Assembly: GCF_026745355.1 (NCBI RefSeq)
Contig: NC_079205.1
Location: 52,332,283-52,396,282, forward strand
DNA: 64,000 nucleotides
Reading direction: 5' to 3'
DNA from: Beta vulgaris subsp. vulgaris
Lineage: Eukaryota > Streptophyta > Magnoliopsida > Caryophyllales > Amaranthaceae
Below the pieces are notes generated by a model. That model had not been told where the DNA came from and did not search any database. It worked only from the letters and a program-made list of their open reading frames with translations. Of this stretch, positions 1 to 64,000 are shown piece by piece. Numbering within the stretch: position 1 is the first letter of the stretch; each line of letters opens with the position of its first letter. A program made the translations under genes and the position numbers.

Positions 1-746
1 TTAGTCAAATGTTCATATTAGTAAAAAAAAAATTACTTTGAGAGTTATTATTTATTGTCTAAAGTAAGTTCCAAGCACACATAAGTTAGTATAGATTTTA
101 TATAATAGAGATATTGAGTTAAGGATTTTAAGCTTTGAAATAAAGAGAAACCCATTTTTAATCACAATTTATCTCTCCTCACTCATGTCATCTACTCTAG
201 ATGCTAGAACATCTACTCTAGATGCTAGAGCATCACTCTCTCTTCTTCATAACTTCTCAATCAAGTACTAAAGTGTATTTTTTCATAGATCAATTGTTCT
301 CTTCAAGATTTCAGTTTAATTACCCAAGTGGTTGAGAATTAGAAAAAACCTCAAAACCAAAATAAAACCCCAAACAATAATTTTCTCTCTCCTCTGATTT
401 TATACCTGTATTGTGCATGTTCAATTTCTGCATTCTAGAATCGGAATTTGCCCAAACTTTTTATAGTAACTTTATGGAAAAAAATATTGAGGATGGACAT
501 GCTAGTCGTTCTAATGAGTGTTTTATCATTCCTCAATCCTCATGATATGCTCCCTTTGTTGGGTTTACTTCAAAAAAAAAAAAAAAAAAAAAATCAAGAC
601 TTAAAACTAAAAAAGACAGACTCCAAACTTAACTCAACTCCAAAGTCCAAACAATCAAATTGGCACCCACTTCGTCCGCCATAGAAGTTGGACTTTCACC
701 ATCCAATTATCTCTTCATACCCTTGACAAGACTCAAGAGCAAAGAG
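1..746. other. Intergenic DNA upstream of the RING gene
   Basis: AT-rich, with no convincing coding sequence. A 20-bp unit occurs twice at 189-208 and 210-229 (21-bp period). A run of about 22 A lies at 572-593. The frames at 448-684 and 660-746 run through low-complexity DNA. The latter is open upstream of the chosen RING start but contains no ATG before 747. The 5' UTR and promoter of the RING gene presumably lie here, but I see no clear TATA box. Confidence 0.5.
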
Positions 747-3528
747 ATGAAGCATCAACAAGAACAACCCAATAAACAAAACCAAAAACAAGGCAACATC
801 TCCAACCCTACCCTGAACCCAAATCAAAACCCGAACCTAAACCCGTGCCCCATCTGCTTGGGACCCATTTCTCAAGAATCTTTTTTAGATCGTTGCTATC
901 GTACGCCCTCTTCTTCTTCTTTCCTATTCTTGAATTTTGCTTAATTTTAATATCATCTTTTTCTAGGGTAATAACTATATTGATAATAATCCATGTTTGT
1001 ATTTGTTGGGTAGTTCGTTAAACATGCTTATTAATTGAAATATATATTGGGTTATTAAGCTAAGTGTTAATGGGTGTTAAATTGCTGTGATTTATTCAGA
1101 TAGATATTGTTACCAATGCATTATTCGTTGGACTCAAGTGGTTTTAAGCAGCTCATCTTCTTTGCGCCAGCCATCCTCACTTAAATGTCCTTTGTGCAAG
1201 GTTCACTTTTTTGTTTTTGTTTTTGTTTTTGTGAATTATGGAAGATTATTTTTGTATTACCCAAAACTTTATGTTTTACAATATGATCCTGAGTTTTGTG
1301 GATTGTTTGGTTATTTTTTATGCTACTATTGATCTTGAATTGCATGTTATTAATCACATTCTGATGTTACATCATTTGGGGTACTACTTTGTGATTTTGT
1401 CGTTATGTTTACTTTGCCTAGTTTTCTTTCTTTTCTTAATTTAGCAAGCTTGAGCTAGGTGGAGGCATGTTTTAGTAAAAGCTTGAAATTTCATAATTCA
1501 GAGTGATATTCTAGGTCTTGATATTGTTTATTGCAAAGCACAGTCTAGTGTGTTACATGTTTACTTTCAATCTTGAATATTGCTAAACCATGTAGCATAG
1601 AATCGACCAGGGTCCAGAAACGGTGCATTTCTGAAACGTGGACACCTCATAAGTCATAATATCAGCCATTTTCGGGCTTCATTACCTCGAAATTGGATAG
1701 GGGGTTGAAAATGGAAACAAGGAACCTCATATCCCAGAGGTTTCTGTGCTTCGTAGCTGCTAAATAGTGTTGCAGTGACTATCTGGGATGTAAATTTTCT
1801 CTGTTTCTTACCTAGATCACATGTTGTGTACTGCTCATGGCTTCATAGTCACCTTAGTACATGGTTGGTGCATACTTGCAACCCACTTCTTTCGTTTGAA
1901 TTTGTATAGATGATGAAGATGGATTCTAGCCGTAATAGTGAGTGCCTGTTTGGGTGGGTTTGTTTACATATCAATGACAGAGTTTGGTTTTGATATAACA
2001 ATGGTAAAATTGGATCCTGGATCCCACTGTTGACAAGGTCTAAGGAGGTCCATTTGTAAATTGTATAGAAGGAGTATCCAATTTGGACCTGTTCGTGGGT
2101 ACCAGGATACTGTTTTTCAATACCTTACCCCTGAGAAGATGTTTTTGTAAAGGGCGATTGGTAATAGATTTTGCGGGCTTGAGTCTTTTCTATGATTCTC
2201 ACTCTATGTAAGCTTTTAAGTGTTTCAGGGTACCCTACATCTTGTGAAGAGGCTATCCTATCAATGAGCTCTGTCGTTTCAAGGTCTTATGTTTTGAGTA
2301 TAGACTTTATATGTCTGAAAACTTTGGAACTAATGTAGAAAGTATGAAACTCTTTTGTCTAGACTTGCTTCTAGTAGTAGTTTATTTGGTAGTGCATTAT
2401 TTTGCTTGGTCATACTTTAGAAAACTTCCTTCATATCCACTTTTGCTGATCATTTCGTTCACAATTGATGGATAATTTTCTGAACTTTGCACTTTGCAGA
2501 CAGAAAACTATACAATCATGTATGGATATGATGGATATACATTTCAAAAGCATTTCATCGACCAAAACAATGGTAATAGGTATTAGGAAAGGATGCCCTT
2601 TTCTTGGATGGCTAATGTTTACGATATATGGAGGAAGTGATGTGCTCTGAACTTATTCCAACTCTTCTATGAATTTACAGTCACTTCTTCTCAAAGGATC
2701 ACAGGTATAGATTACAGTGCTACTACACCGAACCACAATCAGATCCTTCAACTAATTTATTCAAAGTAGAGCACTATTGGAAGTCACATAAGTACCTTCA
2801 ACGCAGTAGCTGGCTTGAGAAATGGTTAAGAAGGGAGCTACAAGCTCTGATACAGGTGCTCCTACTTCTTGTGTCTTTGTTATGTACCAGTTCCTATTTG
2901 TATGCTAATCTTTTTACCTGGTCATTTACTCATAATCTCTAGTTTTGTATCCTTTTTGTATTCTTCATTGCTGTAAATTTTCATGCTTAACTTGCATGCA
3001 GCTATTAAGTAAAGGTCCTCCAATTGGCTCTGCCTTGTAGGAAGAAGACGTTGAAATCATAATGCATCACATAGTTGGAGTGGTCGAGTCATTCTCAAGA
3101 AGGTACACCTTTTAGCAACCTTTGATAAGTTTCTTATATGCAGATTCTCTAGTTTTCACATTTGTGCTAATATACTGTGGATTGATTAACAGACTTTTTT
3201 ATTTTCATCATTCCCGTGCATATATTTCAGCTATCACCGAAAAGGAAAATCGGGTTCACCAAAGCTAAAACGAGAAGAATTCAAGTCTTTAGTCACTACT
3301 GCTGCAATGCCATTTCTTACTGCTAGAACCAAGCGTTTTGTGGATGAAATGGAATTATTTCTTGCTTCAGGTTTAACTGTCGAGGCCTATGATGGAGCTT
3401 ATAGAAGGTGGCTAGCTTGGAAGAAGCCTGAAGAAACCTCAGAAGATAATGAAGAAACAAGCCGAGAGCGTGAGGCAAGAGCTTCTTACCTATATGTTTT
3501 TGATGATGAGACTGATGAGGTTGATTAA
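747..3528 (+). CDS. C3HC4 RING-finger protein, probable E3 ubiquitin ligase
   Basis: Six exons: 747-900, 1100-1200, 2500-2579, 2681-2855, 3041-3102 and 3231-3528, giving 289 residues. The RING is split over exons 1 and 2, with zinc ligands C34, C37, C50, H52, C55, C58, C81 and C84 (motifs CPIC, CYHRYCYQC, CPLC). RING domains recruit a ubiquitin-loaded E2 enzyme, so an E3 role is inferred; the substrate is unknown. The rest is a Trp- and Tyr-rich region (HRYRLQCYYTEPQ, SSWLEKWLRRELQAL) and an acidic C-terminus ending DDETDEVD. The layout resembles plant RING/U-box proteins sometimes compared with Topors; that link is from memory. The start is the first in-frame ATG, after an N/Q/P-rich leader. 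The exon 3 donor at 2580, not the nearer GT at 2573, is needed to keep frame and is the least certain junction. Introns 2 to 4 show no coding. Confidence 0.82.
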
Positions 3529-4348
3529 ACTGAAAAAGAACATGTACAGAAGTTAGCAGTTCATTTCATCTCAATCAGCATTTCTGTAATGTGGAAAATT
3601 CATGCCTTCTCCTTTTGTATCAACAAACTAGTTCTATCCACTTTGTTGTTGTGAAATTTGTAAGAACTTTAACCTAAATTTTCACCATCATATAAGGAAA
3701 CCCTAATGATACAGGATGTTCTTAGATTTCAAGATATCGACTTTTAATACTTCCTCCGTTTTTTTTAAAGTTACACTTTCCTAAAACGGAATGGTGCAAA
3801 ATACATGTTACACTTTTTTTTATTTCCTAAATTAGTAAGTTTTGTCCTGTAAATGACTAACTTACCCTTACTACAATTTAGAAAATTAAAACCCACTTAA
3901 TTTATTCTATTAAAACAAATCTAATCTAATCAAATGTTAACTATTCCCACCATCTTACAAGGCGTGCCAACTTCTGCTACCCGTACATCGACTTTTGCAT
4001 CTTCTACGCCCGCTGCCCATACATCTACCATGACACCTTTGCTTTCACCTCCAGTCTGTCAGAGGACCTACCGGCGACTTTCGGCCACCACTCTGTCTTC
4101 TCTTGATGCCATTTGCGGAGTCTGATGAGTCCACACCTAGTTCATCTAGACCTAAACAAAAGAAGAAGAAGAAGAAGGGGGATTAGCACTTTCATTTATT
4201 GTTTGTATTGTTAGTTAGTTAACACTATGTTACATTTTAAACTATGTTTGTGATTGATTTATCATTATATGTCATTTTCTTAATCTTCCTTCATCATTAA
4301 GTAATTATTGGCTTAATCATTAGTTCTTATGAATTTTATGATGGATGA
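3529..4348. other. Intergenic DNA with one Stowaway-like end and a possible transposase tail
   Basis: After the RING gene 3' UTR, a Stowaway-type end (TACTTCCTCCGTTTTTTTT) sits near 3748, but I found no matching second end. At about 4108-4186 a frame reads MPFAESDESTPSS and then a run of lysines to a stop, like the basic tail of a plant transposase. It is short and isolated, so I do not call it a gene. It may belong with the hairpin array just downstream. Confidence 0.4.
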
Positions 4349-4410
4349 ACTTGTTGTTTGGTGATTGATGTGTGGATAAACTTGTTGTTTGGTGATTGAT
4401 GTGTGGATAA
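4349..4410. repeat. Tandem repeat, 31-bp unit x 2
   Basis: Two essentially identical 31-bp copies (4349-4379 and 4380-4410) beginning ACTTGTTGTTTGGTGATTG, followed by a diverged partial copy. Confidence 0.9.
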
Positions 4411-4549
4411 TCTTGATGTTGTTGGATGAAATGAGAGATTAGTGGATTTGGTGTTGGAATTGCAGGTTGGAGAGCTGATTTTGTGGTGTTTCTGACATTT
4501 TGTCCAATTATGGAAAAGCAGAAGTGGCTAGTAACTCTCGGCATATTAT

Positions 4550-4736
4550 CTGCTAGTCGAAGTAGCAGTTTGCAAATGCCCAGAGTTGGGCAGGAGCTGG
4601 TTCCCCACAACTAACCGCTACTCCGAGTGGCGGTTCATGCTCATAAACTGCTACTCTAAGTAGCGGTTTATCATTGCTAACCGCTATTTGTAGTAGCGGT
4701 TTGTATAAAACTGAACCGCTACTTTGAGTAGCGGTT
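4550..4736. repeat. Array of five inverted repeats with core AACCGCTACT
   Basis: Five hairpins lie in 187 bp: 4550-4568 (arms CTGCTA/TAGCAG), 4613-4635 (AACCGCTACT, loop CCG, AGTGGCGGTT), 4645-4669 (AAACTGCTACT, loop CTA, AGTAGCGGTTT), 4679-4701 (AACCGCTA, 7-nt loop, TAGCGGTT) and 4714-4736 (AACCGCTACT, loop TTG, AGTAGCGGTT). Loops are 3 or 7 nt. Such arrays fit subterminal repeats of a DNA transposon, but no terminal repeats or target-site duplication were found, so the host element is unknown. Confidence 0.85.
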
Positions 4737-4873
4737 TAATTTGGCAAAAACAGAAAAAAAAATCCCACATATCATACGTGGACGGTACCCATGGAATTAA
4801 TTTGGACTTTGGCGCATATGAGGAATTAATATTCCTCTATTATTCATGAAAAAAATTCATTATATGTTTGGTA

Positions 4874-5480
4874 TCTCTATTATATAAGTGAAGGGGGAGG
4901 AAGACGGTGTACCCTCTTAAAAAGTCTAATATACCCTTAATGAATTTAAATTGTCATATATGTTAAATAATTTTTTTCTCTCCTACTTGCCATATTGAAC
5001 AAGTTAATAATGGAATTGAATTTGAAATTTCAATTAAATATTAAATTAAGGAGAATGATTTAAAATGACAATATAACTTGATTGACACAATTAGAAGAAA
5101 AAATAAAAATTTGAATTTCATATTAATAATTATACTCATAATATTCAAAACCTAAATGTTGCTTATTCTTCAATAATATCTATTATGTAAATCAAACTCT
5201 TTTCGACGATTGAACCTGATACATATAATTTTTCCACTTTATTTGAGCATAAACTTTCTTCTACTGTATATTTCTTTCACTTGATAATATATTTGAATAA
5301 CGATGAATAAATAACTAAAAAAACCAATGAAGCATTGATTTAAGAAAAATAAAGTTAAAAAATTAATAATAATTATAAATATATTTTCAAATCAAATTTT
5401 TTGTAACACGAATTAATTAATAATTGAGAAAATTAAAAAAATTAACAAAACATATATGCATAACATGCAAAAAATGCTAG
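4874..5480 (+). mobile_element. Non-autonomous Helitron
   Basis: It starts TCTCTATTATATAAG after a host A (4873) and ends CTAG before a host T (5481), the A|T insertion habit of Helitrons. A short hairpin (TGCAT-AAC-ATGCA, 5457-5469) lies 7 nt before the CTAG end. The interior is AT-rich and has no RepHel coding. A second element with the same 5' end is at 26720-27315. Confidence 0.75.
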
Positions 5481-5544
5481 TATATAAATAATGTAAGATG
5501 ATCAAAGTATAATTGTGAATAATTTAAAAGTCAAAATGACATAA

Positions 5545-6468
5545 GAGCACAACCAATGGTTGCACTATAATTTGGGGTCATTGATTATTTTATTACTTTC
5601 TCACCCTTCCACCCACCCCACCATATTTTCTCTTTCCTCCAATTCTTCTTTGCTCCTCTTTTTCTTGGTCTATCATGAAGAGTTTGACATCAATTTTTTG
5701 CCCAATTTTTTTCTCTCTCCTAATAAACTAATAATACTTTTACACTCTCTTTTCATAACCCACAAGGAGGGCAACCACTAGGAGTACTCTAAGAGCATAC
5801 CTAGTGGTTGGACTCTTGGGAGTTCATGAGGAGAGAGAGGGAAAAAGTAATAATAAAAAATAGGAGAGAGAGTACAAAGAGGAGAGAGAAGAAGATGAAC
5901 TGGGCATTGGGTGGACCGTTCATCCCAAAAACTTATCAGCCAAAGTTATATAAAGGTGGACATGTGGCAAGAGTATATTGGGTTAGTTAATTTGGTTTTA
6001 ATTTTTTGGGGTATGGTAAATAGTACTCCCTCTGTCTTTTTTTATTTGCTACATTTTGCTATTTAGGGGTGTTTCAATTTATTTGCTACATTTGCAAATA
6101 TTTCCATATATAGTACATAGGTCCCACACTTTATTTACAAATTTGCCATCACTCTCTTCTTGATTTTGTAAATATTTCCATATATAATACATAGGTCCCA
6201 CAATTTACCTATTTGCTTTTTTGTTAATTCCATTTATGTCAATGGTCCCCACTCCCTCCTTGGTCTTTGTGAAAAAGTGCTTGTAGCAAATAAAAAAAGA
6301 CGGAGGGAGTAGGAGAGAGAGTTTGATGATCCTTTAAATCAGTCTAACCATTGGGAGTAAAAAAAAAAAAGAGTTTCTGGATAAGTTGGGCATAAATGAG
6401 GTGGAGGAAAGAGAAAGTAATAAAATAATTAGTGACCCCTAAAATTGGTCTAACCATTGGTTATGCTC
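5545..6468. mobile_element. Composite of Tourist-like MITEs
   Basis: The outer ends are GAGCACAACCAATGG (5545) and CCATTGGTTATGCTC (ending 6468), flanked by TAA on both sides, as in PIF/Harbinger-type MITEs. A related pair of ends (ACCACTAGGAGTACTC then TAAGAGCATACCTAGTGG, about 5775-5806) lies inside, so two related copies seem to sit side by side or nested. A Stowaway element is inserted at 6026-6309. There is no coding capacity. Confidence 0.65.
6026..6309. mobile_element. Stowaway MITE
   Basis: TA target duplication (6024-6025, 6310-6311). The terminal inverted repeats begin CTCCCTCTGTCTTTTTTTAT and agree over about 28 bp with one mismatch. It is nested in the Tourist-like composite. Confidence 0.88.
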
Positions 6469-6679
6469 TAACTGTAGATAACTCAAAAAATGGACGAAAG
6501 TGAAAATCAAACCGCAACAATCATGACTTCATGAGTAAAAAGAGGGAGTACAAGTACAGTTGTACTATTTGTAGTGAGAACAGAAACCTGACATCTGTAC
6601 AACGTTAGCCTTTCGTCTCTCCCACTACCTTCTTCTGAAAGACGAGTGAGAGAAGTGAGTAAGATTGAGAGAGAGAAAT

Positions 6680-9600
6680 ATGGAGTCAGACTATGGAGCT
6701 TTCATGGAGAAATTCACACTATCTCCATCATCTTCTTCTGGGGAACTTTCCTTAACTGGTCTCAATTTTGCTGTCAAAGAAATGTGAGTAACTTTGCATG
6801 GAATTATCATTTGCCTTGATTAATTGTTCTAGCAATTCTTTCACCCCAATTTGCATTAGCTGTTAACTACTTCCATTTGATGTTAGGATTTTTTGTCAAT
6901 TAATCTTGTTTCTGCAAGTGTTATTATTTTTTTTTTTATCGTAGTTGAACACTACCTGCTGAAAACTTACCACAAGATATAATTGTACTCCCTGTGTTCC
7001 TGATCGATGTTCCCAGTTTAACCAGCACATTTACCAATGTACATCTTTGACTATTAGGCCTTGTTTGGTTGACATCCAATTACCTAGGAATTGCAAGTTC
7101 CTAGGAAGTGCAAGTATAAGTAGATGTTTGTTTAACTAGAGCATAGAGAGTGGAACTTCCTAGGAAGTTCTAATTCCCACACAATAGGGGAAGTTGCTTA
7201 CCTAGTTCCCCTAGGTAAGTGCCACTTCCCATGGGAATTCCATCTTCCCATAGCCTACCAAACAATTTTGCTTACTTCCTAGGAAGTGAAATTTCATGGG
7301 AAGTGAAAAATCAAGGGAAGATCAACTTCCCAAGTGCAACCAAACGAGACCTTAGTATATGTAACTACGTACTAGTAAAAAGCAATAAAATTTATTACTA
7401 TTAAAAGTAGTCAATGAAAAGAATTAAATAAGATACTACTTCATGTGTTTTTTTTGTTCTTCCTATTTTGACTTTCCCGTTTGCCAATATACGTCTTTAA
7501 CCTTAAATATATTTCATTGTGTATTAGGAAAAGTTATGATGATTCAATATTAATAAGGTACTCACTCATTGAGACGAATCAAACAAGACTCCACATGACT
7601 ATATTTTTTTTATCATATGTTGAAAGTAAGTTAGAAGATTCTCTCCAGTTGTGAATAGTGTCAAGATTCTAAATAGGAAGCATAAGAAGAAACGGAAGGA
7701 GTACGTGATTATGTTATTTCTTATATAATGAGAAAAATCTAGAAGATTCCATATAAATCTATATAGTGCTATGTTTCTAAGTTGGAACATCAGTAAGGAA
7801 CGGAAGAGGAGAAAGTAATGAAATATAGAAAGTTGAAGTTTTTTCTCATGGGAAATATAGAAAGTTGTTTACTTAGGGGAGCTATGGAAGTTAATTACTC
7901 CACTTATTGAAATTTTTGTGTGTTTACGTCAACCAAATAATTTGACTGTTTTTTCACCCTTAGAAATTTCCACTTTTCATGCATTTTTTAAATTTTTTTT
8001 TAGTGTCAACCAAACAAGCACTTAAAGTAATCTGCAACTTTTCTTTTGCCATTAGAAGCAAGTTAGTATCCAGAAGTCACAAGCATAATTTTAAAGAACT
8101 TGTCGTTGGGCAGATTTGATGTGGAAGGGTTTGTAACTGGGTTTGGAAATCCTGATTGGGCAAGAACACATACAACAGCCAATTCCACAGCCCCTGCTGT
8201 TTTGGCCCTCTTAAGGGCAGGTGCTACTTGTGTTGGCAGAACGGTCATGGATGAAATGGCTTACAGGTTAGTTTTTTCAGTTGGGATTCTAATAATCTAT
8301 CTGATTATGCCCTTTTTTTTTTGTGAGGTTGTATACAGAATGACTTAAAAAAGTAGGTAGTATTTGATATCATTTCAACTGCATATATTCGAAGAGAATG
8401 TTACTCGTCTTTCTTGCTAATCTGATAGTTTATAATGTCCGCAAATCCATATACTCCCTCTCTTACTTTTGAACCTCATCAGATGGGTCCTTTTGTTATC
8501 AACATCATCTAATTTATTTACTTTTATATTGCAAGCCAAAAAGAAGAGGAACATCTACTTGCAAACGGAGGGAGTATTTGCTAAATATATTTCCTGTGAA
8601 CATGTTAGAAATCCGTAGAATTCAGATTTCTAATCTGTTTATAGTTTCTTTTCCATTGGATTGTGTTATTTCTGATGAAGTGTGATGGTATAGCTAAAGT
8701 GTCTTCTCTTGTGGTAATTCATTCACTTTCCGAGATTCTTTAACATGGAGAATGTATTTCTCTGTCACCACAATATAAGAAAACTATGCATGATACTTGT
8801 GTATACTTGAGAAGTTAGAGGCAATTGATTTTCTCAAATATACGGTATGAAAACAGAACTTTTTAAATTGGTCAAGAGTCCTAGGAGTCTAGGACAGCCT
8901 ACTGGTCGAGTGGTCTTGACTCATTTTTATATGATTACCCAGAAGTTTATACGATGTAATTCTAAACAAATACATTGCCATTTTCTTTGACAGCATAAAT
9001 GGCGAAAACATACATTATGGTACACCTAGAAACCCTTGCTCAGCAGATCGAGTTCCCGGAGGATCTTCTAGTGGATCTGCTGTTGCAGTTGGTGCAAACA
9101 TTGTAGATTTTTCTTTGGGTGTGTTATTTTTCTCTTTTTGAAAAAGTACTTTTTATTATACGTCAGCAATGGTGGAACTGTCATTTCTCTCATTTTTTTA
9201 GGTACTGACACTGGAGGAAGCGTAAGAGTCCCAGCAGCGTTCTGTAAAATTTATGGAATTCGTCCTTCTCATGGGGTTGTGTCTGTCGATGGTGTTGTTC
9301 CGATGGCTCAAAGCTTTGATACAGTCGGTAAAAGATGCAACAATATGACAACTTGAGCATATTTCAAAGTTTCACTTTTATCTCCAAGTGCAATTTGATT
9401 CTATGATAGAGTAACTTTCTGTCAGCATTTTGTCTTGAACTAGACGAGATTTAAGTATATTCTAAAATGCAAAGTTTCAGTAGTCTATCAACTCCTGCAT
9501 TTGGACTGCATCAGTAGATTCACACTTTATTATGATGTCCAATATGCGTACTTTTTCTAAGCTTGATTACATCTGTGATCTTCAGAAATTCAAATTGACA

Positions 9601-11411
9601 TGAGTGTAATATTACAGTACACATATTGAAAATTAAGCTATCTCTCAGGATGGTTTGCTAGGGATCCGGCAATCTTGAAGAGAGTAGGGGATGTGCTACT
9701 TCCAACCGTTGATGCACCTCTAGCGAATCCTAGTTCAATAATCTTTGCCGAAGACTGTTTCAAGCTTCTAAACATTCCAATCGATAGAGTAAAACAAGTT
9801 CTAGTCAACACTTTGGAGAAATTGTTTGGAGGTAAGTCCGTTGAATTGCTGCGCATGGTAGTTTCTGGTTTTGGGAAATGTAGGTGTTTTTCTTAAACAG
9901 ACTGCATACAATTCATAAGCTAGTAGTCTGATATGAGTTCTAGGAGGAATTTGTTTCTATATTGATGAGTGAAACTTCCCTACTCATCAATTTGTTTCTC
10001 AAACTGTCTTGTCATTTCTCTAACCATTATTTCAGGTCAGGTTTTAAAGTATATGGATATTGGGAACTATGTAGAGGAAAATGTTTCAAGTCTAAAGCAT
10101 TTCATGAGCCAGGGTGGTGATGCAAAAGAATACAGCATACCATCGCTGGTAGCCCTTTCAAGTGCTATGCGGCTGCTACAAAGGTACAGCTCACTAGTAA
10201 ATTAACCCAATACAATTAGACCATCAAATTCATAAACATCTCAACTTTCATCCATTTTCCTAAAATAATGTCAACTTTGGATTACATCAAGAATAATTTC
10301 AAGTTTAGGGGGGACTTTCTTAAAAATCCAAATTCTTCTTTTTTTTTTTAATCTTTTTTGTCTTCATTAATTATTTTAGGGGTGTGGTATAGAACAAAAT
10401 AAATAAGTTGGATAGTTTTGAGAGGCTGCCACGAAGCTTGGGATTATCCTAAGACAATTAAAAAACTGGGATTATTTTGGGAAGATGAGTCAAAGTTGAG
10501 ATTATCTATGTCAAGCTTTTTTTTAACCAAGTAACTGGGCTTATTGTTTTTCTTGCCATAAGTTTATATTTTGCTGTGGCTTACTCTTTTCTCTATTATT
10601 ATTCGAAGTGTAGATATGAGTTTAAGATTAACCATGGTGAGTGGGTCTCTTCCACAAAACCTATTCTGGGACCAGGAATAAACGAACGAGTTTGGGAGGC
10701 TGTGCGGGCTACTGATGATAAGATCGACATTTGCCACTCTGTCAGGACTGAATTGCGGGCTGCTCTTGCTTCTCTCCTAGGGGTATTTACTATGACTTGC
10801 TATGATAATTCCATCCTTTACTTTGGTAACATTGCCTCAACATTCAGAAATGCCTATGTATTGATACCACAAAATTCTATCACATTCAACCCTTCTTAGT
10901 TCAATATGACAAACTTTTGAAACTTTTGGCAATGATTTAGCTCCTCTTCGTTTCCTTACTGTTAACACCCTTTTTTTGTCATATTTACATTATTCAGATT
11001 AGTAATTCTTTTTGTAGGATGTTGGTATCCTTGCTATCCCGACTGTTCCTGGTCCACCACCTAAACTGCAAACCGAGCCATCTACTTTGGAAACCTTTCG
11101 AGCTAGAGCTTTCAGCTTACTCTCCATTGCCGGAGTATCTGGATTTTGTCAGGTTTTTCCTTTCTCATAAGCAAAGACAATGCATCAAAAGCTTCATTTC
11201 TATTCTATGTGTCTCGTCCTCCTTTTTTCATGATTAGAATCTTCCTTTATCTTTGCAGGTAAGCATACCGCTAGGATTATACGATGATCTTCCTGTGTCT
11301 GTGTCGCTGTTGGCTAAACATGGTTCTGATATGTTTCTAATGAGTCTTGTAGAGAATCTTTGTCCAACTCTCAAGGAACATATTGATGCTGCTACAAGAT
11401 CTAGCCTGTAA
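6680..11411 (+). CDS. AMI1: Amidase 1-like (amidase-signature hydrolase)
   Basis: Nine exons: 6680-6783, 8114-8266, 8994-9118, 9202-9327, 9649-9831, 10036-10183, 10614-10782, 11018-11152 and 11259-11411, giving 431 residues, the usual length for plant AMI1. The Ser-cisSer-Lys catalytic triad of the family is present: K33 (NFAVKE), S110 (PGGSSSGSA) and S134 (TDTGGSVRVPA), with the expected 24-residue spacing between the serines. The family hydrolyses amides; Arabidopsis AMI1 converts indole-3-acetamide to the auxin indole-3-acetic acid in the cytosol. There is no TPR tail of the chloroplast Toc64/OEP64 relatives, and the protein ends soon after the catalytic fold. Introns 1, 2 and 6 carry MITEs. 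The frame is open throughout, so the gene looks intact. Substrate preference is inferred from the family. Confidence 0.93.
7057..7351. mobile_element. Tourist-like MITE in AMI1 intron 1
   Basis: The inverted ends GGCCTTGTTTGGTTG and CAACCAAACGAGACC are flanked by TTA on both sides (7054-7056, 7352-7354), the PIF/Harbinger signature. The interior is rich in the motif CTAGGAAGT. No coding. Confidence 0.82.
7436..7701. mobile_element. Stowaway-like MITE in AMI1 intron 1
   Basis: TA-flanked ends CTACTTCATGTG and AAACGGAAGGAG, with inverted similarity extending into CTTCCTATTT. It is more diverged than its neighbours. A partial relative (TACTCCCTGTGTTCC, 6985) is truncated by the Tourist-like element. 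Confidence 0.6.
8454..8574. mobile_element. Short Stowaway MITE in AMI1 intron 2
   Basis: TA duplication at 8452-8453 and 8575-8576. The ends are CTCCCTCTCTTACTTTTG and GCAAACGGAGGGAG. About 121 bp, no coding. Confidence 0.75.
10217..10512. mobile_element. MITE-like inverted repeat in AMI1 intron 6
   Basis: The left part contains CATCTCAACTTTCATCC and TAAAATAATGTCAACTTTGG; the right part contains the inverse pattern (GGGATTATTTTGGGAAGATG, then CAAAGTTGAGATTATC). Boundaries are approximate. The same pattern recurs at about 49420-49715, so this is a dispersed family. Confidence 0.5.
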
Positions 11412-11469
11412 ATCCTAATTTGATATTTGATGTACAGTATCCTTTTTGTTAATTATGACTTGAAATCTT

Positions 11470-12100
11470 GTGAATGACATAAGGCTGACTTTGAATGCAC
11501 ATATATCCCAATCTATAAATGATTTTGATGTGATTCAAATTGGAAGTGATAGCTTGTTCAAAGAGCTTTCCAACGATAGGTCATATGTCAAATTCCGATA
11601 AGAAACGAGAAAGTTATGCCTGTTTTACGAATGACTGACGAAACTGTTTCGTACCGGGCTCGAAAACCCGCGGGCGCGGGCTATATCCCGCGGGCGGGCA
11701 GAACATCTGTGAGAATGGGGATGACTGGCCGCGGGCGCGGGGTACACCCTGCGGGTCGGGCGCTGAACGCGTGTTTTGATATGTTTTCGTTTCTAAGTTA
11801 TCTTTTAGGGTTTGTACGGGTTCCTTATGATTATAAAAGGGCTCTTAGTGTTCATTATTATTAACACAACTTATGAAACACTTTTAGCCTCTAGATTTAG
11901 GATTCTTGTATTATTCTCTCTGATTTTCTCCATTATAGTGAAGAAGCTTTAATCCCCCACCTGTGGATGTAGGTCAAATTTGACTGAACCACGTAAATCC
12001 TTGTGTTATTCGTTTGTTCATCTTTATAGTTTTCTTACCTTCATTATTTCATTGATTTTCTGTTCCGCATTAATCAAACTACAACACCTATTTCCTAACA
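11470..12100 (+). mobile_element. LTR-retrotransposon remnant or solo LTR with GC-rich core
   Basis: Downstream of AMI1, a non-coding block carries a GC-rich core (11640-11770, several CCCGCGGGCG-type words), a TATAAAAG-like box near 11834 and the words GTGGATGTAGGTC and GAACCACGTAAA (11962-11997), which I associate with the U5 end of plant LTRs. It may end TTCCTAACA near 12100. No target-site duplication or second LTR was found. The open frame at 11616-11864 has no recognisable protein features. Confidence 0.5.
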
Positions 12101-13266
12101 CTTTTCTCTACATTTTCATCTCACCATAGAATTAATGTATAATATGATCTGTATTCTGTGTTTATGCCAATTGCTAACTGAAATATCAGCTATTGAACTC
12201 ATTGGTGGGTACCAGTTCCAAGCCTCTCGAAATCTTGATTATCATTTACACTTGTTCGTTTTCCTGTTATTAATCAATCAAAGTTCATCTTCGTCCCTTA
12301 ATTTCTCCATTTTAGCACTATAATATGTCCAAGCTAAGTTGATTCTTTGCATGATATAGTGTATTTAGACTCGAGTTGGCAATTCCATTGGTGGATTGGT
12401 TTCTTGATTGTTTTCTTGTCAAGTTCAGGTTCATAAAACATACCTGAAATTGTATGAAACCTAACTAATTACATAATAATATGAGACATATCAAGCGTGT
12501 GGTAACTCCACTCACCACATATCCACTAAAAGTCTCTTTGCTACACAACTCAAAGGGTAGAAGAAGAGTAATGGTTATAAACCTTTACACTCTTTCTTAT
12601 TCTTTCACTGTGGAACAAGAGACTCTTTACATTCTTTTGAAGCAAACTTTTGAGTTTCTTAAAAAATCCTTTATAAACTCCAACAACCTGTACAAAATAG
12701 CAACAGTTGCAACTCAAGGTTCTCACAATATGTACTATGTAAGACGTGGTCCCACATATTTTAACTCGTGGTGCACGAGGAAAAGGCCATGCATAGTGTT
12801 TGGTGAAGTGTGATGTGTGAACATGGGGCTCACTGATCATTGATCAATAATCACCATGATCCTAATTCATAAAGATGCCTCATCTGCTTGGCGAGTATCA
12901 AATTAATCCAATTTTTAGTTAAGAAAAATATTAACTTTCTCATTGAACATTAATCATAAGTTAATAATGTAGAGTGAATTAAATGTTAAAAAGTGTAAGG
13001 TAAGTCTATCTTATAATAATAGTAGTGTACTTAAACTTTTTGTCTAAAAAGACAGTTTTAACTTATATGAGCCCTTTTCTAAGTTAAAGATGTCGTCACT
13101 TTCAAGAGAAATGATCTCTTTAGGTCAAAAAGTTACCTCGTCTTACTATAAATTATTGGAGGATGATCTTATATGAGAAGTTGCAAATGTAAAATAGCGA
13201 GTCTTATATAAGTTCGTTTTACAATGATTATAATGCAAGTCCACTTTGCTTTTTATCTGTCTTATA
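12101..13266. other. Intergenic DNA, no gene seen
   Basis: Overlapping open frames on both strands at 12481-12840 have neither domain features nor biased composition and are probably repeat-derived. The rest is AT-rich without recognisable signals. Confidence 0.45.
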
Positions 13267-13619
13267 TGTTAGAGATTAATCTAGAAAATTTAGATGAAAA
13301 ATGTCAGAAAAATATCTAATGTGTATCTAGAATTGTCTTGTGAAAAATCTAAGATATTTGAACTTGAAAGAAAAATCTAGAAGTTAGGATACAACAATTA
13401 TAAATATGTAATATGTACATGAGCTCAAATGAGGGAGAGCCAAACAAAGTGAGCTCCACACAAAATATTAGGAAAGGTAGAAACAAAGGATTTTACCAAG
13501 GTTAATGAGAGACATGAGCTCTCACAAACACACTTGTACAATTAATTATAAATGAAAATTCAATTTTACGATACTATTCGGGTCCATCAAAACTTCCGTA
13601 TGCGCCACATATTCTATCA
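13267..13619 (+). repeat. 5' LTR of the non-autonomous element
   Basis: 353 bp, from TGTTAG to CTATCA. It contains TATAAATATG (about 13400), a plausible core promoter. Confidence 0.93.
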
Positions 13620-13632
13620 TGGTATCAGAGCC
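13620..13632 (+). promoter_or_regulatory. Primer-binding site (initiator tRNA-Met)
   Basis: TGGTATCAGAGCC immediately follows the 5' LTR. It is the standard plant minus-strand primer site complementary to the 3' end of initiator methionine tRNA. Confidence 0.93.
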
Positions 13633-13842
13633 GGAACGTGATAACGCCAACATCCGAGTAGCAAGAAGAAGATAGAAGATGCAAATTATCAAGTTGAAGG
13701 TTGAAGCAAGATAAAAGAAGTTGAGGTAAGTGTTAAATTTAAAGTATGTAGAAGAATTTAAATTAAAGGTGAAGATAAAAAAAAATGGTGAAGGGAAAAT
13801 TTGAAAATAAAGTGGAAAAGGATTAAAATGATAAGTTGGAGG

Positions 13843-14319
13843 GTTGATGACATGAGCATCAACAAAATGAAGTTAAAAATGGTAGGGAAAAGGCTAAAAC
13901 AAAGAGGAAGCTAATGACAAAGGCATTAGCAGAGTAGGTTGGTGACAAGAGCACCGACAGTTGGGAAGAAGAAGTAAAAAAAAAAAAAAAAAGATAAGAA
14001 AAAAAAGGAGAAAAAGAATATTGGAACTTGCTAATGACATCAGCATTAGCAGTGGTGGGTGGTGACATGAGCACCACAAGAAAGAAAAAAAAAGATTGAA
14101 GATTGAATGGTTGACAACATGGGTGTCAACATAATGATCAACAAAAATCAATGAAAAAAGGAGTTGTTGGTAACCTGAGTACCAACAAAGAAAAGGAGAT
14201 AAAGTGATAATTGGGGGAGCAAGTTGGTAACAAGGGCACCAACACAAAATGTTGAAAATCAACAATATGGGAAGAAAATGAAAGTGAACTTGGAGATAGT
14301 TGATGACAAGTGCATCAAC
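13843..14319 (+). repeat. Array of nine covarying hairpins
   Basis: Nine 19-21-nt inverted repeats: 13843-13863, 13910-13930, 13938-13958, 14030-14050, 14059-14077, 14110-14130, 14166-14186, 14223-14243 and 14299-14319. Each has a 6-7-bp stem and a 7-nt loop. Stems include GTTGATG/CATCAAC, GCTAATG/CATTAGC, GTTGGTG/CACCGAC (one G-U), GTTGACA/TGTCAAC and GTTGGTA/TACCAAC, so bases change in pairs. Loops stay close to ACAWGRG. Hairpins 2+3 and 4+5 form a duplicated pair. The spacers are A/G-rich. The eighth has an A-C mismatch next to the loop. Confidence 0.93.
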
Positions 14320-14385
14320 AAGACTTTGAAGAGACCTTTGGAAAAAGTATGATGAAGTACAAGAATTTTCAAGATTAAGGGGGAG

Positions 14386-14738
14386 TGTTAGAGATTAATC
14401 TAGAAAATTTAGATGAAAAATGTCAGAAAAATATCTAATGTGTATCTAGAATTGTCTTGTGAAAAATCTAAGATATTTGTACTTGAAAGAAAAATCTAGA
14501 AGTTAGGATACAACAACTATAAATATGTAATATGTACATGAGCTCAAATGAGGGAGAGCCAAACAAAGTGAGCTCCACACAAAATATTAGGAAAGGTAGA
14601 AACAAAGGATTTTACCAAGGTTAATGAGAGACATGAGCTCTCACAAACACACTTGTACAATTAATTATAAATGAAAATTCAATTTTACGATACTATTCGG
14701 GTCCATCAAAACTTCCGTATGCGCCACATATTCTATCA
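14386..14738 (+). repeat. 3' LTR of the non-autonomous element
   Basis: 353 bp, nearly identical to the 5' LTR; preceded by the polypurine tract and followed by the TTATA duplication. Confidence 0.93.
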
Positions 14739-15000
14739 TTATAATGTTACATTAGTATGTGAGATTTGATTTTTGATCACAAAATCCATTTTGTATACTT
14801 AAGTTCGATTATCTTTACTTGGGTCATTTGTGCAAGAGGTTTTATGAAGTTTGTACATTTATATACATATTACATTGCAATTAAAACAATAATTTATTCT
14901 TATTAAATACTTTTGTTTAATAATAGATGTATCATATCGACTTTTTACACTATTTGAATATCAATTTTGACCATCTTTACTTACTAATATATAAAAATAA

Positions 15001-16282
15001 GTGAAAGTATTGGGTCAGACCGTCTGACCCAATACTTTTGGTCGGACGACTCCCTCTTTGGACTTTCTTCTTCTCAAAACAGTAGAAAAATTACCGGTAA
15101 GTATCAGAAGGAGCAATTTTGCCAATAAAAGGAACAAAAGAAGATTCAAAATGAAACTGAATTTCCATATAAAAATCCCTCATTGTTCTCAAAACAGAAA
15201 GAAGTCGAGGAAGCAACGACGCCATTTAGACCAAGCAGATAAATGATGATGTTGAACAAGTATTCTAGAAACTTTCAATTTATGACGACAAAGCGCATCT
15301 TGTAGTGGATTCCACCTAGAAGAATTCTGTAACGACACGTCATTTGCTAATCTTCACAATAGATTCGAGAGTTTGGAGGAGAGAGAGTGGGAGTGAGACA
15401 TAGCAGTTGGTGTGAGGTAGGAGTAGAGAAGAAGATAGTAATAATTTGGTGAGAGATTACTTGACTTTCAGTTGGTGTGTAAATTCTTTCCCTAAACTGT
15501 GTTGACGGCTCTTCTTCTCCCTTTCATTCCTCATCCCTTCTCGGGCAAGCAGTTGTCACTCGGGGCCACTCTGTCAACTAGTAACGGAAAGAAGCTCTTA
15601 AACTATAGGAGAAAGCTATTCTCCCTAAGTCGAATCGGTGGAATGAATCAGCGCTTCCCGATACGGCATGCAGCTAGCTGGCTGAACCGATCTATCTTAC
15701 TAAGATATTGAAACCGTCGATTCAGGTGGAGAGAGAGTGGAATCCTTGGCTGGTATTTGATCGCTAGTTGGTTCGGATAAAGATCTTGCTTTGGTTCGGC
15801 TTGGAACCTCGACGTGCTACCTACTAATGGTATCGAATAAAGGTTCTTAGCTGCCGTTGCTTGGGCGCTAGGGATTGGTCCTGATGGCAAGGATTCACTT
15901 TCTTGCTTTGAGCTCCCTGGGAATGGAAATGCGGATGCAGAGGCTGCCTCCCAAGCATTTGATCCTGGAACAGAAGACATTAGATCCAGCTTTGGGCTCA
16001 GTACCTCCATTAGGTCACTGACTCCCATTTCCGTTGATTGGACAACCGGCCTTAACGGCGCTCCCTTATTAGCTTGTGTTGTTTTTCTTTTATTTGGTCT
16101 TCTGAATTCTTTCAGTTGGTGTGTAAATTCTTTCAGCTTGTGTTGTTTTTCTTTCATTTGGTCTTCTGAACAAAAATTGAAACCAACTGGAAAAAAAATT
16201 GAAACCAACTAAAAAAAATTGAAACCAACTAAAAGTCGTCCGACCAAATATTATGGTCGGACGAGTCTGACACAATACATTC
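15001..16282. mobile_element. Non-autonomous Mutator-like element with organelle-like cargo
   Basis: An 11-bp duplication TATAAAAATAA (14990-15000, 16283-16293) flanks terminal inverted repeats of roughly 45-50 bp. The left repeat contains GTATTGGGTCAGAC and TTGGTCGGACGAC; the right contains their inverse. The left repeat holds a perfect 29-bp palindrome (15007-15035); the right holds TCGTCCGACC/GGTCGGACGA (16236-16264). There is no transposase. A segment of about 36 bp is duplicated near the right end (16072-16107, 16134-16169) and a related segment lies near 15468. Confidence 0.8.
15480..16080. other. Captured segment of mitochondrial-like character
   Basis: This part has clearly higher GC than its surroundings and a word style I associate with plant mitochondrial intergenic DNA (for example GAATGAATCAGCGCTTCCCG at 15642). 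A minus-strand frame (15648-16208) is open but matches nothing I recognise. The mitochondrial origin is inference from composition only. Confidence 0.45.
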
Positions 16283-16650
16283 TATAAAAATAAATGTCAT
16301 AATTCTAATTTTTTTTAATGGGTTAATCCCAATGTAAATCTTTAAAATAATATATATTTTTTTTAAATAACATATAGTTGAAGATATTAATGGTCAAAGA
16401 TGTACATCGACAAATATGCCTAATCAATATAATGTATCTTACCATTGTCAAAAAAATAAAAAAAATATGATATATCTATTAAAAAATACAAAAAATACTC
16501 CATCCGTTTCGAATTAAATGCAAAAAAAAATATATTATGTCCCATAAATAATACCTCTTTGTTGCATTTAATTTAAAATGGAGAAATTATATTGTTAAAA
16601 AGAATTGCTTGTCTCTATATAAAACAAACCACTATCCTAAAAGACGATTT
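16283..16650. other. AT-rich spacer between two Mutator-like elements
   Basis: Contains a short Stowaway-like inverted repeat (about 16498-16582, ends CTCCATCCGTTTC and AAAATGGAG). No gene is seen. Confidence 0.45.
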
Positions 16651-17436
16651 GAGAGCACTCATGGTACACCCGGGTGTACCATGAGCATGGTACACCCAGG
16701 TATTTTTGTAATAAATTACAACTTCAGGGGCACGTTTGTAATTCTGCGTACTCTCTCCTCTTCCTCTTCCGCGTGCTTTCACTGCCATTTTTCCGGCAAT
16801 GCTGCTCATTTCCGACGGGATGTGTGACGACAGCGGTGATCCGTTCAAATCTTCGTCATTTTTGTCGTCGTTGTTGTTTCAGGACTCATTTCTCTCAATT
16901 CTTTCTCTCTCTCTTTCTCGCTCTTCTTTCTCGCCGGAAACATAGAAATCAAAACTTCCACGATCTGAAATTCGCGAGATGGTGATGATGAGGCGACTGA
17001 AATTCCATGATCTGAAAGTCGACAGATCTGAAATTCGCGAAACAAAAATAAACAAGTTGAAATTCGTCGATTTGTTGTTCATTTGTTCAATTGATCTGTT
17101 GTTGTTGTTGTTGTTCTGTTGTTGTTGTTTCAATAGTTCTCTCTCTCCTTCTTCCTTCCAAACACAACAATGGAAATTTAAAATTCGCGAAAAAAAAAAA
17201 AATTCCAGATCTGAAATTGAGGAAAAAGATGATGAACAAATGACAAAGTTTGCTCGTTTGGGTAAAAGTGTGCTCATTTTCTTAAATGAGTAAATGCTTG
17301 TTCATTTGTTCATTTTGTTCATTTTATTCATTTGCTCATTTACTCATTTGCTCATTTTGCTCATTTGCTGAAAATAGCCTTGGGTGTACCATGCTACCAT
17401 GAGCATGGTACACCCAGGTCTACTATAAAGATTCTC
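16651..17436. mobile_element. Non-autonomous Mutator-like element upstream of mevalonate kinase
   Basis: A 9-bp duplication AGACGATTT (16642-16650, 17437-17445) flanks inverted ends of about 40 bp starting GAGA. The left end carries a perfect 24-bp palindrome (16660-16683) built of CATGGTACACCC and its complement, then another copy at 16686-16697. The right end carries GGGTGTACCATG (17382-17393) and CATGGTACACCC (17404-17415). The interior repeats GATCTGAAATTCGCGA-like words and ends in a low-complexity (TCATTTGCT)n tract. It may be captured gene leader sequence, but no transposase or conserved protein is visible. Confidence 0.85.
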
Positions 17437-17476
17437 AGACGATTTCGCTACCTTATGCCGTGGAGTCCTCGTGGGT

Positions 17477-17484
17477 TATATAAC
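17477..17484 (+). promoter_or_regulatory. Putative TATA box of mevalonate kinase
   Basis: TATATAAC lies about 180 bp before the start codon and about 30 bp after the Mutator-like target duplication. A repeated word CCTCGTGGGTT brackets it (17468, 17499). Confidence 0.5.
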
Positions 17485-17661
17485 CAAATAAAATAAACCT
17501 CGTGGGTTGCACTTGCATTTTGCATTTGAAGAAGTATATTTATCAGACAAACGAAGCGTAAGTGCGTAACAGGAAAAACAACCTTGTGAGTTGTGATTTC
17601 CATTTTCATATTCTCTCTCTAAACTCTAAAACTCTGAAGTCAAAATCATAGTGAAACCAAA

Positions 17662-20600
17662 ATGGGGAGAACGAGAACGGAGGTAACAGCAAGAGCTCCC
17701 GGAAAAATCATACTTTCCGGCGAACACGCCGTCGTTCATGGATCCACCGCCGTCGCTTCCTCCATCAATCTCTACACTTCCGTCTCACTCCGCTTTTCTT
17801 CCGGTAACTTTTTTTTCCTTCTTTCTTTCTCTCTCTCTCTCCTTCATCTTCATTTTACCTTTTTTTTAGCATAACGTCATTTGTTTTTCCTCAATTTTAT
17901 CGTTGTTTTCTCTTCCTTTTGCTTTAAATTGCTGCTTAGTAATGATATCTGCCTTAATTGTTGAGCTGATTCACATTTGGGAAATCACATTAACATAAGG
18001 CTTAATTGCTAATACCAAAGATTTATTCGTTTTATAGGTGCTTCATTTCAACTTGCACACTTTTTTTTTTTTGTAGAATTTTTAACTTGCACACTTACCC
18101 CAACAACATTGATCATTAATTATCTATAAGTACAAAGTTATATAAAAAAATAGATAATTGCCAGGGTTGGTTGTCCATGCAATTACGGCGATGGAATAGG
18201 CCCCAAAAATATAAGGGTCCCAAAATATATTTATATTTAATTGTTTGAAGATTAGACAAAAGAAAACATTTGGATCAATAGTAAAAGTATAAGGGAAGGA
18301 ATAACGAGAACATGAAATTCATCAAAGTTATGTTTTTTTAACCTTTTGAAGGTAGTCGCCATTAACCAGCTGTAAATACGAATCTTATAAATTTTTTTTT
18401 GAACTACAAATGAAGGGCCCACTTAAGGAAATTGTACAGGGTCTCCATTATTTTTGCTCATATTTGCCCCACCCCTGGATAATTTAACAAGATCATGTAT
18501 GTTAACATTAGCATAATGTAGAAAAATATGAGCAAATAGAGTTAGTGTTAGTGAATAGTACAAAGTCAGAGTGGAGCATCTATTTAAAAGTAGAGGGACT
18601 AGTTGTTTTCTTCATTATGAGATTTATAAGTTTGTCAAGAACATAAGCTGATTTTACTGATACGGTAAGGTTGATTTAAGTTTTTTAGAAGGCTTTGAGA
18701 ATCGCGCTCCAGGCTCCACCGTGGAACATTAAGGGATTTCATATTGTTGGTATACAAGGATAATTATTTGTGAATGTTGGATCTAATGATCCAGTTCCCA
18801 GAGATTGGTCAAGGTTTAATTTAATGTTGGGTATGTCTAGTCTCTTTTGATGCTTTGAAAGCTATGTTTGTATGCTTTCTCAAAGACGTCCAATTTATCA
18901 ATTAAGGATAGACTGCTACGAAGTATTTTTGAAAAATCTAGATTACTCTACTGAATTGAAGGTCTCAACTCTCTTGGCGGTGTAGTTCATAGTTGTATTC
19001 ATTTCTGTATTATAGGCCGTGTTGAATATTGATACTTCCTTTTGCTATGCTTGGAGATGTTCTATATTGGTTGAGTCTTACATGTGTCCAAAGGTTCTAA
19101 CACTTCCTTTTTTTCTAGAATTTTTCTCACCATCTTTCGAAATATATGGTTTTCGATAGTGCACTCAAACTTCTTCCACTCACGACATGTTGCTAATGCC
19201 CTCATGTTTTAATTTTGTCAAATACATTAGACTTTTAGGGATTATATCATGTGATTGTCTTGCTTTTGTACAGATAGTGAGAATGTGCTTAAGCTTGAGC
19301 TCAAGGACATGGAACTAGAGTTTTCCTGGCCAATAGAGAGACTTAAACAAGTACTGCCAGATTTTGACAGTCCATCACCTTCAGCACCTAAATCTTGTTC
19401 AACAGATTCGCTTAAGTCCATAGCATCACTCCTAGAAGAGCAAAATATTCCAGAAGCTAAAATAACATTGGCTTCTGGAGTGTCTGCCTTTCTCTGGCTA
19501 TACACTTGCATCCATGGGTATGTCTTGGTGAATTTGTCTTCTTACTTCCGATTTTTCGCTAGAGAAATTCGTTTTCTGAATGCAATCCATTCCCTATTTT
19601 AACTTCATTAAAAGTTGTGCACAATTTTAAGAATATATAAGCTAATGCAACTTTTTACCGAAAATTAGTTGATACAAATTCAAAGACGACAATTTTAGTG
19701 CATCGATAATTTAAACAACAGACTATGATATGATATGGAATGAGAAAATTTTGTTAAGCGGCCCTTAAGTATGGTACACAGGGAGTTACAATGTTTGTCG
19801 TTGGCCTGTCTTGATGTTTTTGAATCAAGTGTCGTATTCTCAATGCCCTTATATTGTGTTTCTTTAGTATATATAGCATTTATAAGTTGTTTCCTTCCTC
19901 ATATAATTTTGTATTCCTTATCTTTGATTTATCAGGTACAAACCTGCAATAGTGACTCTGACATCTGAACTTCCTCTAGGCGCTGGCTTAGGCTCATCTG
20001 CTGCATTTTGTGTGTCACTTTCTGGAGCCCTTCTTGCATTGTCAAAGTGTTGTGAGCTTGACTACAACCAGCAGAGTTGGGTAGCTTTAAAGGATAGTGA
20101 GCTCGACCTTGTAAATAAATGGGCTTTTGAAGGCGAAAAGATAATTCATGGAAAGCCATCTGGGATCGACAACACAGTAAGCACCTATGGTATGCCATTC
20201 TATTCAAGGCGTATTTTGTTTGCCAAATTTCCTGCCGTGTATACTTTTGATAGAAGCTTATCAAATAACATAATTTTCATATCTAAAGTTTCCATGCATT
20301 TGCTTGCCTCCTTTATCCACTAAAATATTGTTAATTGCTGTCATCATTTTTTTTTAGTAAAGATTTATAAAACTGATCATAACAAAAATGGTGCGTGTGC
20401 TGAAAGGTTAACAGATATGTCTGTTTATCCAATCGTTAACATATTTACCTCCTGAATATGTAGAGAACTTATAGCAAACCTTCAACATACATGGGTGGAA
20501 GTGTACTCTGTGTCTCTGAGCTGAAATTTCTGCATTGCCTATCATGTCAGTTCTTAATTCGAAGCATAAAAGATGCTGAATATATTTGAAGTTCTTGGAA

Positions 20601-22634
20601 AGCTTTAACATATTATTTAATTGTTGTGGAGAGCCCTCGGTTACGAAGCACTTTCAAAATTTAGAGTATGTGGCAATGAGCCAATGACCACAGGAAAAGA
20701 AGCAATTTAAAGCTTTGAAGATGCAATGAAGATCAAGCAAACAAACACGACATGATATCATGACATGACAAGATTGGGGCATCCCATTTCATTATTTATT
20801 TTCAAGTAGTCTAGTGTGACTCTAGAAATTTAGAGTCTTCTTCTCAAATCCCACTTTCTTTGATCTCAATGAAGTCAAAATCTATTGATCTCATGGCGCG
20901 GTTGGTGGGCGGTAATAAATGTTGGTGACGAATTCATAGATATTTTGTGAAGAAAATCTCAAGCTAATGTCCATGGTAGATTGGTAATGCTTGTCATTTT
21001 TTTCATTACAAATTTTCATACCATCCATTACCAATTTAGATGTGGTATCAGGTGGTAATTTTAGATTATAATTGACTTAAGTGCAATGGATGATTAAAGC
21101 AGACCGTCACTGTGTATTGATTAAGAATCAGTTGGAAACCACCTATGTAGATACCCATGGTTTTTGACAAAGGTATGGGGCAGTCCCATACTAATAGTCG
21201 GTACTAAAGGTGACTTGGTACACACTATTGCTTGACATTGTTTTCGGTTTGTTAAATGATAATGTGGCTATAGACTATAGTACAGTTGAATGTCCTAGCG
21301 ACCTAGCCTAAGCGTTTCACATTGACACGCTGATCTACTTTCAATTCAGTTCCCTCTATATGAGACTATGTGTTACCGGAATCGGTAGTATGTAGAACTC
21401 GTGTTAGTGATCTAAATTAACTAAAGTCATTTGTCTATGTCATGATGTCAATGTGTCATGTTCTAACTCAAACATTTAGGTATACATTGTCATGTCATCT
21501 TTTGATTCACAAAAACTAACATAATATGTCAACATTGTATATTGGAGGCAAAAGAAGTCGAACATTAAGCAGAAATTCTTTAAAACATGCACGCTTTACA
21601 ATGTCTATAAACAACTTCCACAGATTTACTGAGGCCTTGGTATGGTGTCAGAAATTCTAACTTACTCCTTGAAGCACCACTTATGATATATGATTTTATT
21701 GCACAGGAAATATGATACAGTTCAGGTCAGGAGAACTCACACGAATGAAGACGAGTATGCCACTAAAAATGCTCATAACAAATACCAAGGTTGGGAGAAA
21801 CACAAAAGCATTAGTTGCTGGTGTCTCCGAGAGGACACTGCACCATCCTAATGCGATGGCTTCTGTTTTTGATGCTGTTGATTCTATCAGCAAGGAGTTG
21901 TCTACTATCATACAGACACCAGCTCCTAATGAGATTGCGGTGACTGAAAAAGAAGAGAAGTTGGAAGAACTGATGGAAATGAACCAGGGCTTGCTTCAGT
22001 GTATGGGAGTGAGCCATGTTTCAATAGAGACTGTTCTCCGAACAACTCTTAAATACAAGTTACGTTCCAAACTGACAGGAGCTGGTGGTGGAGGCTGTGT
22101 ATTGACACTGTTACCAACCCGTATCCTTTCAAACATTATAATTTCTTGATTTGCCTACATACTTGCACCATCTGGTATTTCTTAAGTTAGTACTTCCTCC
22201 ATCCATAATTATCTTTCTACTTTCCGTTCACTTAATTGGTATATAGTTTTGCGAGATATGTCAAATGTGTTTTGATGTTCTATTTCCAAAATAACAATCT
22301 CCTCTAATAAGTATATCATTGAAGTTATTAATGTTCAAAAATGTGCATGGAAATCTATTGAAAACCAAATGGGAAGGAGATTATAGGACGGAGAGAGTAC
22401 CACCCTAATTTAAGTTTAATTCTTACTTTGGCATTGTTAACTAAATGTCTAAATTCTTAGTTCTTTTTACCATAGTTCAAATGTCCTTTTTCCTTGACCA
22501 TGTACTCAGTTTTGTCAAACATTGTGGTTGATAAAGTAGTTGCTGAGTTAGAATCCTGCGGCTTCGAATGCTTCATAGCTGGAATTGGTGGCAATGGCTT
22601 GGAGGTATGCTTCAACGATTCTACCCAAACTTGA
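17662..22634 (+). CDS. MVK: Mevalonate kinase
   Basis: Five exons: 17662-17803, 19274-19517, 19936-20189, 21707-22120 and 22510-22634, giving 392 residues, in the family range. It phosphorylates mevalonate with ATP to 5-phosphomevalonate, in the cytosolic mevalonate pathway to sterols and sesquiterpenes. The three GHMP-kinase motifs are present: [18 protein letters not shown] (residues 10-27), [11 protein letters not shown] (142-152, the ATP-binding loop) and [11 protein letters not shown] (335-345). The catalytic aspartate lies in [11 protein letters not shown] at D207, and K15 and S149 match the lysine and serine of the animal enzyme. There is no targeting peptide. Intron 1 carries a hAT-like insertion and intron 4 a Stowaway MITE. 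Intron 3 (1.5 kb) shows no coding. The gene looks intact. A Mutator-like element ends 225 bp before the ATG. Confidence 0.95.
18162..18477. mobile_element. Short hAT-like element in MVK intron 1
   Basis: The ends CAGGGTTGG and CCACCCCTG are inverted. The flanks GATAATTG (18153-18160) and GATAATTT (18478-18485) look like a slightly decayed 8-bp duplication. No coding. Confidence 0.5.
22193..22397. mobile_element. Stowaway MITE in MVK intron 4
   Basis: TA-flanked ends CTTCCTCCATCC and GGACGGAGAGAG with inverted similarity of about 25 bp. Confidence 0.7.
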
Positions 22635-23065
22635 GCGATGAATATCCGTGTACTATTTTGAGTCTTTAACTTGGTTGTTGAATTATGTTGATTGTACTAG
22701 TTTAAGTCATTCTTTCCGAGTGTACAATATGTATGTACATTAATATCATTATTGTAGCCTGCATGCTTATTCTTCTACCTTGGGTAAAAGTTTCTTTAAA
22801 CCTTCATGTATGAGAACCTGGATGTGGGAGATAGGTCTTAAATGTATTCCTTGTGTTCTTTACACCAGATAAAACATAAAGCTTTTATTACCATTATGTA
22901 CTGTTGGTACAGAGTTTCAGAAGGTACATTAACACACACACACACACACACACACAGTTACAAGAAAGAAACTCGGGAAGACTACTTAACCATGGATGCC
23001 ATCTTAAGGTTTATGCTCACTTTGCTGCAGTCCCGGGAAATAGAAAAACATCATTTAGAAAATTT
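22635..23065. other. Convergent 3' region between MVK and the first reductase
   Basis: 3' UTR-like AT-rich DNA shared by two converging genes. It holds a CA microsatellite at 22932-22956. No other gene is visible. Confidence 0.6.
22932..22956. repeat. (AC)n microsatellite
   Basis: About 12 uninterrupted AC units. Confidence 0.95.
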
Positions 23066-24959
23066 CTAGCCATTCACAATAGCTCCACCTGCACATAAAA
23101 CATGAAACATATGAACTATAGAAAACAAACCAAATAACATTCAAATTCTGAAGAAATATTGAAGACTGTACCATTAGGATGGATGGTTTGGCCGGTAATA
23201 TAGGAGGAATCTGCATTGCAAGCAAGGAACACATAGGAAGGCGCGACCTCACTAGGCTGCCCCGCCCTTTTCATGGGCACCTCTGACCCAAAGCTCTCAA
23301 CCTCATCTTCCTTAAATGAGGCTGGAATCAGGGGAGTCCAGATAGGACCTGGGGCTACCGCATTGACTCGGATGCCCTTCTGTACAAGCTGGAGGGCCAA
23401 GCCCCTGGTGAAGGCCACAATAGCACCTTTGGTAGAAGTGTAGTCCAGTAATGAAGGACTGCCTTTAAATGCGACGATTGATGTAGTATTGATGATGCTG
23501 GACCCTTCTCGCATATGCTTCAGGGCATGCCTATACAAATGCAGACAGAAAATCACCACCGACATAATTTACAAACTTCCAAAATGGTGTGGGATAAAAT
23601 AATAAATAAAATTTTCGAAATGGTATTAATTTGGAAATATATGAAAAAATCAGGCGTTCTTTGGGGTCATTAGATGTTTATCTCTTCTACTTAACTTATT
23701 CATAATCCTTCAGGACTGCACTTCATATTTTCCATAAGTTGCAGTAAAGTCAATGGAAAGCAGAGGTATTCATACTATGAAATTGGGAATTGTAACATTC
23801 CATTTCACTTGCCTCTAACAGCAGAAGTGGAGAAAACAGTGAACTAGAGCAATTAACTCTCAAATTGATCTTCTTAAACGGACCCCAGTTACCAAAAGAA
23901 AACATAAGGAATTTGTTAATGTTCTCACTTCTCAGAAGTGAACTGCAACATTGTCCTCAGTGGGTGTTGCAGACTTCTTGTAGTAGCTGGACTTTTCTAT
24001 GAAGTATGAAATAATTAGTCATGTGATTTAGTGCTCACCTTGTGACTAAGAAATGGGAGAAGATGTTTGTCCTGAATACCCTCTCAAGCTTCTGCTCACT
24101 GACCTCTTCTATAGTCGAGCGTTCGTACTGCTCGGCACAATTATTGACCAGGATATCTATGCGCCCAAAGGCATTAACCACCTCGTCGACCACCCTTTTA
24201 CAGTGCTCATCATAACCCAAATCTGCTGCAACTGCTATGGGGTCTTTTGCACCAGTCCCCTTGGCACTTTTGATAAGCTGAAGGGTATCCACAGCATCCT
24301 TGTCCTCGTGACCCTTGACATATGTAAAAGCTACAGTTGCACCCTCCAGAGCAAAGTGGTGGCATACGGCCCTCCCTATTCCTGAGTCTCCTCCAGTCAC
24401 CAGAGCCACTTTCCCCTGCCATCAGACCAATTCAGACAAAAATCTAAATACGTGTGTATGTAACGTTTCTAACAAGCTGAAAGTGCTCGAAAGATTCCCT
24501 TAGTAGCTTGCACTTTAAGATGGCATAAGTTAATGAATAGAAATTTGCATGCAATACAAGGTATCCACCTTGAATGTACTTGTTAATGGATCTCTAACTC
24601 CTGAGCTCAGCTATCTTTCTATTAAGAATGGAACTGTGTATATCTGGACCATGTCTAGAAGACATTAAACCAAGATCTTGTTCTATAGAAATTTATGAGC
24701 TGAATCTTCTTCCTTCAATCAAGAGTCTAACATCTAAAGGAGGACTCTTGATTAAATTTCGAGTTAATGGGAGTAGCCTTTTTCATATTTCAAACTCAAT
24801 AGATGAGATAGTTGAGAAGAACAATCAGCTATATACCTGCAGTTTGTTGGCTGGCTTGTATTGAGAGCGAGCCGTTTCGGGGATAGGATCCATCACATGC
24901 TGTTTCCCAGGCTGAGTCTCTTGTCTCTGTGCCGGGAAATTTCTTCCATTAGTGGCCAT
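23066..24959 (-). CDS. Glucose/ribitol dehydrogenase-like short-chain reductase, copy 1
   Basis: Four exons on the minus strand: 24959-24837, 24415-24039, 23530-23172 and 23088-23066, giving 293 residues. It is a classical NAD(P)-dependent SDR: cofactor loop [10 protein letters not shown] (residues 48-57), NNCAEQ after strand 4, and catalytic S184, Y197 and K201 ([10 protein letters not shown]). The N-terminus (FPAQRQETQPGKQHVMDPIP) is typical of plant glucose and ribitol dehydrogenase homologues, which are seed- and ABA-associated; the family includes an Arabidopsis chloroplast NADPH aldehyde reductase. No targeting peptide precedes the start, so it is probably cytosolic. All three introns match copy 2 in position and phase, showing tandem duplication. 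The substrate cannot be told from sequence. Confidence 0.92.
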
Positions 24960-25490
24960 AGTACAGACTTCTTAGCAACGATCAAAGCAGCAGGAAAACA
25001 AGAAGATGAACACTAATATGGTGAAAAAAAGCACAAAGTTTAAAGCTCTTGTTATGGAGTTGTGGTAGTAGTTTGAAGCTCTTGAATGTTTGTTTATATA
25101 AAGAGCATATTCAGGTTGGGGGATGGACGTGGCAGTGTGCACGGAGTCTGTATGTCCTGCAGATTACTGCCATTAGACACGTCTGATCTGCTGAAGTCTG
25201 AAGACCAAATTTATTATGACCTGAAGGTTCTACTTGAGTTCTCTCCTAGTAAGTCATTCTCATCTCCTTTCACCGCTTCTGGGGAAATAGTGAATCCTAG
25301 TTATCTGTAAGATTTTAGTGTCAGTCGTCCTGTAGTACAGTTGTACTGTGACTGATACATTAGTCAGTTTCTGGGACCTGTTTATAAATAAATGTCATAC
25401 AGTAGTAACCAGGTTCCTGAGTGGTTCCCAGTCGGACATACCTTGTGTAACTTGAATTCGGGTTTAGTTTCTGATTTGGGTTGTCTAAGT
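24960..25490. other. 5' region of reductase copy 1
   Basis: Contains the 5' leader and promoter of the minus-strand gene. Beyond about 25200 it is AT-rich with no recognised element. Confidence 0.5.
25094..25195 (-). promoter_or_regulatory. TATA box and ABRE-like G-box cores of copy 1
   Basis: On the minus strand a TATA-like TTTATATAAAC lies at about 25093-25103, roughly 135 bp before the ATG. Upstream are ACGTGGC (plus-strand reading, 25127-25133), the core of abscisic-acid response elements, and GACACGTCTG (25186-25195), which recurs upstream of copy 2. ABA regulation is inferred. Confidence 0.5.
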
Positions 25491-25499
25491 ATTCGACTC

Positions 25500-26300
25500 A
25501 TTGTGAAATAGTACAATTAATAACACTAATTTTGTGAACAAGTACCTTTTACGTTTTATTTTGTCAACTAATACCTTCTTGTACTTTAATGATTTAATTT
25601 CAGTACCTTTTCTCAAATTTTCGGCCAAATTGGTCAAATTTCGGCATTGATTTTGTTTTTGCTCCAATTCTTTCACGTGTGTTGCAGATTCTTTCTTTTA
25701 CATCTTCTTTCCTACCCACCCTTACTCAAACCCCCATTTAAATCCCTCCCTTCCCCACCAATGTTCCATTTTCCTCAAAATTCTCACTGGTCAAAGACAA
25801 TTCAACTATGGGGTTGGACTCCAAATTAATTCTTCTCCAATTTTAGAGGTATTGTCTCTATTCCTTTTGCTAGATTCGCTACTTTGTGGTACAAAAAATC
25901 CGAAATGAGTACCTTTCTATAAGGATGATGACTAAGCGTAGTAGAAACTAGTGCTTAGCGGAGAGAAGGGTGGGGAGAGAATGTGAGAGAATTTACTATT
26001 AGTAAGATAAGGTTGGTGAAAGGGAAGTAAAGAAGATGAGGTTGGTGAAAGGGAAGTAAAGAAGAGTTAAAAGAGGAGAGTTAAATCACCCGCATTTGAA
26101 AGACAAAAAACACAATAATTGGAGGGGGAAACGAAATTAATGTCGAAATTTTGACCAATTTGCTCGGAAATTTGAGGAAAGGGATTGAAATTAAAATATT
26201 AAAGTACTTAAAGATACTAGTTGGCAAAATAAAACATAAAACGTACTGATTCACAAAATCAGTGCTATAAAACTCAAAAGGTACTATTTCGCAATTTTTC
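25500..26300. mobile_element. Fold-back element with long terminal inverted repeats
   Basis: About 155 bp at the left (ATTGTGAAATAGTAC onward) is inverted at the right (GTACTATTTCGCAAT), with mostly substitutions between the arms. The ends fit a long-TIR Mutator-like MITE, but I found no target duplication. The middle (25650-26120) has no coding. Confidence 0.7.
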
Positions 26301-26550
26301 CATGTTTTTATGAAAAGAATTCTACAATGTTCATCTCGAAGTATTAAAAATCCGACACGAGTATTTCAGATTAAACGAAGAGTTCAAGTAATAAAGGATA
26401 TGCTTCATATATTCAGAACTAATACTAAATATAATTATATTTGGTTTTTCAATGGTCAAAGAGCAGTAGTAATAATTCTGGAATTTGGTTAGGTTATTTC
26501 TTAAGAGAACTTTTTATAAATGTAAAACTGCAAATTCTGCTAATGAGAAT
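26301..26550. other. AT-rich spacer, nothing recognised
   Basis: A 60-codon open frame at 26310 has no recognisable features. Confidence 0.4.
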
Positions 26551-27513
26551 GTTTGGCAAATGGTTTTTGGCTTTTTAATTTGATCAAACAGTCAAAAATT
26601 ACGTTTGGTTGTGGCTTTTTTAGTGGCTTTTAAGTTGACATTTCAGCCAAAAGCCAAAAGCTACTTGGAATAGCTTTTCCTCCTTGATGGTTGGCTTTTT
26701 AACAATAAGATTACAAATATCTCTATTATATAAGGGAAGGGGGGAGCAATGGTGTCCTCTTTTGAAATGCCTATTTTGCCCCCCTTCCCATTCTAAATTA
26801 CAATTTCACTTACAAATCAAAGGGGGCTTCAAACAAAATTACCGAAAATATAATTATAACAATCACTCACAAGTCAACTAAAATCATAAAATTGCATAAT
26901 TTACGTTGTGCAAATCACTAAAATGAGAAAATTTTATAAAAACTTAAAAATTCACTTACAAACTACAACCTATGAAAAAATTGACTTCAAATCAAAGTGT
27001 CCACTTTCTTTACAATTTATGAAGTACTGTACTTAATTCAAAAATCAACTAAAAAATTATAATATTAAAAATCATAAATAATTTCAATAAAATTTCTATT
27101 TTGTTTATAGAATTTAACTTTGAAAAGTAAAAAAAAAAAAACAAAAAGAATAGTGAGAGACTTAAGTGACATAAACTAAATCAATCAAATTTTGCAACTA
27201 ATAAAAACAATTATACTTTGTATGTCTAATGTTCACATTTTGACTCTTATGCCGAAGAAAATCAAGTTTCTGTTTCGAAAAAATTCAAGCACGCATCGCG
27301 TGCAAAAAATTCTAGTACTCTTATAGTATAAGCTGAATGAAAATAATCAATGTCTATACTATGTGTAATAACCAATGGTCAAAATCAATTTTATCAAACA
27401 TATTTATAAAATAAAAATAGTCAAACAATCAACACAACCAGACAAATAAAACAGCCAGTCAAACCAACCAAATAAAACAGCCAAACGTCACAGCTAACCG
27501 CCAATTACCAAAC
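26551..27513. mobile_element. hAT-like non-autonomous element, split by a Helitron
   Basis: The ends GTTTGGCAAATGG and CCAATTACCAAAC are inverted, with related words (AAAAGCC/GGCTTTT-like, CAGCCAAA) inside. Boundaries are approximate and no 8-bp duplication was found. A Helitron occupies 26720-27315. Confidence 0.5.
26720..27315 (+). mobile_element. Non-autonomous Helitron nested in the hAT-like element
   Basis: It starts TCTCTATTATATAAG after a host A and ends CTAG before a host T (27316). The hairpin GCACGC-ATC-GCGTGC (27289-27303) sits 8 nt before the end, as expected for the Helitron terminator. No RepHel coding. Confidence 0.82.
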
Positions 27514-28272
27514 AAGACCAAATTTTTGAATATGGAGAAAGAATATGACGATTTGGTAGAGCTGTTGCCTAATACGTCGAAACTCCAAACTCCAAACTCC
27601 AAACTCCAAACTAGTAGAGTAACAAGTTATTCTTCATTTCTTTGCATAGCGAATCTATGTTGTTTGCCTTAAATGGTTCAAAGGGTAGAGCCGTTGAGGA
27701 AGTTCTTACCTTTGTCCGCACCAGTTTGGTCTAGAAAAAGAGCAAGTAGTCCTCAACTCAGAATATGATGGAACTAGTTACTAGTTGTTGACGGTCCGAG
27801 TAATATGTACAAGAGTTTGTAATTAAACGTGTCCGAGTAATAAATTCGTGATATAAGGATTAATAGGAATGATCATCCCTCCCAGAACAAGGACATTTTT
27901 GAAACTTCATGATTCCAGATTATGTATCTTCAGGAACAGGTAAAACTTCGTTCAGTAAGCAAACGTCACTTTTTGGCTTTTGTTGCTTCATTCACAGTTG
28001 ATTTCCAGCACTCATATAACCAAAAACAGAATTTTTTTCACATCAACCACCAGAAAACCATATTATTATTATTATCATTATTATCATTATTATGTACTTT
28101 CATGTCACTTAGTTTAGTAGATACACTAACAAAAAGGACTCACTACATTCCTGACTTTCCACCATCTTCATAAGTACTGCTACGATATAAACCTTCTGTA
28201 TTACAGAAACCCAAAAACCAAAAAACAGCTCAGAAGCAGCAAAAAACACCATCCACCATCTTACAGACCCTT
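27514..28272. other. Spacer between the tandem reductase genes
   Basis: Holds a 7-bp minisatellite (AACTCCA, about 4.4 copies, 27581-27612) and an ATT/ATC-type microsatellite at about 28062-28092. No gene is recognised. Confidence 0.5.
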
Positions 28273-30403
28273 CTAAGCATTCACTATAGTCCCACCTGCA
28301 CACCACAAACATAAACACAAGCACACACATTATAGCCCAAACCAACACCTAAACAAGCAGGAATAGATAACACTAGAGTTGATTTCTCACCATTGGGATG
28401 AAGGACCTGCCCAGTTATGTAAGACGAGTCAGCATTACAAGCAAGGAAAACAAACGAAGGCGCAACCTCGCTAGGTTGCCCAGCCCTGTTCATAGGCACT
28501 TGACCACCGAAACTTTTGACTTCATCCTCCTTGAAGGAGGCTGGAATTAGTGGAGTCCAAATGGGTCCTGGGGCGACTCCGTTGACACGGATGCCCTTCT
28601 GCACAAGCTGCAAAGCTAGTCCTCTGGTGAATGCCACTATTGCACCTTTGGTGGAGGTGTAATCGAGCAACTTGGCATTTCCCTTGTATGCATTCACTGA
28701 TGTAGTGTTGATGATGCTAGCCCCTTCCCTCATATGCTTCAGTGCATGCCTTAAACATGAGAGTAACCCTAGTCATAAACATGTACAATTTTTTGACAAC
28801 AAATTTGAACCACCACCCACAATTCAAACTTCAAAAGGCGGATCTAGGGGGTGGCCTACCCAAGCCTCGGCCCACCCATGATCCAAAATATCTATAAGTA
28901 ACCTATCTGAGATAGTAATGCAAATAAGTATGGTGGAACAGGTGGTTGGAGCATGAGTATACTAAACATCAAGTGATGAGTTCGATTCTAAGGACATCTA
29001 TTTTTGGTTTTCGATATATATTGTCTTCGAGAATAATCAGTGACATTTCATAATCTATATAACCAAAATTGAAATGGGTAGTTCTATGTATGTAAAATAT
29101 TGTACCACAAAACAAAAAAAGAGCTAGTTAACATTTACCTTGTCATGAAGAAGTAAGAGTAGATGTTAGTCCTAAACACCCTATCAAGCCTGGGCTCATC
29201 AATCTCCTCCACAGTAGTACACTCATACTGCTCAGCACAGTTATTGACCAAGATATCTATACGTCCAAAAGCATTGGCCACTTCATCGATGACCCTCTTA
29301 CAGTTCTCGTCGTACCCCAGATCAGCCGGAATCGCGATAGGATCCTTGGCATCGGAGCTTTTGTTACTCTTGATCATTTGAAGGGTGTCATGAGCATCTT
29401 TGTCTTCTTGACCCTTTACATATGTAAAAGCTACAGTTGCACCTTCCAGTGCAAAACACTGGCACACTGCTCTTCCTATCCCTGAGTCTCCTCCTGTCAC
29501 TAGAGCCACTTTCCCCTGCCATTACAAGGTAAAGATTTTCAGACTTCTGATAGTTTGCTAATCTGATCAATGATCCCATTTTACAACAATATCGACCATC
29601 TTATCTTTGTTAGATAGTCATATAATATAATACCTAAATGAGTTATTATACTTGGATGATTTATTATAAATCTAATGCTAGCTAGAGTAGCTACTAGCTA
29701 GAAATAAGTTTTTTAATACCAAAAACATAGCCCCTCTGTTCCTTTTTATTGGTTTTAAAGAACCTAACATAGCTAGGTTCAGAGATAATTGAGCATGACA
29801 TGACGTTGTTGGGATCTCATATAGGCTTTTACGTCCCTGGCGCGTAAATGGACCTTTATGAGCCTCATTGTGACCTATTTTCTTCGACATAAAAAAAACT
29901 AAACTAAAATAAATAATAATAGAAAAGAGTAAAAATATATTTCACTTAACTAAAAATAAGCTAGCTAGGAAGAACATGCATGAGCCTATCATAATGCTCA
30001 ATTACTTTGACCATCAAAAATATATATCTGTAGTATCCTACTTTATCTGTAACAAAACTTGATATGATATATAAGAGCAAAAACAACACACCTGGAGCTT
30101 GTTGGCGGGTCTATAGTCTTGGCGAAGAGCTTGAGGAATAGGATCCATGGCATGCTCTTTCCCAGGCTGAGCTTGCTGCCTCTGTGCCGGAAATTTGTCG
30201 CCGCCCGACGCCATTCTTATCGTCTGTAGCTGTTCTTGTTGTTGTTGTTGTTGCTGCCGCCTTCTTCTTCCACCACCAACGATTCTATTCCGGTACAAGG
30301 TGTAGGAGTAGCTTCTTGAGAAAGCTCTACCAACAACACTTATATTATTTGTGCTTGTTCCTACTGCTACTGCCCTGGATTGTACCACTCCACGTAAAAA
30401 CAT
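28273..30403 (-). CDS. Glucose/ribitol dehydrogenase-like short-chain reductase, copy 2, with targeting-like extension
   Basis: Four minus-strand exons: 30403-30092, 29515-29139, 28749-28391 and 28295-28273, giving 356 residues. The SDR core matches copy 1, with the cofactor loop [10 protein letters not shown] from residue 111 and catalytic S247, Y260 and K264. Unlike copy 1, the frame continues upstream of the usual MASGGDKF start (ATG at 30214) to an ATG at 30403. This adds 63 residues rich in Arg, Ser and Val with no acidic residue before position 57, including RRRR and a run of seven Gln from a GTT repeat (plus-strand reading). That fits a plastid or mitochondrial transit peptide. The TATA-like site near 30464-30475 places the upstream ATG inside the transcript. 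Both starts may be used. Intron 2 holds a diverged dispersed repeat (28830-28990). Confidence 0.9.
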
Positions 30404-30463
30404 ACAAAAAAAACACCCAACAATACAATAAACTTATACTTCTTTTGAGCTTTGTATTACATT

Positions 30464-30645
30464 ACATATATAAAACTCCCATCTTCTTTCAGTTTCTATT
30501 TATATACCATTCCTACATGCATGGTAGAAGAAACTAATATAATGAAAAGAGAAAATTAAGGAGATCAAGTTTTACAAATGAGATTTACGTGTCATTGGAA
30601 AGAAAAGGTACGTGTCATGTAAATCGGTCCCTAAGGACACGTCTG
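30464..30645 (-). promoter_or_regulatory. TATA box and ABRE-like cluster of copy 2
   Basis: A TATA-like site (ACATATATAAAAC in plus reading) lies about 65 bp before the upstream ATG. TACGTGTCAT occurs twice (30587-30596, 30609-30618), and GACACGTCTG at 30636-30645 is identical to a decamer upstream of copy 1. These are G-box/ABRE-type cores. Confidence 0.6.
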
Positions 30646-31258
30646 TTGAAACGAGGATTTGTTTTACAAAATTAGACAGCTCTTTCTAGTTTCTACCCAT
30701 TTTTCTTTGGTATGTGCTTTTTATGGGAAATTGAGGTAATCATATTTACATCTTTTCCTTCTCATCTCTTCACCGCTTAGCTAGCTTCCGCTACTCATGC
30801 TTCTGGATTATAATGGTTGGATACACGGTATATACGAGTATGTACGTACGTATATCTTTTGAGTTTTGATCATACTAGCTAGTAATGAATAATGATCATA
30901 GAATTTTTTTGAATATAATACAAGAAATTTCATTGATAACGTATTAGTAATGAAAATAAATTGACTATACAACCAAAAAAAAAGTTAATATAGAGAAATA
31001 TATCTTTCAATTATTCTTGATCGACAATGTTATAACTACGATGTATAGCACATTACATATGTTAGTGTCATAAATTGATAAAAGAAGAAAGTTAAGTTCA
31101 CTTTATAATACAAAGGACTACTTCCTTTTAGCTGTATCGTTTAAAAATGAAGTGAACTATCTCTCTTCTTTATGGTCCACGAATGACCTATTTAAGGGAT
31201 GGATGATCATGGTAATGAGATTACATTAAACTTGATTTAGAAGAGTTTAGGTCGTTAT
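30646..31258. other. Intergenic AT-rich DNA
   Basis: No gene, terminal repeats or RNA gene recognised between the second reductase promoter and the retrotransposon. Confidence 0.45.
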
Positions 31259-33935
31259 TGTAACGCCCCGACCTCTAAGCATCTTTATTAGGTTAATAAA
31301 TCTTGATTATTAGCAGCGGAAGTCCTAGCTTTTGGTCGGTGCGTTACTGCCGTACTTTCCATTAGGAAAATACAAGGCAACATACTTGCATAAACGTATA
31401 ATAACATGGAACTTAAACGTACTAGGTTATATTAAAGTAAAACAGAGTTGATGTTAATTAAACGAAGTAAGTACTTAAGTTACAAAAGCTTTAATTGTTT
31501 GAGTTATTCTAATAACATTTCCTCACTGCTAAGCCATGGCGTCATCCCCATCGGTACCTAAAACAGAAAAACAAAACGTCATGAGCCGAGGCTCAGTAAC
31601 ATACTACTCTAACAACGTAAATTCATTTCAACTCATTTTATTTGAAAACAGGGAGAAGAGAATATCGCAAACATCATTTCATAAACATATATCTTGATAA
31701 TAGAAATCCAACCATTTTGAGATATTATCCTTTATAATCTTACATCATTTTTAATGGTAACTTGGCAAGTACAACATCATAACATCATAATCATTAATCC
31801 GAAAGGCGGTCACAACAAAGGTGACACTTGCGGTGCCCATAACATTAATCCGAAAGGCGGTCACAACAAAGGTGACACTTGCGGTGCCCATAACATATAC
31901 ATATCCGAAAGGCGGTCACAACAAAGGTGACACTTGCGGTGCCCATATCCGAAAGGCGGTCACAACAAAGGTGACACTTGCGGTGCCCATAAAGTACTGC
32001 CAAGAACCGTCTTTCACTTTCATTTATCATGTTTCGTTATTTTTATATTTATGTGTAAAATGCTTAAGCATCATGAAAACCAATTCATCATCATAAATAT
32101 CATTAGCAAAACATTTCATATCCCGCAATCCATAAACACATATCATCAAAACATTATGTAAAAGCGTCATAAAACGTAGTTGGAAGGGTGTGCGGGTGTT
32201 AGCAGTAGACGTTACCTCGAGTCGCGATTATTATACTTGATAGCCGGGTGAGGCTTGTAATATCCCTTTTCCTTTCTAATCTATTCAAGGATTAATAAAG
32301 ACGACTTATTAATATTTTATTCTAGATTTAAACTCTACGATCCATTTCCATCATGTGTCTATGAATTACTAGAGTGTTTATGAACTTAATAGTTATGGAA
32401 CCTTATTACAACATTTATTACTAAAACTATACTTCTTGAATTTAGTAACTTGATTACTAACTTATGTAAAACTATTTAATTAGTAATAATCATTACTTCT
32501 AAGATTCATGAAAATTCATGTTTAATGACTTATAAATTATAGAACTTTCATACTTTACTTAAACTTTTAATAGTAACTAGTTATTCCACTCTAACTTGTA
32601 CTAGAGATATTTCATACTATTGATACCCATGTATAAGTGACTATTTAATTTACAACTTAAAAGTGATACTCATTTAATCAAGCTAAAAGTGGGATTATAA
32701 TTGTAGATTAAGGTTATTAATATTATACTTAAAAATCCAAGTGTACTTAATTAGTATTACTTTATACTACATAAACTTAAGTTATATCTATGTGAACATG
32801 AAACTATAACTTAATTAACCAAAGATACCCATTATATATAGTAAAGGTGTAATATTAGTGATTATGTCATAATCTATATTATACTATAATTAGGTTGTAT
32901 AATTATTTCATAAAATGGAATTTATAATATTAAATTAATTAACTAAGTCCAATCAACTTGATTTATTAACCATACTAAGTTTCTATATTTTAACTTGAGA
33001 GGTTAGAAGTACACTTATGCATAAACAAAACAAGATAATAATTCAAGGTAGTTTAGTTAATTAGTCCAACTTACTATATGGGTTATGTTAATTAATCACT
33101 AAGCCCAACTAACATAACTCAAGTTTTTTTTTTTCAAATTTATAAAAGGAGGGAAAGGTATGTAATATACCTTCACTAAGTGAAGTAACAAGGAGAAGAC
33201 GGGCAGTGCAGTGGGGTCGGAGCTCCGCGAGCAGGTGGCGGTGCAGCAGGCGGGACGGACGGCAGGACGGCGGTGCGGCGCGGCTGGCGGCAGGTGCGGC
33301 GCGGCAGCAAGGAGGCTGCAGCGAGATGGGGGAGGGGAAGAGTGCAGCGAGAAGGAGAGGAAGAGGAAGAGGAGGGGTGCAGCGTGGGGAGGGAGAAGGA
33401 GGTGGCGGTGCTGGCGGGGTGGCTGGCTGGTGGTGCGAGTCTGGCGCGCAGTGAGGGAGGCCGACAGGTGGTGGTGGTCGGAGAGTGGCCGGAAAATAAG
33501 GAGGTTGGGTGGTAGTGTTGAAAGTTTTCTGATTTTTGGATGGAGATGAATAGTAAAATCAGCATACTATTTATAGTAATTTTAGGAACAAAGCTAATTA
33601 AAATAATGGTGGATTAATGGTGAAGTATACTTGGGGGAAGGAGTTCTAGAAGCCTTGGGGAGCAAGGTCATGGAGCTTGAGGAAGAAGATGGATTGTGTG
33701 GATGGTGAATTTCCTTTTTTGGAAATTTTCTAATTCCTTTACTAATACTAAAATAGTGATTTTTCCTACTTCCTTTTTAATGTATTACCAATCTAACTTA
33801 GCTTATTATTGAATACTTGATTTTATTTTATTTTCAAATATATTAGAGAAGTGATTAAGTAAATAAATAAATTTTAAATAATTTATTTAAGCTAATTATT
33901 AATGTTAATCAAGTTTGAATTTTCGGGATATTACA
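31259..33935 (-). repeat. 3' LTR (left copy in the window)
   Basis: 2677 bp. In element orientation it begins TGTAATATCCCGAAAATTC and ends GGTCGGGGCGTTACA. It holds a TATA box CTATAAATAG (33567-33576), a GC-rich leader (33195-33500) and four copies of a 44-bp repeat. The remainder is AT-rich and non-coding. Confidence 0.93.
31797..31990 (-). repeat. 44-bp tandem repeat in the left LTR, 4 copies
   Basis: Units at 31797-31840, 31848-31891, 31903-31946 and 31947-31990. Each begins ATCCGAAAGGCGGTCAC and contains a small inverted repeat GTCAC-N7-GTGAC. Gaps of 7, 11 and 0 bp separate them. Confidence 0.93.
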
Positions 33936-33950
33936 TCCTCACCCCCTTAG
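33936..33950 (-). promoter_or_regulatory. Polypurine tract
   Basis: In element orientation CTAAGGGGGTGAGGA directly precedes the 3' LTR, the expected plus-strand primer site. Confidence 0.85.
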
Positions 33951-34108
33951 AATAAGTTTCGTCCTCGAAACTTGCTCATGTGATATAAAGATTCAAACAT
34001 CAAACTTGCTCAATCACATATTTCAAAAACATGCATTTCATTCACATATCAAAACAAAAGTTTACAGAAAATCATCTAAGCAAATAGATGGGGGTATCTT
34101 GCTTTCAT

Positions 34109-37100
34109 TTGATTCTACTTCCCACGTGGCCTCAGACGATGAATGGTTAGCCCATAAGATTTGACCATATGGATTGCCTTATTCCTGAGCTGCTTTTCTC
34201 TACGATCGAGAATTTCAATCGGTTTCTCTTCATACGACAGATCGTTCCTCAATTGCAAGGCTCGTGCCTAATTACGTGGCTTGGATCAGAAATATACTTC
34301 CTCAACATCGATATATGGAAGACGTCATGCACTCGATCCAAGTCGTGGGTAAAGCTAATCATAAGCCACTTCGTTGACTCGCTCCAGGATTTCGTACGGA
34401 CCAATATATCTCGGGCTCAGCTTACCAGACTGTCCAAATCTCATGACACCTTTGCTAGGTGAAACTTTCAGAAAGACATGATCACCTACCATAAATTCTA
34501 GTGGCCTCCTTCGATGATCCGCATAACTCTTTTGTCTACTTTGCGCAGTCTTAATCCTAGATTGAATAAGTCGTACTTTTTCTGTCGTTTCTTGTATCAA
34601 GTCAGGCCCAATCATTCGTGCTTCGTCGATGTCACTCCAACAAAGAGGTGTTCTACACCTTCTCCCATAAAGTGCTTCATATGGTGCCATCTTGATGCTA
34701 GCCTGATAGCTGTTGTTATAGGAAAACTCCACCAATGGCAAGTATTTCTCCCAACTTCCATGGAAATCCAACACACATGTCTTAGCATATCTTCGAGGGT
34801 CTGAATTGTTCGCTCGGTTTGACCTCGGTTTTGCCGGGTGAAAGGCGGTACTGAAATTGAGTTTGGTGCCAAAAGCTTTCTGTAGCTCCTTCCAAAATTT
34901 TGCTTGAAACCTCGAGTCTCGATCGATACAATAGAACTTGGAACACCATGTAATCTGACTATCGTGCTCACATATAACTCTGCTAGCTTGTCTAGGCTCC
35001 AATTATTTCTGATCGCCAAGAAATGTGCCGATTTAGTCAACCTGTCCACTATCACCCAAATGCTATTCATACCTCGGGATGATGGTGGTAACCCAACAAT
35101 AAAATCCATAGAAATCGAATCCCATTTCCATGTTGGAACATCCAAAGGCTGCAATAATCCCGCGGGTCTCTGGTGCTCTATCTTGATCCTCTGGCATCAG
35201 ACACCTTGTCACATATTCAGCAACTTCCTGCTTCATATTACTCCACCAAAAATTCTGTTTCAGATCTTTGTATAACTTATTTCCTCCAGGATGAATGGAA
35301 AAAGGACTGTTGTGAGCTTCATCTAGTATCTTCTTCTTTAACACCTCGTTATTAGGAACACATAATCTTCCTTGAAATCTCAGTGTCCCGTCTTCCTGGA
35401 TCACAAATCCGGTGATTTCCTTTCTTCACATCACTCTTTATTTCTCCATCTCCGAATCTCCATTCTGAGCCTCTTTTATTTCTTCCAACCATATCGGTCG
35501 TAGCTCCAATGCATTCAGGTATGCGCCTCGATTCCTCTGAATGATTTCCACTTTCATCTTCTCTAAGTCATCGCAGATGGCTTTGGGAAGGGTTAAGGTT
35601 GTGTTTAAGTAGGCTTTTCGGCTTAAGGCATCGGCTACAACGTTAGCCTTTCCAGGGTGATACTGAATGTCGAGATCATAATCTTTCAGGAGCTCTAACC
35701 ATCTTCGTTGTCTCAAGTTCAACTCTTTTTGAGTGAAGATGTATTTAAGGCTTTTGTGGTCGGTAAAAACCTTGCACGGAACACCGTAAAGGTAGTGTCG
35801 CCATATTTTGAGAGCAAACACCACTGCTGCTAATTCGAGATCATGAGTAGGATAATTTTGCTCATGAGGCTTGAGCTGTCGGGAAGCATAAGCTATGACT
35901 TTCTCGTTTTGCATCAGAACGCATCCCAATCCATGCTTAGAGGCATCACTGTACACTAAAATCCGTCGGTTTCGGAAGGAAGTGTAAGAACAGGGGCAGA
36001 GGTGAGACGTTTCTTTAATTCTTGGAAGGCTGATTCACATTTATCATTCCATTCAAACTTGACAGACTTCTTCACCAATCGAGTGATGGGCAGAGCTATC
36101 TTAGAGAAGTCTTGGACGAATCTTCGATAATATCCTGCTAAGCCCATAAAACTCCGAACCTCGGGGACGTTGGTAGGTCGAGGCCACTCCATTATAGCTT
36201 TTATCTTTTCAGGATCAACAGAGACTCCATTTTCAGAAATGATGTGCCCCAAGAAGGCTACTTCTTTCAACCAGAATTCACACTTCTTCAACTTCGCATA
36301 CAACTGGTTTTCTCTTAACACCTCCAAAACTTTTCTCAAATGTTCTTCGTGCTCACTCAGGCTCCTTGAAAACACCAAGATGTCATCGATGAACACGACA
36401 ACGAACTTGTCGAGGTAGGGCTTGAAGACACGGTTCATTAGGTCCATGAAAACAGCGGGGGCATTTGTCAACCCAAATGGCATCACCGAAAACTCATAAT
36501 GACCATATCGAGTCCTGAATGCGGTCTTTGAGATATCTTCGGGCTTAATACGGAGTTGATGGTATCCGGATCTCAAATCAATCTTTGAAAAGGTAGTTGC
36601 ACCTCGGAGTTGGTCAAATAGGTCATCGATGCGAGGGAGTGGGTATCTATTCTTGATGGTGATTTTATTTAACTCTCGATAGTCGATGCACAATCTCATT
36701 GTCCCATCTTTCTTCTTCACGAATAAGACTGGTGCTCCCCATGGTGATACACTTGGCCGAATATACCCCTTCTCGAGCAATTCGTCCAACTGCTTCTTCA
36801 ATTCTTGCAATTCTGCTGGTCCCATACGGTAAGGTGCTTTTGAAATGGGTGCAGATCCTGGGATAAGATCAATGTTGAAGTCTATTTCCCTTTGCGGAGG
36901 CATGCCAGGTACCTCTTCTGGAAACACATCGGGATACTCACAGACTATTGGGATGTCTGGTAAGGAGAGTTCGGGGGTGGTCACGTCAACCACATGGCAT
37001 AAGAATCCGTAACACCCCTTTGCTAGTAATTTGAAAGCCTTCGCAGAAGAGATGGTTTCGGGCTTGGCTTTTCTTCTTTGATAGGAAACTTTACATCCAT

Positions 37101-37618
37101 CTGGTCTTCTAAGGAACCTCATGATCAAGGCAGTTAATGTCGGCTTTATACTTAGACAACCAATCCATCCCCAAAATCACATCAAAGTCGGTCAGGTCAA
37201 ACTGGACTAAGTCCACGAGGAATTCACACTTCTCTATGAGGATAGGACAATCCCTATATAGGATTTTACATGGAACAGATTCACCATTTGGAAGGGTGAT
37301 AGACATGGATGAGAATTCAGGACATGATTTAGCTTTTAATCTTTTAGCAAATGACGTAGATATAAATGAATGAGAAGCTCCAGAGTTTAATAAAACATAA
37401 GCCGGTATAGAGTTAACAGGAAAGGTACCGGTAATGACGGTGTCATCAGCCTCAGCTTCCTCTCTTTGCATCATGAACACTCTTCCAGCTTGAGGAGGTC
37501 CTCTGGGAGGGTATCTGTTGCTGTTGTTGCTGGTGTTGCCACCATAACCAGAATTCTGCATAACTCTTTGATCTCCACTGGGACACGGTTGGTGACATTT
37601 CCAATCCACGATCACCAA
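34109..37618 (-). pseudogene. Frameshifted pol (protease, RT, RNase H, integrase, chromodomain)
   Basis: Reading right to left: an aspartic protease domain (37109-37618), where the family's catalytic DSGA reads NSGA; reverse transcriptase (35956-37128) with an intact YxDD-type box read as FIDD and the usual fingers and palm motifs; RNase H (35438-35956); integrase with zinc-binding region and catalytic core (34355-35404); then a chromodomain-like end near 34109-34340. The frame changes between protease and RT, between RT and RNase H, before integrase and at least twice within integrase. These breaks and the Asp-to-Asn change would prevent a functional polyprotein. Confidence 0.9.
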
Positions 37619-38584
37619 GAGGGCAATTCTTAATTACATGGCCTGGCTTACCACAACGGTAACATTGATCGCTTCCCCATCGACATTCTCTTGCTATATG
37701 GCCCAACTTATTACACTTGTTGCAACGAGGAACTTGTTTCTGACCATTGTTGTTCCCCATGTATCCCGTGTTCTGCCTCTTGAAAGCATTGCTTGGTTGG
37801 CCTCCCTGAGAGTTCCCCTTTCTCTTCCCATTCTCATATACCTCCTTTTGCAGCTTCGTTTTTCTCTCAACATTTATAGCTCTATCATATAGCTCTTGGT
37901 ATGAGCTACTCATGTGTGCTGCCAACTTTACTTGGATATCAAGGTTTAGACCTCCTTCGAAGCGGTTCATCCTCTGTCGATCAGTAGTTACCAAGTCAGG
38001 AGCGAATCGAGCCAACTCATTAAACTTTACGGCATACTCCAATACAGACATGCTCCTTTGTTTCAGTGGATAAATTCAGACTCCATTTGCAGTTGCAGGG
38101 ACGGGGGATAAAACTGTCTTCTCATAGCTTCTTTCAACTTTTCCCAACCAAATCCCGGTTGATCATGCATCTCCTTTGCAGTTTTCCACCATAAATCAGC
38201 TTGTCCTTTCAGATAAAAGACTGCAAAGTTGACCTTCCACTTGTCAGGGCATTGAGTAGCATCAAACAACTTCTCCATGTTGTTGAGCCATTCCTCAAAC
38301 TCCGTGGGGTCTGGCTTGCCGTCATAGGTTGGCGGCTTGTGAGTGGAGAACTTCTTGAACATGTTAGAGCATTCCTCTTGCTCAGTTTTCGGTCGTTGCC
38401 TGTTCCCTTGCAGAATCTCCATCATCATGAGTCCCATCAAGTTCAATTGATTCCCGTTTGTTTCTCCGGAGGAATCCTTGAAAATAGGGTCGTTTCGAAG
38501 TGCGTCGAGTCTTGCTCTCATTTCCTCCAAATCAGCGTTGTTCGCGTTTCCTTCGTTAGTGCGTTCGCCTTCACTTGATGCCAT
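37452..38584 (-). pseudogene. Frameshifted gag
   Basis: Starts at the ATG at 38584. The capsid-like region includes the retrotransposon gag signature around FYLKGQADLWW; a frame change near 38055 leads to a second frame ending with two CCHC zinc knuckles (CNKCNKLGHIARECR and CYRCGKPGHVIKNCP). Another frame change near 37590 precedes the protease. Structural protein of the element's particle; broken here. Confidence 0.9.
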
Positions 38585-38841
38585 CCTCTAAAATATGAAA
38601 CGTTTCACGTTGTTACGCTTTCATAACAACCATAGTAACTAACCGTTATAAAATAATGTAAAATGATCCCATCCCGTTCCTAGCACTCACACTCGTATTA
38701 TCATTTACATTACTCATTATCTTATTTTTATTACTTAATGTTACTATCACCTTTTTATTTACAATTTATAGCTTTTCTTATACTTCCTATTTAAAGTGAC
38801 GTAAAACCGTGAAGGTTTTTACTTAGGGCTTCAGAACCGTT

Positions 38842-38853
38842 GCTCTGATACCA
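38842..38853 (-). promoter_or_regulatory. Primer-binding site (initiator tRNA-Met)
   Basis: In element orientation TGGTATCAGAGC lies 3 nt after the 5' LTR end. Confidence 0.92.
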
Positions 38854-38856
38854 CTC

Positions 38857-41495
38857 TGTAACGCCCCGACCTCTAAGCATCTTATTAGGTTAATAATCTT
38901 GATTATTAGCAGCGGAAGTCCTAGCTTTGGTCGGTGCGTTACTGCCGTACTTTCCATTAGGAAAATACAAGGCAACATACTTGCATAAACGTATAATAAC
39001 ATGGAACTTAAACGTACTAGGTTATATTAAAGTAAAACAGAGTTGATGTTAATTAAACGAAGTAAGTACTTAAGTTACAAAAGCTTTAATTGTTTGAGTT
39101 ATTCTAATAACATTTCCTCACTGCTAAGCCATGGCGTCATCCCCATCGGTACCTAAAACAGAAAAACAAAACGTCATGAGCCGAGGCTCAGTAACATACT
39201 ACTCTAACAACGTAAATTCATTTCAACTCATTTTATTTGAAAACAGGGAGAAGAGAATATCGCAAACATCATTTCATAAACATATATCTTGATAATAGAA
39301 ATCCAACCATTTTGAGATATTATCCTTTATAATCTTACATCATTTTTAATGGTAACTTGGCAAGTACAACATCATAACACATTCATAATCATTAATCCGA
39401 AAGGCGGTCACAACAAAGGTGACACTTGCGGTGCCCATAACATTAATCCGAAAGGCGGTCACAACAAAGGTGACACTTGCGGTGCCCATAACATATACAT
39501 ATCCGAAAGGCGGTCACAACAAAGGTGACACTTGCGGTGCCCATAAAGTACTGCCAAGAACCGTCTTTCACTTTCATTTATCATGTTTCGTTATTTTTAT
39601 ATTTATGTGGTAAAACATGTCTTAAGCATCATGAAAACCAATTCATCATCATAAATATCATATAGCAAAACATTTCATATCCCGCAATCCATAAACACAT
39701 ATCATCAAAACATTATGTAAAAGCGTCATAAAACATAGTTGGAAGGGGTGTGCGGGTGTTAGCAGTAGACGTTACCTCGAGTCGCGATTATTATACTTGA
39801 TAGCCGGGTGAGGCTTGTAATATCCCTTTTCCTTTCTAATCTATTCAAGGATTAATAAAGACGACTTATTAATATTTTATTCTAGATTTAAACTCTACAA
39901 TCCATTTCCATCATGTGTCTATGAATTACTAGAGTGTTTATAAAATTAATAGTTATGGAACCTTATTACAACATTTATTACTAAAACTATACTTCTTGAA
40001 TTTAGTAACTTGATTACTAACTTATGTAAAACTATTTAATTAGTAATAATCATTACTTCTAAGATTCATGAAAATTCATGTTTAATGACTTATAATTATA
40101 GAACTTTCATACTTTACTTAAACTTTTAATAGTAACTAGTTATTCCACTCTAACTTGTACTAGAGATATTTCATACTAATTGATACCCATGTATAAGTGA
40201 CTCATTTAATTTACAACTTAAAAGTGATACTCATTTAATCAAGCTAAAAGTGGGATTATAATTGTAGATTAAGGTTATTAATATTATACTTAAAAATCCA
40301 AGTGTACTTAATTAGTATTACTTTATACTACATAAACTTAAGTTATATCTATGTGAACATGAAACTATAACTTAATTAACCAAAGATACCCATTATATAT
40401 AGTAAAGGTGTAATATTAGTGATTATGTCATAATCTATATTATACTATAATTAGGTTGTATAATTATTTCATAAAATGGAATTTATAATATTAAATTAAT
40501 TAACTAAGTCCAATCAACTTGATTTATTAACCATACTAAGTTTCTATATTTTAACTTGAGAGGTTAGAAGTACACTTATGCATAAACAAAACAAGATAAT
40601 AATTCAAGGTAGTTTAGTTAATTAGTCCAACTTACTATATGGGTTATGTTAATTAATCACTAAGCCCAACTAACATAACTCAAGTTTTTTTTTCAAATTT
40701 ATAAAAGGAGGGAAAGGTATGTAATATACCTTCACTAAGTGAAGTAACAAGGAGAAGACGGGCAGTGCAGTGGGTGTCGGAGCTCCGGCAAGCAGGTGGC
40801 GGTGCAGCAGCGGGACGGACGGCAGGACGGCGGTGCGGCGCGGCTGGCGGCAGGTGCGGCGCGGCAGCAAGGAGGCTGCAGCGAGATGGGGGAGGGGAAG
40901 AGTGCAGCGAGAAGGAGAGGAAGAGGAAGAGGAGGGGTGCAGCGTGGGGGAGGGAGAAGGAGGTGGCGGTGCTGGCGGGGTGGCTGGCTGGTGGTGCGAG
41001 TCTGGCGCGCAGTGAGGGAGGCCGACAGGTGGTGGTGGTCGGAGAGTGGCCGGAAAATAAGGAGGTTGGGTGGTAGTGTTGAAAGTTTTCTGATTTTTGG
41101 ATGGAGATGAATAGTAAAATCAGCATACTATTTATAGTAATTTTAGGAACAAAGCTAAATTAAAATAATGGTGGATTAATGGTGAAGTATACTTGGGGAG
41201 GAAGTTCTAGAAGCCTTGGGGCAGGTCATGGAGCTTGAGGAAGAAGATGGATTGTGTGGATGGTGAATTTCCTTTTTTGGAAATTTTCTAATTCCTTTAC
41301 TAATACTAAAATAGTGATTTTTCCTACTTCCTTTTTAATGTATTACAAATCTAACTTAGCTTATATTATTGAATACTCGATTTTATTTTATTTTCAAATA
41401 TATTAGAGAAGTGATTAAGTAAATAAATAAATTTTAAATAATTTATTTAAGCTAAGTATTAATGTCAATCAAGTTTGAATTTTCGGGATATTACA
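38857..41495 (-). repeat. 5' LTR (right copy in the window)
   Basis: 2639 bp. Same layout as the left copy: TATA box at 41128-41137, GC-rich leader at 40758-41065, and three copies (not four) of the 44-bp repeat. Many of the differences noticed between the LTRs are short indels. Confidence 0.93.
39395..39544 (-). repeat. 44-bp tandem repeat in the right LTR, 3 copies
   Basis: Units at 39395-39438, 39446-39489 and 39501-39544. One unit fewer than in the left LTR. Confidence 0.93.
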
Positions 41496-42031
41496 GTTAT
41501 ATAACTTCATCTTTTAATATGTTGATTACATCTTTTTTGCATGAATTGTCATTATCAATCAGTAGCATATGTAAAGTATTAATAGATAGAATGAAATTAT
41601 AAGAAAAGAGATTAAGAGTAATTAAATAAGCATTACTACAAATAATGACGTTTCATATACTTAAAAATTTCATATGATTGTTATCTATAAGGAGAACTTA
41701 AAGTTTAGCTTAATTACTAAATTTACAAAGTGTTTTATTAGTAATTGGGTGCGTATAAAATTGGGAAATTTTCATTGATATCCTCCAGTTATATACTTTT
41801 GCCAATCATATACAAATTAATCTTATTGATGCACCTAAAACCTGGTGTTTCAAAACAATTGATCCACAACTTGATTAAGTTAAATAAGTGATCATAACAA
41901 AGCTTACATATTAAAACTTTTTTTTATTTTGAAACCCCTTGCATATTAACAGTATCTACATATAGTTATGATTTAACGAACTTAAGAAGATATGCTTTCA
42001 GTTTTTCATGTAATATTATTCAAAGAAAGTG
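41496..42031. other. AT-rich spacer, nothing recognised
   Basis: No gene or terminal repeats recognised between the chromovirus and the solo LTR. Confidence 0.45.
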
Positions 42032-42505
42032 TGTTAGTTTTCTACTCTTCTTTCGTTGTCAATCATTGTAATAGAGATTGGGTTGAGAGAAACAAAAATC
42101 TGTAATCATTTTAGAGAAAAAGAGAAAGAGAAAGAGAAGAGGGAAAGAGAAGACTTCCAGCGAAGTCAAGAGAGAGAGTCACTTGTTTAGGTGGAACAAG
42201 GTGACTGGGAACAAGTTCCTAAAGGAACTGAGAAGGTCCAATATTAGGTTGTACAAAAGAGAGTCTTTTGGCCTAGTATATTAAAGAGAATTTGACTCAA
42301 AATCCCTCGTGGTCAAGGTTTTTTTTTCCTATTGTGCCTAGGAAGTTTTCCTTGTAAAAATCCCGTGTGCTTATCTCTTTCAAGTTTATGTACTTGTCTT
42401 TTTCTTAGTTAAAGATTTTTTTATTTCCGCAAAAAGATTGAAAATCTCTCCAATTACAATTCACCCCCCTCTTATACTTGATCTAGTGTTTGTACTCGAC
42501 TAACA
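42032..42505 (+). mobile_element. Probable solo LTR, Sirevirus-like Ty1/copia
   Basis: Begins TGTTAGTTTTC and ends CGACTAACA. It contains GAAAATCTC followed by AATTCACCCCCCTCTT, a U5-like block also seen in the copia-type LTR at 59190-60486. No primer site follows and no clear target duplication was found, so it is a solo or broken LTR. Confidence 0.5.
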
Positions 42506-43715
42506 AGACCCATGCCAGGTTTATAATGAAGGGGAAAAAGAGGGTTTCAATCTTGAAATTGGAGGGAATTTGTTTAAATATACCTTGAATAATATGGCGC
42601 TAGGATTAATCAGCATAGGAGATCTTGATTGTTTATGTTAACTAGATGGGTAATATATAAAATCTAATTAATAATAAAAATTTCTCATTTGTATGTGAAT
42701 GTAGCTAATACATTGTTAGTGAATTACGTTAATTCTTGTATCAATTGGTCTTTAATTTTTTATTACTTTATTGTGTCCGTTTTACCAAAATTAATTTAAG
42801 CAATATTTTAACTTAAGACTAAACTTTATTAACTTTTAGAATGTTAAGCTCACAACAATTTAGAAGTCAATATTCTTATAGTATAATGAGAAACCAATAA
42901 GATTTTGTATGTAATTGGCAAAAGTCTATAATTAAAGCATACCTGTGAAAATTTCCCTATATAAAAAAAACGTTGCCTATAATTTTTATTTTTTTTGGAT
43001 TCATATGAGCCACGAAGACGGTAAACGTTGCCTTACTTGCCTATAGTTAATTACAAATGTATGCGATATTCATTAATGTATATATTTCAACAAATGAAAG
43101 GAAGTCTTCATCTTCAATGTAATATTTTTTGTTGCATTATTAAATATTCAGTATACAAATCATCATTCCTTATAGTAAAGTCCTTGGCGTTCTATGCAAA
43201 AAGAAAATTAAACTACAGGTTATCTTCGATTTTGAAACTTCAACATTATTGTTAAAGTAGAAGCAGCAAAACTATATGCATGACTGCCACGTGCAAGGTG
43301 CAACTACATGTAGAGTACTAATCGAGTTATGTAACTAATCTTAAATCAAATTGGATACCCCAAGACTTAATTTTTACTAGTGGATAAACATTGACGAATC
43401 AGTAATGCAAATGTTTTCTTGCATGTCTGCAACGTGTTTAAACAAATAACGTCAGCTTTTTAAACACCTCCAATCCTCATAATTCCATGCATGTTCTCTT
43501 CATTTACTCTACTTGTTTCTATTTGCAGATTTTCTATTTCTATCAATAACTCATAAAACTCTAGGAGGTTAGTTATTTGATATTTCTCTTTAATTAGCAA
43601 GTATATTAGCAGAATTTGTTTGCTTTTGCTGAATTAATAATTGTTGATTTGTGATATATCTATGTGTTGCAGGGATTAAAGTTAGTATATTTTTGGTACT
43701 GATTATTTGGGAGAA
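42506..43715. other. Intergenic region and 5' leader of the GPI-protein gene
   Basis: AT-rich. No other gene or clear mobile element is recognised. A possible 5' UTR intron may precede the start codon (TTGCAG at 43667-43672 is acceptor-like). Confidence 0.4.
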
Positions 43716-46125
43716 ATGGCACCTACTAAGAGTTGTAGACTAGCTTGTTCTTTGCTGTTTGTGCTGCTTCTTCATGCTTTTCTGTTGCTTCCTGTCCCTG
43801 TTCTTTGTGGTGATGGTAAGTTTTCTTTTCTTCTTTAGTTTTGGACGGAGGATATATTATAGATGGGGTGCATGTTTTTTGAGTTTTTTCTACTCCCTCC
43901 GTCCCACCCAAAATATAGTTCCCATTTCATTTTGCAGTCTCTAAGATGTATCTTTGATTTACGATATCTTCTATTTTTTATCAGGAAAAAAATTAAAAAA
44001 GTTGATATTACAAATATATACGTTAGGACAAATTTAACAAAACCCTACATGAATATGTATTTTTTTATACATTAGTAAGAATATTTGGTCAAAGTTTTTA
44101 AAATTTGACTCTTAAAATAGAAATGGTAACTATATTTTGGGACGGAGGGAGTATTATTTGGTCTCATTTCTTAAAGTTCATATAACTTAAATAAATGAAC
44201 GTTTCTGTGAGAGCTTTTTCATTTTATGTGAGTTTTTTGAGAGAAGGATTTCATTTATTTTAGAATGGAGGAGGAAAGTATTATTTCTCTGTTCCATTTT
44301 AAATGCAACAAATGGATATTTTATATTTCACAAATAATATGTTCATTTAAAATGAAACGGGGAAGTATATGTGATGATGTCTTACAATATACCATGTATG
44401 TTGGGATGTCTTGCATTTGGCATTTGGATTTTGGAATAACCTGCCATGGGGTCTCGTTGCCCCCTCTCGCGATCCCGTCTGGAGGGGTGGTGCGACTGGA
44501 GGACCATGCTCAGAATGGGGTTTTAGAGATGGAATCTATGGTATTCGTCAATAGTGGCTTGTTAATTTGATGGTGTAATAATCCTATGAATTTTACGTAT
44601 GGCATGCTTGGATTGAGAGTAATCCATCAGGAAAACCTGTCAAGGGGTAGTATAATTGTGTGATAAAATGAATATGAAGTTAGGTGGTAGTATTCTAGTA
44701 GAAGAGATGAACATAGATAATAAAAGGAGGGAGATATGGAAGGGGAGATGATAACCCTCATTTTGTATCTTGGGGTTATTACTCTAGGGGCCGGTAGATG
44801 GAGTAACTATTATCCCAAATAAAACTAATGATTAACATATCTATATAATCAATACTTCATCTTATCTAATACTTCATCTTTAATACATTACCCTCAATTC
44901 AAACGTGCCATTAGGGTTAGTGGTCGGGTTACACTTTGCCCTTCTATGATCTGTAGTGTACTCCTCAGAATTGAATAAGACCGTTCTTCCCAAATGCCTT
45001 GCAGTACTTGTCGACATAGCTAATGCATTGTGATCTGTAAACCATGTAAATAGACCTACTGTTAATCTTTGTGTTGGTTGTCCTGTAATTCTGTAATCCT
45101 GTACTGTTATATCTTTTATTTTACTTCATGTATTGGAACTTGTAACAACATACTCCTCTTTCTCTAAGTATTATTATGTTCGATTCAGTTTTAGTGTACG
45201 ACTATATGCAACTTTAAATGCTCCTAAAGGCAGTAGCTCACATTTTTCAATTTCAGGATGTGTGAACGAAACAGGAAAACTGTATTAGCTCACTGATTTT
45301 GACTGTCCTTTATGGCATTTGCTGGGAGTTTGTTTGCTCGTTTATAAGAGTTCTGCACATTTCATCATCATCTCTCTATACAGTCTAGCTAGTAGCTACT
45401 AACTGTGTTTTGTATCTTAAAAAACATTAAGAAAAAGGTCTAACAGGACTGGGTAGAGCCGTAGAGTAATACCTGTGTCGAATGGAGAGTATATGGCAGT
45501 ATTATCAGCGGTACAAATGAACTTAAAAAGCTACATATCTTATCTTGTCATTCGTTATACTTCTACAAATTGGTATTGGCCTTAGCTCTTTAAGTTCGAC
45601 GTATTTCTGAGTAATGATTTGTATCTTGCAGACGAAGAAAATAGTCTTCTCCAAGGTCTAAACAGCTATAGAAACTCCCTACAGCTACCACCCCTGACTA
45701 AAAACAAGCAAGCTGGATGCCTAGCCGATGAACTAGCAGATGAGATTAAAGACCGTCCATGTGTTCCTACAGTAGCAGCCAATGCTATACCAGGAGGATC
45801 TGCAACCCAGTTCCTGAATTACCCGAAACTGCTCAAGAAATGTAACATTGATCCAAATACAACAGGGAATGGCATAATCTTACCGGTTTGCGTCCGGAAA
45901 CTTGAACCAACCCTTGTCCTTACCAATTATACTCGTACTGGCTATGCTCGGTACGTCAATGATTCAAGGTTCACCGGTGCAGGGCTTGGATCGGAGGACG
46001 ACTGGATGGTGGTGGTTTTGGCGACAAGCACTGCAGGAGGGAGCTTTGCTTCTAATGCTGCGGATGTTGTTTTGGGGTTGTTGAATTATTTCATGCCTTT
46101 TTTGGTGGGCTTCTTCTTTGTTTAG
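43716..46125 (+). CDS. Small GPI-anchored-type cell-surface protein (At5g19250/At3g06035-like family)
   Basis: Two exons, 43716-43815 and 45632-46125, giving 197 residues. Residues 1 to about 31 form a signal peptide (SLLFVLLLHAFLLLPVPVLC). The mature part has spaced cysteines and the family-type stretches LLQGLNSYRNSL, LPVCVRKLEPTLVLTNYT and DDWMVVVLATST. The C-terminus is a small-residue patch (SFASNAAD) followed by a hydrophobic tail (VLGLLNYFMPFLVGFFFV), the layout of a GPI-anchor signal, so the protein is expected on the outer face of the plasma membrane. NxT/NxS sequons (NTT, NYT, NDS) fit secretion. The family is plant-specific and its biochemical function is unknown; no enzyme motif is seen. 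The 1.8-kb intron holds a Stowaway MITE and two Stowaway-like fragments. Confidence 0.87.
43893..44151. mobile_element. Stowaway MITE in the GPI-gene intron
   Basis: TA-flanked inverted ends CTCCCTCCGTCCCACCCAAA and TTTTGGGACGGAGGGAG. Confidence 0.88.
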
Positions 46126-47982
46126 TAGGTAGTTCATGTACATTGCAAGTACGAACAATTAGATGCTGTTAAATCAATTACTATGCATTAGTAGTTGTGG
46201 TCTGTTCTGTTTTGTGTTAGGGTGATCAATTTGTTGGATTAGGCAGCCAAGCCAAGTATGTGAAAGGTACTAATTAACACTTACATTGTCATCTTTTGAA
46301 GTTTAGTGTATGGTTTGAAGCAGCGCGTTATGAGAATGTAGAACTGAAACAGTTGCATTTCCTTTATTTTGTTATAATCCCTCACATTGAAATGAGTCGA
46401 AGAAAAATTGAACTAACCTTAAATGTGTGGAGACAAACACAACCATTTGTTTGTTAATCTCATTAGGACAATGTTGTGTATTATTAGCTGCAATTATTTG
46501 ACCATTTAGTTTTAATCTCCTCTTTCTTGTGGCCAGTTGTGGGTTTGGATGTACATCGAGCTTCTATTTAGTTAACTTTTTCTTTAAAATGTTTCTTGGT
46601 AGGAAACGCATGTGAGTATAAATACTACCATTGTTCCTATTATACACTTTGCTTTTGACCATAATCACTTTGAAAGTGGAAAAAAAAAAGAAACTATAAC
46701 GAGGAAAAAAATGAAAGAGAGGAGGAGAAGTATTGAAAGAGAAGAAAAGGTAAGTAAAGGTACATGTATTTCATAAGGACGGAGTGATTTAACAAAAGAT
46801 GTGGGGGCACTGGGTTGTATCTAAGAGCATCCTTGTTCATGGTTAAGCATGTAAAATGTGTAAGAACTGGGAGGGTAAGAATTGGGAGGGTTACTACGAC
46901 ACTTACAATGTCACACAATAAAGACAATCAACTAACTATTCAAACCAACAACTTAAATAATGACAATTATTTATCACCAACTAAAATCAACAATAATGTA
47001 GTAGCAAATCTGATAGGATATATTTAGAATCTATTTAATATGTAAGTGTTTACTTAGACATATCTATTTATAAAAGTGTTTATTTAGAGATAATATTTAT
47101 TAGTATTCTATTTAGTTTATGATATGTTTTTCTAGTTCTACTTTTATTAGGTTTTATATGATATACTATAAATACCTTTTTGGGTTGATAATAATACGAA
47201 TTTTTTCCCTTTCAATCTATTTTGTCAAAATAATCAAAAACAAAAAGAATGAAAGCAATCAACACGCACGAATTATACGTGGAAAAAACCCTTTCAATGT
47301 AAAGAGTAAAAATCATAGGACCGTTTGAGTAGTTCATCTTTAATTTCTCTTATTGAAAATTGAGGGGGAAAATAACCCCAAATCAGGCTATAAAGGATTC
47401 ATAACTCACCAACAAACACAAACTATAAGAGATCAAAAATAGAGAGCAAAAGGTGTAGAATTCACCCAGAACATAGTAGCTCTGTCCAGCAGCAATTTCC
47501 AAAAAACTAGAGCAGTACTAAAACACGATCCAACTGCCTAGATTGAAGTTGCAAATGTCCCCCAACAAGCTTTCAAAATTTCAGCACAAACGAACAACGT
47601 TTGCGCATTGGTCGGACCTTTTACTCGTAGCCGTGCACATAACTACAAGCTTAGGGTTTCTCTTATAAAAGTGCTTTTGTGTGTCTTATATTTTAAAAAT
47701 AATGCTCACTTTTTTATTAACTGTACATCTAGCTTACACTTCAAGATGCTTTTTTTTTAAAGCCAAAATATAGAGCTAGTGGACTAAACAATAGCTAAAC
47801 AAGGTCGACTCTAAAAGGCCCAAATACGACCAAATTAAAAATATTATTATATATTTACTACTTGGACTGGACCCACAATAAAATTTACAGATTATAAAAA
47901 AAAAAGGAAATTATTATTTTTTTACTAGAATACCTTTAAATCAATTAAGCCAAATGTTGTATTCTTATGAAAGTAGTTATAT
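46126..47982. other. Intergenic DNA with repeat fragments
   Basis: The 3' UTR of the GPI gene is followed by AT-rich DNA. A Stowaway-like fragment lies at about 46636-46790, and an LTR-like block with TATAAATACC lies near 47166. The region 47330-47650 is transposon-like. No coding sequence is supported. Confidence 0.4.
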
Positions 47983-48117
47983 GGATAGGAGTTAGCTCAA
48001 GTGGGTAGAGCGCTCTTGCTTGACCCTTGAGCTAAGGGGTTCGATCCTTACCCCTAGCATTATGTTGGGATATTTCCTTAATATGCTATACATGCCTTAT
48101 CAGGCACCAGCCAATAT
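47983..48117 (+). mobile_element. tRNA-derived SINE
   Basis: 135 bp flanked by a perfect 13-bp duplication AAAGTAGTTATAT (47970-47982, 48118-48130). Internal polymerase III boxes: A box TAGCTCAAGTGG (47993-48004) and B box GGTTCGATCC (48038-48047). The D-arm-like part pairs, but the T and acceptor stems do not, so it is not a functional tRNA. The 3' end lacks a poly-A tail and ends CCAATATA. Confidence 0.85.
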
Positions 48118-48130
48118 AAAGTAGTTATAT

Positions 48131-49852
48131 AAGTTTTGTATCTTGAAGCTCAAGATCTAAAATTTTGAAGTGATAAACTAAATTTTGTAGTGCGAAGGTC
48201 GTCATAAACTAATTTGAGACTAATTAGACAGGGTGCACAAGAATTGGTATTGAGAATGATATTTGATCAAATTCTTTAACATTCCATTACCGTTTCGTGA
48301 GGTCGACAATTTCCCAACAAGTCAGAAAGGGAAGAGGAATGAATGACCCACCACTCCACCAGGCCACCACTTTTGTTACACCAAGCAAAAAGGTCTTAGC
48401 GGAATCCAGCTTGGCAGATCCGTAAGTGCAAATCCGCAAGAGATGAGATGATCTCACCAAATTGGAATATTCAACTTATTTGGACCACACAATATGGGAA
48501 ACTACTAGTCTATTACTATAACTGTAATTCAATAAACAATGTATTGGGTACTAACAGTCTAGCACTCTAGTTCACCAAGTCACCACTACACATTTTGATC
48601 TATAATGCTAGCAGCTACACTATAGGTGCTAAACGAGTCGATATGATTATGGATTAGTCGCTTCGGATTAGATCTATTTCAAATCTTCTTATTCTCAGGT
48701 CGGATTCGACCGGGACCCGATTCACTTTTATAGTGGGAGAAATGAGAATCATAGTTGACAACATAGCTCGGATTAATTTGGCTCGAATCATTTTAACATA
48801 AAGCCCACAAGTTTGCCTATAGCTCCACCATTATTAATATGATATCCTTCAACTTTTGACAAACTGTACAGATTAGTTTTTAGACTTCTTTTCAAAAGGC
48901 ATCATACTAATGAAGTAGACAAACTCTTCTAAACTAGATAATTCGACACTTTTTTTATCTCTTCAACGTGGGACTTGAGAGATATGGTTAGCATTTTGGT
49001 CAGGTCAATTTCTCATATGTTTGATTTGGGAAGGATCTATATCGATTTAGGACATTTAGGATCTCAAAGCAAATTTAGATGATCAGTTTCAGGTCTAATT
49101 TGTGTCTCGAATTAAGTCAGATTTGTCAAGTCTATTAGACTACTCCCTTCGTTTCTATATATGAGTAGATGACACGTACAATATATCAACTGATATTTGA
49201 CAATTACTTTCTCTCACTTTGTATTAATATATATTGTGAATAATTAGTATTAATAAGTAAATTCTGAAACAATTTTAACGGTATAAAGGTTCCTCGATAT
49301 CGTAGGTCATTATGGAATACGGAGTGGCACCCGTATTTCATCTTCCTGGGTGAAGGCTGGTTTTTAGAAGAGACGACACAGTTCAATAACTACTCCATTA
49401 AAGTAATAAAAAGATTGTTAAAGTTTAGTTCAGTAAAAATTATCTGTAAAATAGTCTCAACTTTCACCCGTCTTCTCAAAATAATCCCAACTTTTGAAGG
49501 TATCTTCTCAAAATAAGCCAAACTATATTTTTTTCTTGCCTGCAATAATCCATTTTAGGTTTATAATATGTTGAAAATTAATAGTTCAGATTATTTTTAG
49601 AAAGTACCTCATAAAATTGAGATTATTTTATCTCATAAAATTGAGATTATTTTATAATAATTCAAAGTTGGAATTATTGTAAGAGACTAATGAAAATTGA
49701 GATCCTTAACTATTTCGTAAATTTTGAGGCATAATTTGCTCCTCCAAAAGCACCTTTAATATCGACAGACGACAGTTGACAACTCTCAAAGAAACCATAG
49801 CGACGTAAAGAAACGAGGAAGAAGAGGAGAGAAAAATCTGAGTTTTCCTTCA
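48131..49852. other. Intergenic region upstream of the synergin-like gene
   Basis: Contains a Stowaway-like single end near 49141 and a MITE-like inverted repeat at about 49420-49715 (separate entry). The 5' leader of the next gene starts around 49760. No gene is recognised. Confidence 0.45.
49420..49715. mobile_element. MITE-like inverted repeat, same family as AMI1 intron 6
   Basis: Contains TCTCAACTTTCACCCGTC and CTCAAAATAATCCCAACTTT at the left and inverse words (TTGAGATTATTTTAT, CAAAGTTGGAATTATTG) at the right. Boundaries are approximate. Confidence 0.45.
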
Positions 49853-52800
49853 ATGGCGGAACTCGACGACGACACTTTTACTTTTGGTAATTTCAAGTTC
49901 GCACCTTCTCCTCCACCTCAACCTCAACCTCAATCTCAGCCTCACATCAATGGCGTCACTTCCACCTCCAACAACGACATTTGGGGAAATTCCTTCGCTC
50001 AATCCCAATTCAACCTCCCCAACAATGACGTCTCTTCATCACCCGCCAAATCGTCCAATTGGGCCCAACCCACATCCGGCCCATCCCCAATTAGGGCCGA
50101 TCCGGGCAAGTCCCCGAAGCCCAAAGGAGCTATACCCTTATCCTTGTTTGGCGAAGTTGAAGATGAAGAAGAAAGTAATGATGATAATTCTAATGCTAAC
50201 ATTAATGGCTGGTTTGATCCGAACAAATCATTTCAAAATGGCAAATTTGGGCTTGATAAGATTAATGGGTCGGGTTTGGTGGGTCCAGATTTGAATGTTA
50301 ATAGTAATAATAATAGTAACAATAACGATGAAGATGATGATGATGAAGATGATGAATGGGAATTTAAGGGTGCATTTTCTGGAAATGGTGTTGTCGAAGA
50401 ACATAATTTAAAGGTAAAATACTTGATCTTTTGTTTTTGTTTTTCCCCTTTTCTTTTGTTGAGGTGTTTGTAGTTCAGATTAAAGTGTGTGCATTTGATA
50501 TCTTATTGTATATAACTATGTAGTTTGGATTAAAGTGTATTGATGATCTTATTGTATAGTACAATAACAACAACGTAAGCTTAGTTTTAAACTGATTTAG
50601 GGTCGGCTAACATGAACCGTCATAAGACATTGTTTCTGTACTGTGACAAATGAAACAATGAGATCATCTTATTGTGTAGTGCTGATAGTAGTTTGGTGTT
50701 TTGTTCTTTTTTTTTTTGTTAGGAACAAGGTGGTTTTGTGGTATCTAGATCCAAGGTGGAGCATTTGGCAATGATGGACCAAGAAAAGCAGGCCGGTATT
50801 GTTGAACACCGAAAATGTTGTTTCAATGTTGTTAACTAGTAATTGTGTGTCTAGATGATTTTATGCTGTTTTATGTGGGATTGTGAACTTTAAAATATTG
50901 AGGATTGTGTGCTCATTAGTTTTTCTGTCTTTTCCAGTTGAATTTTGAGTGTAGTAGTGTAGCTTAGAACGCGGATAGCACAGTTATGATTTCAATGCGA
51001 ACTGGTGCTTGGTTGAAGTGCTTAATGGTTGTCACCCTTAGGAGTGATAGATCACTCTGGCTTTCGCCCAATCACATTGAAGAGTTTTAGGTGTGTGGAG
51101 GAATGGTTAGCCCATTTTAGTGAGCAGGTTGATCCCTGGTATCGGAGTAAAAAGTCAGATACCATGTCTCTTTCGCAACCATACTCGTTTTGTGTCAAGC
51201 TAATTATGGTGTTGATTATGTTGTATGTGGATCCATTGATTGCTGGGAGTATGGTGTTATCATCCACTGTAGAGGAAGTGAATATGTGTTGCATTATGCT
51301 AGAGTATTATGTTTAAGTTTTATGCAATCTTCTGATTTGCTGTGATCGGTTGAGTTAGGGCATCAATCCACTTGGAAGTTTCTGTTGGGAAATGTGACAT
51401 TGGTTTTGACATATTTCAACCATCTTGTTCATTGATAGGTCAGGATGCTTTCAATTCTGTTGACTACAAGCCTGCTTCCATCAGTTTCACACCTCAATCT
51501 AGTGATTTTTTTGCCGTGCCATATGGGAATGGAGCTGATCAATGTTCCAGTGGAATGGATGTTGGTTTCAAGTCATCCACAAACACAACCAATGGTATTA
51601 CGTGGGATCCCTTTTCTAGAGCTGAAGACATTGGCAATGGAAATGGAATAAGTGCAAGTCCAGTAAACAAAAATGGGACTGGGGCTAATCATCAATCTAG
51701 TGTAATGGATGTTGGTTTCAAGTCAACAATAAGCACAACAACTGGCTTGGTGTGGGATCCTTTCCCTGGAGGCGTAGATATTGGCAACGGAAGTCAAGTA
51801 AATGCAAGCTTGATAAATGAAGATGGGCATGGGGATAATCATCAACCAAGTACAATGAATGTTGGTTTAAAGTCAGCCACAAGCACAACAAACGGTGTCA
51901 TGTGGGATCCATTTTCTGTAGTTGAAGACATTGGCAATAGAAGTGGGATAACTGCAAGTTCAGTAAATGGAGAGGAGGAGTTTGATGATTTTGGGGATTT
52001 CATTGATGCATCTCAAGAAGTAATGTCAAACGAGCAGGTGATTTGAGGTTTATCTTCAGTTCAATTAGCATCAATTACTATCCCCTCAAAAAATAAAAAG
52101 CATTAATTACTGTCTGCACTCTGTAATATCTTATCATCTATCCATTTTGGTTGTGGCAGGAGCAAGTGGTTGGTCACACAAATTCTGCTGAAGCTCAGCT
52201 ATCAAATGGAGAAGTCCAGGTCCGCATTTCCGGTGCTTATTCAATGTCTGGTCTATACTCTATAGTGAATTTTATGTATCAAACACACCTAGTTGCCACC
52301 TGTAGTGGTTTCCGTTTGTCATTTATCCACTAACAAAGTAACAATAACTTCACCATTGACAATTGACATCATCCATGATTGTTGATTGTTTTCTATCTGC
52401 ACTTACATGAATGCAACTGAGAAAAATTGGTTTTTGGCTCTTTGTTTTAATGAGCTCTCTGGACTAAGGGAGAGGGGTACTATTGGTAGTGCACAATCAT
52501 TCAATTAGGAGTTAGCTTGAGGAATAAGTTAGAGAGTTAGTTAGGAAAGAAATTTTATAAATACAGGAGATTAAGGAAAAAGAAATCATGCTGAACATTT
52601 CTGAAAGCTTGATAACTATCTTAAGTTTCAGTAATCTTCAGGTTATCAATTAAAGATCAGTTCTATTATTTAATCATCATCTTAGACCAGAATTAGTCAT
52701 GGCAATTCATTACAGTATTGCTCTGTTTCACAATAAACTTGGACTTCCTGGAGTAAGATATCTATACATAACACTTATTTTTTTCCCCTGTTCAATTTCT

Positions 52801-55271
52801 AGGAGAAGCAAAATCAAACAGAACATTCTAGAGGAGCGTTGCCACTGTCTCTTTTCAGTGATGATACAGAAGAATCCAGTAATTGTTTGGATCTTTCAAA
52901 TGAAGTGGTCCATATGCCTACTCTTAGTCCTGGGAATAGCTTCAATGGCCAGGGTTCAGTGTCTATTAATGATCTCATATCAAATCTGTATAGTCAAGCA
53001 CAGTGTACTTCAGTTGATTCTGCTGGAAAACCTGCTGAAAATGGGATGCACTCCCCTCTAAAGGCAACAGTAACAGCCCCATTGCATGGAGATGATCGTT
53101 CCTGGGAATTTAAAGGTGCAATTTCAGATAATGGAGTTGGAGAACAGTTTTCCCCTGTTATTCCGGGGAATATGGCTCAGAAACAGACGGAGATCTTATC
53201 AGAATTGCAAAGTTATACCATTTTTTATGACCAATTGAGGGAATCATTATGCTTTCTTCTTTCATGCCAACTTGATGAGCTAAAGGTTTGTGTTTTTCTG
53301 TTGGTTTTTATTTTAATCTATTAGTTACTTGTTCTTCGACATTGACATGAAATCTGCTTGATGTAGAAAGCTCGAAATTCTGATGCTGTAACTGGCAATG
53401 GAGGGATCGAAGAAGCTCTTGATGATGAAATTCAGGTTGGTAAATTTTTTTCCCCTTCATTATTCAAAAGGAATCCTGCTGACTAAAATGTGTTTCCGAT
53501 TTAGTTGATTCATCTGAGTTCTTTAGAAAGAAAGATAAATGTTTTATCTGCTGTCATCTTATTCCTTTGCTTTTCCTTTATAGGAGGCTTTCAAACTATT
53601 GGAGGAAAGTGTGATGTCTACGGAAGTTTTTTCACAGAAAGGCCATGAGAGATACAGTTGCTTAAACAAGTTACTTGAGGTTCTGCAAGAACCAAAGTTC
53701 AATGTGATTGAATCAGATTTTTCATTGTCAAAAAGATTGCAGTTGGTATGCCTTCCTTACAAAATTGAATTCTTTCCCAGAAATTCTATTTACTGATGAT
53801 AGTTTCAGTTGAAATTTCATACCAATCAAAAAATCTATAAGTATCATAATGCTGGCATTGTGCCCCATATATCTCAAATATCTTTGACTCGAGCAAGCTT
53901 AATTTGATTTACTTTTTGCTTTTTACTCGTCAACTGTTGTGCATTATCTTGCTTTGTTCCCTGTGGCCTTTATAATCATGTGTATACTGTATATGTACTT
54001 AGGCAGCAAATGAGTGGAAGGTTGCCGCTGAACTTTTGAGGCATGCAATGTCAATGCTGAAAATTATATCTCTGGGATCAGCTGATGAGCAATGTATTTA
54101 TGCTTCCACTTGGTTCAGAATTATTAATGTTTGTGTTCAAGAGTTGAAATATGGTGTGTCCATATGGAAAAGGGCATCAGAGAAGAATGTGCAACACCAG
54201 ATCTTATCCGACTCTCGAGGTAGAGTGCTAATGTCACATGGTAGTGTGTTTTATTGCTATTTGAGCTACCTCATATTATTGAATGTTAAGATCTATAAGA
54301 AGTATGAATAATTACTATTCTATAGTAGTCTCTAGGCTTTGAAAGTTGAAACTTCATTATTGGACTTTACTTGACCTGCTTATTACAGGTCAAAATTATA
54401 TTCAAGCCCTTGCAGAAATTTACAAGGTTGTGGAGCTTCTTGAGCTGTCAGCAAAAGTTTACAAGCCATGGATACTTCTAAATGGGTCTCATACTTCACA
54501 AATTCTCAGTGCTTTGGATGAGTGTGATGCTTTATGGTCAAATTCAGGTTTGGAGGAAGCCGTCCAGAGTTTATCAGATAATGTTGATTTTGGATGTAGT
54601 GAAACTGCAAAGGCGTTACTTGCCGCTATCAAGAATATGCGTGAAATTGATATATTTTCTATGCATGAGCGTGTTTTCATTCAACATAAATCTATCTGTC
54701 GGCTATCCTTGCTTCCCCAAGAAATGCTAGCCGGTAAAAAATTCTCTCCATTAGTTCTTTTCCTTACTAAAAAACAAATGATAAAGGCAACTTAATTAAC
54801 AGGTTTAATCCCAACAAGGCCTTCAAATAGTAATCTCAGCTACCCTATTAATTAAAAAATAAATCTCAGGTGTCGTTGCTTGCATGGAACATCTATGAAC
54901 TTAAATTAAATGTATATGCAAGCAAATTAGCAAAGTTTACTTGAGATTTTACCAGAGATGAGTGTTGGTCCGTTATTGTTAAAAATGTCCGTGGTTGAAA
55001 TTAATCGTGTAAACTTTGATGTTTGAGTTTTTTTTCTTGTTAAAAGTGCACTTTGGCCTCATTTTTTATACAGAGAACTTGCATTATATTGTATCCTTGC
55101 TTAATTCATGGTAATATCTCATTTTAAACATAACATATTTGTTTCTCCTTCCTATCAGACTTAAAGACAGTCATGTGGGATGATAAGGCTTACTATCTGA
55201 ACTTGGCTAATTTGTGGGCAAATCTGATTAGTCGTGATCCACCGCAGCTACCTCTTTTGCGAGTTAGTTGA
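49853..55271 (+). CDS. Synergin/aftiphilin-like clathrin-adaptor accessory protein (putative)
   Basis: Ten exons: 49853-50413, 50723-50795, 51439-52037, 52160-52219, 52803-53285, 53367-53435, 53584-53745, 54003-54219, 54389-54733 and 55159-55271, giving 893 residues. The first half is disordered, acidic and Asn-rich, with short linear motifs: PLSLFGEVE (95-103) and PLSLF again near 445, WEFKGAF (169-175) and WEFKGAI (532-538), WDPF at 267, 317 and 367, and EFDDFGDF (392-399). DPF, WxxF and DDFGDF motifs bind adaptor ear domains in animal synergin-gamma and aftiphilin, so a role in clathrin trafficking is inferred. The second half is helical, with conserved-looking stretches such as NYIQALAEIYKVVELLELS. 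Three 50-residue repeats carry the WDPF motifs. No catalytic domain is visible. Confidence 0.8.
51555..51977 (+). repeat. Three in-frame 150-bp repeats in the synergin-like gene
   Basis: Units start at 51555, 51705 and 51855, each encoding about 50 residues of the form MDVGFKS...WDPF...EDIGN. The third unit is shortened and runs into EFDDFGDF. All lie in exon 3. Confidence 0.9.
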
Positions 55272-57212
55272 GTAAATAGTTTTGGGAAATGCGTGAGATC
55301 ATCTCTGAAATACCTACATAGAAGTTTCAGGTCTCCTGTTAAAGACAGGGCTCTTGACCATCAAAACACAGCTGCTTATCGGAGTCCTTTGCAAAAAGCC
55401 TGCCGATGATGGTTTATGTGTTTACGTTGTGAAAGTCTGAAGGCTCAATGATAGCTCTAGCCGATTTTGCCATATATATATTCTTTGTTTTTTTGGGTTT
55501 ATTTGCATCTGATATATCATTCTTTTATAGTAAGTGTAACATAGTGCCTCAGGTATAGAAATGTGTATGGACGGGCTACAATGCTACAATAATAAGCAAT
55601 GTTCCCGAAAGTGTATTTATTGGAAAAAGAAGAAAGATCTTCACTTGTGTAATAAATTTACCATTTTATTTGCAGATTTCTGTTTGAGATACTCTGTTGT
55701 GTGCTCCTCTAAAATCGATGAAGAAACTTTATTCTGTACTATATATATGAACTGTTACAGTGTTCTGTGTAAACTTGCTGTATATTTTGCGTTTTACCAG
55801 CAGGATTCCTACATGAACTTGCTCTGGAAAGTAAAAACAATCACAAAACAAGTAATACTTATGACGTGAAATCATTGGTAAAAAATTGTTGTCTTTACTC
55901 TTCTAATTATTTCACCTCATCAACTTAAACTTCCCTTGTTCCCATAATCAAATCTTTGTATTATATAGCTTCTACCAGCTAAGTTCATAAGTTGGAGATA
56001 AACAAACTCAAACTGCTGACATGTTGACAGTGCTTGAAGGAGGCAATAGAGTCATCTAGGCTTGTGTATGAGCCCGAAGAAAGCACCAAACACTTGTTGG
56101 GAGAGTTTTACCTCAAATCAAACTTGTCCCAATCGAAATTCGAACTAGTGATCTATTAGATTCGGAATATTGTGTAGATCTCAATATACAGAATTAAACT
56201 GTCGTCTATCAGACTCCCTGTCTACCTTAGGCCATAGAAGGCAACAATACACAATAACTCATCCTAGTAACACAAAGCTTACAACGTTAATGATGAATTA
56301 AGTGTAAGACAAATGGTGTCATTTTCAATGATCTAGCTGTAAATGACTAATTTGCTACTATAGTATTACAGTAACTAAGCACTAGTATGGGATATGTAAC
56401 ATGACCTTAATCTTACAAGCACTAAAAGAAAAAGTAGAATTGCTAAGTCAAATGATCGTGGTTGCACTAAATTGACAAATAATAGCCGTGAAAAGTACTG
56501 AAGTGGTCGTTTTCAAAGCCCAACATGAATTTGTACCACATGAAATATCAATCATTCATCAATGAGTGAAGAAGAGCACACAAAATGAGTTGTGTTGTGT
56601 CCTTTGCTATGGAGCCATCTACGTCTGATCTTCTCTGTTCAACACCCAAAACAACAAAACAGATTTTGTATTTAATTCTTTAGATTGGGAAGTTAGGCAT
56701 TGGGACATTCATAGGTGCAAATTGACAAAGAAAAACCCGAACGAGTCATTTTTGTACGGATGGTAACAAAAACAAGAGCATATGGCTAGTCACCAACTCA
56801 TTAGTGTGGTTCTTGCAATTAGAAGTTTAGAACGTGCAATTGTATTAATTTGTGTGGCTAATTTGATCTGCACAAACCTATTGACAAGGAAATGTCAAGA
56901 AGGACAAGTTTCATCATTTATCTTAGCAATTATTGGCTAAAATGTACTTTATTCATTTCAAAATACTTGACACACTTCTTTCGACACATTTATCAATAAC
57001 CATTTATATCTCTAATTCCTTATAAATTGAAACTATAAAAAGTTAATATTATGAAAATATATGTCAAAATGAATCAATTAGATCCCACGTGATTATATTT
57101 TTTTACGTGGAAATCACAAAACATGGTCAAGCAAGGGAGAGAGTGCGTGAATAGTGTAAGAATCAAACGGTGTCAAGTATGTTGAAACGAATGAAGTATT
57201 ATACATAGGGCC
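55272..57212. other. 3' region and intergenic DNA
   Basis: The 3' UTR of the synergin-like gene is followed by about 1.5 kb with no recognised gene. The open frame at 55561-55869 lacks supporting features. A Stowaway-like pair of inverted ends (about 56953 and 57190) may mark another MITE. Confidence 0.45.
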
Positions 57213-57479
57213 TGTAATACCCCTCATGATTGCTTTAAAGGGATTTAACATGCTCTACTTATTCCAACAAGATGCATCTTTCTTTTAGGAAGCTTATTTC
57301 CTTAGCTACTCGTTGGGAGTAGTACAAGGATGGGTGACCTCTTGGAAAGTTTCTCAGGGTGTGCACGAGTAAGGACAAAATGCGTCGGAGGAACTTGTGT
57401 TGGTTATTTAAGACAGTTGTTGGCCCTAGATACGCATTGGTGACGATAGACTCGATTTCGAAAGAGTCGGTATGTTACA
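57213..57479 (+). mobile_element. Cassandra-like LTR carrying a 5S rRNA-derived segment
   Basis: 267 bp from TGTAATACCCCTC to GGTATGTTACA. At 57316-57350 it matches the 3' part of plant 5S rRNA (GAGTAGTACAAGGATGGG, TGACCTCTTGGAAAGT), including the internal C-box of the polymerase III promoter. LTRs with an embedded 5S promoter are the hallmark of Cassandra TRIM elements. No second LTR, primer site or clear target duplication was found, so it is a solo LTR or fragment. Confidence 0.75.
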
Positions 57480-57691
57480 AGGCATTTGGGCTCGTCCACT
57501 TGATCCGATCAAGTCTACATTACAAAGTTTTAACTTTTAGGCCATATGACATGAATCTCTCACACAAGAAAAGAATGACAAAGAAAAAGATTAATTACGG
57601 TTTGAAATCTATCTCCCACTATTTTTGTCTGATGTTTTATGTATACTTCACATAGTTGGTCTTATAAGAGATTGCCTACTTTTAAATTTAT

Positions 57692-58110
57692 GGATTTTTC
57701 ACCATATATCCCTTGCATATTTTTTATATATACCATATCCCTTCAATGTTTTTAATATTCACCATATACCCCTAAATTTCTTGATAATTCACTAATTAAT
57801 CTTTATTTCACTCATTTACCATAACAAATCAGCAAGGCCAAAGAAGAAGGAAGAGAGTTATGGAGGAATAGTGACAAAAGAGGTCATTTGTGGTGTTTTA
57901 ATGGTGGTCCATTAAAGTTAACAACTCAAATAGCGGTTAATTAGGGTTTGATAAGGGAACTAGAGGTTAATGACTAAATATTTGACGGCTATTAGTCATT
58001 AAGTATATATGGTGAATTTTGAAGAAATTGAGGAGTATATGGTGAATTTTGAAAAGTGTGAGGATATATGATGAATAAAAAAAATTGTCTAGATATATGG
58101 TGAAAAATCC
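57692..58110. mobile_element. Fold-back MITE with repeated motif in its arms
   Basis: The ends GGATTTTTCACCATATA and TATATGGTGAAAAATCC are inverted. Each arm (about 100 bp) contains three or four spaced copies of TTCACCATATA-like words. The flanks TTTAAATTTA and GTTTAATTTA resemble an imperfect 9-10-bp duplication, suggesting a Mutator-type MITE. No coding. Confidence 0.65.
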
Positions 58111-59189
58111 GTTTAATTTAAGATGAGGCAACGGTCCAAACCCAATATCAAGAAGAGCACGGACCAACCTTCTAAATATATATAGTGACCAGTTTAATCT
58201 ATTTAGTGATCAATTTAATTTTTTTGTGACCAATCTAATTCTAGTCCATTTAATAATCACATTCTTTATTCTATTTAGTGGATAGTTTAATCCATTCGAC
58301 AAGACTAACCGATTATTTTTTAAAATTGTATATTGTAGTTCGACGTTCAAAGGAAAACAAAACAAAGGAAGGAGAAGAGAATAGCGACGACTAGTTAGTG
58401 TGTGATGTATAGGGATAGTGTTGAGTTAATTGAGTGAGATAAGGTTGTTTTTATCTATGTTAAAATTAGACCGTCTATAACAATCATTTTTATATTTCAC
58501 GAGTGTTATTATTGAAATAATAAGATCCTTTGAGAATCATATAAACTAATATATACTGGTTTGTTTATAAGACACTCATAATTTAATCTTTTAAGAGTGA
58601 TTTTCTATTTATTAATTCGTTTCTAAAAAGTTAATAATTTGAAATTGCATATTGAACTGAATCTTATAAGTTCACAATTTACACATCAACACATGGCTAT
58701 CTTCTTCCTTAAACATTGATGAGAATAAACTGTTCAAAATTTGTAAAAATTGACTTAAAAAAAAGTCGGACAACGCAAACTAGAGTGGGACAAAGGGATC
58801 AAGATCATTAGAGTCAAACATAAGCTGTTGTACAAGATTCTTTTAGTTTGTAATGATTGAAATTTCTAAAGAATTACTATCTGTACTTCAGAATTCAGAT
58901 AAGACTCAAGGGACTAGAAAAGAGGGGAAAACAAACGTAACAACTAAAATGAGTCAAGAGTTTACAACTGTAGTGACTAGTGAGTAGTCATATTTCTTGT
59001 ACTATTCAAGTCATCATTCCATCGACCAAGCCAAGAAAAGTGCATTGTTTTAACTTTTAACCTTAGACTAACTAATATTGGTTAGTGATTATAAATTACA
59101 ATAGTTATTCCAATATCGACTTTGAACTCATTAATCGGAGTATATACATATGTAACTGTTGTGCATGTACATGTTATGTTTTATGCACA
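58111..59189. other. AT-rich intergenic DNA
   Basis: No gene or terminal repeats recognised. Short repeats of the type GTGACCA..TTTAAT near 58190-58290 are low complexity. Confidence 0.4.
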
Positions 59190-60486
59190 TGTTATGTTTT
59201 GATAATGAAAATTAATATAATATGTTATAGCATGAAAGTATGTAACAGTTGCAACAGATGCATGAAGAAAGAAATTGATAAACGAAGACTTTGAAGAAAA
59301 GAAGAATCAAGAATGAAGTTCGAGTTTATAATTTCTTAGAATAGTAACTTTAGATTCAAATGTAATATGCTTAGTAATATGCAATGTGCTCAATATAGAA
59401 ATATAGAGTTAATATAATTATATCTTCTTTGAGTTAAGAAAGTAAATAATTATATTAAAATTATATTTCTATATAAAAAGGAAATAAGTTTTTCAAAATC
59501 AGAAATCAAAAGGGATTAGGAAAACGAGTTTTTAAAGAAAAAGATTTTCTAAAAATTGCGTGTAAAAAAGGTTTTAATAAAAACAAGTTTTATAAAAGAT
59601 TTTGATAAAAACGTGTATTGAAAAGATTTTGATAAAAACAAGTTTTTGAAAAAGATTTTGATAAAAATCGTTTTTAATAAAAACCGTGTTTTTAAATAAA
59701 AAGATTTTTAAAACGGAATTTTATCAAAACATGTTTTTAGATTTTCTAAAAGGATTTGGAAAAATACTGTTTAGATATAAACAGACTTTGAGTTGAAAAA
59801 GAAAATCTATGTGGAAAACTTATCTTTTTAGTTTAAAAGATAAAGATAGAAAAAGATAAAGTTTTATCCCTTGAATCAAGGATTAAAAGATAAAGATATT
59901 TTTAAGTGATTTTCGTCCTAACCAAGCCTATAAAAGGGAATCAGAATTCACTTTTAAATCTCACGTTTTCAGAAAGAAAAATCGAGTCTAATTAAAAGCT
60001 GAAAACTATTTCCTTGGCACTGAGCGTAGCACTGAGCTAGATTGGTTTAAGTTACTATTTCATAATTGTAATTGTCCTCTATTTGCTTGACTAAGAAGCA
60101 CATCATTTGAGGATCGTTCTTTTTGTAACTTTTACATTATAAAGAGTGTCAACACTTAGAGTTAAGTGTTGGGAGTCATTACTAGGGTTAGTAGTGAGGG
60201 GAATCGTATTGTATCAAGAGTTTGATATCATTAGGATTCAAAGAAATAAAAGAGTTTTTGTTTCTTGTGGACGTAGATCTCAGAGGTGAGATTGAACCAC
60301 GTTATATATTGTGTCAAATCTAATATCTTTTAAGTTTATTATTCGCAAAAACGCAAATTAGCAATTTTCGAGTGTTCAGCTCAGAGCCTGGCACTGAGCT
60401 GTAAAAGGATTTTTGCGAAAATCGATTAGATTTCACCACTCAATTCAACCCCCCCCCCTTCTTGAGTGTTCCCTTGGGTTCCAACA
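59190..60486 (+). repeat. 5' LTR of the Sirevirus-like element
   Basis: Begins TGTTATGTTTTGATAATG and ends GGTTCCAACA, about 1.3 kb. It contains a TATA-like CTATAAAAGG (59930) and near its end AATTCAACCCCCCCCCC. The start is inferred from the TG...CA rule because the second LTR is not in view. Confidence 0.7.
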
Positions 60487-60488
60487 AG

Positions 60489-60500
60489 TGGTATCAGAGC
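60489..60500 (+). promoter_or_regulatory. Primer-binding site (initiator tRNA-Met)
   Basis: TGGTATCAGAGC lies 2 nt after the LTR end. Confidence 0.9.
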
Positions 60501-60540
60501 AGGCTATTCTCGTAAGACTCACATCTAGAGAATAGAAATC

Positions 60541-62569
60541 ATGAACACACAAGACGACGTTTGCGACAAGTATTCCAAGTGTCCAATTTTCAACGGAAAG
60601 ATTATGGATGGTGGAAGACCAGGATGAGGATAACATTCAAGGTTCTGACTTTCAATGCTGGAGAATCATAAAGACTGGACCTCTTCCTATTCAAAACAAA
60701 GACGATGAAGGTAACATGTTCGACAAAGAGGAAGAGGAGTATAATTCTGTTGACTACGGAAAGGCAGAAAAGAATTTCAAAGCTATGAGTATTCTCCAAT
60801 CTGGAATTGGACCTGATGAATATTCAAGAATCTCTGCATGCACCACTGCTAAGGAAATTTGGGACACATTGGAATTGGCCCATGAAGGTACAAACGAGGT
60901 AAAACAGTCTAGGATAGATTTACTAGTCCAACAATATGAACTGTTCACAATGACTAAGGATGAATCTATTAAAGATATGTTTACCAGATTTACACTAATA
61001 ACTAATGAACTAAGATCTTTAGGAAAAATCTATTCTTCTGAAGATTTAGTTAGAAAAGTGTTAAGAAGTTTGACTAATAAATGGCTTCCTAAAATAACTG
61101 CTATTCAAGAGGCTAAGGATTTATCAAAACTCTCACTAGAACAACTCATTGGTTCCTTAATGACTCACGAACTTGTTTTAGACTCTAAATCAAGTGAACC
61201 AAAGAATAAAGGGTTGGCCTTAAAAACTGAAGTAGAAACGGATGATAGTGAAAGTGATGAAGAAGTAGCGTCTCTAACTAGAAAGTTTCAAAATTTCTTA
61301 AAAGAGAACATGAGCAACAACTTCAGGAGAAGTAGAAACTTCAAAGGTAAAGGAACTTCTTCTAACCCTAAGAAAAGTGCTACTAACTCTGGTTGTTTCA
61401 AGTGTGGTGAGTATGATCACAGGATTAAAGAATGCCCTCTGTGGGATGAAGAAAAGCCTAGAGAAAAACGAGAGCAGTCTAAGAAGGAGTACAAGAAAGC
61501 CATGATCGCAGCAGTCTGGGGAGACTCGGATTCTGACGAGGATCAGTGCCAGGCTCAGAGCCACGAAGCAAAATTAGCTGAATGCTGTCAGACAACTCTG
61601 AAGACGGCACTGAGCCATGACGACTCACATCTATGCTTGATGGCTAAAAGTTCGAACCCTCTTGAAGAGGAAGAAGACAGGAGGTAAGTCTAACTTCTTT
61701 AAAACCTTCAATTCATCTTCTTTCCAAAAGTAAGCTTGTCATATTGCTTGAAAACGTAATTGATGATTGTCAAACATGAATGATAATTTTGATAACATGA
61801 AAAGGAAATAAAAAATTTGACCAGGCAAAAATTGGATTAGAAACAGAATATAAGGAATTACTTAAAGAAAAAAACTCTGATGAAAAGGATTGACGAGAAA
61901 GACTTAGAGATAAACACACTAAAACAAGAAAAGACTCTAGTTGATAATCTCGTAAATAGCTCAGTGCCAGTCACTGAGTTCGAAGCTGAAAAATCTAGTC
62001 TTGAGGAACAAATTGAAAAATTAAATCACGAGTTGAATGATCTTAAGAACTCAAGACAACAATCTAGAATTGTTCCACTAATGCTGCCTAGTGATGCAAA
62101 GATAAGAGAAGAGTTGGATAAAGTTAAAAGAGACTTAGAGACTTCCCGAAAAAGAAGTAGTGATTTAAATACCTCAGTTGAATTTTTGGAATCACAACTT
62201 TCTATTGCTCGTAAGATGCACGAAAAATGGACTAATGGGATGAATGCTCTAAATTACTTAACTTGCACCACAAACAACATGAACAAAACTGGATTAGGAT
62301 ATACTGACCAGCAACCCAGTGCCAGGCTCAGTGCCAGAACCTTCGAAAGAGACTTTCGAAAGAGAAAATACGTGGGCCTTCCTGAATATCTAATTTGCAA
62401 TTTTTGTGGTAATAATGGTCATCTAATTGACGACTGCAACAACAAAAAAAACCGAATTGCAAAGAATGTCAAACATGTTACTCAAATCTGGGTTAGGAAA
62501 GACATACTAGATGCTCAACGTAAGAAAAAGGGACCCAAGAAAATATGGGTTCCTAAAACAAACAAGTAA
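60541..62569 (+). pseudogene. Broken gag of the Sirevirus-like element
   Basis: The likely start ATG at 60541 goes out of frame near 60600. The main open frame (60608-61687) carries the copia-type gag core (EIWDTLELAHEGT, LEQLIGSLMTHE) and a zinc knuckle CFKCGEYDHRIKECP. After an interruption at 61688-61879 a second frame (61880-62569) has a Lys/Glu-rich coiled coil and a second knuckle CNFCGNNGHLIDDC, ending KKIWVPKTNK. It forms the particle shell in the family; this copy is disrupted. Confidence 0.82.
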
Positions 62570-62576
62570 TCATGTA

Positions 62577-62700
62577 GAAAAAGGAAGCCCTTGAATTTAT
62601 TTGTACTGAAGACCAAATAGCTGATATTTTCACTAAACCACTTGCTCGTGAAAGATTTGAAAAGCTTAGATTAGCCTTGGGATTGATTTCTAGTACCTAG
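62577..62700 (+). pseudogene. C-terminal remnant of pol (RNase H end)
   Basis: The frame reads ALEFICTEDQIADIFTKPLA and ends shortly after LRLALGLI, the usual end of copia polyproteins. It follows the gag stop by only a few bases, so about 3 kb of pol has been lost between them. Confidence 0.85.
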
Positions 62701-63130
62701 TTGATTTATGTGTTTATTTGATCCCTTTGCAAACTTAAGAGTTCAAAAGATTATACCTACACTAAGTCAGATGTTTGATTTAATTCAAGACTCCTGAAAA
62801 GGCTATTGATGCTGTCCTGATAACTGACACCTAAGTTGCTTCAGAAAAATTCCATAAAAATTCCAACAAAAGTATCACCATTTTCGAAAATTTCCATTGA
62901 TGTTGCTTTGACAAAACTAAAAGAATTTCAAAATTGTTTTATAAAACTTTTTCTAAAAATTATGCAAGGCATGTGTCGTAAAAGAAAAGTGGACTCCAAC
63001 TCAAAAACCCATAACCGAAAACCACTCTCCTACCTCATTTCAAAAAATATCCAAAACCCCCTAGCTACCCGGTTCCCTTCACTCTCTCTCTAACCCTAAA
63101 ACACCTTTCATCTTCTTCCTAACCTTCACC
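62701..63130. other. Spacer between pol remnant and extra ORF
   Basis: AT-rich; no feature beyond a Lys-rich open frame (62836-63093) without recognisable domains. Confidence 0.4.
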
Positions 63131-63571
63131 ATGGGACGAAAGACAGTGGCTCGCCGGCGTTTTCTCACAAAAATCGTCGATCCACTAACTCCCTCTCCCA
63201 CACCAACACCCCCAAAACCACCCACTTACACCAAACGCCGATTCAAAACCCTCGCCTCAAAACGACCTCCCACAAAACCGCCACAAAACCACCCTCCGGT
63301 TTCGAAAATTTCTGTACCACAACCACACCCTCGAAGATCCACTCGAAAAACTTCAACCCCTTCCGCTGCCACTACATCTGCTACACCGCCGCCTCGAAAA
63401 CGGCGCGGTTCACCTGCTGCGAAGACCGACATTCCTTCCTCCTCTAAACGACCACGAGTTTCGAAATCTGCAAGTTCTCCAAGGGTTTTATCCGGTCGAA
63501 TTTATCCCACAAAATGGTTAGGTAATTCTGCTGTTACGTTTCTCCTGGAATCACTTCAATCTCAGGGGTAG
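63131..63571 (+). pseudogene. Extra downstream ORF of the element (basic, Pro-rich), truncated
   Basis: Starts MGRKTVARRR and is rich in Pro, Thr, Lys and Arg (146 residues), ending at a stop near GRIYPTKWLG. Similar coding potential continues in other frames to the window edge (for example YEDEVCQFSKL near 63585 and DSLGFTPREACVGCLKKVEE near 63850), so the frame is probably broken by indels. The position after pol matches the env-like or plant-transposon-domain ORFs of Sireviruses. No membrane segment is visible in this part. Confidence 0.55.
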
Positions 63572-64000
63572 GAATCTTGACACCGTGTATGAGGATGAAG
63601 TTTGTCAATTTTCTAAACTTTCTCAATTTCGGAAGATCAGCCTCTATCCTCCACAGTAAACGAAATTTCATTACCTAAAACTTGTCCATCACCGATCTCT
63701 TTATCCGTATGGACTGTGGCTCACCAAGATATTTCATGTTATTGATGTGTTAACTCCTACTTCTAAGGAAGTAACCTGTCGTGTGGGTGATGGTATGCTA
63801 AGTAGGATGGATTTATGTGTTACGGGTGATGAGTTACTAAAAAAGGACTCTCTGGGGTTCACGCCAAGGGAGGCATGTGTGGGGTGCTTAAAGAAGGTGG
63901 AAGAAGTGCGTCACATTAAGAAACAGATGCACAACGACATCGCCAACCTATGTCTAAACCATAAACACTTTTCCTTTTATCCTAGTCCTACTATGTACTT

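What the first reader, a model, noticed from the sequence alone, without database searches (positions are those of the whole stretch)
13843..14319. Nine covarying hairpins in a gene-less LTR retrotransposon
Seen directly: nine inverted repeats with 6-7-bp stems and 7-nt loops, at least five different stem sequences, and changes that preserve pairing (T-A to C-G at stem position 2, G-C to A-T at positions 4 and 7). Loops stay near ACAWGRG. This is the pattern expected when a structure, not a sequence, is under selection. In an element with no proteins it could act as packaging or dimerisation signals, a protein-binding array, or a structured non-coding RNA. I know of no described plant TRIM/SMART family with such an array, but could not search.
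Basis: partly seen in the sequence, partly recalled or inferred. Interest (0 to 1): 0.92.

Follow-up and report, generated by a model that had tools for sequence, protein, structure and literature searches.

The report
Hairpin array in protein-less retrotransposon
A short plant jumping gene that encodes no recognisable protein carries nine small hairpins whose paired bases change together while their loops stay alike, a pattern that likely marks RNA docking sites for a borrowed protein, predicted to be the particle protein of a helper element, that would package its RNA.

Summary
Window 13267-14738 is a young LTR element of 1,472 bp with both ends intact: two 353-bp LTRs, TTATA target duplication, primer site, polypurine tract, no recognisable protein. 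Between 13843 and 14319 lie nine hairpins with 6-7 bp stems and 7-nt loops. Six are perfect 7-bp stems (0.035 per shuffle; never more than 1 in any of 1,000 shuffles). Five of seven stem pairs change on both sides. 61 of 63 cells pair; none of 500 shuffles and none of 39,271 simulated unconstrained families reaches that. Starts fall in all three reading frames, so it is not a codon repeat. New here: each LTR holds one more hairpin with the same loop (ACATGAG) on an unrelated stem (1 of 20,000 LTR shuffles). Linkers are A-rich and nearly C-free. In an unrelated palindrome array in the window, stems are mostly fixed and loops vary. Best reading: an RNA docking array, probably for the Gag of a helper element, as a packaging signal. 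The structure is well supported; partner and function are inferred. No other genomic copy could be examined: the genome search was asked 29 times and never answered. Nearest known kind: TRIM elements; my searches of the held papers found none described with such an array.

The parts
13262..13266 (.). target-site duplication TTATA, left copy
   Evidence: sequence read
13267..13619 (+). 5' LTR, 353 bp, TGTT...ATCA; TATAAA at 13399
   Evidence: 2 mismatches to the 3' LTR
13506..13524 (+). LTR hairpin TGAGAG-ACATGAG-CTCTCA (same loop, unrelated stem)
13620..13640 (+). primer-binding site TGGTATCAGAGC... (initiator-Met tRNA type; assignment recalled)
13843..13863 (+). hairpin h1 GTTGATG-ACATGAG-CATCAAC
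13910..13930 (+). hairpin h2 GCTAATG-ACAAAGG-CATTAGC
13938..13958 (+). hairpin h3 GTTGGTG-ACAAGAG-CACCGAC (one U.G pair)
14030..14050 (+). hairpin h4 GCTAATG-ACATCAG-CATTAGC; h4-h5 is a diverged duplicate of h2-h3
14059..14077 (+). hairpin h5 GTGGTG-ACATGAG-CACCAC (6-bp stem)
14110..14130 (+). hairpin h6 GTTGACA-ACATGGG-TGTCAAC
14166..14186 (+). hairpin h7 GTTGGTA-ACCTGAG-TACCAAC
   Evidence: in an unrestricted fold it pairs with h8 instead
14223..14243 (+). hairpin h8 GTTGGTA-ACAAGGG-CACCAAC (A.C at the closing pair)
14299..14319 (+). hairpin h9 GTTGATG-ACAAGTG-CATCAAC
14371..14385 (+). polypurine tract AAGATTAAGGGGGAG
   Evidence: sequence
14386..14738 (+). 3' LTR, 353 bp
14625..14643 (+). 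LTR hairpin, 3' copy
14739..14743 (.). target-site duplication TTATA, right copy

Best explanation
This is an LTR retrotransposon without a recognisable protein whose interior carries nine hairpins with covarying stems and a conserved ACnnnnG loop, and these likely act in its RNA as an array of docking sites for a protein supplied in trans, most probably the Gag of a helper retrotransposon that would package it. Shown by sequence and calls: the LTR element with TSD, primer site and polypurine tract; the nine hairpins; paired changes in the stems; the loop invariants; a hairpin with the same loop on an unrelated stem in each LTR; and A-rich linkers almost without C. Inferred: that linkers stay unpaired, that the hairpins form in the plus-strand transcript, that a protein reads the loop (A1, C2 and G7, probably with a C-G pair across the loop and a bulged A) while the stem serves only to present it, and that repeated weak sites give strong multivalent binding. 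Untested: that the protein is Gag, and that the outcome is packaging into virus-like particles before reverse transcription from the PBS and PPT.
For: Structure: 6 exact and 9 near-exact hairpins against 0.035 and 0.69 expected. Covariation in the nine: 61 of 63 cells pair (U.G counted as a pair), 5 of 7 pairs and 12 of 63 cells change on both sides; 0 of 500 shuffles for cells paired, double-change cells and covariation score, 3 of 500 for number of pairs; partners slid by 1-3 columns give 22-60% pairing. With the LTR hairpin, on 6 pairs: 59 of 60 cells, 6 of 6 pairs and 16 cells doubly changed. Simulated families without pairing constraint, matched in divergence: 0 of 7,135 (star) and 0 of 8,136 (coalescent) reach the pairing; with mutation hot spots mirrored between the arms, with and without AT bias, 0 of 24,000. 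Loops vary less than stems (mean pairwise difference 0.26 against 0.34). LTR hairpin: a 6-bp Watson-Crick stem with an ACAWGRG loop in 1 of 20,000 LTR shuffles, with ACNNNNG in 21 of 20,000. Of 17 plus-strand ACAWGRG sites in the window, 6 sit on stems of 5 bp or more and all 6 are in this element; minus strand 0 of 13. Of 580 plus-strand ACNNNNG sites 12 do, 10 of them in this element; minus strand 3 of 553, none in it. Linkers 3.8% C against 21.7% in hairpins. Precedent for parasitic packaging: BARE2 RNA in BARE1 particles (PMC3735527, passages).
Against: No other copy and no helper element was seen, so the family's own variation is unknown. All statistics rest on one element and on perhaps five to seven independent paired events (my estimate). 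The fold cannot tell strands apart: the minus strand folds more stably against its shuffles (z -5.9 against -4.0, 20 shuffles each), and of the two one-sided changes one is a wobble on plus (h3) and the other on minus (h8). Without a span limit h7 and h8 pair with each other and their own stems are near zero; with a 60-nt limit h5, h8 and h9 reach only 0.42-0.54. A covariance model from the nine interior hairpins scores the held-out LTR hairpin at 16.4 bits, E 0.066, below one unrelated site (37589, 18.2 bits) and level with a repeat site (32442/40002, 16.4 bits); a sequence-only model does not list it at E 10. Folding of the 5' leader (start assumed at 13430) is no better than shuffles (z -0.08). 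The link to Gag is by analogy only.
Confidence: 0.42

Rival explanations
1. RNA docking array for a host or other non-Gag protein: the same loop-recognition logic, used for nuclear export, stability or translation avoidance of the element RNA rather than packaging.
For: The same structural evidence; nothing in the sequence points to Gag itself.
Against: A protein-less retroelement needs packaging, PBS and PPT for its life cycle (established knowledge); a host-protein array would be an extra. No match to any Rfam family.
Confidence: 0.2
2. Mutational origin without selection: reverse transcriptase or repair templates one arm of a short palindrome on the other, so stems are corrected in pairs and covariation arises without function.
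For: Retroelements pass through reverse transcription, where hairpins can cause template switches (recalled); h2-h3 and h4-h5 are copies of one block; h8 looks like a half-way state of h7.
Against: Such events should also flip loops (inference); 9 of 9 loops, and the LTR one, keep one orientation. It does not explain loops more conserved than stems or the LTR hairpin with an unrelated stem. Mirrored hot spots were simulated and fail, but arm-to-arm templating itself was not simulated.
Confidence: 0.16
3. DNA-level palindromes: binding sites of a dimeric transcription factor or other DNA-binding protein.
For: Dyad-symmetric repeat boxes exist in Sirevirus LTRs (PMC2829016, passages); an unrelated palindrome array with mostly fixed stems lies at 4550-4740 of this window.
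Against: A half-site read by a protein should keep its letters (inference); here the letters change and symmetry is kept, while the centre is conserved and always in one orientation. In the 4.6-kb array four copies show no double change in the eight inner pairs and loops vary, although a fifth copy (4550) differs from most of them by a paired C-G to T-A change.
Confidence: 0.12
4. Relic: the array was inherited from a larger ancestor where it had a role and is now unselected.
For: The two LTRs differ at 2 of 353 positions, so only recent history is visible in this copy.
Against: Pairing is kept in 61 of 63 cells, and a profile scan finds only one weak further unit (14122) in the interior, so the hairpins are either whole or absent rather than in all stages of decay.
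Confidence: 0.1

Closest known systems
TRIM / SMART elements (terminal-repeat retrotransposons in miniature), e.g. the 289 plant subfamilies of Gao et al. 2016 (PMC4717578; passages and section 22 seen)
   Same: Two short LTRs, short TSD, PBS, PPT, no proteins; would depend on a partner.
   Different: 1,472 bp is at the upper end (average 685 bp, 77.9% under 1,000 bp; gene-carrying ones of 1,172-1,449 bp). The passages read mention no hairpin array; 'secondary structure' and 'stem' occur 0 times in that text.
BARE2 parasitising BARE1 (PMC3735527, passages read)
   Same: Works like it: an element without its own Gag whose RNA is packaged in another's particles and that is said to keep dimerisation and packaging signals.
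   Different: BARE2 is a large element (recalled); no array of loop-conserved hairpins is described in the passages read.
Retroviral packaging signals with NC-binding hairpins (PMC7599994 and PMC7395439, search listing and abstract starts only; loop details recalled)
   Same: Several short hairpins that show G-containing loops to zinc-knuckle proteins.
   Different: Few non-repeated hairpins in the leader (recalled), not nine related copies in the interior.
Sirevirus repeated palindromic motifs (PMC2829016, passages)
   Same: Element-specific dyad-symmetric repeats in many copies in a plant Copia group.
   Different: They lie in LTRs (and beside env), mostly have a CGG-CCG core, and are read as regulatory DNA boxes; here no repeated CGG-CCG box, a conserved 7-nt loop and varying stems.
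Retrozymes (PMC4918200, passages)
   Same: Small non-autonomous plant LTR elements, repeats of 300-400 bp, PBS and PPT, functional RNA structure.
   Different: No hammerhead ribozyme here (Rfam); 5-bp rather than 4-bp TSD.
Bivalve TRIM and GalEa hairpin site (PMC6934838, passages)
   Same: An inverted repeat in the interior of a TRIM.
   Different: One 9-10-bp inverted repeat with 25 bp between the arms, for GalEa proposed as a PBS substitute; here nine, beside a normal PBS.

Membership tests
TRIM / SMART | two direct LTRs flanked by a short TSD | tested here: met
   353-bp LTRs, 2 mismatches, TTATA on both sides
TRIM / SMART | PBS and PPT present | tested here: met
   13620 and 14371-14385; tRNA assignment recalled
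TRIM / SMART | no gag, pol or other protein | tested here: met
   longest plus-strand frame of the element 49 codons; the longest minus frame (166 codons, 13894-14394) has no homologue at E 0.01 among 722 candidates; shorter minus frames (up to 108 codons) were not searched
TRIM / SMART | small size | tested here: inconclusive
   1,472 bp; average in PMC4717578 685 bp, but members of 1,172-1,449 bp are named there
TRIM / SMART | repeated family in the genome, mobilised in trans | not tested
   The genome search gave no answer in 29 tries
Retrozyme | hammerhead ribozyme in the LTR | tested here: not met
   no Rfam family at E 5 or better in 13200-14800
Cassandra / Helenus / Ajax | 5S rRNA- or tRNA-like sequence in the LTR | tested here: not met
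   no Rfam match, no tRNA gene by ARAGORN; strongly decayed copies could be missed
Sirevirus repeat boxes | repeated CGG-CCG palindromes in the LTR | tested here: not met
   the LTR has a single CGG (13579) and a single CCG (13596)
Retroviral-type packaging signal (Psi) | bound by Gag and needed for packaging | not testable with these tools
   needs wet tests and a helper element

The most novel reading that the evidence does not exclude
A retrotransposon that gave up all proteins has turned its interior into a multivalent RNA handle: ten hairpins with matching loops on freely evolving stems, strung on unpaired A-rich linkers, that capture another element's Gag. It would be the first cis-acting RNA code that I know of in a TRIM, and a general way to find which helper moves which TRIM.
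Probability: 0.33. Interest if true: 0.82.

Novelty: new variant of a known kind. Interest (0 to 1): 0.62.

Why it matters
How TRIMs are moved is open: a 2016 survey that searched 48 plant genomes found larger related elements for only 11 of 289 subfamilies, four of them with full proteins, and says that origin and transposition mechanism remain ambiguous (PMC4717578, section 22 and passages). If a TRIM carries a readable RNA handle, the handle gives a direct test: find helper elements with the same loop hairpins and test Gag binding. It also gives a search model (stem variable, loop ACnnnnG, many copies) for structured RNA in other protein-less elements, which, as far as I know, TE annotation by sequence does not look for.

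Tried and rejected
Codon repeat: rejected, hairpin starts fall in all three frames. Chance palindromes of AT-rich DNA: rejected (in-window control). Plain tandem repeat with shared ancestry only: rejected by simulation, and a profile scan of the interior finds only one weak extra unit (14122) beside the nine. Kissing-loop dimer signal: not favoured, 3 of 9 loops hold CATG. Known RNA family: none. Retrozyme, Cassandra or Helenus type: see the membership test.

Search for relatives that led nowhere: motif in viral contigs, 3 records, all with the same phage coding gene, chance; two LTR patterns in viral contigs, 0; LTR/PBS pattern in genome contigs, 1 bacterial record, judged chance from its title and not read further; plasmids, none; protein search with the long minus-strand frame, none; six pieces of the element as text in papers, none. 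The covariance model of the nine interior hairpins was a weak out-of-sample test for the LTR hairpin (E 0.066, two other places as good or better); the sequence-only model did not list it at all. Literature searches; one search was an argument error.

Full report
What is there. Window 13267-14738 is an LTR element with both ends intact. The LTRs are 353 bp each, begin TGTT and end ATCA, and differ at 2 positions. TTATA flanks both ends. Right after the 5' LTR lies TGGTATCAGAGCC, the usual plant initiator-Met primer site (assignment recalled). Right before the 3' LTR lies AAGATTAAGGGGGAG. The interior of 766 bp has no plus-strand frame over 49 codons. The minus strand is open for 166 codons, as expected of purine-rich DNA, and that frame has no homologue at E 0.01 among 722 candidates; shorter minus frames were not searched. 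No Rfam family matches and no tRNA gene is found. The genome is a plant's by its genes and repeats (Copia gag by Pfam; others by eye); the species is not known to me.

The hairpins. Six are exact 7-bp stems around 7 nt; shuffles give 0.035 on average and never more than 1 in any of 1,000. Their start frames are 1,2,0,2,0,1,0,0,1, so no protein repeat makes them. h2-h3 and h4-h5 are two copies of one block (65 nt at 74%; 46 nt at 83%). Between these copies the h2/h4 stem is identical while 3 of 7 loop letters and 3 of 7 letters of the short linker differ, and the h3/h5 stem went from 7 to 6 bp, most simply by loss of one base on each arm (inference).

Covariation. On the nine: 61 of 63 cells pair; 5 of 7 pairs have double changes in 12 cells; shuffles 0 of 500 for cells paired, double-change cells and covariation score, 3 of 500 for the number of pairs; the number of further pair types is no higher than in shuffles (493 of 500 reach it). 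Adding the LTR hairpin on 6 pairs: 59 of 60 cells, all 6 pairs, 16 cells, 0 of 500 for these measures and the score; further pair types again not unusual (269 of 500). Since related copies inflate such tests, I simulated families of nine without pairing constraint at the same divergence: none of 7,135 star and none of 8,136 coalescent families reached the pairing; the number of doubly changed pairs alone was reached in 0.14% and 0.05%. With hot spots mirrored in both arms, with and without AT bias, none of 24,000 reached the pairing, and 1 of 3,000 in each of two of the eight settings reached the double-change cells. Counted as events rather than cells, I estimate five to seven independent paired changes and two unpaired ones (inference).

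The loops and the LTR hairpin. A1, C2 and G7 are fixed in all nine; loops differ less between copies than stems do (0.26 against 0.34). Six of the 17 sit on a stem of 5 bp or more, and all six are in this element; two of these are the LTR hairpin TGAGAG-ACATGAG-CTCTCA, once per LTR. Of the other 11, one is h8 (closing pair broken), two are a second, stemless copy in each LTR, and eight lie elsewhere. With the looser formula ACNNNNG, 12 of 580 plus-strand sites sit on such stems, 10 of them in the element, and 3 of 553 minus-strand sites, none in it. One of 20,000 LTR shuffles has a 6-bp hairpin with an ACAWGRG loop, 21 of 20,000 with ACNNNNG. A covariance model of the nine interior hairpins finds the LTR one only at E 0.066, with two unrelated places as good or better, and the sequence-only model does not list it, so this link rests on the exact loop and not on the models. 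In single-hairpin folds 7 of 10 put a C-G pair across the loop with the first A bulged out; in the local fold its probability is 0.50-0.58 in 7 of 11.

Linkers and folding. The eight linkers (288 nt) are 56% A and 3.8% C, against 32% A and 21.7% C in the hairpins, so linkers can hardly pair with each other (inference). The whole interior folds better than shuffles on both strands (z -4.0 plus, -5.9 minus, 20 shuffles each); this does not decide the strand. Without a span limit 9 of 11 hairpins form with their stems at 0.65-1.0 while h7 and h8 pair with each other; with a 60-nt limit h7 forms, but h5, h8 and h9 fall to 0.42-0.54 (h8's closing pair is 0). The assumed 5' leader as a whole folds no better than shuffles.

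An in-window contrast. At 4614-4735 lie four copies of AACCGCTA-N7-TAGCGGTT and a relative at 4550. There the stems are nearly fixed and the loops vary; two of the four copies have a one-sided change and none a double change in the eight inner pairs, although the relative at 4550 has a C-G to T-A pair. That is what I would expect of DNA sites. The array in question shows the reverse.

Mechanism. A protein-less LTR element must borrow Gag, reverse transcriptase and integrase. LTR ends, PBS and PPT serve the last two; choice of RNA by Gag needs an RNA signal (established knowledge, recalled). BARE2 shows that packaging of a parasite's RNA in a helper's particle happens in plants (PMC3735527, passages). 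I therefore place the array as a Gag docking site: alike loops read by the protein, stems free to change if paired, many copies on flexible linkers for avidity. Every step after the structure is inference. The main alternative with the same structure is another RNA-binding protein. DNA palindromes and templated arm correction explain less.

Limits. One copy only. The own-genome search was asked 29 times and gave no answer, so the decisive comparison among copies is missing. The literature statement is limited to the held library and the searches; most subscription papers are not in it. Papers were seen as passages (PMC4717578 also one section; PMC2829016, PMC3735527, PMC4918200, PMC6934838), as outline and abstract (PMC10886601), or as search listing with the start of the abstract only (PMC7599994, PMC7395439).

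Noticed in passing
window 4550-4740: A second short-palindrome array (AACCGCTA-N7-TAGCGGTT, four copies and a relative), with nearly fixed stems and varying loops; looks like subterminal repeats of a DNA transposon (inference).
   Followed up: partly
window 60489-62569: Start of a Copia element: primer site at 60489, gag with PF14223 and a CCHC knuckle at 60545-61684; BLAST of the hairpin element against the window shows no LTR-like match there.
   Followed up: partly
window 32292-41400: Repeated copies about 7.56 kb apart (e.g. 32292/39852, 32442/40002) flank Gypsy-like gag-pol frames on the minus strand, which are broken into several frames.
   Followed up: no
window 13397-13524 and 14516-14643: The LTR holds ACATGAGCTC twice, once as the hairpin and once without a stem (13417), close after a TATAAA at 13399.
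   Followed up: partly
window 14187-14222: The linker between h7 and h8 holds TTGGGGGAG, similar to the polypurine tract next to the 3' LTR; possibly an internal second priming site.
   Followed up: no
window 23116-23568 and 28284-28772: Two similar short-chain dehydrogenase gene pieces on the minus strand (PF13561 in the first), probably a gene duplication.
   Followed up: no
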